NCBI GenBank assembly: GCA_029263315.1 | Contig: JAJCXR010000026.1 | Span: 186,001 to 250,000, forward strand | Direction: 5' to 3' | From: Acidobacteriota bacterium | GTDB taxonomy: Bacteria; Acidobacteriota; Thermoanaerobaculia; Multivoradales; J023 | DNA: 64,000 nucleotides | Shown here: in pieces, positions 1 through 64,000 of the stretch | Layout of the letters: every line of letters starts with the position of its first letter | How positions within the stretch are numbered: position 1 is the first letter of the stretch | Program-made: the position numbers and the translations under genes | Notes under the pieces: model-generated | Told to the model about the DNA's origin: nothing | The model's database searches: none | The model's input: only the letters and a program-made list of their open reading frames with translations

Positions 1-1
1 G

Positions 2-544
2 TTCGAGCACTACGAAGAGCTCAGGGCTTGGAATCCGCGTCTGTCCTTGGTTGGCCCCGGCACTGTCCAGGATGTAATGGAACGGCACTACGGTGAATCC
101 TTGGCGGTCAGGCCTTTGTTGAAAGACCGTGATCTGAATATCTTGGACCTCGGTTCGGGGGGCGGATTTCCTGGGTTTGTGCTGGCGGCGGCCTATCCGA
201 GTCGAAATGTTGTGCTGGTCGAAGCAAGACAGAAAAAATGGGCTTTTCTGAAAGCTGCAATCCGTCGAAGTGGATTGTCCTGCGAATGTCTCAATGCTAG
301 AGTCGAAGGGTCACTCCCCCAGGGTACGCCCGACATCATTCACCTCGTGACCTGTCGAGCGGTCGCAATAACTCCTCGGTTTCTGAACACCGTCAGGGAA
401 CACTCACCGCAGGCGCGCTTTTTGCTGTGGTTGGGCGAAGTGTCTCCAGAGTTACCCGAAGGGTTGGTGGCTCATCGTTCTGTGACATTGCCGGGCAGTC
501 TGTGTCGGCGAATTCTGGAAATCGTACCTTCGGATGCTCACTGA
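2..544 (+). CDS. rsmG: 16S rRNA (guanine-N7) methyltransferase RsmG/GidB, 5'-truncated by the window edge
   Basis: The frame is open from base 2 (FEHYEELRAWNPRLSLVGPG...) into the listed ORF; SAM motif ILDLGSGGGFPG; adjacent to parAB. Confidence 0.85.
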   Translation, partial: FEHYEELRAWNPRLSLVGPGTVQDVMERHYGESLAVRPLLKDRDLNILDLGSGGGFPGFVLAAAYPSRNVVLVEARQKKWAFLKAAIRRSGLSCECLNARVEGSLPQGTPDIIHLVTCRAVAITPRFLNTVREHSPQARFLLWLGEVSPELPEGLVAHRSVTLPGSLCRRILEIVPSDAH

Positions 545-667
545 GCTCGCCACGGCGATGTGGTTTTTTGGGTAGACGGTTGTTTCGAGGCAAGCTCACC
601 TTCAAGGCCGTAGCTCCCGCTGGCGGGATTCCAGTAGACATCATGCAATAAAGACGGGAAATCAACC

Positions 668-1426
668 ATGGCGACGGTCGTGTCTCTAGCAAATCAGAAG
701 GGTGGGGTCGGCAAGACGACCACCGCCATCAATCTGTCTTCCGCCCTCGGTGTCTTGGAAAAACGTGTCTTGCTGGTGGACTGTGATCCCCAAGGCAATG
801 CAACGCGGGGACTGGGATGCCGCGCCGATGCGCCTCACCTCTACCATGTGATGGTGGGTGAAGCGAAGGCGGCGGATGCCATCAGGCCAACGAAATTTCC
901 TGGTCTGAGCGTGCTGCCCTCGGACCGCGAATTGGTGGGTGTCGAAGTAGAGTTCGTAGGCAGAGAAGATTGGGAGAAGCAGCTTCGCTGGGCCCTGCGG
1001 GAGATAGATGATCAGTACGATTTCATCTTCCTGGATTGCCCCCCATCCCTAGGGCACTTGACGGTCAACACGCTAGCTGCGGCGGATATGATCTTGGTGC
1101 CGTTGCAAAGTGAGTATTATGCCCTCGAAGGAATCAGCGAGTTGGTTGCGACGGTGCGCAGGGTACAAAGCCATCTCAATCCGCAGTTGGAAATTGGCGG
1201 CATCCTGTTGACCATGTACGATGATCGGACCAATCTTTCGCAAGATGTTGCGGCCGAGGCCCGTCGTTTCTTCGAAGGTAAAGTGTTCAAGAACAAGGTC
1301 CCGAGGAATATTCGACTGGCCGAGGCGCCTAGCCATGGTCTGCCGATTCTTCAATACGACATCAAGAGTCGCGGCGCCATCGCTTACCTGGCCGTCGCCC
1401 GAGAGTTTCTCAAGAGGTTGGCATGA
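668..1426 (+). CDS. parA: ParA/Soj chromosome partitioning ATPase
   Basis: Deviant Walker A NQKGGVGKTTTAINL; DCDPQGNATRGLG; followed by parB. Confidence 0.95.
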   Translation: MATVVSLANQKGGVGKTTTAINLSSALGVLEKRVLLVDCDPQGNATRGLGCRADAPHLYHVMVGEAKAADAIRPTKFPGLSVLPSDRELVGVEVEFVGREDWEKQLRWALREIDDQYDFIFLDCPPSLGHLTVNTLAAADMILVPLQSEYYALEGISELVATVRRVQSHLNPQLEIGGILLTMYDDRTNLSQDVAAEARRFFEGKVFKNKVPRNIRLAEAPSHGLPILQYDIKSRGAIAYLAVAREFLKRLA

Positions 1427-2298
1427 GTGCAAAAAGAAAAGGCCTGGGCCGGGGATTGGATGCTCTCCTAGGGAGCGATCCGGTCAAGGGGGATGCCAAG
1501 GCGGAGGCCCCCAAGGGATTCTTGGAGATTGCGGTCGAAAACCTAGAGCCCAATCGATTTCAGCCACGAACGACGTTTGACGAGTCAGGCCTCGACGACC
1601 TGGCGGAATCGATTCGTACCCAAGGTGTTGTTCAGCCGATCGTCGTAACACCCAAGGGCCCGGGGCGCTATACGATCATTGCCGGCGAGCGACGGTGGCG
1701 AGCTTCCCAGCGGGCTGGGCTCAAAGAAGTCCCGGTGGTGGTCCGCGAGGTCACGAACGATCAACAACTGCTCGAAATGGCGCTGGTGGAGAATGTTCAG
1801 CGGGCGGATTTGAACCCGATCGAAGAAGCGGAGGCCTACCGAACCCTAGGCGATTCCTTCGAGCTGTCGCAGGAAGAGATTGCAACGCGGGTTGGAAAAG
1901 GCAGAACGACGGTCACCAACGCCCTGCGGCTCCTACGCCTTCCCCAAGAGATACAGGATTATTTGCGGGATGGTCGCCTGACAGCTGGCCAAGCTCGCCC
2001 CCTTCTGGCGATTCCTGATACAAAAAAGCAGATAGAGATCGCAGAGCGGGCCATCAAGGAAGGGCTGACGGCTCGGGATCTCGAAGCTTTGGCGGCCGCC
2101 CCTAGGGTTAAAAAGCCCGACAAGAAAGAGCCGAACGAAGATATCCATACCCGAGCAGCCATCGACAACCTGACCCGGACACTTCAGACCAAGGTCGAAA
2201 TCAAACGACGGAAAAAGGGCGGGTCGCTCAACATCCATTTCCACTCCGAAGAAGAGCTGATCCGCTTGTACGACCGACTCACGGAAGGAAATGACTGA
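1423..2298 (+). CDS. parB: ParB/Spo0J chromosome partitioning protein
   Basis: KGLGRGLDALLG N-terminus, IIAGERRWRASQRAG, ENVQRADLNPIEEAEAY; 4-bp overlap with parA. Confidence 0.95.
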   Translation: MSAKRKGLGRGLDALLGSDPVKGDAKAEAPKGFLEIAVENLEPNRFQPRTTFDESGLDDLAESIRTQGVVQPIVVTPKGPGRYTIIAGERRWRASQRAGLKEVPVVVREVTNDQQLLEMALVENVQRADLNPIEEAEAYRTLGDSFELSQEEIATRVGKGRTTVTNALRLLRLPQEIQDYLRDGRLTAGQARPLLAIPDTKKQIEIAERAIKEGLTARDLEALAAAPRVKKPDKKEPNEDIHTRAAIDNLTRTLQTKVEIKRRKKGGSLNIHFHSEEELIRLYDRLTEGND

Positions 2299-2723
2299 TG
2301 TTCAAAGGCTCTTCTTCGAAGGATCAACATAGCGTACACGGCGAAGTCAATGGTTTCCTCGATGCCGGAAGCCATATGAAGGGCGAGCTGCATTTTGAAG
2401 ATACCTTCCGTATTGAAGGCAAGCTCACCGGCTCCGTGATCTCCAAAGGGCAACTGATCGTCGGCCATCGGGGAGAAATCGACGGAGACATCCGTGTCGA
2501 ACGGGTCTATATCTCCGGGACGGTTCGTGGCAGCCTGCGGGCCGGAGAACGGGTGGAAATCACCTCGACGGGAAGAGTGCTGGCAGACCTATATACGCCA
2601 TCTCTGACCATCGAAGACGGAGCCTTCTTTGAAGGGAAGTGTTCGATGCAGGCAACTTCCCTAGAAGAAAGGAAAGGCGAGAGCGCGAAGGTGACCCAGT
2701 TGCCCGTCGCGAGCACAAAGTAG
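2298..2723 (+). CDS. Bactofilin-family polymer-forming cytoskeletal protein
   Basis: Beta-helical repeat pattern (FRIEGKLTGSVISKGQLIVGHRGEIDGDIRVERVYISGTVRGSL); directly after parB. Confidence 0.85.
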   Translation: MFKGSSSKDQHSVHGEVNGFLDAGSHMKGELHFEDTFRIEGKLTGSVISKGQLIVGHRGEIDGDIRVERVYISGTVRGSLRAGERVEITSTGRVLADLYTPSLTIEDGAFFEGKCSMQATSLEERKGESAKVTQLPVASTK

Positions 2724-3201
2724 TGCCCAGCCAAAAATCGATGCGGGGCGGGGGGCCCCTCGGCTGTGCGCGCCCTGCGCAAACTCGCCCCAACGCTGAC
2801 CTATCGATCTAGACCCATTGATCTCAAGGTTTCATCCCGTCCCCGGGTCCCTGCGGCTCAGACAGCACTGCGTCCGTGCTCGCTCGAAGGGGGGCCCGCC
2901 AAGGGCCTCCCGCTGGCACCAAGTTCGGTAACACTGGATGGACACCAAATAAGAGCCCGGGAGCATTATTGATACTGAAGTATCGAAAGCGATCTGGTTT
3001 CCTCAGCAATTTGTGCATTATTGGCGGCGGGACCCTCTAGACGCCTCGTGGAATGCCGGTTTCGTACTCTGCAAATCATTGAATACAAAGGGTTTATAGA
3101 TCTTGCGGCATCTCCCCTGGAAGGCGCTCTCATTTAATCCCTCCTGAGCGCCGAATTCAGTACATACGTACGGGCGCTTGTCCATTTTTGCCAAAAAACG
3201 G

Positions 3202-4938
3202 CTATTCCGGCACCGTCAGCGCTTCGTATGAGGGCACGAAGGTGAGCGGTTGGCGGGCCAGGAAGCCCTGGTCGAAAGCATCGGTCAACACGACCCCATC
3301 GAGATCTCGAGCAATGGGCAAACCCATGCCGTAAAGCAGGGTCGGCATCAGATCGACCAGCTGTGACGAGCGTAGGGCGTGGTTCTGCCGGACCCCTTCC
3401 CCCATCAGCATCAGCACACCATCGGCTCCGTCGTCGAAGGACCCTTTCAGGATGGGCTGCCGCGTCAGGCGACGGCTCAGCTCTTGCCACCCACTGGGTC
3501 CTGAAACGCCATGGGTAGAAACCACTGCCATGAGCTTTGGCTCTGGAAGCATGTCCCAATAGCGTCTGAGCAGGTCGTCTAGGAAGCTGTAGTAAGCGCT
3601 GATGATTTGGGCTGCTTCGAGGGCCTCCTCATTTTGGGCACCTTCGAACTGCACCGCCGAGAACCCCCCAAAATACTCCGCCGAGAGCCTCTTCAGACCC
3701 GGAAAAAGCACCAGGAAAGCATCGCTCTGTGGGCTCTGATCGAGTAAGAAACTGCCCAAATCACGACGCCACAAATCCTCCATCAAGGCACCTAGCACCG
3801 TGTCGGAAGGTTGTTGGCCGAAACGAGACCTCAGCGCCGGATCGATCTCTTCTGCGGTGGCAATACGAAAGAGACGGGCTCTTTCGACCAGCTCATGGGG
3901 AAAGGCCATTGAGACATCCGCATGCTCAAAGAAGCGATCGGAGAGGTTGATTGGGACGCGACCATCCGGAGGAGACGTCAGGGGCCAGCCAATCAGCGCC
4001 GTCGGCACCTCGAGCAGACCCAGAATTTCCCAAAAAGGTCGAATTCTGAGGGAACCACGATCGACGGAACCCACCTTTCCCGTTGTGCCCCATCGCTCGA
4101 ATGCCAGCCCCAGGGGCAGAAGCGAAAATGCCTGTCCAGGGGCAAGATGCCCCGCGTCGTAGAGATCATCTCCGACGATGCCGTGCCGATAGGGAAGCTT
4201 GCCGGTGGATAGGGTCGCCCACAGGGCGGAACGTCGGTCCGGCTGAATCGTCACCAAGCGACCATGGACGCCGTTTTGCAGCAATTTGCTGAAAAAGGGG
4301 AGTCGCCCTTGTTCCTCCAGGGGGAGGATCGCATCGAGGGTGGCGGATTCGATGGCGACGACGCAGAGCTTGGGCCGTGTCGATCCCTCGAAGACCGTCG
4401 GCCGAGGGGCCGGTGGAGTGTAAGGGCGGAAGGCCTCGCGCCGTTCCATGGCCACGTACACAGAGATGAAGGCCATCAGCAAAAACAGGGCTTGGCTGCG
4501 ACGGCCATAGGGTCGGTGACGCACCCGATGCACCAGAATCGTATAGAAACAAACCACCGCAGCGAGGGAGATCCAGATCGCTGCCTTGAGCAGACGGCGA
4601 TGGATTCCCGGCGGTAGGAAAAAGGAGAAGTGAAAGGCGTTCAACCAAGCGACGAGGGCAGATACCGTCAGCACGGCTGTCAGCACCGACGGTAACCAGC
4701 GCCGTGCCTTGGCCGGCCATCGCCAGTAGATGGGAATCAGCAGCAGCATGAAGACGCCGCCAAAGAGAGCGCCGTAAAAGGAGACGCCCCTCAGCACCGA
4801 CATGAAATCGAAAGGCAGGTGCGGATTGAGGAAAAACAACAATCCTGCCAGCTGCGTTCCTGCCAGGGCACCCGGCAAGAAGCTGCTGAGCAGGATGGTG
4901 ACGAGACGGCGTTGTGGTTGTCGGGGCGTGCTACTCAA
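3202..4938 (-). CDS. Membrane-anchored alkaline phosphatase superfamily / type I phosphodiesterase-like protein
   Basis: Several N-terminal TM segments, then LCVVAIESATLDAILPL...RSALWATLSTGKLPYRHGIVG. Confidence 0.65.
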   Translation of the reverse strand: MSSTPRQPQRRLVTILLSSFLPGALAGTQLAGLLFFLNPHLPFDFMSVLRGVSFYGALFGGVFMLLLIPIYWRWPAKARRWLPSVLTAVLTVSALVAWLNAFHFSFFLPPGIHRRLLKAAIWISLAAVVCFYTILVHRVRHRPYGRRSQALFLLMAFISVYVAMERREAFRPYTPPAPRPTVFEGSTRPKLCVVAIESATLDAILPLEEQGRLPFFSKLLQNGVHGRLVTIQPDRRSALWATLSTGKLPYRHGIVGDDLYDAGHLAPGQAFSLLPLGLAFERWGTTGKVGSVDRGSLRIRPFWEILGLLEVPTALIGWPLTSPPDGRVPINLSDRFFEHADVSMAFPHELVERARLFRIATAEEIDPALRSRFGQQPSDTVLGALMEDLWRRDLGSFLLDQSPQSDAFLVLFPGLKRLSAEYFGGFSAVQFEGAQNEEALEAAQIISAYYSFLDDLLRRYWDMLPEPKLMAVVSTHGVSGPSGWQELSRRLTRQPILKGSFDDGADGVLMLMGEGVRQNHALRSSQLVDLMPTLLYGMGLPIARDLDGVVLTDAFDQGFLARQPLTFVPSYEALTVPE

Positions 4939-4943
4939 GGCCG

Positions 4944-5309
4944 TCAGAGTAAGAAGATGTCTCGATCAATGTGTACCTTGACGTTCCAAATATGGGTATA
5001 GAACAAGAGATCGACGGGAACCTCGAACTGGACATCCATCACCACACGCTCTTTGTACTTCCTCACCTTGACGTTCTTTTTCGTCAGATCGAGGCGCAGC
5101 TCTTCCGATTTGCGGATGATGGCCTTTTCAAAAAAGCTTTGCGGTTTCCTGGGTTGCGTCTTGGCGAGCTCCAACATGTAATCTTCGAGTTGCATGACCG
5201 CCATCTTGATGGGAACCACCTTGAAGCAGAACATTCCGAAGATCAAGGCTGCCAATAGCCAGAAAAGACAACCGATTTTCCCTTCGCCTTGCTGAGAGCC
5301 GAATTTCAT
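4944..5309 (-). CDS. Small membrane-anchored protein, DUF4845-like
   Basis: Single N-terminal TM, FKVVPIKMAVMQLEDYMLELAK; next to signal peptidase genes. Confidence 0.5.
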   Translation of the reverse strand: MKFGSQQGEGKIGCLFWLLAALIFGMFCFKVVPIKMAVMQLEDYMLELAKTQPRKPQSFFEKAIIRKSEELRLDLTKKNVKVRKYKERVVMDVQFEVPVDLLFYTHIWNVKVHIDRDIFLL

Positions 5310-5361
5310 GGGGAAGACTCCTTCTTGGATACCCCCGAGGCTTCAAAACCTCGCTGGACAA

Positions 5362-6132
5362 CTATCTGACAGGTTTCATGAAGCGCTCCCAACGGCAGCG
5401 TCGGAGCCAAGAGAACAGACCACGGGTGTCTTTCAGTCTATCAGGCTCTGCGCCGTCGCTGGTATCGGACCAGTAGACGACAAACGCCTGGCCGACGAGA
5501 TGGCGGGCAGGCAAAGTGCCCCAACTGCGGGAATCAAGGGACTGCGAGCGGTGATCGCCGAGAAAGAAATAGCGCCCGGCGGGCACAGATAAGGAGAGGC
5601 TTCCATCGTCAAGCAAGAATGGCGATTGAACGTAGCCCTCTTCAACGCTTGTCCGGTTGATGCTGAGACGTCCAGCCTCCAGATCCACCTGATCATAGGG
5701 CAGCCCGATGACTCGTTTGACCAGATAGCGGCGATATTGAGGCGAGACGAGCACCACCACGTCGCCCCGTCTGGGTGCCCGGCTCGGGAGCCAAGGCAAT
5801 CCCGAGCCTGAAAAACCGGCCCTTCGGCCACCAAAAACAAACTTATTGACGAGAATGCGATCACCGACCAACAGCGCCGGATGCATGGATTCGCTGGGCA
5901 CCCGGAACGCCTGGACGAGAAAGGTGCGCACGAAGAGGCCACAGAGTGAGGCCAAGAGGACAGCCAGCCAGAGGGTTCTAAAGTACGACAGCCAGGACGC
6001 GGCTGCGGATCGCACGGTGCGGGAAGATGCTCTGGAATCGATCAACGGACCAGCTTGAACGTCCTCTCCCAGCGTGTTTTGTTGAAGAATCCGGTCACGG
6101 TTTGCACCAGGAGCCGCCCCTTGTTCTTCCAA
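5362..6132 (-). CDS. lepB: Signal peptidase I (second copy)
   Basis: FRVPSESMHPALLVGDRILVNKF, RRGDVVVL, YLVKRVIGLPYDQV, GRYFFLGDHRSQSLDSR; the true start is probably downstream of 6132 because of overlap with the upstream gene. Confidence 0.88.
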   Translation of the reverse strand: MEEQGAAPGANRDRILQQNTLGEDVQAGPLIDSRASSRTVRSAAASWLSYFRTLWLAVLLASLCGLFVRTFLVQAFRVPSESMHPALLVGDRILVNKFVFGGRRAGFSGSGLPWLPSRAPRRGDVVVLVSPQYRRYLVKRVIGLPYDQVDLEAGRLSINRTSVEEGYVQSPFLLDDGSLSLSVPAGRYFFLGDHRSQSLDSRSWGTLPARHLVGQAFVVYWSDTSDGAEPDRLKDTRGLFSWLRRCRWERFMKPVR

Positions 6133-6746
6133 CCCCGCCAGCTGCCGTCGGAGGTTTCACCGCCAAAGGACCAATAGATCATCAAGGCTCGCCCCTTGAG
6201 AAAGTGCCGTGGCACGGCACTGGTTCGCCAAAATCGAGAGTCGTAAGAGTAATCCCGGTTATCGCCGAGGAAAAAGAAGTGGTCCTCCGGCACCACAAAC
6301 GGTCCGAAATTGTCTCGAATCCGTTGCTCCCGGGTGTAGAAAGAGCGATTTTTGAAGACCCGCGGGTCACCGCGCACCGCGTAGGCGGAATCCTCCACTT
6401 GCTGACCATTGATCTGTAGAACCTTCTCGGTAATCAAGATCTCATCGCCTGGCAAGCCGATACACCGCTTGACCAGGTCGGTACCGGGTTCCTCCGGGGA
6501 GCGGAAAATGACGATGTCGCCGCGACGAACGTCCCGTGTTGGCAGCAGCGCCTGCTCCAGCCCCGAGATCGAGTTGCCATAGAGAAACCGATTGACGAAG
6601 AGGTGGTCGCCCACCAAGAGGGTTTCCTTCATCGATCCGCTGGGGATGTAGAAGGTCTTGATCAAGAAAGTGTTGCTGAAGCCGAGGAAGATGCCGGCAA
6701 TCAGGAGGGCTTCAAAGTATTCGCGGGGCCAAGGGCGCTTTTCCAT
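6042..6746 (-). CDS. lepB: Signal peptidase I (first copy)
   Basis: FYIPSGSMKETLLVGDHLFVNRF, RRGDIVIFRSPEEPGTDLVKRCIGLPGDEI, FFFLGDNRDYSYDSR. Confidence 0.93.
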   Translation of the reverse strand: MEKRPWPREYFEALLIAGIFLGFSNTFLIKTFYIPSGSMKETLLVGDHLFVNRFLYGNSISGLEQALLPTRDVRRGDIVIFRSPEEPGTDLVKRCIGLPGDEILITEKVLQINGQQVEDSAYAVRGDPRVFKNRSFYTREQRIRDNFGPFVVPEDHFFFLGDNRDYSYDSRFWRTSAVPRHFLKGRALMIYWSFGGETSDGSWRGWKNKGRLLVQTVTGFFNKTRWERTFKLVR

Positions 6747-7064
6747 AGTGGAGCCAATCTACCGAATGCCGCGGTCGGAAGCTAGCCCGACGCATTGATC
6801 CAGGCTCGGTGAGGTCTTCGGGAGGACCTGCAAAGCCAGGCGGCAAGTGTGTCCAATGATTCTGCCGGCGTCCCATTGCCTGGACACCGACCCCTCGACA
6901 GTCCCCGAGGGGGGATGGCGGCGCTGCTCTCAGGCGAGAGTCCGCACCAAGTCCTGATCGATGGACTCCAGGGCCGGGAGCCCACCGCTTAGAAAACGCA
7001 GAAGTGCTTAAAACAAAGGGCTTAAAGGGATCTCTCTAGATGGCATAGGTCGTGTACCTGGAAC

Positions 7065-7748
7065 TTGGACTCTCAACCAAAGATTCCAAAGGAGCCAGCG
7101 ATGGGCAACTCGGCAAACGCTACGTCAGCACTCGGTAGGGCAGCGCTCAGCACGCAAATAACGAAGAGAGCCGAGGCGGGATTCAATCTCCTCGAGCTAT
7201 TGATCGTCATGGCCATCATGGTTCTCATGTTGGCTTTGGCCGTTCCCTTGGCGCGGAGTTGGTGGAGCGAGCTGCAGGTGGAGATGGCTGCTTCCGAGGT
7301 CGCCACCACGCTGCGATTGGCCCGCTCCCTGGCGGTCCGCCATGCGGCTCGCGTGGCGGTTCGCTTTTACCCCGATGCCGACGGAAACCTGAGGCATGCC
7401 ATCTACCGAGACGGAGATGGTGATGGAGTGCGTTCCGACGATATCGACCGCGGTGTCGACAAGATGTTACGGAGTGCGCGCAGCGGACCCTTAGGGGGCG
7501 TGCGTGCGGGGATTCCGGAGGGTTGGTCCCCCCGTCGACCGGGCTCCCGCAAAGCCCTGGACCGGCTCGACGATCCGGTGCGCTTTGGCAGATCGAATAT
7601 GGCGTCGTTCACGGCCCATGGAGGCGCCAGCCCGGGGACCATCTATTTGACCGATGGACGATTCCACCTGTTCGCCGTGCGGGTCAACAACCGAAGCGGC
7701 AAGATCAAGATCTTGCGCTACGACACGCGGGCCGAAGTCTGGTTCTGA
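7065..7748 (+). CDS. GspH/FimT-type pseudopilin
   Basis: Prepilin motif AGFNLLELLIVMAIMVLMLALAVP; GspH-like ASEVATTLRLARSLAVRHAARVAVRF. Confidence 0.75.
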   Translation: MDSQPKIPKEPAMGNSANATSALGRAALSTQITKRAEAGFNLLELLIVMAIMVLMLALAVPLARSWWSELQVEMAASEVATTLRLARSLAVRHAARVAVRFYPDADGNLRHAIYRDGDGDGVRSDDIDRGVDKMLRSARSGPLGGVRAGIPEGWSPRRPGSRKALDRLDDPVRFGRSNMASFTAHGGASPGTIYLTDGRFHLFAVRVNNRSGKIKILRYDTRAEVWF

Positions 7749-7814
7749 GGGCATCGGGGCTCGAGCCTCGGCTTCCGATTGACACCGTCGGGTGGGTTTC
7801 GTTAGTTTGTCGGC

Positions 7815-8180
7815 ATGACGACTGACGGCACACCTGGCACCGCCACGAGGGCCATCATGATGGTGACCTCCACCGGCGACGAAGGGCTGGCCGATCGCAT
7901 CGCCCGCCAGTTGGTCGGTCGGGGTCAGGCAGCGTGCGTCAACACGCTGACCGGCGTCAAGTCGACGTATCGCTGGCAAGGCGAGGTCTGCTGTGAAGGT
8001 GAATATATGCTGGTCATCAAGACCCTGGAGTCACGATACGACGAGGTTGCCGCCACCATCGCCGAGCTCCACACCTATGATCTCCCGGAAATCCTGGCTT
8101 TCAGAGTGGCCAAAGGGGAGGCTCGATTTCTGCAATGGATCGCCGACAACGCGGGCCAGGGTCCCTCAGAACATCCCTAG
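7815..8180 (+). CDS. cutA: CutA divalent-cation tolerance protein
   Basis: MVTSTGDEGLADRIARQLVGRGQAACVNTL..STYRWQGEV...EEYMLVIKT-like pattern; ends in LPEILAF..A..FLQWI. Confidence 0.9.
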   Translation: MTTDGTPGTATRAIMMVTSTGDEGLADRIARQLVGRGQAACVNTLTGVKSTYRWQGEVCCEGEYMLVIKTLESRYDEVAATIAELHTYDLPEILAFRVAKGEARFLQWIADNAGQGPSEHP

Positions 8181-8543
8181 ATCGAGGCGAGCCGCCTCCG
8201 ACATCATGCTCGGGTTCCACTCGGGATCCCAGACGATCTCGACATCGACCTCGCCGACGCCGGGAATCCCCTCCACCTTGGACTGCACCTCGACGGGTAG
8301 GGTGCCCGCCACGGGGCAGGCCGGGGAGGTCAAGGTCATCTTGACGTCCACACGCTCGCCGTCGATCTGGATGTCGTAGATCAGGCCCATCTCATAGATG
8401 TTGACCGGGATTTCCGGATCATAGATGGTCTTGAGCGCCTCGACGATGCTCTCTTCTAGGTTAGGACGGCCACCGTCCGGGGATGGGTCATTGATCGGCT
8501 CTTCAGCTGCCGTGATCGGGGTTTCCATCTCGTTTGTTTCCAT
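8166..8543 (-). CDS. sufT: SufT/MIP18 (DUF59) family Fe-S assembly protein
   Basis: ALKTIYDPEIPVNIYEMGLIYDIQID...MTLTSPACPVAGTLP; last gene of the suf operon. Confidence 0.88.
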   Translation of the reverse strand: METNEMETPITAAEEPINDPSPDGGRPNLEESIVEALKTIYDPEIPVNIYEMGLIYDIQIDGERVDVKMTLTSPACPVAGTLPVEVQSKVEGIPGVGEVDVEIVWDPEWNPSMMSEAARLDLGMF

Positions 8544-8573
8544 GTCTCAATGCCTCGTGGGTCGGCGCCAGGG

Positions 8574-9023
8574 TTATTCGGTGGAGGCGGGCTTGTCTTG
8601 CTGCTCGAGGGCTGCCTGCAGGGTATGCCACGATAGGGTGGCGCACTTGATGCGGACCGGCAGCTCCCGCACGCCAGCGAGGGCTTCGAGCTTGCCCAGA
8701 TCGACACCCTGGGCGTCGTCCTCGGGCTGGGTGACCATGCGGTGGAAGGTTTCGAAAAGGCTCTGGACGGCGTCGAGGCCCTTGCCTTTGACCGCCTCGG
8801 TCATCAGCGAAGCGGAAGCGGTGGAAATAGCGCATCCGGCCCCTTGGAACGAAACGTCCTGCAGGACACCGTCCTCAACGCTCAAATAGACGTCGATGCG
8901 ATCACCGCACAGGGGATTGTGACCCTTGGCGTGGTGGCTGGCCTGCTCCAGGACGGCGAAATTTCGAGGTTTGCGGTAGTGATCGAGGATCACGTCCTGA
9001 TAGATCTCGCGAAGGTCTGACAT
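8574..9023 (-). CDS. sufU: SufU/NifU-like Fe-S scaffold protein
   Basis: MSDLREIYQDVILDHYRKPRNF...NPLCGDRIDVYL...FQGAGCAISTASASLMTEAVKG. Confidence 0.92.
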   Translation of the reverse strand: MSDLREIYQDVILDHYRKPRNFAVLEQASHHAKGHNPLCGDRIDVYLSVEDGVLQDVSFQGAGCAISTASASLMTEAVKGKGLDAVQSLFETFHRMVTQPEDDAQGVDLGKLEALAGVRELPVRIKCATLSWHTLQAALEQQDKPASTE

Positions 9024-10300
9024 CAGTCGAAGATCTCCAATATCTTCAGGATCCCGTCGGCCAGGCGGTCGGCTTCCTGACGCGTGTTGTAGAAGGCGAA
9101 CGAAGCCCGCGCCGTGGCTGCCACACCAAAGAAATCCATGATCGGTTGCGCACAATGATGACCGGCCCTGACGGCGATGCCCTGATGATCGAGAATGGTC
9201 CCGACATCGTGGGCATGCACGCCCTCGACCAGGAACGAAATCACCGCGGCCTTGTGCTCGGCGGTGCCGATGAGCCTGACCTGGGGAATGGCCTGCAGGC
9301 GCTGAGTCGCATAGTCGAGGAGGTCCGCTTCGTGGGCGGCGATCGCTTCGAAGCCGAGATTCGTCACGTAATCCATGGCTGCGGCCAAACCGATGGCGCC
9401 GACGATATGGGGGGTCCCCGCTTCGAATTTGTGGGGCGGCACATTGTATTCGGTGGACTCGAAGGTCACCGAGCGGATCATGTCGCCACCACCTTGATAG
9501 GGCTCCATGGCTTCCAGCAGCTCATAGCGCCCGTAGAGGACGCCGATTCCCGTCGGCCCAAAGAGCTTATGGCCCGACAGGGTATAGAAATCGCAGCCTA
9601 AGGCGGCCACGTCAAGGGCGCAGTGGGGGGCCGCCTGGGCGCCGTCGAAGAGCGTTGGAATACCTCGCTTGCGAGCCATGGCGACGATGTCGTGCACCGG
9701 ATTGATGGTGCCGAGGGCATTGGAAATATGCACCAGGGCCAACATGCGAGTGCGCTCGCCAAGCAAATCCTCGAGGGCGCCCAGATCCAAGTCGCCTCGG
9801 TCGTCGATCGGCGCGACCTTTAGACGCGCACCGGTCTGCTGGCAGACCATCTGCCAGGGCACGATGTTGGAGTGGTGCTCCATGGTCGAGATGACGATCT
9901 CGTCGCCGGGTGCAAGCTGCGGTCGTAGAAAACCTTGGGCCACCAGATTGATGCCTTCGGTGGTGCCGCGCACGAAAAGCGCCTCCTCGACCCGTGCTGC
10001 ACCAAGGAAACCGCGGGCCGTTTCCCGGGCACTCTCGTAGGCATCGGTGGCCCGTTGCGAAAGGCTGTGGACCCCCCGATGCACGTTCGAATAGTCCTCG
10101 GCGTAAGCCTTGGCCACACGGTCGATGACCGGTTGTGGTTTCTGGGCCGAGGCCGCGTTGTCGAGGTAGACCAACGGGTGACCATGGATGGTCTGGGACA
10201 GGGCCGGGAACTCCCGGCGCACCGCCTCCACATCCAGCGTTGGCGAATCCCCCAAGGACTGACCCATGGGGGATTTGCGGATTGTGCTCGATCGACTCAT
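9023..10300 (-). CDS. sufS: Cysteine desulfurase SufS
   Basis: VYLDNAASAQKPQPVID, STMEHHSNIVPW, YTLSGHKLFGPTGIGVLYG, RAGHHCAQP. Confidence 0.95.
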   Translation of the reverse strand: MSRSSTIRKSPMGQSLGDSPTLDVEAVRREFPALSQTIHGHPLVYLDNAASAQKPQPVIDRVAKAYAEDYSNVHRGVHSLSQRATDAYESARETARGFLGAARVEEALFVRGTTEGINLVAQGFLRPQLAPGDEIVISTMEHHSNIVPWQMVCQQTGARLKVAPIDDRGDLDLGALEDLLGERTRMLALVHISNALGTINPVHDIVAMARKRGIPTLFDGAQAAPHCALDVAALGCDFYTLSGHKLFGPTGIGVLYGRYELLEAMEPYQGGGDMIRSVTFESTEYNVPPHKFEAGTPHIVGAIGLAAAMDYVTNLGFEAIAAHEADLLDYATQRLQAIPQVRLIGTAEHKAAVISFLVEGVHAHDVGTILDHQGIAVRAGHHCAQPIMDFFGVAATARASFAFYNTRQEADRLADGILKILEIFD

Positions 10301-11625
10301 ACCGCCTGTCTCACAATGTCGCCCTTGGGCAACCGGGTGAAGAGGAACTCCTCGATGTCCTGGCGGACCGATTCGAGGCGAAACTCGTTCAATACCTCGG
10401 CCGCAAAGGCATAGGTCAACAAGCTCTTGGCCGCCTCTTCACTGATGCCACGGGAGCGCAGGTAGAAGATGGCTTCGTCTTCGAGGTGACCGGTGGTTGA
10501 GCCGTGGGTACAGCGCACATCGTCGGCGTAGATCTCCAGCTGTGGGTTGCTGTGCACCAAGGCATCCGGTGAGAGCAGCAAATTACGGCTCGACTGCTTG
10601 GCGTCCGTTTTCTGCGCGTCCTTGTGCACTTGGATGCGGCCGTTGAAAACCGCCCGTGCCTTGTCTTCGAGGATTCCCTTGAAGAGCTCGTAGCTGTGGC
10701 AGTGGGGCTTGGCATGATCGACCCGCATTTGGTGATCGACGTGCTGGCTTCCGCGAGCTAGATAGAGACCGTTCAGGGTGCAACTGATGCCTTCGGCATC
10801 GAGATAAGCCTGAATGTCATTACGCACCAAGGCGCCGCCATGGTTGATGGAATGGGTGAAGAAATTGGCATCGCGCAACAAATGGATCTTCTGTGTCGCG
10901 ACGTGGAAGGCGTCGAGGCTTTCCTGGCCGATGCGGTAGTGATCGATGACCGAATTGGCCTCGCCGACGATCTCGGTCACAGGGCAGGTGAAGTAGGTCT
11001 CACCGCTGAAACCACAGTAGCTCTCGATCATCGTCAGCTCGGCACTTTCCTCGGCGATGACCAGGTTACGGGGGTAGCTGACCGTCGCCTCGCCGTCTTC
11101 GGTCGTGCCGATGAATACCAGATGGATCGTACGCTCTACCTGGACGCCACGGGGTACGTAGATGAAAGCGCCGTCTTCGATGTGGGCCGTGTTGAGGGCA
11201 ACAAACGGGTGCTGAGCGTCGGCATACTGAGCCAAGTGCTTCTCGACCCATTCGGGTTTGTCCTTCAGGGCGCTGGCCAGATTGCCGACATAGACCCCTT
11301 CGGGCAGAGCATCGACTTGGGAAAGCTGCGCCGAGAAACGGCCGTTGACAAAGACCAGCTCTGCGCAGTCCGGCACGAGAAAAGGTTCCAGCTGTTGTCG
11401 GCTCAAGGCCGGAGAGCTGCTGGCGCGGCGAAAGCTCCGGCGGGCGATCGGTTTGACGTTGGTTTTGCGCCAAGCTTCCAGGCGCATGCTCGGGAAGCCG
11501 ACATCGGAAAAGTGCTCGTAACCCTTGCGGCGCAGGGCTTCGAGCCAAGGTGGCTGAGGACCCAGGGCCTCGACAAAAGCATCGTAGTCGGCGATCAGGG
11601 TTGGCGCTGCAGTGACAGTCGTCAT
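10297..11625 (-). CDS. sufD: SufD Fe-S assembly protein
   Basis: SufBD core; HVDHQMRVDHAKPHCHSYELFKGILEDKARAVFNGRI...CTHGSTTGHLEDEAIFYLRSRGI. Confidence 0.93.
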   Translation of the reverse strand: MTTVTAAPTLIADYDAFVEALGPQPPWLEALRRKGYEHFSDVGFPSMRLEAWRKTNVKPIARRSFRRASSSPALSRQQLEPFLVPDCAELVFVNGRFSAQLSQVDALPEGVYVGNLASALKDKPEWVEKHLAQYADAQHPFVALNTAHIEDGAFIYVPRGVQVERTIHLVFIGTTEDGEATVSYPRNLVIAEESAELTMIESYCGFSGETYFTCPVTEIVGEANSVIDHYRIGQESLDAFHVATQKIHLLRDANFFTHSINHGGALVRNDIQAYLDAEGISCTLNGLYLARGSQHVDHQMRVDHAKPHCHSYELFKGILEDKARAVFNGRIQVHKDAQKTDAKQSSRNLLLSPDALVHSNPQLEIYADDVRCTHGSTTGHLEDEAIFYLRSRGISEEAAKSLLTYAFAAEVLNEFRLESVRQDIEEFLFTRLPKGDIVRQAV

Positions 11626-11642
11626 GGTGTTCCCCCCTCGCC

Positions 11643-12416
11643 TCAGGCCGAAACCGCTTCGGCGGTCACGGCCTCCAGGTTTTCGAGCCAGGCATAGCCC
11701 TTCTCTTCGAGCTCCAAAGCCAGCTCCTTGCCGCCGGAGCGTACGATTCGACCATCCACCAGAACATGCACAAAGTCCGGCTCGATGTAGTCCAGCAGAC
11801 GTTGGTAGTGGGTGATGACCAAGAAAGCCCGCTCGCTGGAGCGCATGGCATTGACGCCATTGGCGACGATGCGCAACGCATCGATGTCGAGCCCGGAGTC
11901 GGTTTCGTCCAGTACCGCCAGCTTCGGGTCGAGCACCGACATGTGAAAGATCTCGTTGCGCTTCTTCTCACCACCGGAGAAGCCGTCATTGACGGGGCGT
12001 TTCAAGAGACTCTCGTCCATTTGCACCATCTTCATCTTCTGCCGCGCCAGCTTGAGGAAGTCGATGGCGTCGACCTCGTCCTCGCCACGGTGTTTGCGGA
12101 TGGCGTTGAGGGCCGCCTTGAGGAAGTAGGTATTGCTGACGCCGGGAATCTCCACCGGATACTGGAAGGCGAGGAAGAGGCCTTCGCGGGCGCGGATTTC
12201 AGGATCCATGTCCAACAAGTCTTGGCCGAGAAAGTCCACCGATCCGTCCTGGACCTCGTACTCTTCGCGTCCGGTCAGCACTTGCGCCAAGGTGCTCTTA
12301 CCCGAGCCATTGGGGCCCATGATGGCGTGGACCTCGCCGGGTTTGATTTCCAGATCGATCCCCTTGAGGATCGGAGTATCTTCAATACTTGCGTGTAAGT
12401 TCTTTATCTTCAACAT
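11643..12416 (-). CDS. sufC: SufC Fe-S assembly ATPase
   Basis: MLKIKNLHASIEDTPILKGIDLEI, IMGPNGSGKSTLAQVL, FSGGEKKRNEIFHM; ORF trimmed from 12470. Confidence 0.94.
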   Translation of the reverse strand: MLKIKNLHASIEDTPILKGIDLEIKPGEVHAIMGPNGSGKSTLAQVLTGREEYEVQDGSVDFLGQDLLDMDPEIRAREGLFLAFQYPVEIPGVSNTYFLKAALNAIRKHRGEDEVDAIDFLKLARQKMKMVQMDESLLKRPVNDGFSGGEKKRNEIFHMSVLDPKLAVLDETDSGLDIDALRIVANGVNAMRSSERAFLVITHYQRLLDYIEPDFVHVLVDGRIVRSGGKELALELEEKGYAWLENLEAVTAEAVSA

Positions 12417-12532
12417 GATGAGCTGTTCTCCTTCGGGTCGCCCTAAAAGCGGGCGAAATTCATCAATCAAGGCATCTCAGGGGTCAGCGGAAAGTCCGTC
12501 ATTTCCAGAAGGCTGTCGGCCACGGAAACGAC

Positions 12533-13981
12533 TTAGCCGACACTTCCTTCGAGGCTCACTTCCAAGAGCTTTTGGGCCTCGACTGCAAACTCCATGGGCA
12601 ATTCTTGGAAGACGGTCTTGCAGAAACCGTTGACGATCATCGAAATCGCTTCCTCGGTATCGATGCCCCGTTGGTTGCAGTAGAAGATCTGATCCTCTCC
12701 AATCTTCGATGTGGTGGCCTCATGCTCCATGCGGGCAAGGGGGTTCTGGACATCGATGTAGGGGAAGGTATGGGCGCCACAGCGGTCTCCGAGCAACATG
12801 GAGTCACACTGGGAGAAGTTGCGAGCGTTGTCGGCACTCTTGAGGATTTTGACGTGACCGCGGTAGGTGTTTTGACCCTGACCGGCGGAAATTCCCTTGG
12901 AGATGATGGTGCTCTTGGTGTTCTTGCCGACATGGATCATCTTGGTCCCGGTATCGGCCTGCTGGAAGTTGTTGGTCAGGGCCACAGAATAGAACTCGCC
13001 GACGGAATCGTCGCCCTTGAGGATGCAACTGGGGTACTTCCAAGTGATCGCCGAACCCGTCTCGACTTGAGTCCAGGAGATCTTCGAGCGCTTACCTGCA
13101 CAGAGCCCGCGCTTGGTCACGAAGTTGTAGATACCGCCCTTGCCTTGTTTGTCGCCGGGGTACCAGTTCTGCACCGTCGAGTACTTGATCTTGGCGTCAT
13201 CCATGGCCACCAGCTCGACCACCGCCGCGTGCAGTTGGTTTTCATCGCGCATCGGTGCCGTGCAGCCTTCGAGATAGCTGACATGGCTGCCCTCGTCGGC
13301 GACGATCAAGGTGCGCTCGAACTGACCGGTATTCATGGCATTGATGCGGAAGTACGTGGAGAGCTCCATGGGGCAGCGCACCCCCTTGGGGATGTAGACG
13401 AAGGAGCCGTCACTGAATACCGCCGAGTTGAGGGCGGCGAAGAAGTTATCGCCGGCTGGGACCACAGAGCCCAGGTACTTCCTGATCAGCTCGGGGTGTT
13501 CGTGGACCGCTTCCGAGAAGGAGCTGAAAATGATGCCCATTTTCGATAGCTTGTCTTTGAACGTCGTCGCCACCGAGACACTGTCGAACACGGCGTCGAC
13601 GGCCACGCCGGCCAGCATTTCGCGCTCGTGCAAAGGGATACCCAGTTTCTCATAGGTGGCGAGAAGCTCCGGGTCCACCTCATCGAGACTTTTGGGGCGG
13701 TCCGAATCGGACTTTGGTGCCGCATAGTAGTAGGCGTCTTGATAGTCGATGGGAGGGTAGGAGACTTTGGCCCAGGTCGGCTCTTTCAAGGTCAACCAGT
13801 GGCGGAAAGCTTTGAGTCGCCATTCCAGAAGCCATTCCGGCTCGTCTTTCTTTGCCGAAATGAGGCGAACGGTATCTTCGTTCAAACCCTTCGGGATGGT
13901 TGTCTGCTCGATATCGGTGACAAAACCGAACTTGTACTCTTGATTGGCAAGATGTTCGATGGTTTCGCTATTGGTGCTCAT
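12533..13981 (-). CDS. sufB: SufB Fe-S assembly protein
   Basis: [70 protein letters not shown]. Confidence 0.95.
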
Positions 13982-14051
13982 GCTCTCTCCTTCTATGCGC
14001 CAGAATCAGGCGCCAGCCCTAGGGGACTCCCCGGGGGAAACAGTGCGGTCG

Positions 14052-14507
14052 TTAGTTGGCCAAGGCGCCCCTGACGCTACCTAGCTGGACGAGGGGTGGT
14101 CGCGACGAAACCGCGAGATCAAACAAGGAAATATCTTCCAGCGCCTGAGTAACAGACTGATTGATACGCTGCCAGTTGGCCCGTAGATGGCAGTTGTCTT
14201 CCTGGCTACAGGAGCCGGGCGTGTCTTCGATGCACTCGGTGAAGGCGATGGGTCCATCGAGCGCCGCGATCATGGCTGCGACAGTGATCTGCCGCGGATC
14301 CTGCGATAGGGAGTAACCTCCCTTGACGCCACGATGCGAGCTCAGGAGACCTTCCCGGCAGAGATGTTTCAGGACCTTGCTGACCGTCGGAAGAGGTAGT
14401 TGGGTCTCAACGGCCAGGTCCGGCGCCGAAAAAGGACGCTCGGGCTGATTGGCCAAATAGGACATCAAGACGATGCCGTAGTCTGCCTGCTTGGTCATTC
14501 GAAGCAT
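14052..14507 (-). CDS. Rrf2-family transcriptional regulator of the suf operon
   Basis: MLRMTKQADYGIVLMSYLA...LPLPTVSKVLKHLCREGLLSSHRGVKGGYSL; Cys cluster C-IEDTPGSC-SQEDNC; start trimmed from 14594. Confidence 0.88.
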   Translation of the reverse strand: MLRMTKQADYGIVLMSYLANQPERPFSAPDLAVETQLPLPTVSKVLKHLCREGLLSSHRGVKGGYSLSQDPRQITVAAMIAALDGPIAFTECIEDTPGSCSQEDNCHLRANWQRINQSVTQALEDISLFDLAVSSRPPLVQLGSVRGALAN

Positions 14508-14611
14508 GGAGTACCTCTCGATGCCACCCCGTAGCTTCGGAAACATCAAGATCCGGGAGTGCAGCACGGTGGGCGAAATGAGGGTGGAAGGCAAAAATAG
14601 GACTCATTCAG

Positions 14612-14648
14612 TCCTGATTCAGGATAACAGAAGCTGGAGGACTGTCAA
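14612..14648 (-). promoter_or_regulatory. Candidate sigma70 promoter plus palindromic operator upstream of rrf2-suf
   Basis: Minus strand: TTGACA (14648-14643), 16-nt spacer, TATCCT (14626-14621); perfect 6-1-6 inverted repeat TCCTGA-T-TCAGGA at 14612-14624 overlaps the -10. Confidence 0.5.
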
Positions 14649-14723
14649 GCCCAGGTTGACGAAACGTCGATGGCCGGCGGGCGGCGGCGCCAGCGGCGGC
14701 CAAGGGTTGGCGAAGAGGCCGCC

Positions 14724-16283
14724 TCAGCCCGCTGCCAATATTTCGCGCAGGCGATGGGCTAAGGCCTTAGGGGTGAATGGTTTGGCAAGAAATGCAGCTT
14801 TTCGTTCGTTGACCATTCGGACGGCGTCGTGACGGTCGGTGTAGCCGGACATGAAGAGGATCTTGAGATCGGGATAGCGGTTCCCTAGCGCTTCCGCCAG
14901 CTCGACACCGCTCTTTTCGGGCATCACGATGTCGGTGAGCAGGAGGTCCGGGTGTCGCGGGAGCTCGTCACATAGGGCTTCCGCTTGTGCAGCGTTGGCG
15001 GCCGAAAGGACGCGATATCCCTGCAACTCGAGGATTTGCCGAACCAAGGCTCGCACTCCCTCATCATCCTCCACCAAGAGGACCGTCTCATTGCCACGGG
15101 GCAGGGTTTCGGAGACGGTCTCCGGCTCTTTCCTGGTCTCCTCGCTGGGCAGGGCGGGAAAGTACAAGCGGAAAAGAGTCCCTTCATCGGTTCGGCTGTC
15201 GAAGGAGATGTGCCCTTTGTTCTGCTGCACGATGCCATAGACGACCGACAGCCCGAGCCCATTGCGCTGTGACTCTTCCTTGGTGCTGAAGAAGGGCTCG
15301 AAAACGCGTTGCTGAACCTCGGTGTCCATGCCGCAACCACTATCTTCGACCGTCAAGAGAACGTAGTGCCCCCTGAGCTCGGGCGAAGCCGGGCCGTCGG
15401 GGCTCGGCAAGACGATATTGCTGGTGCTCAGAGTCAACTTGCCCCCCTGGGGCATGGCATCCCGGGCATTGATCGCGAGATTGAGCACCATTTGCTCGAT
15501 CTGTCCCTGGTCGGCGAGCATCGCACGCAAGGTTGGGTCCAGGCTCGTCGAGAGCTCGATGTCCTCACCGAGCACCCGCCGCAGGAGTTTTTCCATGTCG
15601 GTGACGGCACGGTTGAGATCGAGACGCCTCGGCGAGACCATTTGCTGGCGACTGAGGGTCAGCAAGCGGCGGGTCAGCTCGGCGGCTCGCTTGCCCGCCT
15701 TGCGGATCTCGATCAGGGCCGCACGCCAGGGTTCGTCTTCCGGCATGCGAGCCAAGGTGAGCTCGCTGTAGCCGTTGATCGCCGTCAGCAAGTTATTGAA
15801 GTCGTGGGCGACGCCACCCGCCAGCCTGCCGACGGCATCCATCTTCTGCGATTGCCGGAGTTGCTCTTCGAGCTTACGCTGTTCGGTGACGTCCCGCAGG
15901 GTGCCGCGAAAGCCAATGATCTCGCCGTTGGCGTTATGGATGGCCGAAGCGCTCTCCAGGACCCGCAGCCGTTTGCCGTCACGGGTCTTGAGCTCAAGCT
16001 CGAAGTCTTCGAAAAACCCCTGCTGGACAAAAAGTTGCTCCGCACGTTTGCGGTCCTCGGGATTCCAGTAGAGGTCCCGTGCGATTTCCAAAGCCCGCAT
16101 CTCGTCTTTCGAGCCGTAGCGGAAGAGTCGTAGGCCGGCGCTGTTGATGTCGAGCACTCGACCCGCCAAGGTGCCGATGTAGATGGCGTCGCGGGATTCT
16201 TCGAAGAGCCGGCGATATTCCTCGTTTTCCAAGGAGCCGAAGCCCAAAGGTAGCTCATCGGGTAGAGGTGGACGGTGGTTCAT
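14724..16283 (-). CDS. PAS-domain hybrid sensor histidine kinase with C-terminal receiver domain
   Basis: PAS (YRRLFEESRDAIYIGTLAGRVLDIN), HisKA AHDFNNLLTAI, HATPase NLAINARDAMPQGG, receiver VLLVEDDEGVRALVR...LLLTDIVMPEKSG. Confidence 0.92.
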   Translation of the reverse strand: MNHRPPLPDELPLGFGSLENEEYRRLFEESRDAIYIGTLAGRVLDINSAGLRLFRYGSKDEMRALEIARDLYWNPEDRKRAEQLFVQQGFFEDFELELKTRDGKRLRVLESASAIHNANGEIIGFRGTLRDVTEQRKLEEQLRQSQKMDAVGRLAGGVAHDFNNLLTAINGYSELTLARMPEDEPWRAALIEIRKAGKRAAELTRRLLTLSRQQMVSPRRLDLNRAVTDMEKLLRRVLGEDIELSTSLDPTLRAMLADQGQIEQMVLNLAINARDAMPQGGKLTLSTSNIVLPSPDGPASPELRGHYVLLTVEDSGCGMDTEVQQRVFEPFFSTKEESQRNGLGLSVVYGIVQQNKGHISFDSRTDEGTLFRLYFPALPSEETRKEPETVSETLPRGNETVLLVEDDEGVRALVRQILELQGYRVLSAANAAQAEALCDELPRHPDLLLTDIVMPEKSGVELAEALGNRYPDLKILFMSGYTDRHDAVRMVNERKAAFLAKPFTPKALAHRLREILAAG

Positions 16284-16291
16284 TTGGTCCC

Positions 16292-16361
16292 CGTTGGTTG
16301 CAGCCCGTTGGTTGCAGCTCGTTGGTTAGAGCTCTCTCGTTGCAGCTCCGTCGGCTCAGTG
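16292..16361. repeat. Degenerate 14-bp tandem repeat, about 4-5 units, in an intergenic spacer
   Basis: cgttggttgcagcc / cgttggttgcagct / cgttggttagagct / ctctcgttgcagct / ccgtcggctcagtg. Confidence 0.75.
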
Positions 16362-17573
16362 CTTGCTGGCGGGCAGGGGGTTGGCGCTGATCAGATGGGC
16401 CAGCCAGCGAAAGTCCTCGGTGTGCTCGAGGAAAATCTTCAAGATCATCGTCAGCGGTACTGCCAAGAGCATACCGACGGGCCCCCAGACCCAACCCCAG
16501 AAAATGAGGGAAAGAAAGACGACGAGGGTTGAAATTCCCAGTTGGCGTCCCATCAGATGGGGCTCGACGGTATTACCGAAGACGAGGTTGATGACCAAGT
16601 AACCGATACCCACCAGCAACGCATGACCGGTACCGACCTGGACGAGGGCGAGGGCCATGGCGGGGATGGAGGCAAGGATCGATCCAAGGCTGGGGATGTA
16701 GTTGAGGAAGAAGGCGATCAGCCCCCAGAGCAGTGGAAAGTCGATGCCCATCCACAGGACCCAAAGGTACACCGCACCGCCGGTGACCAGGCTGATCAGT
16801 GTCTTGATCGCTAGATAGTGTTGCATCTCCGTCTTGGCCCGGGTCATGCGCGCCAGATCTTCGGGTTCCCACCCCAAGGCGACCTGCAACTTGCGGGGTA
16901 AAGCGCTGGCCTCGAAGAGGATAAAGATCATCATCAGGAAAACCAGGACCGCCGTCGTCATCAAGGAGGCGATGGTTCGCAGGGTGCCGGTGACAAAATC
17001 GAAGAGAGATCCTATGTCGACTTGGGAAGTTGGTTTCTTGCGTCCATTTTTCGCCCCTTCCCCCAACCCTTGGCTGCCGTCGCCCACCGCCGGCGCTGCG
17101 GGGTCCGGAGTGAGGATGCTACCCGGTGTGTCGGGTGTCGAGGTTTCCACGGAGGTCGCCAAGGAGCCCTCCGGCGGGTTGGGCAGGGTCTCCTGCAACC
17201 AATCGAGCTCGCTGGTGTTGATGCCGAGCTCTTCCAACCACAGCAACGCCGAGCGGGTTTTCTGCTCTAGACGGAGCTGGTAGGAGGGGGCTGAGCGGGC
17301 AAAAGCGCTGACCGAATTGCCCACCAGCAGCAGCATGGCGACAACGACGAGCACATTGGCCAAGACGGTGGTCAGCACCGAGACCAGCCTAGGGATGCGG
17401 TGTGCGATGAGCCAGGAGAGCAAGGGAGCGCTCAAAACCGAAAGAAAGATGGCCAGCACCAACGGCAGGGCAATCGGTTTGATTTCCCGCAACCCGGCGA
17501 CGACAAGGACCAGCGCCGCAGTGACAAAAAGGAATCTGGCGCCCCGGTTATGGATTTTGACGTCCTTGCTCAT
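16356..17573 (-). CDS. AI-2E family transporter / PerM-like permease
   Basis: Multiple TM segments; FFLNYIPSLGSILASIPAMALAL; VEPHLMGRQLGISTLVVFLSLIFWGWVWGPVGMLLAVPLT. Confidence 0.9.
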   Translation of the reverse strand: MSKDVKIHNRGARFLFVTAALVLVVAGLREIKPIALPLVLAIFLSVLSAPLLSWLIAHRIPRLVSVLTTVLANVLVVVAMLLLVGNSVSAFARSAPSYQLRLEQKTRSALLWLEELGINTSELDWLQETLPNPPEGSLATSVETSTPDTPGSILTPDPAAPAVGDGSQGLGEGAKNGRKKPTSQVDIGSLFDFVTGTLRTIASLMTTAVLVFLMMIFILFEASALPRKLQVALGWEPEDLARMTRAKTEMQHYLAIKTLISLVTGGAVYLWVLWMGIDFPLLWGLIAFFLNYIPSLGSILASIPAMALALVQVGTGHALLVGIGYLVINLVFGNTVEPHLMGRQLGISTLVVFLSLIFWGWVWGPVGMLLAVPLTMILKIFLEHTEDFRWLAHLISANPLPASKH

Positions 17574-17657
17574 CGCTTTCTCTTGACCGCGTGTTGCCCC
17601 TTGGCAGGCAGGTGCGAGTTGTCGTCTTCGACAACGTCGCCGCCGGCTGTTGTCTCC

Positions 17658-18005
17658 TCAAGGAGATTGGGCCATCTCCTGGACTGCCTTGAGAGCGCGA
17701 ATACGGACGATCCGGCGGGTTGGTTTGGCCGCGAAGGTCGTCGCCTCTCCGGTGAAGGGATTGACTCCCTGGCGTTCCTTGGTAGCTTTTTTTGTGCTGA
17801 CGACAAATTTGGCCAGACCCGGCAAGGTGAACGTGCCGGCGGCGCGCTTCTTCAGGTGACGGTGCATGTAATGGGCCAGGGAATCGAACACCGCTGCCAC
17901 ATCCTTGCGCCCGAGACCGGTTTCCTCGGCGATGGCGGCGATCAGGCGCGCTTTGGTGTAAGGCTCCCGGATCGCGGTGAGCTTGTTTTCAGGATTCTCA
18001 GCCAT
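17658..18005 (-). CDS. HU-family DNA-binding protein
   Basis: TKARLIAAIAEETGLGRKDVAAVFDSL..., GTFTLPGLAKFVV, NPFTGEATTFAAKPTRRIVRIRALKAVQE; start trimmed. Confidence 0.85.
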   Translation of the reverse strand: MAENPENKLTAIREPYTKARLIAAIAEETGLGRKDVAAVFDSLAHYMHRHLKKRAAGTFTLPGLAKFVVSTKKATKERQGVNPFTGEATTFAAKPTRRIVRIRALKAVQEMAQSP

Positions 18006-18069
18006 CACAATAACCTCCGCCGGGTCGCGGCGCGCGCGGGCATCGATACCACCGGGAAGAAGCCCCAGA

Positions 18070-18387
18070 TCAGTCCAAGTCCCATGGGCGCACCGGGGGT
18101 TCGTCTTCGGGCTCGCTCTCGACACGCTTCAGGGCCTCGCGAAATTTCTCTTCGAGCAGGCGATCTTTGTCTTTGAGGGCAGAAACCTCTTGCTGAAAGA
18201 TATCGTTGGCACGGGTCTTGGACGCGTCGATATCCGCCAAGAGTGCATCGAAGTCTTTCTCTGCGCCACTTTTCTGGGGTGCAGGTTTGTGATGGAGAAC
18301 GGCCCCCGTGCTGCGGTCGATGATGATCTCGGTTGCGCAGTCGGGGCATAGTACGGTCCATTTGCTGTTGTCGCTCACGGAACCCAT
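18070..18387 (-). CDS. Small protein with zinc-ribbon-like CPDC and coiled coil
   Basis: WTVLCPDCATEIIIDRSTGAVL followed by a charged helical region; start trimmed to MGSVSDNSKW. Confidence 0.5.
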   Translation of the reverse strand: MGSVSDNSKWTVLCPDCATEIIIDRSTGAVLHHKPAPQKSGAEKDFDALLADIDASKTRANDIFQQEVSALKDKDRLLEEKFREALKRVESEPEDEPPVRPWDLD

Positions 18388-18471
18388 TGTAACCCTGCCG
18401 AGTCCATGATGCGTAGCGACCTGATGCCGATTTGGCAAGTCGATGAAAATCCCGTTATGTTGGCGGCATCC

Positions 18472-18500
18472 TTGACACCTATACTGGGCTCGGTTACAAA
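18472..18500 (+). promoter_or_regulatory. Candidate sigma70 promoter for the downstream substrate-binding protein
   Basis: TTGACA (18472-18477), 17-nt spacer, TACAAA (18495-18500). Confidence 0.4.
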
Positions 18501-18535
18501 GGATGTACACCTATCCGATCGACGGAGGCAAAACG

Positions 18536-19756
18536 ATGAAAATGACGACCGGGCGGCTAACCATCGCCTTAGTATTGGGCTGTCTAGCCATTCTCACCTC
18601 AGGCTGCGGGAAAGATACCTACAAGATCGGTGTCGTTCTCCCCTTGACGGGGGATGATTCCGTGTATGGACAGGCGGTGCGGGACGGGATCGAGCTCGCC
18701 CAGCAGGAGTTGGATTCGGGCTCCGAAGATGGGTCCACCTATGAGCTGATGATCGAGGACTCGGCCAGCGATCCGGAAAAAGCCAAGCAGCTCGCCGACA
18801 AGCTCTATGGTGACGGGGCTCTCCTGATCTTGGGCGGGGTGACCTCGGCCGAAGCCAAGGAAATGATCAGCGTCGTCGAGAAGTACGATCGTGTGTTGAT
18901 TTCCCCCAGTGCTTCGAGCCCGGAGCTGACCGGTATCTCCCGCAACTTCTACCGCATTTGGCCGTCGGACTTCGCCGCCGCCAGCAAGATGGCGCAGTTC
19001 CTGTCGCAAGATCTGAAGATCGAGCAAGTGGTGGTGGTGGCGGAAATGCAGGAATACGCCCGCGGCATTCAAGGCGCCTTCACAACAGCCTTCGAAGGTT
19101 ATGAGGGGGAAGTGTTGGAAGTCGTGGAATTTCCACCCAATACAGTCGACTTCTCAGGTCTCATGGCCCGCGTCACGACCCTCAATCCTCCGGCTGTCTA
19201 TCTGACCGCTTACGGTGAAGAGGTCGGTTCCATGGTGCAGGAGCTGAGGCGGCAGAAATACCCCGGCAAGGTCCTGACCACCAGCGCCTTTGCCTCCCCT
19301 AGCTTCATCGCTCCGGTGGGTGAGAACGCCGCGGGGGTAATCTTGACGCAGTCGGTATTTGAGCTGGATAGTGACTTTGCCCACATCAAGACCTTCCGCG
19401 AAGGCTTCACCTCGAAGTTCGGTAAGGACCCCGACATTTTTGCGGCTCACGGCTACGATGCGCTGAAGGTCATTGCTGCCGCCCTCGACGGAAGACCTGC
19501 CCTGACGACGGAGGTTCCCAAGGGGCTGCGCGAGAACATCATCGACTTCCCGGGCATCACCGGTACCATCCAGTTCAACGAGAAGGGTGATGTCCAGCGC
19601 TATCCCCGCATCTACATCATCGGCAAGGATCTCTTGCTCCAGGACTACAACGAGAGGGTTCGTCAGCAGCAGGACGAGATTCGGCGCAAGCGAGAAGAGC
19701 TCAAGCGGCGCATCGACGAGATCAACAAGAACGCCAAGGAGATGGCCGACGGTTGA
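18536..19756 (+). CDS. ABC transporter substrate-binding protein, Leu/Ile/Val-binding type (lipoprotein)
   Basis: Lipobox-like LAILTSGCGKD; YKIGVVLPLTGDDSVYGQAVRDGIELAQQEL. Confidence 0.85.
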   Translation: MKMTTGRLTIALVLGCLAILTSGCGKDTYKIGVVLPLTGDDSVYGQAVRDGIELAQQELDSGSEDGSTYELMIEDSASDPEKAKQLADKLYGDGALLILGGVTSAEAKEMISVVEKYDRVLISPSASSPELTGISRNFYRIWPSDFAAASKMAQFLSQDLKIEQVVVVAEMQEYARGIQGAFTTAFEGYEGEVLEVVEFPPNTVDFSGLMARVTTLNPPAVYLTAYGEEVGSMVQELRRQKYPGKVLTTSAFASPSFIAPVGENAAGVILTQSVFELDSDFAHIKTFREGFTSKFGKDPDIFAAHGYDALKVIAAALDGRPALTTEVPKGLRENIIDFPGITGTIQFNEKGDVQRYPRIYIIGKDLLLQDYNERVRQQQDEIRRKREELKRRIDEINKNAKEMADG

Positions 19757-19788
19757 CGCCAGCTTGGCCAGGTTCGAGATAGTTGATC

Positions 19789-19814
19789 AAGGGGGACGAA
19801 ACATCGTCCCCCTT
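19789..19814 (+). terminator. Intrinsic-terminator-like hairpin
   Basis: AAGGGGGACGA-AACA-TCGTCCCCCTT, perfect 11-bp stem; weak U tract. Confidence 0.55.
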
Positions 19815-19944
19815 CGCCGTTGGCGGCGACCCTTGCCAGACGCAGCGCCGCGGCATACAGTCCACTGCTCGTAGGGCGTGCACGGTGCTTCGGTGCTCGC
19901 TTCCGGATCGAGCTCCAACCTTCAGGCCTCCGATTGATCAAACA

Positions 19945-20748
19945 ATGTTTCGCCTCGTTCGACGCCTTTTCCGCTACCGCAGCCTGCTGTTCACCCTCAC
20001 CAGCAGAGAGCTCAAGGCCCGCTACCGGGGGTCCGTGCTGGGTTACCTGTGGTCCCTAGCCAATCCGATTCTGTTGCTGGTGGTCTACTCCTTCGTCTTT
20101 ACGACGATCTTTCGGCCGCGGGATCCTGACGTTGCTCCCTATGCGCTTTTTCTCGCTACCGGCATCTTCCCGTGGTTCTGGATTTCCACCGCTTGGGTCG
20201 AAGGTACGGGTGCCCTGCTGGCCAACGCCGGTCTGATTCGCAAAGCATCCTTCCCCGCCGAGCTGTTGCCGGTGGTGTCCGTCTTTTCCAATCTGGTGCA
20301 CTTCTCCTTCGCCTTGCCGGTCATCGTCGGGGCTTGGGTGGTCTTTGGCCAGATGGGGTACTCGGTGGGCGGCTGGAGCGCTCTGCTGGCACCGCTGGTG
20401 GTGCTTATCCAAGTGCCGATGGTGGCGGGATTGTCCTTGGGGTTCGCCGCCCTCAACGTCCATTTCAAAGACACCAAGGACATTTTGAACAATCTGCTGA
20501 CCCTGCTCTTCTTCATGACCCCGATCCTCTACACCCTCAAGGCGCTCGATGGGGTGTCCTGGCTGCGCTGGTTGGTGGCGGCGAATCCGTTCACTCCCTT
20601 TCTGCAGGCCTATCAGGACACGCTCTTTTACGGCCGGGTGCCGTCCCTCGGGGCCTGGGGGGTGATGCTCTTGGTCAGCCTGCTCATCTGGGCCTTTGGG
20701 GCCAGCCTCTTCGACCGCCTGAGCGATACCCTGGTGGAGGCGGTGTGA
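19945..20748 (+). CDS. ABC-2 type polysaccharide export permease (Wzm/TagG-like)
   Basis: SRELKARYRGSVLGYLWSLANPILLLVVYSFVFTTIFR; FKDTKDILNNLLTLLFFMTPILY. Confidence 0.88.
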   Translation: MFRLVRRLFRYRSLLFTLTSRELKARYRGSVLGYLWSLANPILLLVVYSFVFTTIFRPRDPDVAPYALFLATGIFPWFWISTAWVEGTGALLANAGLIRKASFPAELLPVVSVFSNLVHFSFALPVIVGAWVVFGQMGYSVGGWSALLAPLVVLIQVPMVAGLSLGFAALNVHFKDTKDILNNLLTLLFFMTPILYTLKALDGVSWLRWLVAANPFTPFLQAYQDTLFYGRVPSLGAWGVMLLVSLLIWAFGASLFDRLSDTLVEAV

Positions 20749-22094
20749 AGCGCCCGACCAAGACGAGCCCTGGGGACGGGCCGCCGGCGGTCCGTGTCAC
20801 GGAGCTTTGCAAGAGCTACCGGAGAACATCCGGGGGGCATCATCTGCGCACTCTGAAGAGCGCCCTGGTGCAGCGCAGCCTGGTCAAAGGGATCGCCAAA
20901 GAAGAGACCATCGTCGCCCTGGAGGGCTTGTCGTTCACCGTCGGCAAGGGCGAGTCCGTGGGTCTGATCGGCAGCAACGGCTCCGGTAAGTCGACCTTGC
21001 TCAAGATGTTGGCCGGCATCCTCAAGCCGACCTCCGGAAGCATCGAGGTCGACGGCCGGGTGGCGGCCTTGATCGAGCTCGGTGCCGGTTTCCATCCTGA
21101 GATCTCGGGGCGCGAGAACATCTACATCAATGGCGCCGTGTTGGGACTGAGCCGCCGGGAGATCGACCGCCGTTTTGACGACATCGTCGAGTTTTCCGGT
21201 CTCGCGTCCTTTATCGACGAACCGGTGAAGAACTATTCCTCGGGCATGTATGTGCGCTTGGGTTTTGCCGTGGCCGTCCACACCGACCCCGACGTATTGA
21301 TTGTCGATGAAGTCTTGGCGGTAGGCGACGAAGCCTTTGCGCATCGCTGCTTGCGCCGCATCGAGGAATTCTTGGCGGCGGGTAAGACGCTACTCTTGGT
21401 CAGCCATTCCCTCGGCCTCATCGAGGAGGTGTCCGACCGCGTGCTGTGGCTAGAGGGCGGTACGTTGCGCGCCAGCGGTCACCCGCGCCGGGTGATCGAT
21501 GCCTATCGTGAATCCATTGCCGAGACCGAGAGTCGGGCGCATTTGGAAGAGAAGCAGACCCGGGAAGAGGAAGAAACCGACGACGGAGACGCCGCCAGTG
21601 ATTCGGAGCGTGGCAAGATCCTGCGTTGGGGCAATCGCGAGGTGGAGGTCGAATCCCTACGGGTATTGATCGACGGCCGTGAGCACTATCATTTGAAGAG
21701 TGGTCAGTCGGTGGTCTTCGAAATTCAGCTGCAGGTGAATAGCGAGCAAGAGGACTTCGTCTTCGGTTTGGCGATCTCTACGCCCCGCGGTGTCGAGTGC
21801 TGGGGGACAAATACCGATCTACAAGGCTTTGAGCCGGAGCGGTTGGCCATCGGGCCGTCGACGGTACGGATCGAGTGTCCGAATCTGAGATTGGCGCCGG
21901 GGGAGTATTTGATCGACGTGGCGGCCCACGCCCATGACGGAGCCCCCTATGACTACCGACGCCACTTCGCGGCCCTGAGTGTGACCGCGGCAGAGCGGGG
22001 TGTCGGTATCTATTTCCCAGAAAATCGCTGGACGTTTTCCGATGGCGTCCATTGGCAGCCGACCCAGCGACGGGCGAAAAAGAACACATCGTGA
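20745..22094 (+). CDS. Polysaccharide ABC transporter ATP-binding protein with C-terminal Wzt-like domain
   Basis: GTG start overlapping the permease stop; GLIGSNGSGKSTLLKMLAGI, NYSSGMYVRLGFAVAVHTDPDVLIVDEVLAVGD; C-terminal beta-rich domain. Confidence 0.9.
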   Translation: MKRPTKTSPGDGPPAVRVTELCKSYRRTSGGHHLRTLKSALVQRSLVKGIAKEETIVALEGLSFTVGKGESVGLIGSNGSGKSTLLKMLAGILKPTSGSIEVDGRVAALIELGAGFHPEISGRENIYINGAVLGLSRREIDRRFDDIVEFSGLASFIDEPVKNYSSGMYVRLGFAVAVHTDPDVLIVDEVLAVGDEAFAHRCLRRIEEFLAAGKTLLLVSHSLGLIEEVSDRVLWLEGGTLRASGHPRRVIDAYRESIAETESRAHLEEKQTREEEETDDGDAASDSERGKILRWGNREVEVESLRVLIDGREHYHLKSGQSVVFEIQLQVNSEQEDFVFGLAISTPRGVECWGTNTDLQGFEPERLAIGPSTVRIECPNLRLAPGEYLIDVAAHAHDGAPYDYRRHFAALSVTAAERGVGIYFPENRWTFSDGVHWQPTQRRAKKNTS

Positions 22095-22135
22095 GTATCA
22101 GCACCGCGAAGATCAACACCGTGAATATCAACACA
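22091..22135 (+). repeat. 15-bp imperfect tandem repeat, 3 units
   Basis: gtgagtatcagcacc / gcgaagatcaacacc / gtgaatatcaacaca, overlapping the wzt stop. Confidence 0.75.
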
Positions 22136-22157
22136 ACGCGCCTCGGGAGGCCCTGAG

Positions 22158-22448
22158 ATGACGACCGAAAATAGCGATCGCAAGCCGATGAACATCAAGA
22201 TCACCGACGAAGAGCTCAAGGGGCGCTACGCCAACCTGGTGCGCATCACCCACACCCGAGAAGAGTTCATCCTCGACTACATCAACATGGTGCCGCCGCA
22301 AGGGGCGGTGACGGCGCGGGTGATCACCAGCCCGGGCCATATCAAGCGTCTAATCCGAGCCCTGAGCGACAACCTGCGTCTCTACGAGCAAAAATTCGGG
22401 CAAGTCCATGAAGCGGCCGAGCCGGAAAGCAGCGACGAGATCAATTGA
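22158..22448 (+). CDS. DUF3467 family protein
   Basis: YANLVRITHTREEFILDYINMVPPQGAVTARVITSPGHIKRLIRALSDNLRLYEQKFG. Confidence 0.8.
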   Translation: MTTENSDRKPMNIKITDEELKGRYANLVRITHTREEFILDYINMVPPQGAVTARVITSPGHIKRLIRALSDNLRLYEQKFGQVHEAAEPESSDEIN

Positions 22449-22509
22449 ATTTGGCTGGCAAACAAACGACCCAGCGGACCTGCCCCCAAGACCTGAAACG
22501 AGAGAGTCA

Positions 22510-23802
22510 ATGAGCTATTCGAGCACCGCCGGAGGAGATCGTGGCGTGTCCCTGGGCCAAGCCCTGCGCCTCGGTCTGGCTGAAGATGGTGGTCTGTTTT
22601 TGCCGGACCGCCTCGAGCCCCTTGCCGACGCCTTTTGGCGCCAGCTCCCAGGCGCCAGCCTGCAAGACATCGCACGCCGTCTGGCGATCCACCTGATGGG
22701 CGACGATTTGGAGCCGGAGCAGCTCTCCGTCCTGACCGCCGAAGCCCTGGATTTCCCCATTCCCTTGGTGCCCCTGAAGGATCGACTGTTCGTCTTGGAG
22801 CTCTTTCACGGTCCGACCCTGGCCTTCAAGGATGTGGGAGCCCGCACCTTGGCGCGGCTTCTCGCCGCCACCCAACCCCGAGATCAAGAGGTCACCGTCT
22901 TGGTGGCCACCTCGGGAGACACCGGGGGGGCGGTAGCCCAAGCCTTCTTCGGAGTCGAGGGGACGCGGGTGGCTATTCTCTACCCCGAGGGCAAGGTGTC
23001 GTCGGTGCAAGAGCGGCAGTTCACCACCTTGGGAAGCAACATTCGAGCCTTCGCCGTCGACGGAACCTTCGACGACTGCCAAGGTTTGGTGAAGCAGTGT
23101 TTCGCCGACCGCGATCTGCACCGCAGCCTCTCCCTGACCTCGGCCAATTCCATCAATATCGGCCGTCTACTGCCGCAGATTTTCTATTACTTCTATGCGG
23201 CGGCCCAATTGCCCGGTGAAGGGGAAATTCTCTTTTCCATCCCGAGCGGCAATTTCGGCAACTTGACCGCCGGCTTGATGGCACGGGCCCTGGGCCTCAA
23301 GGCCCGCTTCATCGCCGCCACCAACATCAACGACGTGGTCCCCGAATACCTGATCAGCGGACGCTTTGAGCCGCGGGCCTCCCAGCGGACGGTGTCCAAT
23401 GCCATGGACGTCGGGAATCCGAGCAATTTCGCCCGCATTCTGCAGCTTTACGGCGGCGATGTCGAGCGCCTACGACGCCATGTCAGCGGCGCCCGTTTCA
23501 CCGACGCCGAGACCGTCGAAGCCATTCGCCAGGTCGATGAGGACTTCGGCTACGTCATGGATCCCCACACCGCGGTCGCCTATCTGGCCTTGCGGCAACG
23601 GCTTCCCGACGAGCCCGAGGGCCTGCGCGGTATCGCCCTCGCCACCGCCCACCCCGCCAAGTTCAGCGAAGTGGTAGAGCCCACCATCGGCCGCCATCTT
23701 CCCCTTCCGGATGCCTTGGCGAAGCACTTGCAGCGGCCGGTGGTCAGCGAGCCGTTGCCCGTCGACCCACAGGTTCTACGCCGTCGGCTCCTCGCCTGGT
23801 AG
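22510..23802 (+). CDS. thrC: Threonine synthase
   Basis: FHGPTLAFKDVGARTLARLL, VATSGDTGGAVAQAF, SIPSGNFGNLTAGLMA; start trimmed to MSYSSTAGGDRGVSL. Confidence 0.93.
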   Translation: MSYSSTAGGDRGVSLGQALRLGLAEDGGLFLPDRLEPLADAFWRQLPGASLQDIARRLAIHLMGDDLEPEQLSVLTAEALDFPIPLVPLKDRLFVLELFHGPTLAFKDVGARTLARLLAATQPRDQEVTVLVATSGDTGGAVAQAFFGVEGTRVAILYPEGKVSSVQERQFTTLGSNIRAFAVDGTFDDCQGLVKQCFADRDLHRSLSLTSANSINIGRLLPQIFYYFYAAAQLPGEGEILFSIPSGNFGNLTAGLMARALGLKARFIAATNINDVVPEYLISGRFEPRASQRTVSNAMDVGNPSNFARILQLYGGDVERLRRHVSGARFTDAETVEAIRQVDEDFGYVMDPHTAVAYLALRQRLPDEPEGLRGIALATAHPAKFSEVVEPTIGRHLPLPDALAKHLQRPVVSEPLPVDPQVLRRRLLAW

Positions 23803-26094
23803 GGGGGGCTCGGAGGTTTTGCCTTCCTGTGGACAGGGCGAGGCGGAGAGAAGCGCCGGCAGCAAGAAGAGATCGCCAAGCACCGCTAAGCCGATGGCCA
23901 GGGCCGAGAGCCCGCCGAAGCGAGCCGTCGGGGCAAAGCGCGACAATGAGCAAACACCAAAACCAGCCATCAGGATGAGTCCGGTCATCAGGTAGGCGGA
24001 CGTCGTCACCTGCATGGTTTCGATGACCGCTTGACGAACGCCGAGACGGGGTGCGAGGTGTCTGAAGTGGCCCAAGGTGTGCAACGTGTCGTCCACCGCC
24101 AACCCCAGGACCACCGAGGCGACCATGACGGTGGAGATATCGAGGGGAACCCCCGCCCAACCCATGAATCCCAAGATTCCAAGAACCGGCCAGATATTGG
24201 GCAGCAGAGCCAGGAAGGGTAGACGATAGCCGGGCAGCAGCCAGAAGAAGATGATCGCCACCGCCAGCAGGGTAAAACACAGTGAGATGGCGAGAATCGA
24301 CAACAAATGGTTCTGCATCTCGAGCAGCAGCAAGTATTGGCCGGTGAACGCCACATCGACGCCGGGAAGGGCGCTCTCGAGGGTCTGCCGCACGTTTTCG
24401 AGGGCCGGGGCCAGTGGACGGTGCCCCTCGGTGGCGACAAAGAGGGTCAAGCGAGCGGTGTTCGTCTCCCCGTGCAGCAACCTTTCGAAGACCCGTCGCC
24501 CGGCGGGTTGCGCCAGAAGCCCTTGCAAAACCCATTGTTGACGGATCGACTCTGCGACACCCGGGGGGCGGGGCACGCTCTGCAAGGTGTCGGCATAGAG
24601 AGTGCCAGCACTGACCGCCCCGAAAACCAGCGGCTGTTGGATCATCTCGTCTCCGAGCTCCGCCATTTTCAGCAGCTGGGCCGGCTCGTCGAACGCTGGG
24701 GAGCCGGTGCCCCGCAACAGGACCTCGACGGTCGCCGAGCCGATGGCCAAGCGGTCGAGGGCCTCGATCTCCTTCCGCACCGGGTCCTGGGCCGGGAGGT
24801 AGCGCAAGGCATTGCTCTCGACCTCGATCCGGGTCAAGCCCCAGCCGGCGATGAGGACCAGTACGGTGGCTACGATCAAGATCCACCGACGTCCGGAATA
24901 GGCAGCTTTGCCCCAACGTCGTCCCCATCGTCGGCTCCACACCTCGAGCTCTCGGGGGGGCGTGGGTTTGCCGTTGCCGCTGGCCAACAGCAGGGGGTAG
25001 AACGTGAAGGAAACGACGGTGATGGCGACGATGCCAAAGGCCGCCCAGCGACCGAGCGAGCGTACCGGAGCAACGGGTGAGAAGGCGAAGGAGGCGAAGC
25101 CGAGAAAGGTTGTGACCCCCGCCCACCAGACCGCCCAGCCCTTGTCGGCGAAGGTGCGGAGCACGGCAGCAAATCCCTTGCGGTGCCCGGAGGTGGCGCG
25201 CAGCTGACGGAATCGCAGCAACAGATGCAGCGAATGGGCCAAGGCGATGACAAAGAGCAAAGGCGGAAGAATTGCCAGGATGAGGTTGAGGCGGATGCCG
25301 GCATAACCCATGGTTCCCAGGGCGAGAAGCAAGGATATGCCGACAAAGGCCAAGGGTAGGACGATGCCCCGCCAATCCCGGAAGATGAGCCAAAGCAGGA
25401 ACACCGCGAAGATGATCAGGGCCGGGAAATAGATACGCTCGATCTCCTGGGCCGAGTCGTCGAGGGCCCGGTTGAGCACCGGCAGTCCGACAAGCGACGT
25501 TTCCAGGCCGTTGGGTGGGTTGCGCAGCAAGCTCGATAAATGAGCCAAGGCCCGTCGTTGCTGAGCCTCCCCTTCGTCGCCTTCCACGGCGCTGGTCAGG
25601 CGCACTAGGATCGTCAACCCGTCCCCCGCCGAGGAGATCAACCCCAGATGCCTGTCGAGAGGGCTTTGCAGCAGTCGCTGAGGCAAGGACTCGAGGTCGA
25701 CGCCGTCACGATCTGAGACCTTGCCGTCTGAGGCGGTGCCATCGGAGACCCCGACATCCAAGACCTCGACGTCCAAGACCTCGACGTCCGAGGCATCTTC
25801 AGGGACTACGAAAATCGCTTGGCCGGTGCCCCGTGGACGGGTCAGGGGGCCGACCACCTCTTCGACCCCCGGCCCTTGCGCCGCCAAGGTCTCGAGCCGC
25901 GACAACCAGCGCAAGCTTTCTGGGCTCCAAAGGCCGTCGCCGCGGGCGCTCAGGCGGACGACATCGTCGGAGCCGAAGAGCTGCTGAAAGGTCGCGTAGC
26001 GTTCGACGGCGGGGGAGCCGAGGACGAAGAAGACGCTCGGCGAGTTGTCGTTTTCGAGCTGCCAAAGACCGGGCAGCAAGGCGAGGGTCACCAA
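23776..26094 (-). CDS. RND/MMPL-family transporter
   Basis: Two TM-rich halves (IYFPALIIFAVFLLWLIF..., LSILAISLCFTLLAVAIIFFWLLPG...) separated by large loops; ASVVLGLAVDDTLHTLGHFR. Confidence 0.85.
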   Translation of the reverse strand: MVTLALLPGLWQLENDNSPSVFFVLGSPAVERYATFQQLFGSDDVVRLSARGDGLWSPESLRWLSRLETLAAQGPGVEEVVGPLTRPRGTGQAIFVVPEDASDVEVLDVEVLDVGVSDGTASDGKVSDRDGVDLESLPQRLLQSPLDRHLGLISSAGDGLTILVRLTSAVEGDEGEAQQRRALAHLSSLLRNPPNGLETSLVGLPVLNRALDDSAQEIERIYFPALIIFAVFLLWLIFRDWRGIVLPLAFVGISLLLALGTMGYAGIRLNLILAILPPLLFVIALAHSLHLLLRFRQLRATSGHRKGFAAVLRTFADKGWAVWWAGVTTFLGFASFAFSPVAPVRSLGRWAAFGIVAITVVSFTFYPLLLASGNGKPTPPRELEVWSRRWGRRWGKAAYSGRRWILIVATVLVLIAGWGLTRIEVESNALRYLPAQDPVRKEIEALDRLAIGSATVEVLLRGTGSPAFDEPAQLLKMAELGDEMIQQPLVFGAVSAGTLYADTLQSVPRPPGVAESIRQQWVLQGLLAQPAGRRVFERLLHGETNTARLTLFVATEGHRPLAPALENVRQTLESALPGVDVAFTGQYLLLLEMQNHLLSILAISLCFTLLAVAIIFFWLLPGYRLPFLALLPNIWPVLGILGFMGWAGVPLDISTVMVASVVLGLAVDDTLHTLGHFRHLAPRLGVRQAVIETMQVTTSAYLMTGLILMAGFGVCSLSRFAPTARFGGLSALAIGLAVLGDLFLLPALLSASPCPQEGKTSEPPLPGEEPTA
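25725..25800. repeat. 15-bp in-frame tandem repeat within the MMPL gene
   Basis: gtctgaggcggtgcc/atcggagaccccgac/atccaagacctcgac/gtccaagacctcgac/gtccgaggcatcttc; encodes DVEVL-DVEVL-DVGVS-DGTAS-type units. Confidence 0.75.
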
Positions 26095-26176
26095 ACCGAT
26101 GACCCACCAGGCTGCCCGACGCTTGCGGGGTGTGCGAATCCAAGTGGGGGAGAAGTGCTTCAGTGCGGCGGCCTTG

Positions 26177-26206
26177 TCTTGGTAGGGACGGGTCTTGGTA
26201 GGGACG
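26177..26206. repeat. 16-bp tandem duplication in an intergenic region
   Basis: tcttggtagggacggg followed by tcttggtagggacg. Confidence 0.75.
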
Positions 26207-26377
26207 TTGGGTTTCGGGGGCGTGCTCAGAGCGGCTTGCTGGCCCGCCGATTGTATCGGCCGCGTGGCTCAAAGCGCAGATGGATTTCCGGAGATGCAGT
26301 GACCGGCCCCTCGGCGAAGGTCCACGGGGGTGATTCCATCCGCGACCTCTGGTAGATTGTTTGCATCGTTCCCCGCG

Positions 26378-26409
26378 AGCGACCTCGTGTGACAGCGACC
26401 TCGTGTGAC
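26378..26409. repeat. Exact 16-bp tandem duplication upstream of hppD
   Basis: agcgacctcgtgtgac x2. Confidence 0.85.
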
Positions 26410-26480
26410 ATCGGCCCACCCCCCGATCATTGTTGGGGCTGGGATGGACAGGTATACCGCAATCCAATGGAAAGCTCGAA

Positions 26481-27569
26481 ATGACCGACAACCCACTCAG
26501 GCTACGCAAGATCCACCATGTTGAAATGTGGGTGGGCAATGCCAAGCAGGCCGCCTACTTTTATCGCAAGGCCTTTGGCTTCCGACAGATCGCCTACGCC
26601 GGTCTGGAGACCGGGCGACGGGACATTTGTTCCTTTGTCCTCGAGCAAGGGCAGGCGAAGCTGGTGCTCACCTCCTCCTTTGACCCCGAATCTGAGATCA
26701 GCCGGCACGCCAGCTTGCACGGTGACGGCGTCAAGGACATCTGTTTCCATGTCGACGATGCCGACTTGACCTTCGCCAAGGTCGTCGAGTGCGGCGCCGA
26801 GCCCGTGGCAGAGCCGTACGACATGCAAGACGAGCACGGCACGGTGCGGCGGGCCACCGTCGCCACCTACGGCGACACTGTCCATTCGTTGGTCTCGGAT
26901 GGCAAGTACAAGGGCCCTTTTCTACCCGGATATGTCGAGGATATCGTCGAGACGGAGGACGCCGGTCTGCTGCGCTTCGACCACATGGTCGGCAACGTCG
27001 AGCTCGGCAAGATGGAGCATTGGGCGGACTGGTACAGCAAAGTGCTGGGATTCAAGCGCTATATCCAGTTCGACGACAGCCAGATCGCCACGGAATACAG
27101 TGCGCTGATGAGCATCGTCATGTCCGACAACTCCTACTCGATCAAATTCCCGATCAACGAGCCGGCCCAGGGTCGCAACAAGAGCCAAATCGAGGAGTAC
27201 CTCGATTACTACCGCGGTCCCGGTGTGCAGCACATCGCCATGTTGACCAGCGACATCGTCAAGACGGTGACGCGGCTCATGGACAACGGGGTCAAATTCA
27301 TTGCCGTGCCCGACACCTACTACGAGAATTTGCCCGAGCGGGTCGGCGAAATCGATGAAAGCATCCGCGACTTGCAGCCCCTGGGCATCCTGGCCGACCG
27401 CGACGATGAAGGCTATTTGCTCCAGCTCTTCACCCAACCGGTGGTGGACCGCCCGACGCTATTCTTCGAGATCATTCAGCGCAAGGGCAGCCGTGGTTTT
27501 GGGGAAGGCAACTTCAAAGCCCTATTCGAAGCCATTGAGCGGGAGCAGGCGCGCCGGGGCAACCTGTAG
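26481..27569 (+). CDS. hppD: 4-hydroxyphenylpyruvate dioxygenase
   Basis: [111 protein letters not shown]. Confidence 0.95.
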
Positions 27570-27600
27570 GCCGGCGCCGGAAGAGAGGACGACACAACCC

Positions 27601-28758
27601 ATGTATTACTACAAGCTCGGTAACATTCCCCATAAACGCCACGTCCAGTTCCGCCAGCCGGACGGCTCCCTCTACCACGAGGAGCTGATGGGCATTCACG
27701 GCTTCGACGGCATTCAATCGATCCTCTATCACCTGCGACCGCCAACCCAAGTGCGCAAGGTCGAGCTGGTTCGCAAGGTGGAGATCGATTACGAAGAGCA
27801 AGAGCATGTGCGCCATCGTCACCTCCCGGTGGTGGATATCGAAGCCGGCGGCAACGCGGTCGACGGCCGCGTGGCGATGATGGGCAACAACGATGTGGTG
27901 CTCTATGTGGTGAAGCCCACCGAAGCCATGGACTACTTCTACCGTTTTGCCCACGGCGATGAGGTGATCTTCATCCATGACGGCAGTGGTGTGTTGGAAA
28001 GCCAGTTCGGGACCCTGCGCTATCGCCCCGGGGATTATCTGGTGATCCCCACCGGTGTCATGTGGCGTATCGTGCCCGACCCCGATGTCGAGCAGCGCAT
28101 GTTGGTGATCGAGTCCTTCGGCCATGTGGTGCCGCCCAAGCGCTACCTCAACAACTACGGCCAATTCCTCGAGCACTCCCCCTTTTGCGAACGGGATATC
28201 AGGCCACCGGATGAGCTGGTAACCCACGACAAAAGCGGTGAATTCGAGGTCAGGGTCAAGGCCCGGGGTTGCATCACGCGCTTCGTCTATGACCACCATC
28301 CCCTCGATATCGTGGGTTGGGACGGCCACCTCTGGCCCTACGCTTTCAATATCGAAGACTTCGAGCCCATCACCGGTCGCATCCACCAGCCGCCGCCGGT
28401 GCACCAGACCTTCGCCGGCCCCGGTTTTGTCATCTGTTCCTTTGTGCCGCGGCTCTTCGACTATCACCCACAGGCCATCCCAGCGCCCTACAACCACTCC
28501 AATGTGGACTCCGACGAAGTGCTCTACTACGTCGAGGGCGATTTCATGTCACGCAAGGGGGTGGGTCGGGCGTCCTTCACGGTGCACCCGAACGGTATTC
28601 CCCACGGGCCGCACCCGGGAACCTACGAGGCATCCATCGGCAAGGAGAAGACCGAAGAGCTGGCGGTCATGGTAGACACCTTCCGGCCCCTGAGGCTGAC
28701 CAAGCAAGCGTCTCGGCACGAGGACGAAACCTATCCCTACAGCTGGTTACCCCACTAG
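27601..28758 (+). CDS. hmgA: Homogentisate 1,2-dioxygenase
   Basis: YYKLGNIPHKRHVQFRQPDGSLYHEELMGIHGFDGIQS; CSFVPRLFDYHPQAIPAPYNHSNVDSDEVLYYVEGDFMSRKG; adjacent to hppD. Confidence 0.93.
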   Translation: MYYYKLGNIPHKRHVQFRQPDGSLYHEELMGIHGFDGIQSILYHLRPPTQVRKVELVRKVEIDYEEQEHVRHRHLPVVDIEAGGNAVDGRVAMMGNNDVVLYVVKPTEAMDYFYRFAHGDEVIFIHDGSGVLESQFGTLRYRPGDYLVIPTGVMWRIVPDPDVEQRMLVIESFGHVVPPKRYLNNYGQFLEHSPFCERDIRPPDELVTHDKSGEFEVRVKARGCITRFVYDHHPLDIVGWDGHLWPYAFNIEDFEPITGRIHQPPPVHQTFAGPGFVICSFVPRLFDYHPQAIPAPYNHSNVDSDEVLYYVEGDFMSRKGVGRASFTVHPNGIPHGPHPGTYEASIGKEKTEELAVMVDTFRPLRLTKQASRHEDETYPYSWLPH

Positions 28759-28760
28759 AG

Positions 28761-29441
28761 TTGGCAACCCAGCACGACTCCGCCTTGCACGTCTTCTTGA
28801 TCCACGGCATGGGCCGCACGCCCATGTCGATGTGGATCCTGAAACATAGGCTGCAACGGGCGGGGTATCGCGTCAGCTTGTTCGGCTATCTCGTCACCTC
28901 GAACACGCTCGATACGATCTGCGAGCGTTTCTTGGACCACGTGGCACAACAGTTGGGGAGGGGCGGCAGGAGCTCCTACGCCGTGGTCGGCCACTCGCTG
29001 GGCAATATCATTACCCGTTACTCCAGTCCGCGCCTGCCGGCGGGTTTCGAGAGATTTGTCATGCTGGCGCCGCCCAATCGGCCGCCCGCCATGGCCCGGG
29101 CCCTGAGGGACAACTGGTTGTTCAAGGCGGCGACCCGCGATGCTGGGCAACGGCTCTCCGACGACCAGTTCTATGCCGCTCTACCCGTCCCCGAGGTGCC
29201 GTCGTTGATCATCGCCGGAACCCGTGGTCCGCGGTTTCGCTGGCTCCCCTTCCGAGGCAAAACCAACGACACCATCGTCGGCCTCGAAGAGACGTTCCTG
29301 GAAGGCATTCCCGTGCAACGGGTTCATGCCGCCCACAGTTTCTTGATGAACCGCCGCGATGTCTTCCGTTGGGTGGACGCCTTTCTATCTTCCGGCGACC
29401 CGGTCGCGGCGACGGAGCAGGCCACCCCCGGGGCCCCGTGA
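28761..29441 (+). CDS. Alpha/beta hydrolase
   Basis: VFLIHGMGRTPMSMW; nucleophile-elbow-like VVGHSLGNIITRY; likely TTG start at 28761, 2 bp after hmgA. Confidence 0.75.
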   Translation: MATQHDSALHVFLIHGMGRTPMSMWILKHRLQRAGYRVSLFGYLVTSNTLDTICERFLDHVAQQLGRGGRSSYAVVGHSLGNIITRYSSPRLPAGFERFVMLAPPNRPPAMARALRDNWLFKAATRDAGQRLSDDQFYAALPVPEVPSLIIAGTRGPRFRWLPFRGKTNDTIVGLEETFLEGIPVQRVHAAHSFLMNRRDVFRWVDAFLSSGDPVAATEQATPGAP

Positions 29442-29509
29442 TAGGATTCGCGACCGGTTCTAAGGGATGAAATGTGAAATGGGCCTTGATGCGAGGGCCG
29501 CCGGGTTGT

Positions 29510-29545
29510 GGTTTCGCCGCCACCTACGGTTCCGCCGCCACCTAC
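29510..29545. repeat. 18-bp tandem duplication (one mismatch) upstream of the cNMP-FHA gene
   Basis: ggtttcgccgccacctac / ggttccgccgccacctac. Confidence 0.8.
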
Positions 29546-29569
29546 TGTGTTGCGGGAGAGCTTGCCGCC

Positions 29570-30289
29570 ATGACCTACTCGATCGTCGAATTCCAAACCC
29601 ATGAGATGGTCTTCAAGCAGGGCGAAGACGGCGACCACATGTACCTCGTGCAGGAGGGTGAGGTCGAGGTTCTGCATGAGATCGGCGGCGTTCAGAAGCA
29701 GATGGCGGTGCTCGACCGGGGCGATTTTTTCGGTGAGATGGCCGTTTTGGAGAAGGAGCCACGGTCTCACTCCGTCAGGGCCTTGACCTCCACCAAGTTG
29801 GTCACCATCGATCGGGCCGGTTTCAAGAGCATGTTGACCCGCAACGCCGACATCTCGGTTCGGATGATCCGCAAGCTCAGCAAGCGCCTACTGTCGGCGG
29901 AAGACATGCTGTTGCGTGCCTATGCGGGCACCGCCTCATCGGCGGACGCCAGCCCGGATCTGGTGGCCGGCGAGGCGCGCTTGTTGTTTGTCTCCGAGCG
30001 TCTGGAGCTACCCCTTCCGGTGCAGCCCGAGGTCAAGGTTGGGCGCATCGATCCGATCAACCACGTGCATCCCGATGTCGACCTGACCAAAATCGACAAG
30101 CAGCTCACCACCAGCCGCCGCCATGCTCGCCTGCTGCGGCGTAGCGACGGCTTCTTCATCCAAGAAGAGCAGGCCACGAACGGCACCTTTGTCAACGGAC
30201 AGCGCATCTCGGCCGAGCGGCCGCTGGAGATCCGCTCCGGTGACGACATCATGTTCGGAGCCGTTCATATGAGATTTCTCGTCGATTGA
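29570..30289 (+). CDS. Cyclic-nucleotide-binding domain plus FHA domain protein
   Basis: cNMP-type KQGEDGDHMYLVQEGEVEVLHEIGGVQKQMAVLDRGDFFGEMAVLEKEPRSHSVRA; FHA-type SRRHARLLRRSDGFFIQEEQATNGTFVNGQRI. Confidence 0.85.
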   Translation: MTYSIVEFQTHEMVFKQGEDGDHMYLVQEGEVEVLHEIGGVQKQMAVLDRGDFFGEMAVLEKEPRSHSVRALTSTKLVTIDRAGFKSMLTRNADISVRMIRKLSKRLLSAEDMLLRAYAGTASSADASPDLVAGEARLLFVSERLELPLPVQPEVKVGRIDPINHVHPDVDLTKIDKQLTTSRRHARLLRRSDGFFIQEEQATNGTFVNGQRISAERPLEIRSGDDIMFGAVHMRFLVD

Positions 30290-30337
30290 GCTCGCGACCT
30301 AATCCAAAAGCAGCGGCTTTGCGTACTACTCCACGAG

Positions 30338-31120
30338 ATGCAGAGTGAACATCTCCAGCGTCCGCGGCTTCTGGTTTTCACCCTGGGTGAACGCCAGGAG
30401 TCGCGGCGTCGGCGCTTATTGCCGGCCGCCTTGCGCGGCGAAGAGTGTCGCCTGCACCGCGCCTGCCTTGACCAAGCCCTAGAGGCGGGTCGCCAAGCAT
30501 GCTTCGATCTCGAGGTTTCCTCGCCCTCACCTTTGGGTGGCCTGGCACCGGACATCATTCCCAGGCGCCAGGCTAGGGGCTCCTTCGCCCAGCGCATTAC
30601 GGCTGCCCTGCGGCGGGCTTTTGCCCGCAGCGGCCAACCGCTGGTCTTGGTGGGTTCCGACGTGCCGGGCTTGCGGGCCGAGCACTTCCAGCAGACCCGA
30701 GAAGCCCTGGCGGCGGATCCCCGACGGGTCGTCGTCGGACCGTCACCGGACGGCGGTTTCTACTTGCTGGCCGCGACGCAGCCTTTGGATTCGGTCCTCG
30801 ACCAGGTTCGTTGGCGCTGCCGCGGCACCCTGGCCAGTCTTCGCCGCGCCCTGCGCCGGGCCGGCCGGCCACTGACCTTGCTCGCTCCCTTGGCCGATCT
30901 GGATCGACGCAGCGACCTGGAGCAATGGTTGGCCGGACAAAAACTCCGGCGCTCCCTGGTCGACTCCGTATGGGGTCACCTGGTGGCGCTCCTGTTGGAA
31001 ATCCTCGCCGCCCTGCGCCGGGCCGGGCCGGCCTATCGCCGGAGCGCTCAGGGTCGCGGCACGCTCCGCACCCCTTGGGTTCGCGGACCGCCGCCGATCA
31101 CCTCCCTCTTCGTCCTGTAA
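30338..31120 (+). CDS. DUF2064/CofC-like glycosyltransferase (TIGR04282-type)
   Basis: QRITAALRRAFARSGQPLVLVGSDVPGL...VVVGPSPDGGFYLLA. Confidence 0.65.
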   Translation: MQSEHLQRPRLLVFTLGERQESRRRRLLPAALRGEECRLHRACLDQALEAGRQACFDLEVSSPSPLGGLAPDIIPRRQARGSFAQRITAALRRAFARSGQPLVLVGSDVPGLRAEHFQQTREALAADPRRVVVGPSPDGGFYLLAATQPLDSVLDQVRWRCRGTLASLRRALRRAGRPLTLLAPLADLDRRSDLEQWLAGQKLRRSLVDSVWGHLVALLLEILAALRRAGPAYRRSAQGRGTLRTPWVRGPPPITSLFVL

Positions 31121-31282
31121 TCGACCATCGGTCGGTGTCTCGTCGGTTGCCACCGATGAGCCTCGAGGCCGTTTGCACGCGAGCCCGGACCCACCTGTCG
31201 GTGTCCGACATCGCTTTTCCCAATGCATTTGCTCACATCACCGGACGCCCTAGAAGGGTGCTTTGGTCGGAGGTAGTGTCGT

Positions 31283-32458
31283 ATGGAAACCCAGAGTCAC
31301 GCGGAAACCGCCGTGAAAGAACGTTATGGACAGGCTGCGATGGCCCAGGAAGCGGCCCTCTGCTGTCCCGTGGACTACGATCCGCAGTATTTGAAGGCCA
31401 TTCCCGAGGAGGTCATCGCCCGCGACTACGGCTGCGGGGACCCGAGCCAACACCTGAAGGAGGGGGAGACGGTGCTCGACCTGGGGAGCGGCACCGGCAA
31501 GATTTGTTTCATCGCCTCTCAGGTGGTCGGCCCCAAGGGCAAGGTCATCGGCGTCGACATGACCTCCGAGATGCTCGATGTGGCCCGTCGTAATGCACCC
31601 GTGGTGGCCGATACCATCGGCTACGGCAATGTCGAGTTCAAGCGCGGGGTCATCCAGGACCTCAGCCTCGATCTGGACCTCCTCGACAAGGAGCTGACGG
31701 CGCGGCCGATCCAAGGGGCCGACGCTTATTTGGCCAGTGAGAAGCTGATCGCCCGATTGCGTCGCGAAAGCCCCTTGGTGGCCGATGACAGCGTTGACGT
31801 GGTGGTTTCCAACTGTGTGCTCAATCTGGTGGCGGCGTCCCACAAGCGGCAGCTCTTCGAAGAGATTCACCGCGTATTGCGGCGTGGTGGCCGGGCGGTG
31901 ATCTCCGACATCGTCTGCGACGAGGTGGTGACGGAAGAGATGATGCAGGACGCCGAGCTGTGGAGCGGTTGCATCTCGGGGGCTTTCACCGAGGAGGGTT
32001 TCCTCGAAGCCTTCGAGGAGGCGGGTTTCTATGGCATCCGAGTCTTGTCACGGCAGGAGGAGCCCTGGCGCACCGTGCAAGGCATCGAGTTCCGTTCGCT
32101 CACCATCGAAGCCTTCAAAGGCAAAGAGGGGGAGTGCTGGGAGCGTCATCAGGCGGTTATCTATCGCGGGCCTTTCAAGGAGGTGCTCGACGACGACGAC
32201 CATCGCATGCAGCGGGGGCGACGCTATGCGGTCTGCGACAAGACCTACCAGCTCTATCGCCAGGAACCCTATCGCCAGCACTTCGATTTTGTGGAGCCCC
32301 GGGTCGAGATTCCGTTGCACGACGCCGAGCCCTTCGACTGCACGGTGACGGGGTTGCGCCACCCCCGGGTGAGCAAAGGGGTGGATTACGAGGCCACCAG
32401 CGAAGCGACGGCATGCTGTGAACCCAGCCCGGGCGGGGGCGCCAATGGTTGCTGCTGA
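31283..32458 (+). CDS. ArsM-like SAM-dependent methyltransferase, divergent with internal insertion and C-terminal extension
   Basis: ARDYGCGDPSQHLKEGETVLDLGSGTGKICFIASQVVGPKGKVIGVDMTSEML; SNCVLNLV; LWSGCISGAF; CC near the N-terminus and a C-terminal CCEPSPGGGANGCC. Confidence 0.75.
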   Translation: METQSHAETAVKERYGQAAMAQEAALCCPVDYDPQYLKAIPEEVIARDYGCGDPSQHLKEGETVLDLGSGTGKICFIASQVVGPKGKVIGVDMTSEMLDVARRNAPVVADTIGYGNVEFKRGVIQDLSLDLDLLDKELTARPIQGADAYLASEKLIARLRRESPLVADDSVDVVVSNCVLNLVAASHKRQLFEEIHRVLRRGGRAVISDIVCDEVVTEEMMQDAELWSGCISGAFTEEGFLEAFEEAGFYGIRVLSRQEEPWRTVQGIEFRSLTIEAFKGKEGECWERHQAVIYRGPFKEVLDDDDHRMQRGRRYAVCDKTYQLYRQEPYRQHFDFVEPRVEIPLHDAEPFDCTVTGLRHPRVSKGVDYEATSEATACCEPSPGGGANGCC

Positions 32459-33356
32459 AGGGCAACGCCAGGAGCTGACCGCGGCCTCGCCGCGGGTGGC
32501 CCTGCGCTCCCTGGACACGCTGTGGTTTCAGGTGGCGGGCACGCTGTGCAATCTCGCCTGTAGCCACTGCTTCATCTCGTGCTCGCCGACCAACCGTACC
32601 CACGAGCACATGTCGCTGGAGCAAGTGCGCACCTACCTCGAGGAAGGGGTGCGCTTGGGGGTCAAGGAGTACTACTTCACCGGTGGTGAGCCGTTTCTCA
32701 ATCCCCAGATGGAGGAGATCCTCGAAGCTGCCCTGGCCTGCGGTCCGGCGACGGTTTTGAGCAACGGCCTGTTGCTGGATGTGGAGCGTTGCCGCCGCTT
32801 GAAGGCATTGTCGGAGGCCTCCGACTATTCCTTGGACCTGCGTATTTCCCTCGACGGTTACGACGCCGAGAGCAACGATCCAATCCGCGGCGAGGGTACC
32901 TTTGAGCGCATTCTGAAAGGTGCCGTCAACGCCGAGGAGGCGGGATTGACACCGGTCATGACGGTGACGGAGGTGCTGCAGGAGAATGCCACGCAACAGG
33001 GCCGCCAGCGTTTCCTGGCCTTGCTCGAAGCGCGGGGCATCGCCAGGCCACGCTTGAAGATCCTGCCGGTCTTCCAACTCGGTGCCGAAGCGGAACGCAG
33101 CGGCGCCTATGCCGAATGGCAGCGCCTGGCCTCGACGGACGAGGGTGAAGACGGGCCCGGTGCCGAAAGTTGGGAGCATTTGCAGTGCAGCTCCTGCCGC
33201 ATGGTGACCGATCAAGGGGTCTGGGTTTGCCCCATCTTGATCAACGAACCCACGGGGAGGATGGGCGAGCGCTTGACGGACACCCTCGACAGCTTTCCCC
33301 TGGATCATCCAGCATGCTGGACGTGCCATGTGCATGGCGTCAGCTGCAAGACGTAG
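32445..33356 (+). CDS. Radical SAM protein with C-terminal SPASM/twitch-like Cys cluster
   Basis: CNLACSHC (CX3CX2C), YYFTGGEPFLNPQ; C-terminal CSSCRMVTDQGVWVCPI...CWTCHVHGVSC; start trimmed to MVAAEGQRQ. Confidence 0.8.
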   Translation: MVAAEGQRQELTAASPRVALRSLDTLWFQVAGTLCNLACSHCFISCSPTNRTHEHMSLEQVRTYLEEGVRLGVKEYYFTGGEPFLNPQMEEILEAALACGPATVLSNGLLLDVERCRRLKALSEASDYSLDLRISLDGYDAESNDPIRGEGTFERILKGAVNAEEAGLTPVMTVTEVLQENATQQGRQRFLALLEARGIARPRLKILPVFQLGAEAERSGAYAEWQRLASTDEGEDGPGAESWEHLQCSSCRMVTDQGVWVCPILINEPTGRMGERLTDTLDSFPLDHPACWTCHVHGVSCKT

Positions 33357-33371
33357 ATACGGGGTCGAGCC

Positions 33372-34397
33372 ATGAGCCAACGCATACCTGAAGACGAGGT
33401 CGACAAAGAACAGCGGGCCCGCCGCGATGTCGCGGTCGATAAGCTGACCGCCCACCGGGGCATGGCCACTTGGGGGGAACGCCTCGTGCCCTTGGGCGAG
33501 TTTCGTCAGGCGGCACAGGGTTATGGGAGGCAATTGGACGCCGCCGCGAGGCAGCAGCAGGAGGCGAATTTCCTCGAGCCCCAAGCCGACGGCGTCCGCG
33601 TCGAAGGGCCGTTCTCGAAAATCGCTGTCTTCGGCGGCGTCTACAACAACAGCTACGCTCTCGAAGCGCTGCTCGAAGATGCCCGGCGAAGAGGTGCCGA
33701 GGCGGTCTACTGCCTGGGGGACTTTGGCGGCTTCGGGCCGCATCCCGAAAAGGTCTGGCCGCTGTTGCGGCAAGGGGAGGTGCGCTGCATCCAAGGTAAC
33801 TACGAAGCGTCGTTGTCCTCCGGTCGCGAGGACTGCAACTGTGGCTACGCCGATCCGCGGGACAACCACTTCGCCAAGATCTCCTACGACTATACGGCGA
33901 CGAGGTGCTCCCCGGAGTACAAGCGATGGATGGGCACCCATCCCCTGCGGCGCCGCGTGCGGGTGGGCGATCATGAGCTGCTGCTCGTCCACGGCTCGCC
34001 CCGTCAAATCAATGAGTTTCTCTTTGCCTCCGCCGCCTCGACGCCTTACCTCGAGGTATTGCTCAACGAAGAGCGCTGCGACGGCATGCTGTGTACCCAC
34101 AGCGGTCTGCACTGGCATCGGCGTTTGCCGTCGGGGCGTCATGCCGTCAACGTCGGAGTCATCGGCCGTCCGGCCAACGACGGCGCCACCCACGTTTGGT
34201 ATAGCCTGCTGACCGACGGCGGAGCCGCCGGGCTCAGCGTCGAGTTGGCGCCCTTGGTCTACGATCACCAATCCTTGGCCCAGGACATGCGCGACGAAGA
34301 TCTGCCCCAGGAATTCGTCGAGACGATTCTCACCGGCTGGTGGACGACCTGTTTGGAGATCTTGCCCGCTAAAGAACGGGCCCGGTCGAAATTCTGA
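33372..34397 (+). CDS. Calcineurin-like metallophosphoesterase with N-terminal extension
   Basis: IAVFGGVYNNSYALEALLED, YCLGDFGGFGPHPEKV, CIQGNYEASL, LLLVHGSP, THSGLHWHRRLPSGRHAVNVGVIGRP. Confidence 0.75.
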   Translation: MSQRIPEDEVDKEQRARRDVAVDKLTAHRGMATWGERLVPLGEFRQAAQGYGRQLDAAARQQQEANFLEPQADGVRVEGPFSKIAVFGGVYNNSYALEALLEDARRRGAEAVYCLGDFGGFGPHPEKVWPLLRQGEVRCIQGNYEASLSSGREDCNCGYADPRDNHFAKISYDYTATRCSPEYKRWMGTHPLRRRVRVGDHELLLVHGSPRQINEFLFASAASTPYLEVLLNEERCDGMLCTHSGLHWHRRLPSGRHAVNVGVIGRPANDGATHVWYSLLTDGGAAGLSVELAPLVYDHQSLAQDMRDEDLPQEFVETILTGWWTTCLEILPAKERARSKF

Positions 34398-34481
34398 CCT
34401 CGTTGGTGACGCTAGAGAGCTCACCGCGCCCCGTTCATCCAACATCGCCCACCGGGCGAAACATCCTGCACAGGACAACCG

Positions 34482-35714
34482 ATGACCGTCAACCAGAGCC
34501 AACTTGCACCGCCCCACATCGCCATCCTCGGCAGTGGTCCCACGGGACTGGAAGCTGCCCTGGCCGCCCATCGAGGGGGTTTTGCGTTCACCCTCTACGA
34601 GGCGGCGCCCCACATTGCAGGGCATATCACCGCCTGGGGGCACGTCCAGCTGTTCACCCCGTGGTCGATGAACGTGTCTCCCAACATGCGGCAAGCCCTC
34701 GAAGCCGCCGGTCAGACGGTTCCCGATACCCAGGCATGCCCCACCGGGCAAGAGCTGGTGGACGGCCTGCTGGCGCCCCTGGGCCGCCTGCCGGAGATCG
34801 AGAAGCACCTGCGGCTGGGCCATCGGGTGATCGCCGTCGGTCGCCAAGGGCTGCTGAAGCATGAAGAGATCGGCAGCGCCGATCGCGGAGCACGCCCCTT
34901 CCGCCTGTTGCTGGAGGACGGCGACGGCCGGCAACAGGTGGCCTACGCCGACATGGTGCTCGACTGCACTGGCAATAGCGTCGCCAACGCCGTGGGGGAC
35001 GGCGGCATTCCGGCCCCCGGTGAGCAGAGCGCCGCGCCTTGTATCGAGCACCGCATTCCCGACATGAGCCGCGAAGCCAGCCGATGGGCAGGGTGTACCG
35101 TGCTGCTCATCGGCTCGGGCCATTCGGCCCAGACGGCCCTTCGCGATCTCGTCGACCTGGCGACGGAGCATCCCGGCGGCAAGGTCATTTGGTTGCGGCG
35201 CAGCCAGGGACAAGACCTCGGGGTGGTGGAAGGCGATCCCCTGCCGGAGCGGGCCCGTCTGACCGCCCAGGCGCAGCAGTTTTTGGTCGAGCCACCACCT
35301 TGCCTGACCATCGAGGCCGGTGCGGTCGTCGATGCTTTGGCCGTCGACGGGCCAGGCGATGGGTTGAGCGTCACCCTGCGGGACCACCAAGGCCAAACGA
35401 AAATCCTTCAGGTGGATAGGCTGTTGGCCTTGACCGGCAAAGTGGGTGACCACCACCTCTACCGTCAGCTGCAAATCCACGAGTGCTACGCCACCAGTGG
35501 GCCGATGAAGCTGGCGGCGGCGCTTCTAGGAGCTTCGGGCGGCGGTGGCGATTGCCTGGCCCAGACCAGCCTGGGGCCTGATACGTTGAAGAATCCAGAG
35601 CCGGGTTTTTTCATTCTCGGCAGCAAAGCCTACGGGCGGCGCAATGACTTTTTGATGCGGGTCGGCTGGCAGCAAGTGGAAGAGGTCTTCCAACTCTTGC
35701 ACAACAACCACTGA
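34482..35714 (+). CDS. FAD-dependent oxidoreductase (flavin monooxygenase/thioredoxin-reductase-like fold)
   Basis: IAILGSGPTGLEAALAAHRGGFAFTLYEAAP; second Rossmann VLLIGSGHSAQTALRDLV; MVLDCTGN. Confidence 0.75.
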   Translation: MTVNQSQLAPPHIAILGSGPTGLEAALAAHRGGFAFTLYEAAPHIAGHITAWGHVQLFTPWSMNVSPNMRQALEAAGQTVPDTQACPTGQELVDGLLAPLGRLPEIEKHLRLGHRVIAVGRQGLLKHEEIGSADRGARPFRLLLEDGDGRQQVAYADMVLDCTGNSVANAVGDGGIPAPGEQSAAPCIEHRIPDMSREASRWAGCTVLLIGSGHSAQTALRDLVDLATEHPGGKVIWLRRSQGQDLGVVEGDPLPERARLTAQAQQFLVEPPPCLTIEAGAVVDALAVDGPGDGLSVTLRDHQGQTKILQVDRLLALTGKVGDHHLYRQLQIHECYATSGPMKLAAALLGASGGGGDCLAQTSLGPDTLKNPEPGFFILGSKAYGRRNDFLMRVGWQQVEEVFQLLHNNH

Positions 35715-35752
35715 CCCTTTGGTTCCGGTTTTTCCGGAAGGAGCCACCTAGC

Positions 35753-36901
35753 GTGCCGAAAAATCTCTACAGCGTCGATCGGTCCTTCGAGCACGGACGA
35801 CCCTCTGCCGTCGGCGTGTTGGTGGTCAATTTGGGCACTCCGGAAGCGCCGACGGCCGAGGCCCTCAATCCCTATCTCAAACAGTTTCTGTGGGATCCGC
35901 GGGTCATCGAGCTGTCGCGGCCGGTGTGGTGGATGATTCTGAACTTCTTCGTCTTGACCACCCGGCCCAAGAAATCCGCCGAGCTCTATGCCAGAATTTG
36001 GACAGACGAAGGCTCGCCGCTGATGATCTATTCGCAGAGCATCGTGCGGCAAATGGAAGAGAAGCTTCAGGCGGAGTACGGAACCCCCATTCACGTCGCC
36101 CTGGGCATGACCTACGGCGAGCCGTCGGTGCCCAACGCCATGGCGGAGCTCAAGGCCAAGGGATGTGATCGTCTGCTGGTCTTCCCCCTTTACTCCCACT
36201 ATTCCTCCAGCAGCACCGGCGCCTCGATGGATGCGGTGATGAAAGAGCTGATGACTTGGCGACACATCCCGGAGCTGCGTTCGGTGCATCAGTACCACGA
36301 CGACCCCGCCTACATCCGTGCCTTGGCCGATGCGGTGCGGGCCCATTGGGCAGAGCATGGGCAGCCGGACAAGTTGGTGACCTCCTACCACGGTATCCCC
36401 AAGCGTTATTTTCTCAATGGAGATCCGTATCACTGCCAATGCCATAAGACGACCCGTCTGTTGGTCGAAGAGCTGGAGTTGCCGAGGGAGCGCTACGAAG
36501 TGACCTTCCAATCCCTCTTCGGCCGGGAGGAATGGTTACAGCCCTACACCGACGTCACCCTAGAAGCGATGGCCCGCTCCGGCATCGGGCGGGTGGACGT
36601 CATGTGTCCCGGCTTCGCCGTCGATTGCCTGGAAACCATCGACGAAATCGGTCGTGAGAACCGTCATGTCTTCATCGAGGCGGGGGGCAAGGAGTATCAC
36701 TTCATTCCCTGCCTCAACGATCGGCCACAGCATGTTGAGCTGTTGACCGACTTGATGCGTCGCAACCTACACGGCTGGGCTGTCGAGAAAGACGACTGGG
36801 ACGCCGAAGCCCAGAGGGCCAGCGACCAGCAGAGCCGCCAACTGGCGGACGCCATGGCCCAACGGGGCGTCCAGGCGGACGCCGGCTACGGCGAGGCTTG
36901 A
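35753..36901 (+). CDS. hemH: Ferrochelatase
   Basis: GVLVVNLGTPEAPTAEALNPYLKQFLWDPRVIEL; YHGIPKRYFLNGDPYHCQCHKTTRLL; VTFQSLFGREEWLQPYT; CPGFAVDCLETIDEI. Confidence 0.93.
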   Translation: MPKNLYSVDRSFEHGRPSAVGVLVVNLGTPEAPTAEALNPYLKQFLWDPRVIELSRPVWWMILNFFVLTTRPKKSAELYARIWTDEGSPLMIYSQSIVRQMEEKLQAEYGTPIHVALGMTYGEPSVPNAMAELKAKGCDRLLVFPLYSHYSSSSTGASMDAVMKELMTWRHIPELRSVHQYHDDPAYIRALADAVRAHWAEHGQPDKLVTSYHGIPKRYFLNGDPYHCQCHKTTRLLVEELELPRERYEVTFQSLFGREEWLQPYTDVTLEAMARSGIGRVDVMCPGFAVDCLETIDEIGRENRHVFIEAGGKEYHFIPCLNDRPQHVELLTDLMRRNLHGWAVEKDDWDAEAQRASDQQSRQLADAMAQRGVQADAGYGEA

Positions 36902-37650
36902 GAGCGGGCCAGCCAGCCGGGTAGGTCGCTTGCTACCTTGAGACAGATCAGCGGCTCGAAGGCGCGCAGGGTCTTCCTCGGGTGGGCACCGCAGAGCACC
37001 GCCACCGCACGGACATGAGCGTTGCGCGCCATCTCCAGATCAAACGATGTGTCGCCGATCATCAAGGTTTCATCGGCTCGGCACCCCATCTCTCCCATGA
37101 TCTCCAGCAGCATATGGGGCGCCGGCTTTGAGGGCGACTCGTTGACCGTGCGGGACGCCTGGAAGAATCTGCCCAAATCACATTGCTCGAAATCCCGATC
37201 GAGCCCGGCGCGGCCCTTGCCCGTAGCGACGGCCATCAAGAAATCCCTCCGCTGCAATGTTTCCAGGGCTTCGGTAATGCCAGCGAAGGGAATCGGTTTG
37301 GCGTGGTAGGTCTTCAGCCAGTGATGGCGGTAGCGTTCGATGACCCGATTCTGGAGCGTCCCATCGGCCTCGGGGAGAAGCTCCCGTAGGACGGCGTCGA
37401 GCCCGAGACCGATGGTCGAGCGCAAGCGTTCGTCCGACGGCGTCTCGAGCTTCAAGTCCTGCATGCTGGTGCGCATGCAGGCGACGATGCTGGCGGCGGA
37501 GTCCATGACGGTGCCATCCCAGTCGAAAACCAGGAGACGGATCTTCTCTAATGCGTTGTGCAAGGTGAGCCTTTGCTGGATGAGCAGGTGGTCATTCCGG
37601 GTTCGAGGATACCGATTCACCCCATCGAGTGGGGCGGGCTGGAATCCCAA
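36886..37650 (-). CDS. HAD-family phosphatase (phosphoglycolate phosphatase-like)
   Basis: LLVFDWDGTVMDSAASIV; AVATGKGRAGLDR; MIGDTSFDLEMARNAHVRAVAV. Confidence 0.85.
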   Translation of the reverse strand: MGFQPAPLDGVNRYPRTRNDHLLIQQRLTLHNALEKIRLLVFDWDGTVMDSAASIVACMRTSMQDLKLETPSDERLRSTIGLGLDAVLRELLPEADGTLQNRVIERYRHHWLKTYHAKPIPFAGITEALETLQRRDFLMAVATGKGRAGLDRDFEQCDLGRFFQASRTVNESPSKPAPHMLLEIMGEMGCRADETLMIGDTSFDLEMARNAHVRAVAVLCGAHPRKTLRAFEPLICLKVASDLPGWLARSQASP

Positions 37651-37716
37651 TCATAGTAGAATCCAAAGACAGCCAGAGCCTACCAGGCCCTAGTCCTTTT
37701 CAATGAAGCGCATGCT

Positions 37717-39666
37717 GTGCTGGAGAAAGACATGATCCCAGTCAAAGCCGATATCGCGTCTCGCTCTCATTTACCTTCGCGTCAGGCCTACGATGAGATG
37801 TACCGTCGTTCCATTTCCGATCCGGAGGCTTTTTGGCTCGAGCAAGCGCAACGCCTGGATTGGGTGAAGTCTCCTGAGCAGGCCGGCCGGTGGGATTTCG
37901 AGACGGCGGATATTTCTTGGTTTGCCGGCGGCAGCCTCAATGCCTGTACCAATTGTGTCGATCGCCACGTGGATCGCCTGGGCGATAAAACGGCAATCAT
38001 CTGGGCGGCCGACGAGGTCGGCACGTACGAGCACATCACCTACAAACAGCTTCAGCGCCATGTCTCTCGGGTGGCCAACGTATTGCGGGCCCATGGTGTG
38101 CAAAAAGGGGATCGGGTCTGTATCTACCTTCCGATGATTCCCGAGTTGGCCTACACCATGTTGGCCTGTGCTCGCATCGGCGCCGTCCACTCCATCGTCT
38201 TTGCCGGATTCTCAGCCGCCAGTCTGCGCGACCGCATTGTCGATGCCGGTTGCAAAATTCTGATCACCGCCAACGAAGGGTTACGCGGCGGACGCACCAT
38301 CCCCCTCAAAGCCACGTCCGACGAAGCCGTCGACGGGCTCGCCTTGGTCGAGACCCTGCTCGTCGTGCGGCGTACGGAGACCGATGTGCCGATGGTCGAC
38401 GGCAGGGATTTTTGGTTGCACGAAGAAGCAAAAAAGCAGCGCGCTGTGTGCCCCGCGGAAGCCATGGACGCGGAAGACCCGCTGTACATTCTCTACACCT
38501 CAGGCTCGACCGGTCAGCCCAAAGGGGTTCTACACACCACCGGCGGTTACCTGACCTATGTTGCCTTGACCCATGAAATGGTCTTCGACCTGCAAGAGGA
38601 CGACATCTATTGCTGTGCCGCCGACATCGGCTGGGTGACCGGCCACAGTTACATCATCTACGGACCCTTGGCCAATGGAGCGACGACGGTGATGTTCGAG
38701 TCGACGCCCCTCTACCCCGATGCCGGCCGCTACTGGCAGATGGTCGACGACCTCGGTGTGACCATTTTCTACACCGCTCCGACCGCCCTACGAGCGGTGG
38801 CACGGGAGGGCGACCAATGGGTGCAGCGCCACCGACGCAGCTCATTGCGCATCCTGGGCTCGGTGGGTGAGCCGATCAACCCCGAGGTTTGGATGTGGTA
38901 CCACGACGTGGTGGGAGAGCAGCGCTGTGCCGTCGTAGACACCTGGTGGCAAACCGAAACCGGTGGCATTTTGATCTCGCCGTTGCCCGGCGCCATCCCC
39001 TGCAAGCCCGGCTCCGCCACCATTCCGTTTTTTGGTGTCGAGCCCGTGTTGATCGATACCGAGAGCAAGATTCTGCAGGGCGATGGCGTATCGGGCAATC
39101 TATTCATCCGCAGCTCTTGGCCAGGTCAGGCGCGCACCATCTACGGCGACCATCAGCGTTTCGTCGATACTTACTTCTCGACCTATCCCGGGTACTACTT
39201 CACCGGTGACGGCTGCCGCAGGGACGAAGACGGTTACTACTGGATCACCGGTCGTGTCGACGACGTGCTCAACGTTTCGGGGCATCGCATGGGGACGGCG
39301 GAGGTGGAGAGCGCCTTGGTGGCCCACAAGGCGGTGGCGGAAGCGGCGGTTGTCGGCTTCCCGCACGACATCAAGGGCACGGGCATTTTTGCCTACGTCA
39401 TCGTCACGCCCGAGCATGGAGGTTTGGGCGACGACGAGTTGGTGGCCGAGCTTCGCAGCCAAGTGCGGACCGTCATCGGTCCCATCGCCACTCCAGATCG
39501 TATTCAGATCACTTCTGTCTTGCCCAAGACGCGCTCCGGCAAGATCATGCGCAGAATTCTCCGCCAGATCGCCGCCGCCCAGTACGAAGACCTGGGCGAC
39601 GTCACCACCCTGGCCGACCCGAGCGTCGTCGAGACCTTGGTCGAAGCTCACCGCGACGGGTCTTGA
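37717..39666 (+). CDS. acs: Acetyl-CoA synthetase
   Basis: [74 protein letters not shown]. Confidence 0.95.
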
Positions 39667-39714
39667 GATGCTGGCCGTGGTTGGGCTCGGCATTCACCCT
39701 CGGACAATGGGGAG

Positions 39715-39744
39715 TTGACAATAGGGGGGTGCCCTACCTAGAAT
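39715..39744 (+). promoter_or_regulatory. Sigma70-type promoter for tRNA-Asn
   Basis: TTGACA (39715-39720), 18-nt spacer, TAGAAT (39739-39744), 27 nt upstream of the mature tRNA. Confidence 0.65.
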
Positions 39745-39771
39745 CTCCCCCCCGGCCGATGGGCCGACTGT

Positions 39772-39846
39772 TCCTCGGTAGCTCAATGGTAGAGCAATCG
39801 GCTGTTAACCGATGGGTTGGGGGTTCAAGTCCCTCCCGAGGAGCCA
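39772..39846 (+). tRNA. tRNA-Asn (anticodon GTT), CCA encoded
   Basis: Acceptor TCCTCGG/CCGAGGA, D arm GCTCAATGGTAGAGC, anticodon stem ATCGG-ctGTTaa-CCGAT, T arm GGGTTCAAGTCCC, terminal GCCA. Confidence 0.95.
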
Positions 39847-39909
39847 TTCCCTAGACGTCATCTCCCCCCGGACCGCCGGGGGGTAGTTATTTGGAGCGAC
39901 TTTCTTCTG

Positions 39910-41283
39910 ATGCGGCGAACTGGCGATTCGAGTTGGATTCGCTCCTGGCGAGCACTCTATTTGGCCGTCGCCTTCTTCGGCCTGCTTTCGTCCGTCGCTG
40001 GTGCACAGTCCCCCCCGCCCCGTTTTCCCGACATTATCTTGGTGACCGTTGACACCCTGCGGGTCGATCGCCTCTCAGGCTACGGCTACCATCGACAGAC
40101 TTCCCCCAATATCGATGCCTTGATCCGCGACGGTGTGAAGTTCACCGAGGCGCGGGTCCCCGAGCCGTTGACGGCCCCTTCCATGGTCTCGATGGTCACC
40201 TCGCTGTATCCCCATGAGCATGGGACGTCGCGCAATGGCTTGCGCATGCGTCCGGACTTGATGTCGTTGCCTAAGATCCTGCAGCGACGGCGTTATGCGA
40301 CCGCTGCATTTGTCGCCAACTGGACGCTGAGGGATCAGATCTCGGGCTTGGCGGAGCACTTCAACGACTACAACGAAGTCTTCACCCGCAAGCGGTGGTA
40401 CGTCTTCGCCAGCGAAGCGACGGCCCAGGATGTCAGCGAAGAGGCCTTGGAGTGGATCGGCGAGCATTTGGAGCAGGAAAAGCGGGCGCCGTTTTTCGTT
40501 TGGGTGCACTACGTGGAACCGCATGCGCCGTACCGTTTCCACAAATCGTTCGCCAAGCGCCTGGGCATCCGGCTCAGCGAGGATGTCTCGGCTTCAGACC
40601 GTTACGATACCGAGATAGCCTTTGTCGACGATGCCATCGGGGATTTCTTGCAGGGTGTCGCCAAGGCGACCGGGCGTCGAGATACGTTGACTCTCTTTGC
40701 CTCGGATCACGGTGAGAGCCTCGGCGAGCATGACTATTGGGGTCATGGCAGGCACCTCTACGAGCCGACCCTTCACGTGCCGATGAGCATCACCTGGCGT
40801 AACCGTTTGAGGGCAACGGAGGTCGATGCCCCGGCCTCTCTGATGGATTTGGCGCCCACCGTTTTCGGATTGCTCGATTTGCCGGTGGCGCCCGCTTTTC
40901 GAGGTTTCGACTGGGCCCCGGTGTTGCGGGGCGAGCAGCCGGCGGATATGCAGCGGGTGACGCTGCACCAAGCCCACAAAGGGGCTGTCCAGCGAGCGGG
41001 CAACGCCGCGGCGCGCCGGCAGGGCTTGCTGGAAGTGGGGCGTCTCGAAGCGGGCAAGAAAGAGATTTTTCGCGTCAAGAACGACCACCGGTGGTTCTTC
41101 GATCTGGCGGAGGACCGACGGGAGATGTCCAGTCAGGTTCCCTTGAAATCAGAGCCGTCGAGTGAGCTGGAGGCTTGGTTGGTCGAGGTGCGGGCCGGCC
41201 TCGAAGCCTCCGATGAGTTGCCGCCACCGACCCTCGATGAAGAGAACATGGAAAAGCTCAAGGCCCTCGGATATATCGACTGA
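39910..41283 (+). CDS. Sulfatase-family protein
   Basis: DIILVTVDTLRVDRLSGYGYHRQTSPNIDALIRDGVKFTEARVPEPLTAPSMVSMVTSLYPHEHG; FASDHGESLGEHDYWGHGRHLYEPTLHVP; start approximate. Confidence 0.87.
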   Translation: MRRTGDSSWIRSWRALYLAVAFFGLLSSVAGAQSPPPRFPDIILVTVDTLRVDRLSGYGYHRQTSPNIDALIRDGVKFTEARVPEPLTAPSMVSMVTSLYPHEHGTSRNGLRMRPDLMSLPKILQRRRYATAAFVANWTLRDQISGLAEHFNDYNEVFTRKRWYVFASEATAQDVSEEALEWIGEHLEQEKRAPFFVWVHYVEPHAPYRFHKSFAKRLGIRLSEDVSASDRYDTEIAFVDDAIGDFLQGVAKATGRRDTLTLFASDHGESLGEHDYWGHGRHLYEPTLHVPMSITWRNRLRATEVDAPASLMDLAPTVFGLLDLPVAPAFRGFDWAPVLRGEQPADMQRVTLHQAHKGAVQRAGNAAARRQGLLEVGRLEAGKKEIFRVKNDHRWFFDLAEDRREMSSQVPLKSEPSSELEAWLVEVRAGLEASDELPPPTLDEENMEKLKALGYID

Positions 41284-41342
41284 TCTGCCGGGGACTCGAG
41301 TCAAGGCCCCCTCGGTTGGAGCCCAAGACGCCTATAACGCAA

Positions 41343-41370
41343 CAAGCCCCGATGTTTCCATCGAGGCTTG
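41343..41370. terminator. Hairpin between convergent genes, possible bidirectional terminator
   Basis: CAAGCCCCGATG-TTTC-CATCGAGGCTTG, 12-bp stem with one mismatch. Confidence 0.45.
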
Positions 41371-41395
41371 CTTTCGAGTGCCGATGTGAGCTGGT

Positions 41396-43171
41396 TCAAG
41401 CAGCTCGCTGGCGTCGAGTCCTCTGCAGTGATTGGCGTGCTTTCTCGAGCACGACCCGGGTCACACTGCGCTCTTCTGCTGCTTGCTGGAAGTGGCGCAG
41501 GGAAACCAGCGCCTCTCTATCTTGTTGCAAGCTCCCGAATAGGGGAACGATGGAAGAGCTGAGACCCTCGAGGTCTGCAAATCGACCTTGGCGGGAATAG
41601 AGCTCCGCCAGATCGAGCAGTACCAGGGCCGCATCGACCGACCTGCCTTCGAAGGCGCTATAGGACTCGAAGAATGCGGTTTCCGCATCGGTGAATCGTC
41701 CTAGCTCTCGCAGCACGACCCCCTCGATCCAACGCAGTCGAATACGATGGTCATTGTCGCCATAGGCGAGTGCGAGTTGCTTCACTTGGGGTAACAACTC
41801 GGCGGCTTCGGTATAGTTTTTGGCTTCCGTGTGTACCGTCAATAGAAAATTGAGCACCGCAAGATGGCCCTCTCCATTCCTCTCATTCGATAGTTTTGCA
41901 GCCTCTTCGAGATAAGGGATAGCCGCTGACGGAGTGCTTTCGACATGGAGCAAGGAGGCTTGAGCCACCAGGAGGCGGATCATTCGCTCTGCCTCGGCAC
42001 TGTTCTGATAGTGGTCTCGAGCTTGACTCAGAAGCCGATGCGCTTCGCTAAAGCGGTTCTGCTCCCGCCTCAAGGCGGCGCGGATGATGAGGAGATCTCC
42101 TTCTTCCACGTCGTTCCGAGGTCCCTGGCCCATGAGCCCTTCGGCTTGCAGCAAGCGACGCTCAGCGTCGGCGAGCTCTCCAGCCGCGATCTCGGCATGG
42201 GCCAGATAGGCGTTGCCGAGGCCCCTCAGCTGGGTAAGGACGGTGTTGTCGTTGATCGTGCGGGCCAAGGTGTCGACGCTGGAAAGCGCCAGCTTGGCCA
42301 AGTGGATACCGTACTCGGGATCACGCTCACCGACAGCGTAGGAGCGATCACAGAGGAGATGGAATAGGGTCGATGTTGACAGGCGGAGGTCGCCGACGAG
42401 TCGCAGGTGCTGGTTGCGGTCGGTCCGCAGCAGCTCCTTCAGGATCTCCTCCGCTTGGAGGCGATCAATCTCTGTGCCCTTGAGGCGAAACTCAAGCGCA
42501 GACTCGTCGACGTTGGATCGCCCCACGTCGTCGTCTTCGGCAAGGACCATGTCTCCGGCATCGCCACCGGACGACTGTCCGAGCAGGCTTCTACAGCCGG
42601 GATAGAGTTTGAGCAGTCGCGAGATCAAGGCCTTGGCTTCGACATGGGACAGCTCTCCGGCAAGGGCCTTACGCAGCGCCTCGGGACCGAAGAAGAAGTG
42701 CTCGTCGAGCTTGTCGTTCAACTTGTGGGGAACCGTTCCGTTGGTGGCGTGACCTCCCTTTTGGTTGAGACGGGCTTTTTTGCGGAACTGGGTCGGACGT
42801 TGACCCGACCAGCGGGAAAAAGCGCGACTAAAAACCTGGATGCTGGAGTATCCGAGCAATTCGGAAATCTGCCAGATCTTCAGATTGGTGTCGGCCAACA
42901 ATCGACACGCCGTTTCCAGGCGCCGATCTTCGATGTAGCCGTGCGGCGGACGGCCGACGGCCGAGTGAAACTGAATGGGTACGGAGTTATCCCGTACGCC
43001 ACAGCTCCTCTTCAGCTGATTGACGTCGAGGGTCGCATCGAAGAGGTTGTCCTCGATGTAAGCCAGCAGCGGTTTGAGGCGCTGTGGAGCTCGGGCACGG
43101 TCGAGCCGGATACGCTCCAAAGACTCGATCGCTGCCGACGCCAAAAGTTGTTGTGAATGATCGGTCAGCAT
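41396..43171 (-). CDS. AraC-type HTH domain fused to a TPR-like C-terminal region
   Basis: YIEDRRLETACRLLADTNLKIWQISELLGYSSIQVFSRAFSRWSGQRPTQFRKK; long alpha-helical repeat C-terminus. Confidence 0.75.
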   Translation of the reverse strand: MLTDHSQQLLASAAIESLERIRLDRARAPQRLKPLLAYIEDNLFDATLDVNQLKRSCGVRDNSVPIQFHSAVGRPPHGYIEDRRLETACRLLADTNLKIWQISELLGYSSIQVFSRAFSRWSGQRPTQFRKKARLNQKGGHATNGTVPHKLNDKLDEHFFFGPEALRKALAGELSHVEAKALISRLLKLYPGCRSLLGQSSGGDAGDMVLAEDDDVGRSNVDESALEFRLKGTEIDRLQAEEILKELLRTDRNQHLRLVGDLRLSTSTLFHLLCDRSYAVGERDPEYGIHLAKLALSSVDTLARTINDNTVLTQLRGLGNAYLAHAEIAAGELADAERRLLQAEGLMGQGPRNDVEEGDLLIIRAALRREQNRFSEAHRLLSQARDHYQNSAEAERMIRLLVAQASLLHVESTPSAAIPYLEEAAKLSNERNGEGHLAVLNFLLTVHTEAKNYTEAAELLPQVKQLALAYGDNDHRIRLRWIEGVVLRELGRFTDAETAFFESYSAFEGRSVDAALVLLDLAELYSRQGRFADLEGLSSSIVPLFGSLQQDREALVSLRHFQQAAEERSVTRVVLEKARQSLQRTRRQRAA

Positions 43172-43399
43172 GAAATGCGTACCTCTCTTTCTGCGTCTGC
43201 CGGGTTCTTTTCCGTGACCGGGAGCCCTGGAAAGAATAGAGGTATCCGTTGCGGAGACAGATTAATCCACAAGGCGAAATGCTCTGGCAAGGCGTGGTCC
43301 CGATCCTCTTCTGTGGAAAAGGATACCCCGCGGCCTTTGAAAGCCGAGGTAGATCGCAAAAGTGCAACGAAACGTGGAGCAGTGCACACAAGTTGCGGA

Positions 43400-45661
43400 C
43401 TAATGGCGAAAGTAGCGCACCGCCTCGTTTAGCTGCACCGTATTGCCCTGGGGAGGGCTGCTCTGGCTACCATCTCGTTCGATGATTTCTTGGGGAGGCA
43501 GGGGTAAGTCTACGCGCTGCGAGCCTCGGCGACTCCAGCCGACGGAGATCTTTTGCCCTGCAGCATCGGAAAAGCTGTAGACGTAGGTGCCTGGCGGCGA
43601 CGCGATGGGACCTTCGAAGCGGCTACCGAAAAGCGTTTTGGCCAACGTCGCCAAGGCCTGAAAGCTGGCCCGTCGTCGCAGCCCACCCCGTTGCTGTGCG
43701 TCCTGGGGAGCGATCAGGCCATAACCTCGGGCGATCATCTGCCACCAATAGACTCTTTCGACCGTTCCGCTGGCCAGTGTCAAGAGATAAAAGCGGGCCA
43801 GATAGTTGGCCTGGGACTCCTCATCCACCGAGACGGTTTTTCCGGCCGGTGAGTGGGGCCCTTCCCAGAGGGGCCAGTTGACTTCCGTAATCCAAGAGCG
43901 GGGTGCACAGTTGCGGGCCGTGTCGGCGATGGCCTTGACCAACATCGCCTTGCCAATGCTGTCGAATCCCAGCTGTTTGTTTTCTGGAGCCCCTCGGCGG
44001 TCGACGTAGAGCAAGCTGGCGACAACGTCGAAAAAGACCCCAGGATGACGGCGATTCAAGACACCGGCGGTGGCGTGGGGCTCGAAGTCGATGACCGACG
44101 GGCCCAGGATCTCAATACCGGGATAGCGTCGCAACACATCACAGGCCGCAGCGGCGAGTTGCAAGTATTCACCGTAGTGCCAAATACCCCACTTGCTGCG
44201 GTTGATGGCTTGCCCAACCTGAAAATGCCGACCATAGGGGGTGAACATGGCGGCCAGTTTCTCGATGGAAGCGCGCCAGCGTTTCGGATCGCGGACCAGC
44301 TCTCGGTTCTGCGGCAAGACAAAGGCGAGGTCGTAGCCTCGACGATGCAGCTCTGCCGCCAGCTCCTCCTCATGTCGATGGTCTTCCTGCCATGGGTGCA
44401 GGCGCAGCAAGAGGTGCTTCACCCCCAGATCCTCAATGGCCATGAGCAGCGCCTCGGGATCCTCTTCGTGGGGGCGGATACAAACCCCCACCCCCGCCCA
44501 ATCCACCGGCTCTTGGTAGAGATTCCTCTCGAGTTGCCGGTAGCGATGCCAGACACGGGGCACGGCGGCTAAGGTGGTGACATTTTGTTTCACATGGCTC
44601 GGCAAGTCCCAGAGGCGAACCAAGGTTTTCTCGAAGCGGCCGGCATGTTGGTGCGGCTGATCGGAAAGGTGATCCCAGACGATCTTGTCCCTCGAGGTCG
44701 CGTCCTTGGGGGCCTGCGGGATATGCACATGGGCCCGGCGCGGTCGAAAAGGGGCCAAGAGACCCCGCAGGGCGGCCCTAACCTTCTTCTTGCTCTCGAT
44801 CTTGAACAAGAAGCCTCGGTGGTAGAAACGATACAGGCTTTTCTTGGAGCTCCCGAGATCGGGCCCCCAATAGGCGGCGAGGAAACGCTCCTGGTCTTGG
44901 GGGCGAAAGATCGCCAAACGACACAGATCCCTGGTGCGCTGCGAGGTGCTCAGCTGCTCGAGGGTGCGACCTCGATTGAGGTCGATGATCGTCAGGTCTT
45001 CGGCGGACAGGTGCTTGTCGTCGGATCGTCGAGCCGCCGAGTTGGGCTCCGGCAACAGGACATTGCCGATGGAGAGGTCGCGGTGGAAGAAGCCGACATC
45101 GTGCATCCGCCGGATGGCCTGGCCCAAGGCTTCGAGAAAGCGCGCATAGTCGAGCTCGGGAAACGTGGTGTCGAGGGTGCCCTGCTGCACGGCTCTGAAA
45201 ATATAGCGGGCCTCGATGAGCCCTGGCAGGTAGGTGGAGACAAAAAACGAAGGGCCCGCCGCATCCTCACTCTCGATCAGCATGACGGGAGCTGCCGTTC
45301 GAATCCCTGAGGCGGCCAAAGTGCAGGCCATTCGCCAGCTGGCTTCGGCTTTGGAGCCACGGTGACGCCGACGCAGCCTTGCCTTCCAACCCTGGTTGCG
45401 AAATTGCTTGACGACCACGGCAAGGCGCCCCGAGGGTGTCTGCAAGTGGGTGCGATAGAGGTAGTTGCGCCCCCAGTGGATGGTTTCGTCCGCCGTTGCG
45501 GGGTCCACGAGGCCCTCGATCTCGCCGCGCAGATCGACGGGGCGCAGCTCACCGACGACCTCGCCGTAGAACCCGGCGATGCGGAACGACTCGGTCGCCA
45601 AGGGATCCGTCGCTTGGCGGCTGTCGCCGGCGGCTGCATTGGAAATCGAAGGGGCACGCAT
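43400..45661 (-). CDS. Lipopolysaccharide kinase (InaA/WaaP-like) domain fused to a glycoside-hydrolase-like domain
   Basis: Kinase motifs FFHRDLSIGNVLL and LTIIDLNRGR; C-terminal half with TIM-barrel-like segments (HLLLRLHPWQEDHRHEEELAAELHRRGYDLAFVLPQNR; SWITEVNWPLWEGP). Confidence 0.65.
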   Translation of the reverse strand: MRAPSISNAAAGDSRQATDPLATESFRIAGFYGEVVGELRPVDLRGEIEGLVDPATADETIHWGRNYLYRTHLQTPSGRLAVVVKQFRNQGWKARLRRRHRGSKAEASWRMACTLAASGIRTAAPVMLIESEDAAGPSFFVSTYLPGLIEARYIFRAVQQGTLDTTFPELDYARFLEALGQAIRRMHDVGFFHRDLSIGNVLLPEPNSAARRSDDKHLSAEDLTIIDLNRGRTLEQLSTSQRTRDLCRLAIFRPQDQERFLAAYWGPDLGSSKKSLYRFYHRGFLFKIESKKKVRAALRGLLAPFRPRRAHVHIPQAPKDATSRDKIVWDHLSDQPHQHAGRFEKTLVRLWDLPSHVKQNVTTLAAVPRVWHRYRQLERNLYQEPVDWAGVGVCIRPHEEDPEALLMAIEDLGVKHLLLRLHPWQEDHRHEEELAAELHRRGYDLAFVLPQNRELVRDPKRWRASIEKLAAMFTPYGRHFQVGQAINRSKWGIWHYGEYLQLAAAACDVLRRYPGIEILGPSVIDFEPHATAGVLNRRHPGVFFDVVASLLYVDRRGAPENKQLGFDSIGKAMLVKAIADTARNCAPRSWITEVNWPLWEGPHSPAGKTVSVDEESQANYLARFYLLTLASGTVERVYWWQMIARGYGLIAPQDAQQRGGLRRRASFQALATLAKTLFGSRFEGPIASPPGTYVYSFSDAAGQKISVGWSRRGSQRVDLPLPPQEIIERDGSQSSPPQGNTVQLNEAVRYFRH

Positions 45662-45676
45662 GGGAAGGCTCGGCGA

Positions 45677-47209
45677 TCAAACTTCGAGGATGTCGAAGCT
45701 TTCGTGATGCAAATTGGAGTCGCTCTGTAGCAAGAGCTCAGAGCGCAGAACCCGCTCGATCTCTATAAAAACGGATTGTTGATGCGTCTGAAGTGCTTGC
45801 GCCACATCCGGATGAACCCGTAGGAGAATCTCGCGGTCCCGGTAACGGTCCCGTTGACGTAGTAACTGGCGTCTTAGCTCGAGGCAAATGGTTGCCAGGG
45901 ATTTGATACGACGGCTACCACGACAATAGGGACAAGGCTGGGTCAGCACCCGTTCTAGGCTCGGACGGCTCCGCTTGCGGGTGATCTCCACCAAGCCGAA
46001 TTCCGAAATGTTGAGAATCTTATGTTTGGCCCGGTCCTTCGACATTTCGATCTCGAGGGCGGCTGAGACTTGGTCGCGGTGCTCCTGCTCGGCCATGTCG
46101 ATGAGGTCGATGACGATGATGCCGCCGAGATTGCGCAAGCGGATCTGGCGGACGATTTCCTGCACCGCCTCAAGGTTGGTGGTCAACACCGTATCCTCGA
46201 GATTGTGACGGCCAACGTAGCGACCGGTATTGACGTCGATGGCGACCAGGGCCTCGGTGGGATGGATGACGATGTGGCCGCCGGACTTGAGCCAAGCCTT
46301 GGTCTTGAGGGCAGCCTCGATCTCGACATCGATGTCGAATCGGTCGAAGAGGGCGGCGTCCTGCTGAAAAAGCTTGACGCGGCTGAGCAGCGAGGGTTGG
46401 ACTTGGTCGATGAAGCTGACGATTTTTTCGTAGGTGTCCTCGCCGTCGACCCAGATGACGCTGTAGCTCGACGACAGATAATCCCGCAGCACGCGCAGTC
46501 CGAGGTCGAGATCACGGTGCAAGAGGGTCGGTGCGGAGACCACATCGCCCCGTTGCTTCAAGCGCCGCCAGAGGCGCAGCAGGTACTCCAAGTCGCTGCT
46601 CAGGTCCTCTTTTTCCCCGGACTCGCCGGCGGTGCGCACGATGAGGCCGGCGTGGGTCGGCTTGAGCTCTTCCAACAGGGTGCGCAAGCGCCCGCGCTCT
46701 TCCTCGTCGTCGATACGCTTTGAGACCCCCAGGTGGTCGACGCCTGGCAGCAAAACCAGTGAGCGACCGGGCAAGGTGATCTGCGTGCTGACCCGAGCGC
46801 CCTTGTTGGGCATCGCATCCTTGAGCACTTGGACGACGATTTCTTGTCCGGTTTTTAGCAACTGATCGATGGACGGGCGCTCTTGCTCCAGGTCGCTTTC
46901 GAGGGCCTCGTCACTCTCCAGGTCGTCGTCACTCTCCAGGGAGGTGTCTTCGGCGTCCTCCATGGGCTCGAAGTTGGACATCGGGTCGCTGACTTCGCTG
47001 ATGTAGAGGAAGGCGTCCCGTTCGAGGCCGATATCGACGAAGGCGGCCTGCATACCGGGCAAGACGCGGCTGACCCTGCCTTTGTAGATATTGCCCACCA
47101 CCCCAAGCTGTTGGTGCCGTTCGATGAACAGCTCCGCCAACCGATCCTCTTCGAGGATGGCGACACGGGTCTGGTGGGCATCGCTCTCGATCAACATCTT
47201 CATGTTCAT
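45677..47209 (-). CDS. rng: Ribonuclease E/G family protein with acidic insertion in the S1 region
   Basis: VGNIYKGRVSRVLPGMQAAFVDIGLERDAFLYISE; IDVNTGRYVGRHNLEDTVLTTNLEAVQEIVRQIRLRNLGGIIVIDLIDM; CPYCRGSRRIKS. Confidence 0.92.
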   Translation of the reverse strand: MNMKMLIESDAHQTRVAILEEDRLAELFIERHQQLGVVGNIYKGRVSRVLPGMQAAFVDIGLERDAFLYISEVSDPMSNFEPMEDAEDTSLESDDDLESDEALESDLEQERPSIDQLLKTGQEIVVQVLKDAMPNKGARVSTQITLPGRSLVLLPGVDHLGVSKRIDDEEERGRLRTLLEELKPTHAGLIVRTAGESGEKEDLSSDLEYLLRLWRRLKQRGDVVSAPTLLHRDLDLGLRVLRDYLSSSYSVIWVDGEDTYEKIVSFIDQVQPSLLSRVKLFQQDAALFDRFDIDVEIEAALKTKAWLKSGGHIVIHPTEALVAIDVNTGRYVGRHNLEDTVLTTNLEAVQEIVRQIRLRNLGGIIVIDLIDMAEQEHRDQVSAALEIEMSKDRAKHKILNISEFGLVEITRKRSRPSLERVLTQPCPYCRGSRRIKSLATICLELRRQLLRQRDRYRDREILLRVHPDVAQALQTHQQSVFIEIERVLRSELLLQSDSNLHHESFDILEV

Positions 47210-47228
47210 GACAAACCCTGGGGTCGAC

Positions 47229-48371
47229 TCAGCGGTTGACGTAGCGACGGTAGTCGACGTTGAGAATCAAACCGGTGGAAATAAAGCTGATCGTGGTGAA
47301 GGAGCCACCATAGGAGATGAAGGGTAGCGGAATTCCAGTAATTGGCAAGAGCCCTACCACCATGGCCGTATTGTAGATGGCATGAAAGGCGGTAAAGGCG
47401 ACCAAGGCGACGACCAGGAGAATACCGGTTCGGTCGCGACTGCGCATGGCAATGCTCGCGGCGCCCGTCACGTAGGCTGCATAGAGACCGAGGACCACCA
47501 AGGCGCCGACGAAGCCCCACTCTTCGGCCAGCACCGCCATGACGAAATCGGTATGCCGCTGAGGAAGGAAACGCAGCTGGCTCTGGGTGCCTTGGCCGTA
47601 ACCACGGCCGAGCATTTGCCCTGAGCCGACGGCAATTTTGCTCTGACGAACCTGATAGCCCGCCCCCAGGGGATCCTTATCCGGTGCCAGAAAACTGACG
47701 ATACGGGTCTTTTGGTAGTCCTTCATCGCGAAGCTCCACATTCCCGCGGCGAAAAGCAAACCGAGAATCGCGGCGACCACCAACTGCCGGCTTTGCACTC
47801 CGGCCACCAAGAGCAGGGCGGCGAGCATCGGCAGGAACATGGCGGCGCTGCCGAGGTCCCGCTCCAAGGCGATGAGAATCATCGGGACGGCCACCAAGGC
47901 GATGGCCGTGGTGATTTCCCGCAGCGTCAAGTGGCGGCGATAGATGCCGGCCAGATACCGCACCAGAATCAATGCCGTCGCCGGTTTAGCAAGCTCCGAG
48001 GGTTGTCCCCCAAAGGGGCCGAAGGACAGCCAGCTACGAGCCCCTCCCGCTTCATGTCCGATGAACAGCACCAAGACCAGCAGGAACAGGCTACCGAGGT
48101 AGAAGACGGGTGCCATGTCGACGAGGGCGTGATAATCGAAGCTGAAGACGACGGCCAGAACGGCGCTACCTAGGAGCACAAAGACGATCTGCCGCGGCAA
48201 ATAGCTGGTGGCGAGCTCAGCGCTGGCGCTGTGCACGGTGGCCAGGCCGATGCACGACAAGAGCCAGGCCGCCGCCAAAGGTGCCCAGTTGACGTTGCTC
48301 AGCCGCCGCAGCAGCGACGGGTCGTCAGGACGCGGCGCGATGCGCGAGATCGGTGTCGAAAAACTTCTCAT
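47229..48371 (-). CDS. rodA: Rod-shape-determining SEDS protein RodA
   Basis: Multiple TM; GARSWLSFGPFGGQPSELAKPATALIL; RFLPQRHTDFVMAVLAEEWGFVG; YNTAMVVGLLPITGIPLPFISYGGSF. Confidence 0.94.
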   Translation of the reverse strand: MRSFSTPISRIAPRPDDPSLLRRLSNVNWAPLAAAWLLSCIGLATVHSASAELATSYLPRQIVFVLLGSAVLAVVFSFDYHALVDMAPVFYLGSLFLLVLVLFIGHEAGGARSWLSFGPFGGQPSELAKPATALILVRYLAGIYRRHLTLREITTAIALVAVPMILIALERDLGSAAMFLPMLAALLLVAGVQSRQLVVAAILGLLFAAGMWSFAMKDYQKTRIVSFLAPDKDPLGAGYQVRQSKIAVGSGQMLGRGYGQGTQSQLRFLPQRHTDFVMAVLAEEWGFVGALVVLGLYAAYVTGAASIAMRSRDRTGILLVVALVAFTAFHAIYNTAMVVGLLPITGIPLPFISYGGSFTTISFISTGLILNVDYRRYVNR

Positions 48372-50130
48372 ACATAGCCTTGGCTAGTGGGGCGGCGGCG
48401 CTCGAGCCACCGCCGCCGTGCTCGACGAAGACCACCACCACCAGGCGGGGGTCCTCGGCGGGTGCATAGGATGCGAACCATGCGTGATCGCGATGCTCCG
48501 GAGCCAGCTGGTCATTGCCCGTGCGCACCGCCTGGGCGACCACTTGCGCCGTACCGGTCTTGCCGGCCACATCGAGACCCTCGATGCGGACCGCCCGGCC
48601 GGTGCCCTCCGGATGGTTAACGGTACTCCACAATGCTTCGCGAACCAACTTCAGGTGCTCGGCCTGAAGGGGTAAGCGCTGAGGAGGGGTAGGCCCTGCC
48701 TCGAGTCGGTGCTCGCCGAGGGTCAGGTGGGGGGAGACGAGGTACCCCTGATTCGCCGTCGCCGCCATCATGACCGCGATCTGAAGGGGGGTCACCAAGA
48801 TGGGGCCTTGGCCCGTAGCCACCGAGATGGTCTCGCCCGCATACCAGGGAGTTCCCCGTGCTTTCAGGCTCCATTGGCTGCCGGGCACCAAACCCGCTTT
48901 CTCGCCGTCCAGGTCGACACCAGTTTTCTGGCCCAAGCCGAACATGCGTGCGTAGTGGGCGATCTGGTCGATATCGAGCTCTTGACCGAGGGCGTGGTAA
49001 AAGACGTTGCACGAGTAGCGCAGGGAGGTCTCTAGGTTGACCCAGCCGTGGCCGCCGGCCCGCCAACAGCGATAACGATTCTTGTAAATGGTCGAGTAGC
49101 CGGGGCAGAAGACCCGCGGCTCTTGAGCTGTGATCTTGCCGGTGTCGAGGCCCGCTAAGGCCATGACGATCTTGAAGATCGAACCCGGCGGATAGGTGTT
49201 CTGGATACTCCGATTCTGCAGCGGATGGTTCGGGTCGGAGACCAACTGTTGCCACTCTTCGTGTCGTAGGCGACGGGCGAAGAGGTTGGAATCGAAAGCC
49301 GGTGATGACGCCATGGCCAGGATGTCGCCGTTGCGAGGGTCGAGGGCGACGATGGAGCCGACGCGACCCTCGAGCTGCTGAGCGGCCGTTTGTTGGAGCT
49401 CGAGGTCAATGGTCAAGGTCAAGTCGTTGCCCGGCCTCGCTTGGACTTGCTCCAGCTCTTCGACCACCTGGCCGCGGCTCTCCACGACGACGATCTGCTC
49501 GCCCCGCTGGCCGCGCAGGGTGCTTTCATAAAGGGCTTCGATGCCCTTCTTGCCCACTTGATCGCCGCGTCGGTAGGTACCGCCCCAGGCGTCGAGCTCC
49601 TGCTCACTGATCTCACCGAGGTAGCCCAGCAGATGGGCCGTCTGCCCGGCATGGCGGTAGAGGCGTAGGTGCTCGACGGAAATCTCCAGCTCCGGGTACT
49701 CGAGATTCAGGGCCGAGATGCGAGCCACCTGCGTCAAGCTGAGCTGACTGCCCAGCCGAATGGGCTGGAACTTGGGGGTGCGGCGGTGGGACGCCAAGAG
49801 CTCTTCGAGCTCTTCGATGGGCGTCGAGAGCACCCGGGCCGCAAACCTCAGCCCCTCATCCCCGGCGCTACGGCTGCGGTCGATGAAGAGGGAATAGCTC
49901 GGCACGTTCTCCACCAGGGGGCGCTGAAAACGATCGAGGATCAGGCCTCGGGATGCCTGGGTGCTCAGCTTGCGGAGGCGATTGTTATCCGCCATGGTGC
50001 GGTAGTTGGCACCTTCGGCGATCTGCACGTACCAATAGGCGATGCCGATGCACAGCAGGATAACTTGAGTGACACCATTGATCCGCCCAATGCGTGCCAC
50101 CAATGCGTTGCGATGTTGTTGAATGCGCAA
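48325..50130 (-). CDS. mrdA: Penicillin-binding protein 2
   Basis: RGLILDRFQRPLVENVPSYSLF; SSPAFDSNLFARRL; YPPGSIFKIVMALAGLD; YSCNVFYHALGQEL; AGKTGTAQVV. Confidence 0.95.
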   Translation of the reverse strand: MRIQQHRNALVARIGRINGVTQVILLCIGIAYWYVQIAEGANYRTMADNNRLRKLSTQASRGLILDRFQRPLVENVPSYSLFIDRSRSAGDEGLRFAARVLSTPIEELEELLASHRRTPKFQPIRLGSQLSLTQVARISALNLEYPELEISVEHLRLYRHAGQTAHLLGYLGEISEQELDAWGGTYRRGDQVGKKGIEALYESTLRGQRGEQIVVVESRGQVVEELEQVQARPGNDLTLTIDLELQQTAAQQLEGRVGSIVALDPRNGDILAMASSPAFDSNLFARRLRHEEWQQLVSDPNHPLQNRSIQNTYPPGSIFKIVMALAGLDTGKITAQEPRVFCPGYSTIYKNRYRCWRAGGHGWVNLETSLRYSCNVFYHALGQELDIDQIAHYARMFGLGQKTGVDLDGEKAGLVPGSQWSLKARGTPWYAGETISVATGQGPILVTPLQIAVMMAATANQGYLVSPHLTLGEHRLEAGPTPPQRLPLQAEHLKLVREALWSTVNHPEGTGRAVRIEGLDVAGKTGTAQVVAQAVRTGNDQLAPEHRDHAWFASYAPAEDPRLVVVVFVEHGGGGSSAAAPLAKAMYEKFFDTDLAHRAAS

Positions 50131-50178
50131 GGCTAGCCTTTCCGGTGGGGCTCTTTTGTTGTAGCGGCTGCGATGCCG

Positions 50179-50700
50179 TCAAGACTCGATGCGCAGGCGA
50201 CGGCCGCGCCGCTCTCGCCATTTTTTCTCGAAGCGCTCAAACCGTCGAATGGTGACAAAGAGAACCGCCCCCAGTATCCCGGAGGTCAGCATGCGAAGCA
50301 ACATGAAACCGGGGCTCGGACCTTCTGAGCCCAAGAGCAGCAGCGAGAAGAGAACGGCCAAGGTCGTCATCTGGACCGCCGTGGCGGCACTCATCAGCAG
50401 GCCGACGGTGACTGGCTGGTGCAATACGATGCGCTGCTGGACCTGCGCCGCTCCCCAGGCGGTCAACGTATTGGCGAAGCCATAGAGTCCGAAGAGACCG
50501 CCGCTCAAACTATCGGCCGCCAGCCCGGTGACCGTGCCCGCTAAGCAGCTCCACGCCGGGGAGCGACCCAGGCTACTGAAGATGGCCAAGATGAGGAACA
50601 TGTCGACGGTCGAAGAGAACCACGGCATCAGGCGACTGGCCAGGGTGTGGAGCCCGACCACCAGAAGCAAGGCGGCGAGGAATCGCAGGCTCCGCTTCAT
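50179..50700 (-). CDS. mreD: MreD
   Basis: 173-aa TM protein MKRSLRFLAALLLVVGLHTLASRL...; between mreC and mrdA; ORF trimmed from 51201. Confidence 0.85.
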   Translation of the reverse strand: MKRSLRFLAALLLVVGLHTLASRLMPWFSSTVDMFLILAIFSSLGRSPAWSCLAGTVTGLAADSLSGGLFGLYGFANTLTAWGAAQVQQRIVLHQPVTVGLLMSAATAVQMTTLAVLFSLLLLGSEGPSPGFMLLRMLTSGILGAVLFVTIRRFERFEKKWRERRGRRLRIES

Positions 50701-51578
50701 GGCGTCGGGTCGGGCTCTGGGTCCGTCTCGAGAGCTTCTTCGGACACCGCTCCGGGCATCGCTTGGCGCACGTCCGCCGGCAGCGTCTCTTCCGTCAAGA
50801 CGAAGACTTGATCCAGTAAGCTGAGATCGATCGCAGGTTCGAGCCGGATGCGGTGAAAGAGGTCGTTGCCCGGTCCCACCTCGACCACCGTACCGACGGG
50901 GATGCCCCGGGGGAAGATACCGTCGATACCGGCGCTCACCACTTCGTCCCCCACTCGGACATCGGCCAACAGGGGGATGTTGTCGAGCAGCAGGCCGTCG
51001 CCTTCGCCGTGCACGATGCCGCGGCGTCGAGTCCGCAGGATCATGGCGCTGGCCGAGGCCGACCGGTCCGTCAGCAGCAAGACCTTGGCATACTGAGGCG
51101 TGGCGACGACGATGCGGCCCACCAAACCGCGGTCGGTGACCACCGGCTGATTCACCTTGGCTTCGCCATCGCCGATGAAGAGGACCAACGTTCTCAACCA
51201 CGAATCCGTGTCGAGGTAGACGACATCGGCGACAAAGAACTGCTCGCTGCCGAAACGTTGGTAGGTCGTTTCAGAGAGAATTGCCAAACGCTTGAGATCT
51301 TCCTCCACCCCCTGCAGGCGAATGACCTTTTGCCGCAGCTCCGCCAGCTCGAGGCGGAGCTGTTGGTTCTGGATCTTGAGGGAGCCGGCGAGGCGCAGGG
51401 AACCGAAAAATCCGTAGACGCCATCAATGCTGGCGTTGGCCAAGTGAACAACGGGGCCGAGGGTCCCGAGGACGAGCTGCTCGAGACGGCTTCCCTCGGA
51501 GCGCTCGTGGGTCGACAGAAGGACCAAGTGCCCCAGAAGAAGGAAGGCCAACAAAAAGTGATCGACGCGCTGCCGCAC
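50697..51578 (-). CDS. mreC: MreC
   Basis: N-terminal TM plus coiled coil; VNQPVVTDRGLVGRIVVATPQYAKVLLLTD, GDEVVSAGIDGIFPRGIPVGTVVEV. Confidence 0.93.
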   Translation of the reverse strand: MRQRVDHFLLAFLLLGHLVLLSTHERSEGSRLEQLVLGTLGPVVHLANASIDGVYGFFGSLRLAGSLKIQNQQLRLELAELRQKVIRLQGVEEDLKRLAILSETTYQRFGSEQFFVADVVYLDTDSWLRTLVLFIGDGEAKVNQPVVTDRGLVGRIVVATPQYAKVLLLTDRSASASAMILRTRRRGIVHGEGDGLLLDNIPLLADVRVGDEVVSAGIDGIFPRGIPVGTVVEVGPGNDLFHRIRLEPAIDLSLLDQVFVLTEETLPADVRQAMPGAVSEEALETDPEPDPTP

Positions 51579-51580
51579 GG

Positions 51581-52606
51581 TCAGCGCAGAGAGACTTTAC
51601 GCAGCAGGTCGATATCTTCCAGCAGCCGCCCGGTTCCCAGGACCACCGAGCACAAGGGGTCGTCCGCTTGGACCACCGGCAACCCAGTTTCTTCCCGCAG
51701 GCGTTGATCCAGGTTGCGGATCAAGGCGCCGCCGCCGGAGAGGACGATGCCCTTGTCCATGATGTCCGCCGAGAGCTCCGGCGGTGTCCTTTCCAAGGCC
51801 TGGCGCACCGCCTCGACGATTTGTGAGATGGGTTCCGCCAGCGCTTCCCGCACCTCGGAGTCGGTGACGCTGATGGTCTTTGGCACGCCCTCCACCAGAT
51901 CACGCCCCTTGATGTCCATGCGCAGCTCTTCTTCCAGGGGGTAGGCCGAGCCGATCTCGAGCTTGATGCGCTCCGCCGTGCGTTCGCCGATGAGCAGATT
52001 GTGACGCCGCTTGAGGTAGTTGATGATCGCTTCGTCGAGCTCGTTGCCGGCGATCTTCAGGGAGCGGCTGAAGACCGCCCCGGCGAGGGAAATCACCGCC
52101 ACGTCGCTGGTGCCACCGCCGATGTCGACGATCATGTTGCCGGAGGGCTCGGTGATCGGCAGGCCGGCCCCGATGGCGGCCATCATGGCTTGCTCGACGA
52201 GATAGACCTCTGAGGCCCCGGCCTGCTCGGCCGAATCTCGTACGGCCCTCTTCTCGACCGGAGTGATTTCCGAGGGAACTCCAATGACGATGCGCGGGCG
52301 GACCCATTGGCGCCCGCCGTGGGCCTTCTTGATGAAATATTTGAGCATCTGCTCGGTGATATCGAAGTCGGCGATGACGCCGTCTTTCATCGGTCTGACG
52401 GACTCGATGTTGCCAGGAGTACGGCCCAACATCTCCTTGGCCTCGTTGCCGACGGCTTCGATCTTGTTGGTCAGCTTGTTGACCACCACGACGGAAGGCT
52501 CGCGGACGACGATGCCTCCGTTGCGCGTGAAAACCAGGGTATTGGCCGTGCCGAGGTCGATGGCAAGGTCGTCTGAAAAGAAACGCAGAATTGCGGGGAA
52601 GGCCAT
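51581..52606 (-). CDS. mreB: MreB
   Basis: DLAIDLGTANTLVFTRNGGIVVREPSVV; PLRP-like RPMKDGVIADFDITEQML; MIVDIGGGTSDVAVISL. Confidence 0.97.
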   Translation of the reverse strand: MAFPAILRFFSDDLAIDLGTANTLVFTRNGGIVVREPSVVVVNKLTNKIEAVGNEAKEMLGRTPGNIESVRPMKDGVIADFDITEQMLKYFIKKAHGGRQWVRPRIVIGVPSEITPVEKRAVRDSAEQAGASEVYLVEQAMMAAIGAGLPITEPSGNMIVDIGGGTSDVAVISLAGAVFSRSLKIAGNELDEAIINYLKRRHNLLIGERTAERIKLEIGSAYPLEEELRMDIKGRDLVEGVPKTISVTDSEVREALAEPISQIVEAVRQALERTPPELSADIMDKGIVLSGGGALIRNLDQRLREETGLPVVQADDPLCSVVLGTGRLLEDIDLLRKVSLR

Positions 52607-52716
52607 AGTGCTCCCTTGTAGTTCGCCGCTCTAGGCTCTGAAATCGCCGCCCGATCGAGGGCTGCGAGTGTTGTCGTTCGTCTTTCGAAGCAGAGGAGGT
52701 TCAGTTGGGCGCTGCA

Positions 52717-54147
52717 TTAAAAGGCGTCGATGAAGACGCGTCGTTTGAGGTCGGTTGTGTTTTTCCAGTTGTCCGTCGCCACCACTTCAATGAATGCAAA
52801 TCCCACCTGGTCCATTTCGATGGTCTTGTTGAAGCCACCATCGAGTTGCACGGTCACCGGCTGACTATTGATGCTGACCTCGGCCCTTGGATCGGTGCGC
52901 CCCGAGACCAGGACGACTCTGCCGAAGGTTTGAATCTCTTCGATCTCGAGCTCGGGGGGCACCCCTTCGTCGACCTTGCCGGAGGCCTTGAGCGAAGCGA
53001 CGCGAAATTGCTGCGGCTTGCTCCACGGCCCACGAAGACCCTGCCGCGAGATGGCCGAAACCTGCCAGAAGAAAATGCCCTGACCTTTGATCGCCAGACG
53101 GGCGGAAGTGCTGCGAAGCTGGTCCGTCTCGATCAGGTTGGTGGCGAAAAGGGGCGATCGCGACACCATCAGCGAGTAGCGGTCCGAAGCGGCAACACCT
53201 TTCCAGCGCAGGGTGACTTCGCGACTTCGCTCGTAGTCGATGTGTTGGTCGTCGACGGGGCTGCTCAGCTCCGGACGACCCGGCAGGTTGACCTTTGGCC
53301 CGAGCCGCTCTCCCTTTTGGGTGACCTGTTGCAAGGCGCTGAGCTCCTGCTTCTGGCCGCTATCGGATTCCACCTCGACGGCGCCGGCATAGGCGGCGAA
53401 ACGTCCTGCTCCGGCTTCTCGATCAAAGGACACCAAGGCCTCAGAGCCGCGGCCGACGCTGGCATTGGATTTTGGGGTCTTGACGCGGCCGCCGCTCTCC
53501 GCCGTGCTGAGCTCGACCCAACCGAAGACCAGGTCCGTCACGTGCTCGCTGGTACCGGCGGCATTTTCCTCCCGGTCCAGGTGGACCATGGTATTGCGTC
53601 GCAGGATGTATTCCGAGCCGTCGACGAAACGCAGCTCAGCGGTGCCGTCGGTGGTCTTGACCCAATCCCCCGGGTTGAGGGTGTCGTGGATGCGAGCCCG
53701 CCGCCAGGTGCCGCGCTCGCCGCGGCGGTATTCGACGCTGCCTTGCACACTGGCGAAACGAATCTTGCCTTCGATTTCGCCCTCTTCGATGCGCAGCACC
53801 CGTTTCAGGGTGTTGTGGCTCGTCTTGGCGCGATCCAGGGCTTGGCGGAAGCGTTCCGCTGCCAGCTCGGCGCGGGCGCTTTCCAAATCCTCCCAAGCGG
53901 AGAAGTTCTCTCGCCGTAGGCGGGGGTAGTCGTCGCGGGCCTCTAACTGTCGTGCCAGCTGTGCCGCATCGTCGATGGCCATCTTGGCGCGGTCCTCGAG
54001 GGTGTCCATCTCCCAGCGCTGATAGGTGAGGCTACCGCCGAGCAGCAGGATGACAAAAAAGAACAGAAGGAAGGCACGGCGGACGGATGAGACTGGAACG
54101 CTGTACCAATCTCGGTTCTGAGTCTTTGGGCGGAGGTGTTGGGCCAC
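52717..54147 (-). CDS. FecR-domain protein
   Basis: VEYRRGERGTWRRARIHDTLNPGDWVKTTDGTAELRFVDGSEYILRRNTMVHL; N-terminal TM; C-terminal beta-sandwich-like domains. Confidence 0.75.
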   Translation of the reverse strand: MAQHLRPKTQNRDWYSVPVSSVRRAFLLFFFVILLLGGSLTYQRWEMDTLEDRAKMAIDDAAQLARQLEARDDYPRLRRENFSAWEDLESARAELAAERFRQALDRAKTSHNTLKRVLRIEEGEIEGKIRFASVQGSVEYRRGERGTWRRARIHDTLNPGDWVKTTDGTAELRFVDGSEYILRRNTMVHLDREENAAGTSEHVTDLVFGWVELSTAESGGRVKTPKSNASVGRGSEALVSFDREAGAGRFAAYAGAVEVESDSGQKQELSALQQVTQKGERLGPKVNLPGRPELSSPVDDQHIDYERSREVTLRWKGVAASDRYSLMVSRSPLFATNLIETDQLRSTSARLAIKGQGIFFWQVSAISRQGLRGPWSKPQQFRVASLKASGKVDEGVPPELEIEEIQTFGRVVLVSGRTDPRAEVSINSQPVTVQLDGGFNKTIEMDQVGFAFIEVVATDNWKNTTDLKRRVFIDAF

Positions 54148-54486
54148 GTTGGATGCCGGCTCGAAAGAAAACTGAAAAGGATTGGTTTGGGGGGCGATGG
54201 GGGCCGGGAGGGCCTGACCTCATCAACTCTTCAAGTCTCTTAAGATACCACAGAATGCGCTCTTCGGGGGTACGACACGCCGCCCACGGACCCATCCACG
54301 AGGCGCGGCACTGGGCAGTCGAGCCTCGTATCGGAGCTTGCCCAGGGCCAGGGGGTCGTATAGAGTTGCCGGTCCCGCCTCGGACGGAGCAGGAAGAGCT
54401 CTGCACTCAAAAGTGACCTTCGACTGGATCCGTCTTGGACGGCTCGACAAGCCGCCACGGTTCGCGTCAGCTAGAAAGGAAAATCC

Positions 54487-56448
54487 ATGGCTCTCAAATA
54501 TTTTCGTGACAACCTCAAGTCTTTGACTGGGGTGCTCTGGTTTGTGATCTTTGTCATGTTCATCTTCGTCTTCTATGAATTCGGCGGCGGTGGCGGCAAC
54601 CAAAATGCGCGTGGAGACGACGTGGCTGCGGTGGTGGGCGACGAGGTCATCACCATGCAGGACTTCGAAGCGCAGTACCGGCAAAAGGAAAACGAGTACC
54701 GTCGGCTGTTTGGCGATCAGTTCAACCGTGAGCTGGTGCAGCAGTTTCTTCCCAAACAAGCCCTCGACCAGTTGATCCATCGCAAGATCCTCCTCTTGGA
54801 GGCTGCGAATGTCGGTTTGCGGGCCACCGACGGTGAAGTGCAAGAGATGATCTTGACCTCCCCCTACTTCCAGAATGAAAACGGGGCGTTTGTCGGCCGG
54901 GAGGAGTACATCAAGCGGGTACGGGCCTACTTCCGCAGCACCCCGGATGAATTCGAGCTCGATGTGCGCGACGATGCATTGCTCATGAAGCTCGACAGTG
55001 TCCTGGCAGAGACCCTCTACATCTCGGATGAGGAGCTCGAGAGGACTTATCGGGAAGAGGCCGAGAAGGCCAAGGTCCGCTTCGTGCAATTGCCCGCCTC
55101 CGAATTCGGCGATGTGGTCGCCGACCCGACGACGGTCGCCGCCTACTTCGAGGCCAACCAGGATGACTACCTGCTGCCGGAGCAACGGAAAGCCAACTAT
55201 CTGCTGGTGGACACGGTCAAGCTACGTCAGCAGCTGGACGACGCGATCACCGAAGAAGATATCTTGGCCTACTACGGCGATCACAAAGACGAATTCACCA
55301 GCAAAGAGCAAGTGAAGGCGCGCCACATCTTGATCAAGGTGACTGCGGAGCGCGATAAGGCCGCGGCAGAGCGGGAAGCCAACGAGATCATGCGACGGGT
55401 CCAAGCCGGTGAAGACTTTGCCCAACTGGCCCGCGACCTCTCCGAAGATGAGGGCAGCGCTCCCCGTGGCGGTGATCTCAACTTCTTCGAGCGTGACCAA
55501 ATGGTCAAACCCTTCGAAGACGCCGCCTTCGGTGCTCAGGTGGGTGATGTCGTCGGTCCCGTCGAGAGTGATTTCGGCTTTCACATCATCGAGGTCCAGG
55601 ACTACCGCCAGGGCGGACTGCAACCCATTGACCAAGTGCGACCCCGGGTGCGCGCCAAGTTGATGAGCGAGCAGGTCAAGGACCTCGCCGAGGTCAAGGC
55701 CCAAGAGCTAGCCCAACGCATTAAGGACGACAAGCTGACCAGCGTCGAGCAGCTCCAGGCGTTGGCCGAGTCGGAAGAGGTGGTGACCTTCGGTACCACG
55801 GAGCCCTTCGGCGAAAATGATCCGATCACCGGCCTGGGTCGCTCGCCGGACTTCAACGCCGCCGCCTTCGGGCTCGGCAAGGGTGCGATTTCCGATCCGA
55901 TCAAGGTGCCTCGCGGCTGGAGCATCCTGCGGCTAGAAGAAGTCATCGAGCCTCGGGTACCCGAGCTGTCGGAGGTTCAAGCGCGGGTCCAGGATGCTGC
56001 CAATCAAGAGCAACGGGTGAAGGCTGCGATGGCGCGTCTGCGAGAGCTCGGCGGTGGTGCCGAGGCTCAGGGTCTCGACGCCCTGGCGGTTGAGCTCGGG
56101 TTAGAAGTCCAAGAAAGTGGTGAGTTCGATCGTTTTGGCCGAATCACCGGGCTAGGAGCCAACCGCGAGATCATCGACGGGGCTTTGGCCATGGAAGAGG
56201 GACAAATGGGCGGGCCCGTGGAGACGGCCCAAGGGGCGGTGCTCTATGAGGTCGTCGAGCGCCAGCGTTTTGACGCCACGGAGCTCCAAGCCGAAAAAGA
56301 GTCCATCCGGGCCCGCCAGGAGACCAAGCAACTCAATGATTTGAAGCGCTCGCTGATCGAGCTGCGCTGGCGGGATTTGACGCCCGCCTACGGCAAGCAG
56401 GTTCTCGAACGGTTCAACATTCAGCCCGCCGACGCGGCTGCCGGTTGA
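54487..56448 (+). CDS. PpiD/SurA-like membrane-anchored peptidyl-prolyl isomerase
   Basis: N-terminal TM; SurA_N-like VVGDEVITMQDFEAQYRQKE; parvulin VKARHILIKVTAERDKAAAEREANEIMRRVQAGEDFAQLARDLSED. Confidence 0.88.
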   Translation: MALKYFRDNLKSLTGVLWFVIFVMFIFVFYEFGGGGGNQNARGDDVAAVVGDEVITMQDFEAQYRQKENEYRRLFGDQFNRELVQQFLPKQALDQLIHRKILLLEAANVGLRATDGEVQEMILTSPYFQNENGAFVGREEYIKRVRAYFRSTPDEFELDVRDDALLMKLDSVLAETLYISDEELERTYREEAEKAKVRFVQLPASEFGDVVADPTTVAAYFEANQDDYLLPEQRKANYLLVDTVKLRQQLDDAITEEDILAYYGDHKDEFTSKEQVKARHILIKVTAERDKAAAEREANEIMRRVQAGEDFAQLARDLSEDEGSAPRGGDLNFFERDQMVKPFEDAAFGAQVGDVVGPVESDFGFHIIEVQDYRQGGLQPIDQVRPRVRAKLMSEQVKDLAEVKAQELAQRIKDDKLTSVEQLQALAESEEVVTFGTTEPFGENDPITGLGRSPDFNAAAFGLGKGAISDPIKVPRGWSILRLEEVIEPRVPELSEVQARVQDAANQEQRVKAAMARLRELGGGAEAQGLDALAVELGLEVQESGEFDRFGRITGLGANREIIDGALAMEEGQMGGPVETAQGAVLYEVVERQRFDATELQAEKESIRARQETKQLNDLKRSLIELRWRDLTPAYGKQVLERFNIQPADAAAG

Positions 56449-56550
56449 TGGCTCGACCTGAAACCGTCGCAGAGCCTCTAACGGCCACCGGCTGTTAGGG
56501 CGCGATGGTCAGGTCAGCCAGTCCGCTATGGGCTCGGAGATGAGTTGAGC

Positions 56551-56580
56551 AAGAAGGGCGCACTGAAGTGCGCCCTTCTT
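56551..56580 (+). terminator. Strong hairpin, likely intrinsic terminator
   Basis: AAGAAGGGCGCAC-TGAA-GTGCGCCCTTCTT, perfect 13-bp stem. Confidence 0.75.
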
Positions 56581-56717
56581 GTTAGAGTCCAAAAAACACC
56601 CCGCCCTCCAAAGCGCTCAAACGCTCGTCCCTTGTGCGCTCCAAGGGGCCACCGTCTGGCACCGATTTCGGCAAATCGGGACGGCAACGAGCTAGCCTGC
56701 AATAGGGGATTCCGAAG

Positions 56718-57320
56718 ATGATCGGGTATCTGCACGGCAACATTTTCGATCTGTCCCCCAGCCTCGTCGTCCTCGACGTGCGAGGGGTCGGTTTTGAGGT
56801 CCACATCCCGCTGTCGACCTTCTACGGGCTGAACGAGGCGGGGGTGGGTGAAAAAGCCTCGCTGCACATCCACACCCACGTACGGGAAGATGCGTTGCAG
56901 CTCTTCGGCTTTGCCACCCCCCACGAGCGCCAACTCTTCGAAAAATTGATCGCGGTCAGCGGCATCGGCCCCAAGCTGGCCCAGACGATTCTCTCGGGGA
57001 TGGGGGCCGACGACCTAGTGGCCGCGCTGTCGGCGGGCGACGTGCGTCGCTTGACCACAATTCCGGGGGTTGGGAAGAAGACCGCCGAGCGTATGGTTCT
57101 GGAGCTGCGGGACAAGGTCCAGGGATTGTCGCCGGCCGGCCCGGCGAGCCGGGCCATGCCAGCCCCCGAAGCGGATAGCGACTTGGTATTGGCCTTACTG
57201 CAACTGGGGTACAAGCGGACGGATGTCGAGCGGGTGGTCTCCAAGGTCCATCGAGAGCTCGCCGCCGCCCCCTTTGCCGAGCAACTGAGGGCCTGTCTCG
57301 GCACCCTTTCCAGGGTCTGA
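56718..57320 (+). CDS. ruvA: Holliday junction branch migration protein RuvA
   Basis: [68 protein letters not shown]. Confidence 0.95.
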
Positions 57321-57337
57321 TCAGGAGTCGAATAGCC

Positions 57338-58366
57338 ATGGAATCGCCAGACCCTCGCTTGCTCTCCGGCAGCCCCGATGTCGATGACTTGGGCTTCGAC
57401 CCGGCGTTGCGTCCACGGCGCCTCGAGGATTATGTCGGCCAAGAGCGCATCATCAAGAATCTGCGGGTCTCGATCCAGGCGGCCCGAGAGCGCAAGGAGA
57501 GCCTCGACCACGTCCTGCTGTTCGGCCCACCGGGCCTCGGCAAGACGACGTTGGCCCACATCATCGGCCATGAGATGGAAACCTCGGTACGAACCACCTC
57601 GGGTCCGGTGCTCGAAAAGGCGGGCGACCTGGCGGCCATCCTGACCAATCTCGAGGGTGGCGAAGTGCTCTTCATCGACGAAATCCATCGCCTCGGGCCG
57701 ACGGTGGAGGAAATCCTCTATCCGGCGGTGGAGGATTTCAAGCTCGACTTGGTGATCGGTCAAGGGCCGGCGGCCCGCACCATGGAGATTCCCTTGCCGC
57801 GGTTTACCCTGGTGGGAGCCACCACCCGGGCGGGTCTGATCACCAAGCCGCTGCTGGCCCGCTTCGGCATCGTCCATCGCCTGGCCTTCTACTCACCGAA
57901 GGAGCTGCAGAAGATCGTCCGGCGCTCGGCCAAGCTGCTCGGAGTGGTGATCGACGCCGACGGGGCGCTGGAGATCGCCAGCCGTAGCCGCGGCACGCCC
58001 CGCATCGCCAACCGCTTGCTGCGCCGAGTCCGGGACTTTGCGCAGGTCGAAGGCGAGGGTTTCATCGATCGTCCGACGGCCCGTGGCGCCTTGGCGTTGC
58101 TCGAGGTCGACGAGTTTGGATTCGACGAGGTTGATCGACGTATTTTGGGAACCCTGATCGAGCACTATGCCGGTGGCCCGGCCGGTATCCAGGCCTTGGC
58201 GGCGGCGGTGGGGGAAGATCGCGGCACCCTGGAAGACCTCTATGAGCCCTTCCTCATCCAAGAGGGTTTCCTGCAACGTACCCCCCGGGGGCGTGTTGCC
58301 ACGCAACGGGCCTACCAGCACTTGGGCTACAAATTGCCGCCGGGTACGCCGGGTCTCCTCTTCTGA
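57338..58366 (+). CDS. ruvB: Holliday junction helicase RuvB
   Basis: [71 protein letters not shown]. Confidence 0.97.
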
Positions 58367-58388
58367 TGGTCTCCGTCGTGGGGTCGCC

Positions 58389-59312
58389 ATGCGTCGCGCC
58401 GTCTTGATCTACAACCCGATGTCCGGTCGCCATCAGGGGCCGGCCTGGGTGCCTCGCTTGGTGCAGTGCCTGGAAGCCGGCGGTTTCGAGGTGCAACCGC
58501 AGCCCACGGCGATGCGCGGGGACGCCACGGCTCTGGCCCGCCGCGCCGTCGCCCAAGGGGTCGAGGTCGCCTTTGCTCTGGGTGGTGACGGCACGTTGCG
58601 GGAAGTGGCGGCGGGTTTGTTGGGCAGCCCGGTTGCCCTCGGTCCGTTGCCGGCGGGCACGACCAACGTCTTGGCCAGGGCCTTGGGGATTCCCCTGCGA
58701 CCGATGGTGGCGGCGGAATTCCTCTGTCGGCAGTCGGTGCAGACGATGGATGTCGGCTTGGTGGGGCAAGAACCTTTTTTGATGCTCGCCTCCTGCGGTT
58801 TGGATGCGGACATCATGAGTCGACAGAACAGCGACCTCAAACGGCGCTTCGGCAAGCTCGCCATCCTGGCCCTCGGCCTACGGCGGTGGTGGAGCTACGA
58901 CTATGCGACCCACCATTTGCAGATCGACGGCGTCGAGACCACCAGCGAGTTCTTCGCCCTGGCCAACATTCCGCTCTATGCCGGCAATTTCCGTCTGGCT
59001 CCAGATGCAAATCCCCACGACGGAGAGCTCAATCTGGTGCTCTTCAAAGGGCATGGGCGCTGGGCAACCCTGAGCTTGGGATGGGACCTTCTCCTCGGGC
59101 GCCATCGCCGACGTCGGGATGTCGAGATGCGGGTGGTTCGGGAGTTGGTGCTCGAGGGGCCGGCATCCATCCCAGTGCAGCTCGACGGCGACATCGTCTA
59201 TGTGGAGCCGCCGGTGCGCCTCGGCATTGCCAAACAGCAGCTCAGCGTCTTGGCTCCGGCCATCTCACAGACCGGCGCCCAATCAACCCATGCGCAGGAA
59301 GTGCCAGCGTAG
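58389..59312 (+). CDS. Diacylglycerol/lipid kinase family protein
   Basis: MRRAVLIYNPMSGRHQ; VAFALGGDGTLREVAAGLLGSPVALGPLPAGTTNVLARALGIP. Confidence 0.88.
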   Translation: MRRAVLIYNPMSGRHQGPAWVPRLVQCLEAGGFEVQPQPTAMRGDATALARRAVAQGVEVAFALGGDGTLREVAAGLLGSPVALGPLPAGTTNVLARALGIPLRPMVAAEFLCRQSVQTMDVGLVGQEPFLMLASCGLDADIMSRQNSDLKRRFGKLAILALGLRRWWSYDYATHHLQIDGVETTSEFFALANIPLYAGNFRLAPDANPHDGELNLVLFKGHGRWATLSLGWDLLLGRHRRRRDVEMRVVRELVLEGPASIPVQLDGDIVYVEPPVRLGIAKQQLSVLAPAISQTGAQSTHAQEVPA

Positions 59313-60854
59313 CTCCCGGGGAAAGGGAACGAAGACTTCCGGGTGGATACGATGCTCGAGCTCGCGCAGCAGTGAGGCCAGGCTCTGCCCCCGGGCCACC
59401 CGCTCGATGGCCTCGGCGGCGTCGGACCCGGCCCGGCTGATGTAGGTCTGCCATACCGCCTGGCGGGGCGACATCATGCCCATGGAGACGTTGTCGAGCC
59501 GTGCCACCCCCTTCTTGAGCACCGAGATCTTGTGTTTGAGATTGCGTTCGTCGTCCATGGCCTCCCGTTGCCACGGGGTGTAGGGCTTGGGGATCAGGAT
59601 ATTGCAACCCAGATGCACATGGCCGATGACTCCGGTTTTGCGCGCTTCCTCCAGCATCAAGGCGCGGCACGCATCCCCGAGCTCGATGATGGCCTCCACG
59701 TCTTCCATGGTCTCCCCGGGTAGACCGATGATGAAATAGAGCTTCAGCTGGGTGAACCCATGGCGGAAGATCATCTTCACCTTTTGCAACAAGACCTCGT
59801 TGGGGATTGGCTTGTTCATCAGGAAGCGCAAGCGATCGCTACCGGTTTCCGGCGCCAAGGTGATGGACCGTGCACCGGAGGCGTAGAGAGGTACCAAGAC
59901 CTCTTCCTTCACCGCCGGAATGCGGATCGACGAGACGGAGGAGCGGAAACCTGCCCGCTGGGATTCGTTGAGAATGCGTCCGATCTCGGGATGGTCCCCC
60001 ACCGCGGTGGCGACAAATCCCAGCTGGTCGGTGACGCTGCGGGCGCGCTCGAAAGAGGCGAGGATGGCGTCGGTGGGGTGCCAGCGAAATTTGCCCATGC
60101 CGAAGGTGGCCCAGCAGTAGCGGCACTTCTCGGGGCAGCCACGGGACATTTCGATGAGAAACTTCTCGGTGAACTCGGTGCGCGACGTGACGATACAGCT
60201 GGTGGGCAAAAAACCCGGCTGCTTCATCTGCTCGCCGGTGACCTCCAGCTTGTGTAGCTTACCGAGATCGGCGTCGTCTTCGGGGTGATGGTGCGCCGGC
60301 ACGAAAAAACCGGGCCGCTCCGCCAAGCGAGCCAAAATCTGCTGGCGATCCTCGCACTCGACCAAGGCCGGCAGCAGCTCGGCCAGCAGATTCTCCGCCG
60401 CTCCGAGGGCAAAGACATCGACAAAGGCCGACATCGGCAATGGGTTGATGGCGGCGCTGGATCCGCCCATGACGATCAAGGGATCCCAGGCGGAGCGCTC
60501 TTCGCGACGCAGGGGAATGCGAGCCCGATCCAGCAGCCGCAAGAGATTGACGTAGTCTTCCTCGAAGGACACCGAAAACGCGATGCAGCCGAAACGGTCC
60601 AGGGTGGCATCCGTTTCCACCGAGCGGGGCATGCCTTGGCCATCGGTGAAGAAGCGCTCGCAGCACCATTCCGGCTCATCGTGAATGAGCTCGTAGACCC
60701 GTTGAAAACCAAGGCTGGACATGCCCACCTCGTAGGTGTTGGCATAGGCCAAGGCCAGGCGATTGGGGGCGTGGGGTGAAAAGGGTCGCACCGACCGCTC
60801 GGCAGCCCGGAAAGGTGCCCAGTCGTGCTCTCGCTGTTGTTTGCGTCGTTTCAT
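59283..60854 (-). CDS. B12-binding-type radical SAM protein (YgiQ/TIGR03960-like)
   Basis: LALAYANTYEVGMSSLGFQRVYELI; IEMSRGCPEKCRYCWATFGMGKFR; LAPETGSDRLRFLMNK; LYFIIGLPGETMEDVEAI. Confidence 0.85.
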   Translation of the reverse strand: MKRRKQQREHDWAPFRAAERSVRPFSPHAPNRLALAYANTYEVGMSSLGFQRVYELIHDEPEWCCERFFTDGQGMPRSVETDATLDRFGCIAFSVSFEEDYVNLLRLLDRARIPLRREERSAWDPLIVMGGSSAAINPLPMSAFVDVFALGAAENLLAELLPALVECEDRQQILARLAERPGFFVPAHHHPEDDADLGKLHKLEVTGEQMKQPGFLPTSCIVTSRTEFTEKFLIEMSRGCPEKCRYCWATFGMGKFRWHPTDAILASFERARSVTDQLGFVATAVGDHPEIGRILNESQRAGFRSSVSSIRIPAVKEEVLVPLYASGARSITLAPETGSDRLRFLMNKPIPNEVLLQKVKMIFRHGFTQLKLYFIIGLPGETMEDVEAIIELGDACRALMLEEARKTGVIGHVHLGCNILIPKPYTPWQREAMDDERNLKHKISVLKKGVARLDNVSMGMMSPRQAVWQTYISRAGSDAAEAIERVARGQSLASLLRELEHRIHPEVFVPFPRELRWHFLRMG

Positions 60855-61175
60855 AGGTACGGCTCGTGGTTGCCAAGTGTCGCGGATTCGAGGGCCGACC
60901 GAACGGTAGGGTCCGGTGGTCGTGGCGGATGGAATCGAAACGGAAGGTCGGAGCTACGAGGCTCGCCCGCGGGAGCCGTCGTTCCGGGAAGATAGAGAGT
61001 GCGATATGTTCCGCCGTCGGCGGTAACGTTGCGCTGGGTCAGGGCTCAAGTGCAACGCCAATATGGCTGAGCGGCCATCGTCTAGCCTGCTCTCAGTGCA
61101 AGCCATTGTACGGCCAAGCAGGGTCAAACGCCAGTTGTGCCCATCTGGGCGCCGAAGGGGAGGTCAGGAAACAAC

Positions 61176-62135
61176 ATGGTTCAACACCAAATCGTCCGCG
61201 CATTTGCACCGGCGACAGCGTCCAATATCGGTTGCGGTTTCGATATTTTGGGATTTGCCCTGGAGCAACCGGGAGACGAGGTGGAAGCCTGGGAACGGGC
61301 CGAGGAGGGGATCGAGATCGTCTCCATCTCAGGGGACGCCGGCCGTCTTCCCCTCGACCCCCAGCGCAATACGGCGGGGGTGGCGGTGCAGGCCCTGCTG
61401 GACGCCACCGGCTGCCGACGGGGCGTCGGGTTGCGGCTCCGCAAGGGGCTGCCCCTGTCGAGCGGTCTGGGCTCCAGCGCCGCCAGCGGCGTGGCGGCGC
61501 TGCGCGCCGTCGACCACCTCTTCGGCCTCGGGGCACCGCCCGAGCTCCTCCTGCAATGTGCCCTGGAGGCGGAACGGGTGGCCTGCGGCAGCGCCCACGC
61601 CGACAACGCTGCGCCGTGCATTTACGGTGGTTTTGTGCTCATTCGACCCGGTGATAGGCCGGAGGTCATCTCCCTGCCGGTGCCCGAAGGGCTGGCCTGC
61701 GCCATGGTGCGGCCCCACGTCGAGGTGCAGACCCGGGCCGCCAGGGAAATCCTCGGCGACCAGGTTCCCTTGAGCGCCGCCGTTCGCCAGTGGAGCAACG
61801 TCGGCGGTCTCATGGTGGCCCTCTTTCGCTCCGACTTCGAGCTGCTCTCCCGCTGCTTGCACGATGCCATTGCCGAGCCCAAGAGGGCGGCTTTAGTGCC
61901 GGGCTTCGCAGCGGCCAAGGCGGCGGCCCTGGGGGCGGGGGCCCTGGGGTCCAGCCTGTCCGGCTCGGGGCCATCGATCTTTGCCCTGTGCACCTCACGC
62001 CGGCAGGCGGAGGCGGTGGCCGCCGCCATGGCGGAAGCGCTGGAGCGCCAAGCGCAGGTGTCGAGTGATCGTTTCGTGACCACGGTGGGGGCCCCGGGGG
62101 CGCGCATCCTGGCGGAGAGCCCGAGCGACGGCTGA
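61176..62135 (+). CDS. thrB: Homoserine kinase
   Basis: VRAFAPATASNIGCGFDILGFALEQPGDEV; GLPLSSGLGSSAASGVAAL; start trimmed from 61137. Confidence 0.92.
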   Translation: MVQHQIVRAFAPATASNIGCGFDILGFALEQPGDEVEAWERAEEGIEIVSISGDAGRLPLDPQRNTAGVAVQALLDATGCRRGVGLRLRKGLPLSSGLGSSAASGVAALRAVDHLFGLGAPPELLLQCALEAERVACGSAHADNAAPCIYGGFVLIRPGDRPEVISLPVPEGLACAMVRPHVEVQTRAAREILGDQVPLSAAVRQWSNVGGLMVALFRSDFELLSRCLHDAIAEPKRAALVPGFAAAKAAALGAGALGSSLSGSGPSIFALCTSRRQAEAVAAAMAEALERQAQVSSDRFVTTVGAPGARILAESPSDG

Positions 62136-64000
62136 TGGGAGATGGCGAGCCCAAGGAGCCGAACCTCCGAAGCTTTTTCGAAGGGTGCCTCCTCCTCGAC
62201 CTCGAAACGACGCCCGCCGAAGGCGCCGAGGCCGTGCGGCTCTTGGCCCTGGGAGCACAGCTCGGTGGAGAAAACCGCCATGGCCTGAGGTTCGAGGGTC
62301 GGTTCCGGCTCGACGATGCCCTAGCGGCGCTCGCTCGGCTGGCCGACAAGTCGCACAATCTGCTGGGGCACAATCTCCTCGACCACGATCTATCCATCCT
62401 TCGCACCTTGGCTCCCGGTCACCGAATCCATCGGTTGCCGGTGATCGATACCCTCTTTCTATCGCCCCTGGCCTTTCCGGAGAATCCTTACCATCGCCTG
62501 GTCAAGGACTACAAGCTGGTCAAAGACAGCCTCAACGATCCTTTGGCGGATGCCCGCCTGGCAGGGCGCGTGTTTGCCGAGCAATGGCAGCGCCTGGTCG
62601 CCTTGAACGCCGACCAACCCGAGCGCTTGCCGTTTTACGCCTATTGTTTTTTGGCGCTGGGGGATCGGGGGCCCGAGGAAATGCTCAGCCGTGGCCTAGC
62701 GGCAACTTTCGCTGCCGCCGGTGGTGGTGCGCCCTTGGATGGGGCACAGGCGCGGCGCCACGTGATGACGGCGTTAGGCGAGGTGGCTTGCTCGACAGCC
62801 CTCGCCAGGCCCGATTTCGAAGATCCGGAAAACCGTGTCGCCTGGGCCTTTGCAGCCGCCTGGCTGGATGTGGCCGGCGGCAGCTCGGTGGTGCCGCCTT
62901 GGGTGCGGCGACGTTTTCCGGCGATCGTGCCGCTTCTCGATCGGCTTCGCCAGCAGCCTTGCGGCCGCCGGGAATGCTCGTTCTGTCACCAAGAGCACGA
63001 TTCGCCAGCCCTGTTGCAGCGCTTCTTCGGATTTGCGGGCTTTCGCCCTCAGCCGACGTCGAGCGACGGCCAGGGTAGCCTGCAACGACAGATCACTGAG
63101 CGTGGGTTGGATGGCCAGTCGCTACTGGCCATCTTGCCGACGGGGGGCGGGAAATCCCTGTGCTACCAATTGCCGGCCTTGGTGCACCATCAGCGTCGGG
63201 GGGCCCTGACCGTCGTGGTCTCGCCGCTGCAAGCCCTGATGAAGGATCAGGTGGACCATCTGGCGGCGGCCACGGGTCTCGATTCGTCGGCCGCCCTTTA
63301 CGGATTGTTGACGCCTCCGGAACGCGGCCGGGTGCTCGAAGGGCTACGGCTCGGGGATTTGGCGTTGCTCTACGTCGCCCCCGAGCAACTCCGCAACATG
63401 TCGTTCCAGCGCACCATCGCGCAGCGGGAGATCGCCACTTGGGTCTTCGACGAGGCCCATTGCCTGTCCAAATGGGGGCACGATTTTCGCCCCGACTACT
63501 TGTACGCCTCCCGCTTCATCCGTCAGCTGGCGGAGCGCCAGGGCTGCAAGGTGCCGCCGGTGGCCTGTTTCACCGCCACCGCCAAGCAATCCGTCAAGGC
63601 GGAAATCCGCGAGCACTTCGCCGCCAATCTAGGGTTGCACTTGGCGACCTTCGAGAGCGCGGTCGAACGGCGGGAGCTGCGCTTTGCGGTCCATCGGGTC
63701 TCGGTGGCGGAGAAGATGGATCGCCTCTACGAGTGTTTGGCAGACGTCTTGACGGTGCGGGGTGGCAGCGCCGTCGTCTATTTCAATAGTCGACGACGTA
63801 GCGCCGAAGGGGCCAAATTTTTGACCACCCGGGGCATGCGCGCCGCGGCCTTCCACGCCGGCTTGAGCCAGGCGGAAAAACGCCACGTCCTGGAGGCCTT
63901 CATGCAAGGCGAGGTGGCGGTGGTTTGCGCCACCAACGCCTTCGGTATGGGCATCGACAAGGGCGATGTGCGGGCCGTCGTGCACGTCGATATTCCAGGC
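62135..64000 (+). CDS. DEDD exonuclease domain plus RecQ-like DEAH helicase fusion, 3'-truncated by the window edge
   Basis: ATG overlaps the thrB stop (TGATG); open to the window end, so absent from the ORF track. Exo-like LLLDLETTPAEG, LLGHNLLDHDLSIL, NDPLADARLAGRVF; helicase ILPTGGGKSLCYQLPAL, WVFDEAHCLSKWGHDFRPDYLY, TATAKQSVK, TNAFGMGIDKGDVRAVVHVDIP. Confidence 0.85.
   Translation, partial: MGDGEPKEPNLRSFFEGCLLLDLETTPAEGAEAVRLLALGAQLGGENRHGLRFEGRFRLDDALAALARLADKSHNLLGHNLLDHDLSILRTLAPGHRIHRLPVIDTLFLSPLAFPENPYHRLVKDYKLVKDSLNDPLADARLAGRVFAEQWQRLVALNADQPERLPFYAYCFLALGDRGPEEMLSRGLAATFAAAGGGAPLDGAQARRHVMTALGEVACSTALARPDFEDPENRVAWAFAAAWLDVAGGSSVVPPWVRRRFPAIVPLLDRLRQQPCGRRECSFCHQEHDSPALLQRFFGFAGFRPQPTSSDGQGSLQRQITERGLDGQSLLAILPTGGGKSLCYQLPALVHHQRRGALTVVVSPLQALMKDQVDHLAAATGLDSSAALYGLLTPPERGRVLEGLRLGDLALLYVAPEQLRNMSFQRTIAQREIATWVFDEAHCLSKWGHDFRPDYLYASRFIRQLAERQGCKVPPVACFTATAKQSVKAEIREHFAANLGLHLATFESAVERRELRFAVHRVSVAEKMDRLYECLADVLTVRGGSAVVYFNSRRRSAEGAKFLTTRGMRAAAFHAGLSQAEKRHVLEAFMQGEVAVVCATNAFGMGIDKGDVRAVVHVDIPG

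What the first reader, a model, noticed from the sequence alone, without database searches (positions are those of the whole stretch)
30338..36901. Candidate organoarsenical or metalloid natural-product cluster: GT - ArsM-like MT - radical SAM - phosphoesterase - FAD oxidoreductase - ferrochelatase
Seen: six consecutive + strand genes, with the methyltransferase, radical SAM and phosphoesterase overlapping or nearly abutting (32445 within 32458; 33356 to 33372). Established: ArsM methylates As(III), the ArsS radical SAM enzyme adds a 5'-deoxyadenosyl group to methylated arsenic in arsenosugar formation, and TIGR04282-type glycosyltransferases are annotated as arsenosugar-associated. Inference: this radical SAM does not look like canonical ArsS, and the added phosphoesterase and flavoprotein suggest a distinct end product. 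No ArsR, ArsB or ArsC was seen nearby, which argues against simple detoxification.
Basis: partly seen in the sequence, partly recalled or inferred. Interest (0 to 1): 0.8.

Follow-up and report, generated by a model that had tools for sequence, protein, structure and literature searches.

The report
Probable organoarsenic biosynthesis gene cluster
A soil Acidobacteriota genome carries a compact gene set, repeated in many other bacteria, that probably takes up arsenic and builds it into an unknown carbon-arsenic compound with a radical enzyme that is not one of the two known arsenic radical enzymes.

Summary
Five of them (DUF2064/TIGR04282-like transferase, ArsM-type methyltransferase, radical SAM, remodelled metallophosphoesterase, flavoprotein) form a conserved module. 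Among 120 genomes of the class, the radical SAM and phosphoesterase occur in exactly the same 31; the flavoprotein occurs in 27 of those and in no other; the methyltransferase occurs in 19 of the 20 carriers of the same order. Related arrangements, some with reshuffled gene order, occur in loci labelled Planctomycetota, KSB1, Gemmatimonadota, Zixibacteria, Chthoniobacterales and Pseudomonadota. Ferrochelatase is the genome's only hemH, so probably a housekeeping neighbour. Arsenic is supported independently. The methyltransferase keeps all As(III)-binding cysteines, collinear with arsinothricin ArsM. Its homologue on a Cupriavidus plasmid sits beside true ArsS and TIGR04282. Phosphoesterase relatives sit in annotated ars operons. 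Relatives of the cluster carry PstSCAB, Phn-type transporters, aquaporin-family channels or a canonical ArsM. The radical SAM is neither ArsS nor ArsL, and carriers almost never have ArsS (1 of 31; 25 of 120 genomes do). Most likely it is an arsenosugar-like organoarsenical pathway with a different C-As-forming enzyme. The product is unknown and no reaction was shown.

The parts
30338..31120 (+). DUF2064 / TIGR04282-like transferase ('arsenosugar biosynthesis glycosyltransferase' family); variable component
   Evidence: PF09837 72.9 bits; TIGR04282 87.6 bits, below cut-off 134. DUF2064 gene near the cluster in 16 of 36 Thermoanaerobaculia-type loci and in L079, L083, L088, L104, L112, L117.
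31283..32458 (+). ArsM-type As(III) S-adenosylmethionine methyltransferase, long form of the arsinothricin-ArsM architecture
   Evidence: NF040538 335 bits over nearly full length. Cys27/28, 51, 178, 230 invariant in all homologues that cover them; Cys51/178/230 align with CmArsM As-binding cysteines; the same spacing as BgArsM Cys30/54/181/233.
32445..33356 (+). Radical SAM enzyme with CX3CX2C (Cys44/48/51, numbered from GTG 32418) and a cysteine-rich twitch/SPASM-like C-terminus; alternative start GTG 32418
   Evidence: PF04055 77.6 bits; ArsS model TIGR04167 54.8 bits vs cut-off 300. Cys257, 271, 300, 303, 310 invariant in about 70 homologues.
33372..34397 (+). Remodelled metallophosphoesterase (asymmetric Ap4A-hydrolase-like fold) with an 80-residue N-terminal extension
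   Evidence: Foldseek best hit SapH Ap4A hydrolase 3qfm, E 3e-17. DxH metal ligands replaced by GxY; Asn143, His207, His243 and CxC 155/157 invariant in 57 homologues.
34482..35714 (+). FAD/NAD(P) flavoprotein with two dinucleotide-binding motifs, invariant Cys358; probable redox tailoring enzyme
   Evidence: Weak Pfam FAD/NAD hits. Family found in 27 of 31 carrier genomes and in none of 89 non-carriers.
35753..36901 (+). Ferrochelatase HemH: probably a housekeeping neighbour, not part of the pathway
   Evidence: TIGR00109 312.7 bits, above cut-off. Only ferrochelatase in the genome. Adjacent in 10 of 36 Thermoanaerobaculia-type loci, in none outside that group.

Best explanation
This is a biosynthetic module for an organoarsenical, related in logic to arsenosugar biosynthesis but with a different C-As chemistry step. 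Proposed order: arsenic enters as arsenate (Pst or Phn-type ABC importer, OprP-like porin) or arsenite (aquaporin-family channel); in the window genome these importers are not inside the cluster. It is reduced to As(III) by general cell enzymes. The ArsM-type enzyme methylates As(III) or an organo-As(III). The radical SAM enzyme adds a SAM-derived or other radical to As(III), making the characteristic C-As bond (the role ArsS or ArsL plays elsewhere). The remodelled phosphoesterase binds and processes a nucleotide- or phosphate-bearing intermediate, or acts as a Cys-containing arsenical-binding partner. The flavoprotein sets the arsenic oxidation state or oxidises the organic group. The DUF2064 protein transfers a sugar or nucleotide group where present. 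Shown here: gene content, co-occurrence, conservation of the As(III)-binding cysteines, failure of the ArsS and ArsL membership tests, arsenic-type context in relatives. Inferred: every reaction, their order, and the product.
For: Same 31 of 120 genomes for rSAM and MPE, FAD in 27 of these and in no other, MT in 19 of 20 same-order carriers. Rearranged but linked orders in KSB1, Planctomycetota, Chthoniobacterales and Mor1. ArsM cysteines invariant. MT homologue on a Cupriavidus plasmid beside true ArsS (465.6 bits, cut-off 300) and TIGR04282 (201 bits, cut-off 134). MPE relatives in ars operons with ArsR, ArsM, ACR3, ArsC, ArsN2 or MIP. PstSCAB inside the cluster in seven loci, Phn-type importer in five, MIP next to MT in three; pst and phn genes are known parts of arsenic islands (PMC3834237). 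A locus without the long MT carries a canonical ArsM above cut-off (L112, 355.8 vs 263 bits). ArsS almost excluded from carriers (1 observed, 6.5 expected). Separate rSAM-ArsM fusion proteins in the same class, some next to PstSCAB and DUF2064.
Against: No biochemical or metabolite data. The long MT is absent from 11 carrier genomes of other orders and from G011, so methylation by that family is not obligatory. Importers inside the cluster fit phosphate or phosphonate metabolism or organoarsenical scavenging as well. The rSAM AlphaFold model was poor. The counts ignore phylogeny. In some Planctomycetota loci the rSAM homologue stands without MPE or MT.
Confidence: 0.62

Rival explanations
1. 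The cluster scavenges and breaks down imported organoarsenicals or organophosphonates: the Phn/Pst/porin importers bring in the compound, the radical SAM cleaves the C-As (or C-P) bond as PhnJ does for phosphonates, the phosphoesterase and flavoprotein finish the job, and the methyltransferase detoxifies released arsenite.
For: High-affinity importers are inside the cluster in relatives. FAD-rSAM-MPE loci exist without the long MT. The MPE fold is close to nucleotide phosphodiesterases.
Against: No C-P lyase subunit matched the cluster genes. The MPE has lost key metal ligands. MT homologues sit with biosynthetic partners: ArsS and TIGR04282 in Cupriavidus, and a more distant ArsM (35% identity) in an arsQ-arsL-arsM locus.
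Confidence: 0.15
2. Plain arsenic detoxification: an ArsM operon with accidental neighbours.
For: The ArsM-type MT with As-binding cysteines is real. The plasmid relatives of the MPE are ars-operon proteins.
Against: rSAM, MPE and FAD co-occur strictly across the class and stay linked through rearrangements and across phyla. No ArsR, ArsB or ArsC was found in the genes scanned around the window cluster; ACR3 lies on another contig. Relatives encode dedicated uptake, the reverse of resistance.
Confidence: 0.1
3. The substrate is not arsenic: a radical SAM/SPASM-like pathway for a phosphorus- or selenium-containing cofactor, lipid or peptide, with the ArsM homologue recruited as a generic methyltransferase.
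For: The rSAM's best family matches are Rv1681, ScmF and mycofactocin-type enzymes. Importers are formally phosphate and phosphonate types. No candidate As-binding site is proven in the rSAM.
Against: All three As(III)-binding cysteines of the MT are invariant across phyla. MIP channels sit beside the MT, a canonical ArsM above cut-off is in L112, and MPE and MT relatives sit in annotated arsenic loci.
Confidence: 0.1

Closest known systems
Arsenosugar pathway (ArsM + ArsS radical SAM, TIGR04282 transferase)
   Same: ArsM-type MT plus radical SAM plus DUF2064/TIGR04282 protein; the long MT's homologue in Cupriavidus sp. KK10 sits beside true ArsS and TIGR04282.
   Different: The radical SAM fails the ArsS model (54.8 vs 300 bits); extra MPE and FAD; near exclusion of ArsS from carrier genomes.
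Arsinothricin cluster arsQ-arsL-arsM
   Same: The MT has the same cysteine spacing as BgArsM (27/28, 51, 178, 230 vs 30, 54, 181, 233); NF040538 is its best NCBIfam match.
   Different: Score below the NF040538 cut-off; no ArsQ; rSAM shows no BLAST similarity to ArsL and has five extra invariant cysteines, whereas ArsL has only three conserved cysteines.
Bisenarsan (bsn) cluster of Streptomyces
   Same: Organoarsenical natural product cluster.
   Different: bsn makes its C-As bond without SAM-dependent enzymes, using an EPSP synthase homologue and a phosphoglycerate mutase homologue (PMC12159101).
Metallophosphoesterases of ars operons (Bacteroidota, Rubrobacter)
   Same: 28-35% identity over the catalytic domain and, in all but one of the ars-operon proteins compared, the CxC pair.
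   Different: Those proteins keep SD(I/V)H and GHTH/GHSH motifs; the cluster MPE has GGVYNN and THxG, plus an N-terminal extension and a conserved C-terminal WWTTCLEILP tail.
Roseomonas haemaphysalidis plasmid cluster (TIGR04282 - DUF547 - rSAM - rSAM - Phn ABC - MPE, FAD nearby)
   Same: Full-length rSAM relative (144 bits, 33% identity), MPE relative (35% identity) with a FGGPYSN variant, DUF2064 and a Phn-type importer.
   Different: No ArsM annotated, extra DUF547 and TrsS-like radical SAM, flavoproteins of other families.

Membership tests
ArsM arsenite methyltransferase | Class I SAM methyltransferase domain with the As(III)-binding cysteines (CmArsM-type) | tested here: met
   Alignment to 4kw7/4fr0 places Cys51, 178, 230 on the conserved cysteines; invariant in all homologues with that region.
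ArsM arsenite methyltransferase | As(III) methylation activity | not testable with these tools
   Needs enzyme assay.
Arsinothricin ArsM (NF040538) | Score above the curated cut-off of 500 bits | tested here: not met
   335 bits, nearly full length; KSB1 homologue 376.8 bits.
ArsS (TIGR04167) | Score above the curated cut-off of 300 bits | tested here: not met
   54.8 bits, radical SAM core only.
ArsL | Sequence homology to ArsL; only three conserved cysteines (single cluster) | tested here: not met
   No BLAST hit at E 1e-3 to annotated Pseudomonas ArsL; additional invariant Cys257/271/300/303/310.
Radical SAM superfamily | CX3CX2C motif in a PF04055 domain | tested here: met
   Cys44/48/51 invariant in 70 homologues; PF04055 77.6 bits.
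Calcineurin-like metallophosphoesterase | Complete two-metal ligand set (DxH, GDxx, GNH, H, GHxH) | tested here: not met
   DxH replaced by GxY and the second His of GHTH by Gly; D117, N143, H207, H243 kept.
Calcineurin-like metallophosphoesterase | Fold | tested here: met
   AlphaFold model (mean pLDDT 77.8) matches Ap4A hydrolase 3qfm, E 3e-17, TM 0.80 by target.
TIGR04282 arsenosugar-associated glycosyltransferase | Score above cut-off of 134 bits | tested here: not met
   87.6 bits, full model length; PF09837 (DUF2064) met.
Organoarsenical biosynthetic cluster | Arsenic-dependent organic product | not testable with these tools
   Needs expression and HPLC-ICP-MS.

The most novel reading that the evidence does not exclude
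A previously undescribed organoarsenical assimilation pathway, present in Acidobacteriota and several other phyla, with its own arsenic uptake in many lineages and a third kind of radical SAM enzyme acting on arsenic, making a C-As metabolite not yet known, possibly an arsenosugar variant or arsenic-containing nucleotide or lipid head group.
Probability: 0.5. Interest if true: 0.87.

Novelty: new variant of a known kind. Interest (0 to 1): 0.75.

Why it matters
The review read here names two radical SAM enzymes that form C-As bonds, ArsS and ArsL. A third, conserved across uncultured soil and marine lineages and tied to arsenate/arsenite uptake rather than efflux, would suggest that many bacteria build organoarsenicals on purpose. 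It would give concrete candidate genes for part of the environmental organoarsenic pool whose makers are unknown, and a testable four-gene set (MT-rSAM-MPE-FAD). It also gives an arsenic context to a remodelled metallophosphoesterase family with no assigned role.

Tried and rejected
Ferrochelatase as a pathway member: rejected, it is the only hemH in the genome and was not found next to the cluster outside Thermoanaerobaculia-type loci. ArsS or ArsL identity for the rSAM: rejected. Standard phosphoesterase activity: doubtful, metal ligands lost. Structure of the rSAM: AlphaFold model unusable, mean pLDDT 57.8, so not searched. Literature searches for this gene combination in the open-access library found only the arsinothricin and bisenarsan work. 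Several ORF clusters in the neighbourhood screen were shadow ORFs on the opposite strand of conserved genes and were dropped. PstB/PhnT hits of about 45-50 bits at distant flanks are unrelated ABC ATPases (Wzt-like in the window) and were ignored.
Full report
The thing itself. The window comes from an 8.0 Mb, 67-contig genome whose nearest named relatives are metagenome-assembled Thermoanaerobaculia (Acidobacteriota). The MT, rSAM and MPE are packed as in an operon: a 14-nt overlap and then a 15-nt gap; MPE to FAD is 84 nt. Upstream lie a cNMP-binding/FHA protein and homogentisate/HPPD-like genes, downstream acetyl-CoA synthetase; none of these looks pathway-related.

It is more than chance. 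In 40 relatives, the MPE query found a homologue of 62-72% identity in most genomes. When 20 of those neighbourhoods were mapped, MT-rSAM-MPE-FAD recurred in that order with 54-76% protein identity, often preceded by DUF2064 and followed by hemH. In two genomes the MT had moved behind the MPE and the FAD lay about 5 kb further on, yet everything stayed linked. Profile searches of 120 genomes of the class gave rSAM in 31 and MPE in exactly the same 31. The FAD family was found in 27 of these and in no other genome. The MT was found in 19 of the 20 carriers of the same order, and not in the 11 carriers of other orders. If genomes were independent, the rSAM/MPE agreement would have P about 2e-29; they are not independent, so this is a description rather than a test.

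Breadth. A scan of genome contigs gave 73 loci (several are the same genomes as the G handles, so the sets are not independent). Related clusters occur in other Acidobacteriota (FAD-rSAM-MPE), KSB1 (FAD-rSAM-MT-MPE in L100 and L107; L096, labelled Caldithrix, has the same order), Planctomycetota (L117 FAD-rSAM-MPE-MT-MIP), a Chthoniobacterales MAG (L104 MT-MIP-DUF2064-porin-Phn ABC-rSAM-FAD-MPE), Gemmatimonadota, Zixibacteria, and the complete genome Acidobacteria bacterium Mor1 (L079: MIP, MT, FAD and DUF2064 divergent from rSAM-MPE). Phylum labels are those of the records; L115, called Gemmatimonadetes, is close to Thermoanaerobaculia and may be mislabelled. Some Planctomycetota/Phycisphaerae loci hold the rSAM alone.

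Why arsenic. (i) The MT keeps Cys51, 178 and 230, which align with the As(III)-binding cysteines of CmArsM. These and Cys27/28 are invariant in every homologue that covers them. BgArsM of the arsinothricin cluster has cysteines at 30, 54, 181 and 233 (PMC8552651), the same spacing. (ii) MT homologues outside this group lie in arsenic loci: on a Cupriavidus plasmid directly beside a true ArsS (TIGR04167 465.6 bits, cut-off 300), with a true TIGR04282 (201 bits, cut-off 134) a few kilobases on; on a Staphylococcus plasmid behind ArsR and a permease; more distantly (35% identity) as annotated ArsM in an arsQ-arsL-arsM locus. (iii) MPE relatives on plasmids lie in ars operons beside ArsR, ArsM, ACR3, ArsC, ArsN2 or MIP. 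(iv) Relatives of the cluster contain PstSCAB (L033, L037, L044/L064, L058, L056, L074, L077), Phn-type ABC importers with a phosphate-porin relative in two (L083, L088, L104, L112, L114), or MIP channels beside the MT (L079, L104, L117). Pst and phn genes are recurrent parts of arsenic islands (PMC3834237), and aquaglyceroporins carry arsenite (PMC6205960). The MIP proteins here match the general MIP and aquaporin Z models, so arsenite permeability is inferred. (v) One locus without the long MT, L112, has a canonical arsenite methyltransferase above its cut-off (355.8 vs 263 bits). (vi) In the same class, five genomes carry an independent fusion of a radical SAM and an ArsM domain; PstSCAB genes (two loci) and DUF2064 (four loci) lie next to it.

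Why not a known system. The rSAM scores 54.8 bits on ArsS (cut-off 300), has no BLAST similarity to ArsL, and carries five invariant C-terminal cysteines that suggest an auxiliary iron-sulfur cluster of twitch/SPASM type. ArsL is reported to have only three conserved cysteines. In the 120 genomes ArsS is present in 25 but in only one of the 31 carriers (expected 6.5; P 0.003 without phylogenetic correction), as if the two systems substitute for each other. The MPE has an Ap4A-hydrolase-like fold, but its DxH metal ligands have become GxY and the second His of GHTH is Gly. Asp117, Asn143, His207, His243 and a CxC pair are kept in 56-57 of 57 homologues. The ars-operon relatives keep the normal SD(I/V)H and GHTH/GHSH motifs and, in all but one, the CxC pair. 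So the CxC appears older, and the metal site was remodelled in the cluster lineage.

Mechanism proposed. Arsenate or arsenite is taken up and reduced. The MT methylates As(III) or an organo-As(III). The rSAM makes a further C-As bond by radical addition to As(III). The MPE handles a nucleotide or phosphate part, or binds the arsenical. The flavoprotein sets the oxidation state. The DUF2064 protein adds a sugar or nucleotide where present. Every reaction is inferred; only the gene logic is shown. The main rivals are breakdown of imported organoarsenicals or phosphonates, plain detoxification, and a non-arsenic substrate. Ferrochelatase is the genome's only one and probably stands there as a neighbour.

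Literature. Open-access searches found arsinothricin (PMC8552651) and bisenarsan (PMC12159101) but no description of this gene set. Subscription journals and preprints were not searched, so novelty is provisional.

Noticed in passing
L128:5472-8000 (-), L129:5381-7909 (+), L130:6019-8757 (+), L131:381-3482 (-), L132:670-3210 (+): Single-ORF fusions of a radical SAM/SPASM-like domain with a C-terminal ArsM-type domain in other Thermoanaerobaculia-class genomes; PstSCAB genes lie next to it in L128 and L132, DUF2064 in L128, L129, L131 and L132. Possibly another undescribed organoarsenic system.
   Followed up: partly
L144:6064-7556, L145:5995-6768, L147:5998-6792, L148:5998-6777, L149:2782-3558: A CxC-containing metallophosphoesterase family is a recurrent member of plasmid ars operons in Bacteroidota and Rubrobacter; one Mucilaginibacter operon has two copies, the second without the CxC.
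   Followed up: partly
L146:1-12783: Roseomonas haemaphysalidis plasmid cluster: TIGR04282, DUF547, two radical SAMs (one related to the window's, one TrsS-like), Phn ABC, degenerate MPE, flavoproteins.
   Followed up: partly
L097-L099, L101-L103, L105, L106, L111: Phycisphaerae/Planctomycetota homologues of the radical SAM (43-49% identity) with no MPE, FAD or MT found nearby; function unclear.
   Followed up: no
L134 and L133 (genome G015): The only genome of 31 carriers that also has a true ArsS; useful for comparing the two systems in one organism.
   Followed up: no
window 29474-30289: cNMP-binding plus FHA domain protein immediately upstream, kept next to the cluster in five loci of the same family; could be a regulator.
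   Followed up: no
L084, L085, L087, L089, L090: A small carboxymuconolactone-decarboxylase/AhpD-like protein adjoins FAD or rSAM in the other-order Acidobacteriota loci.
   Followed up: no
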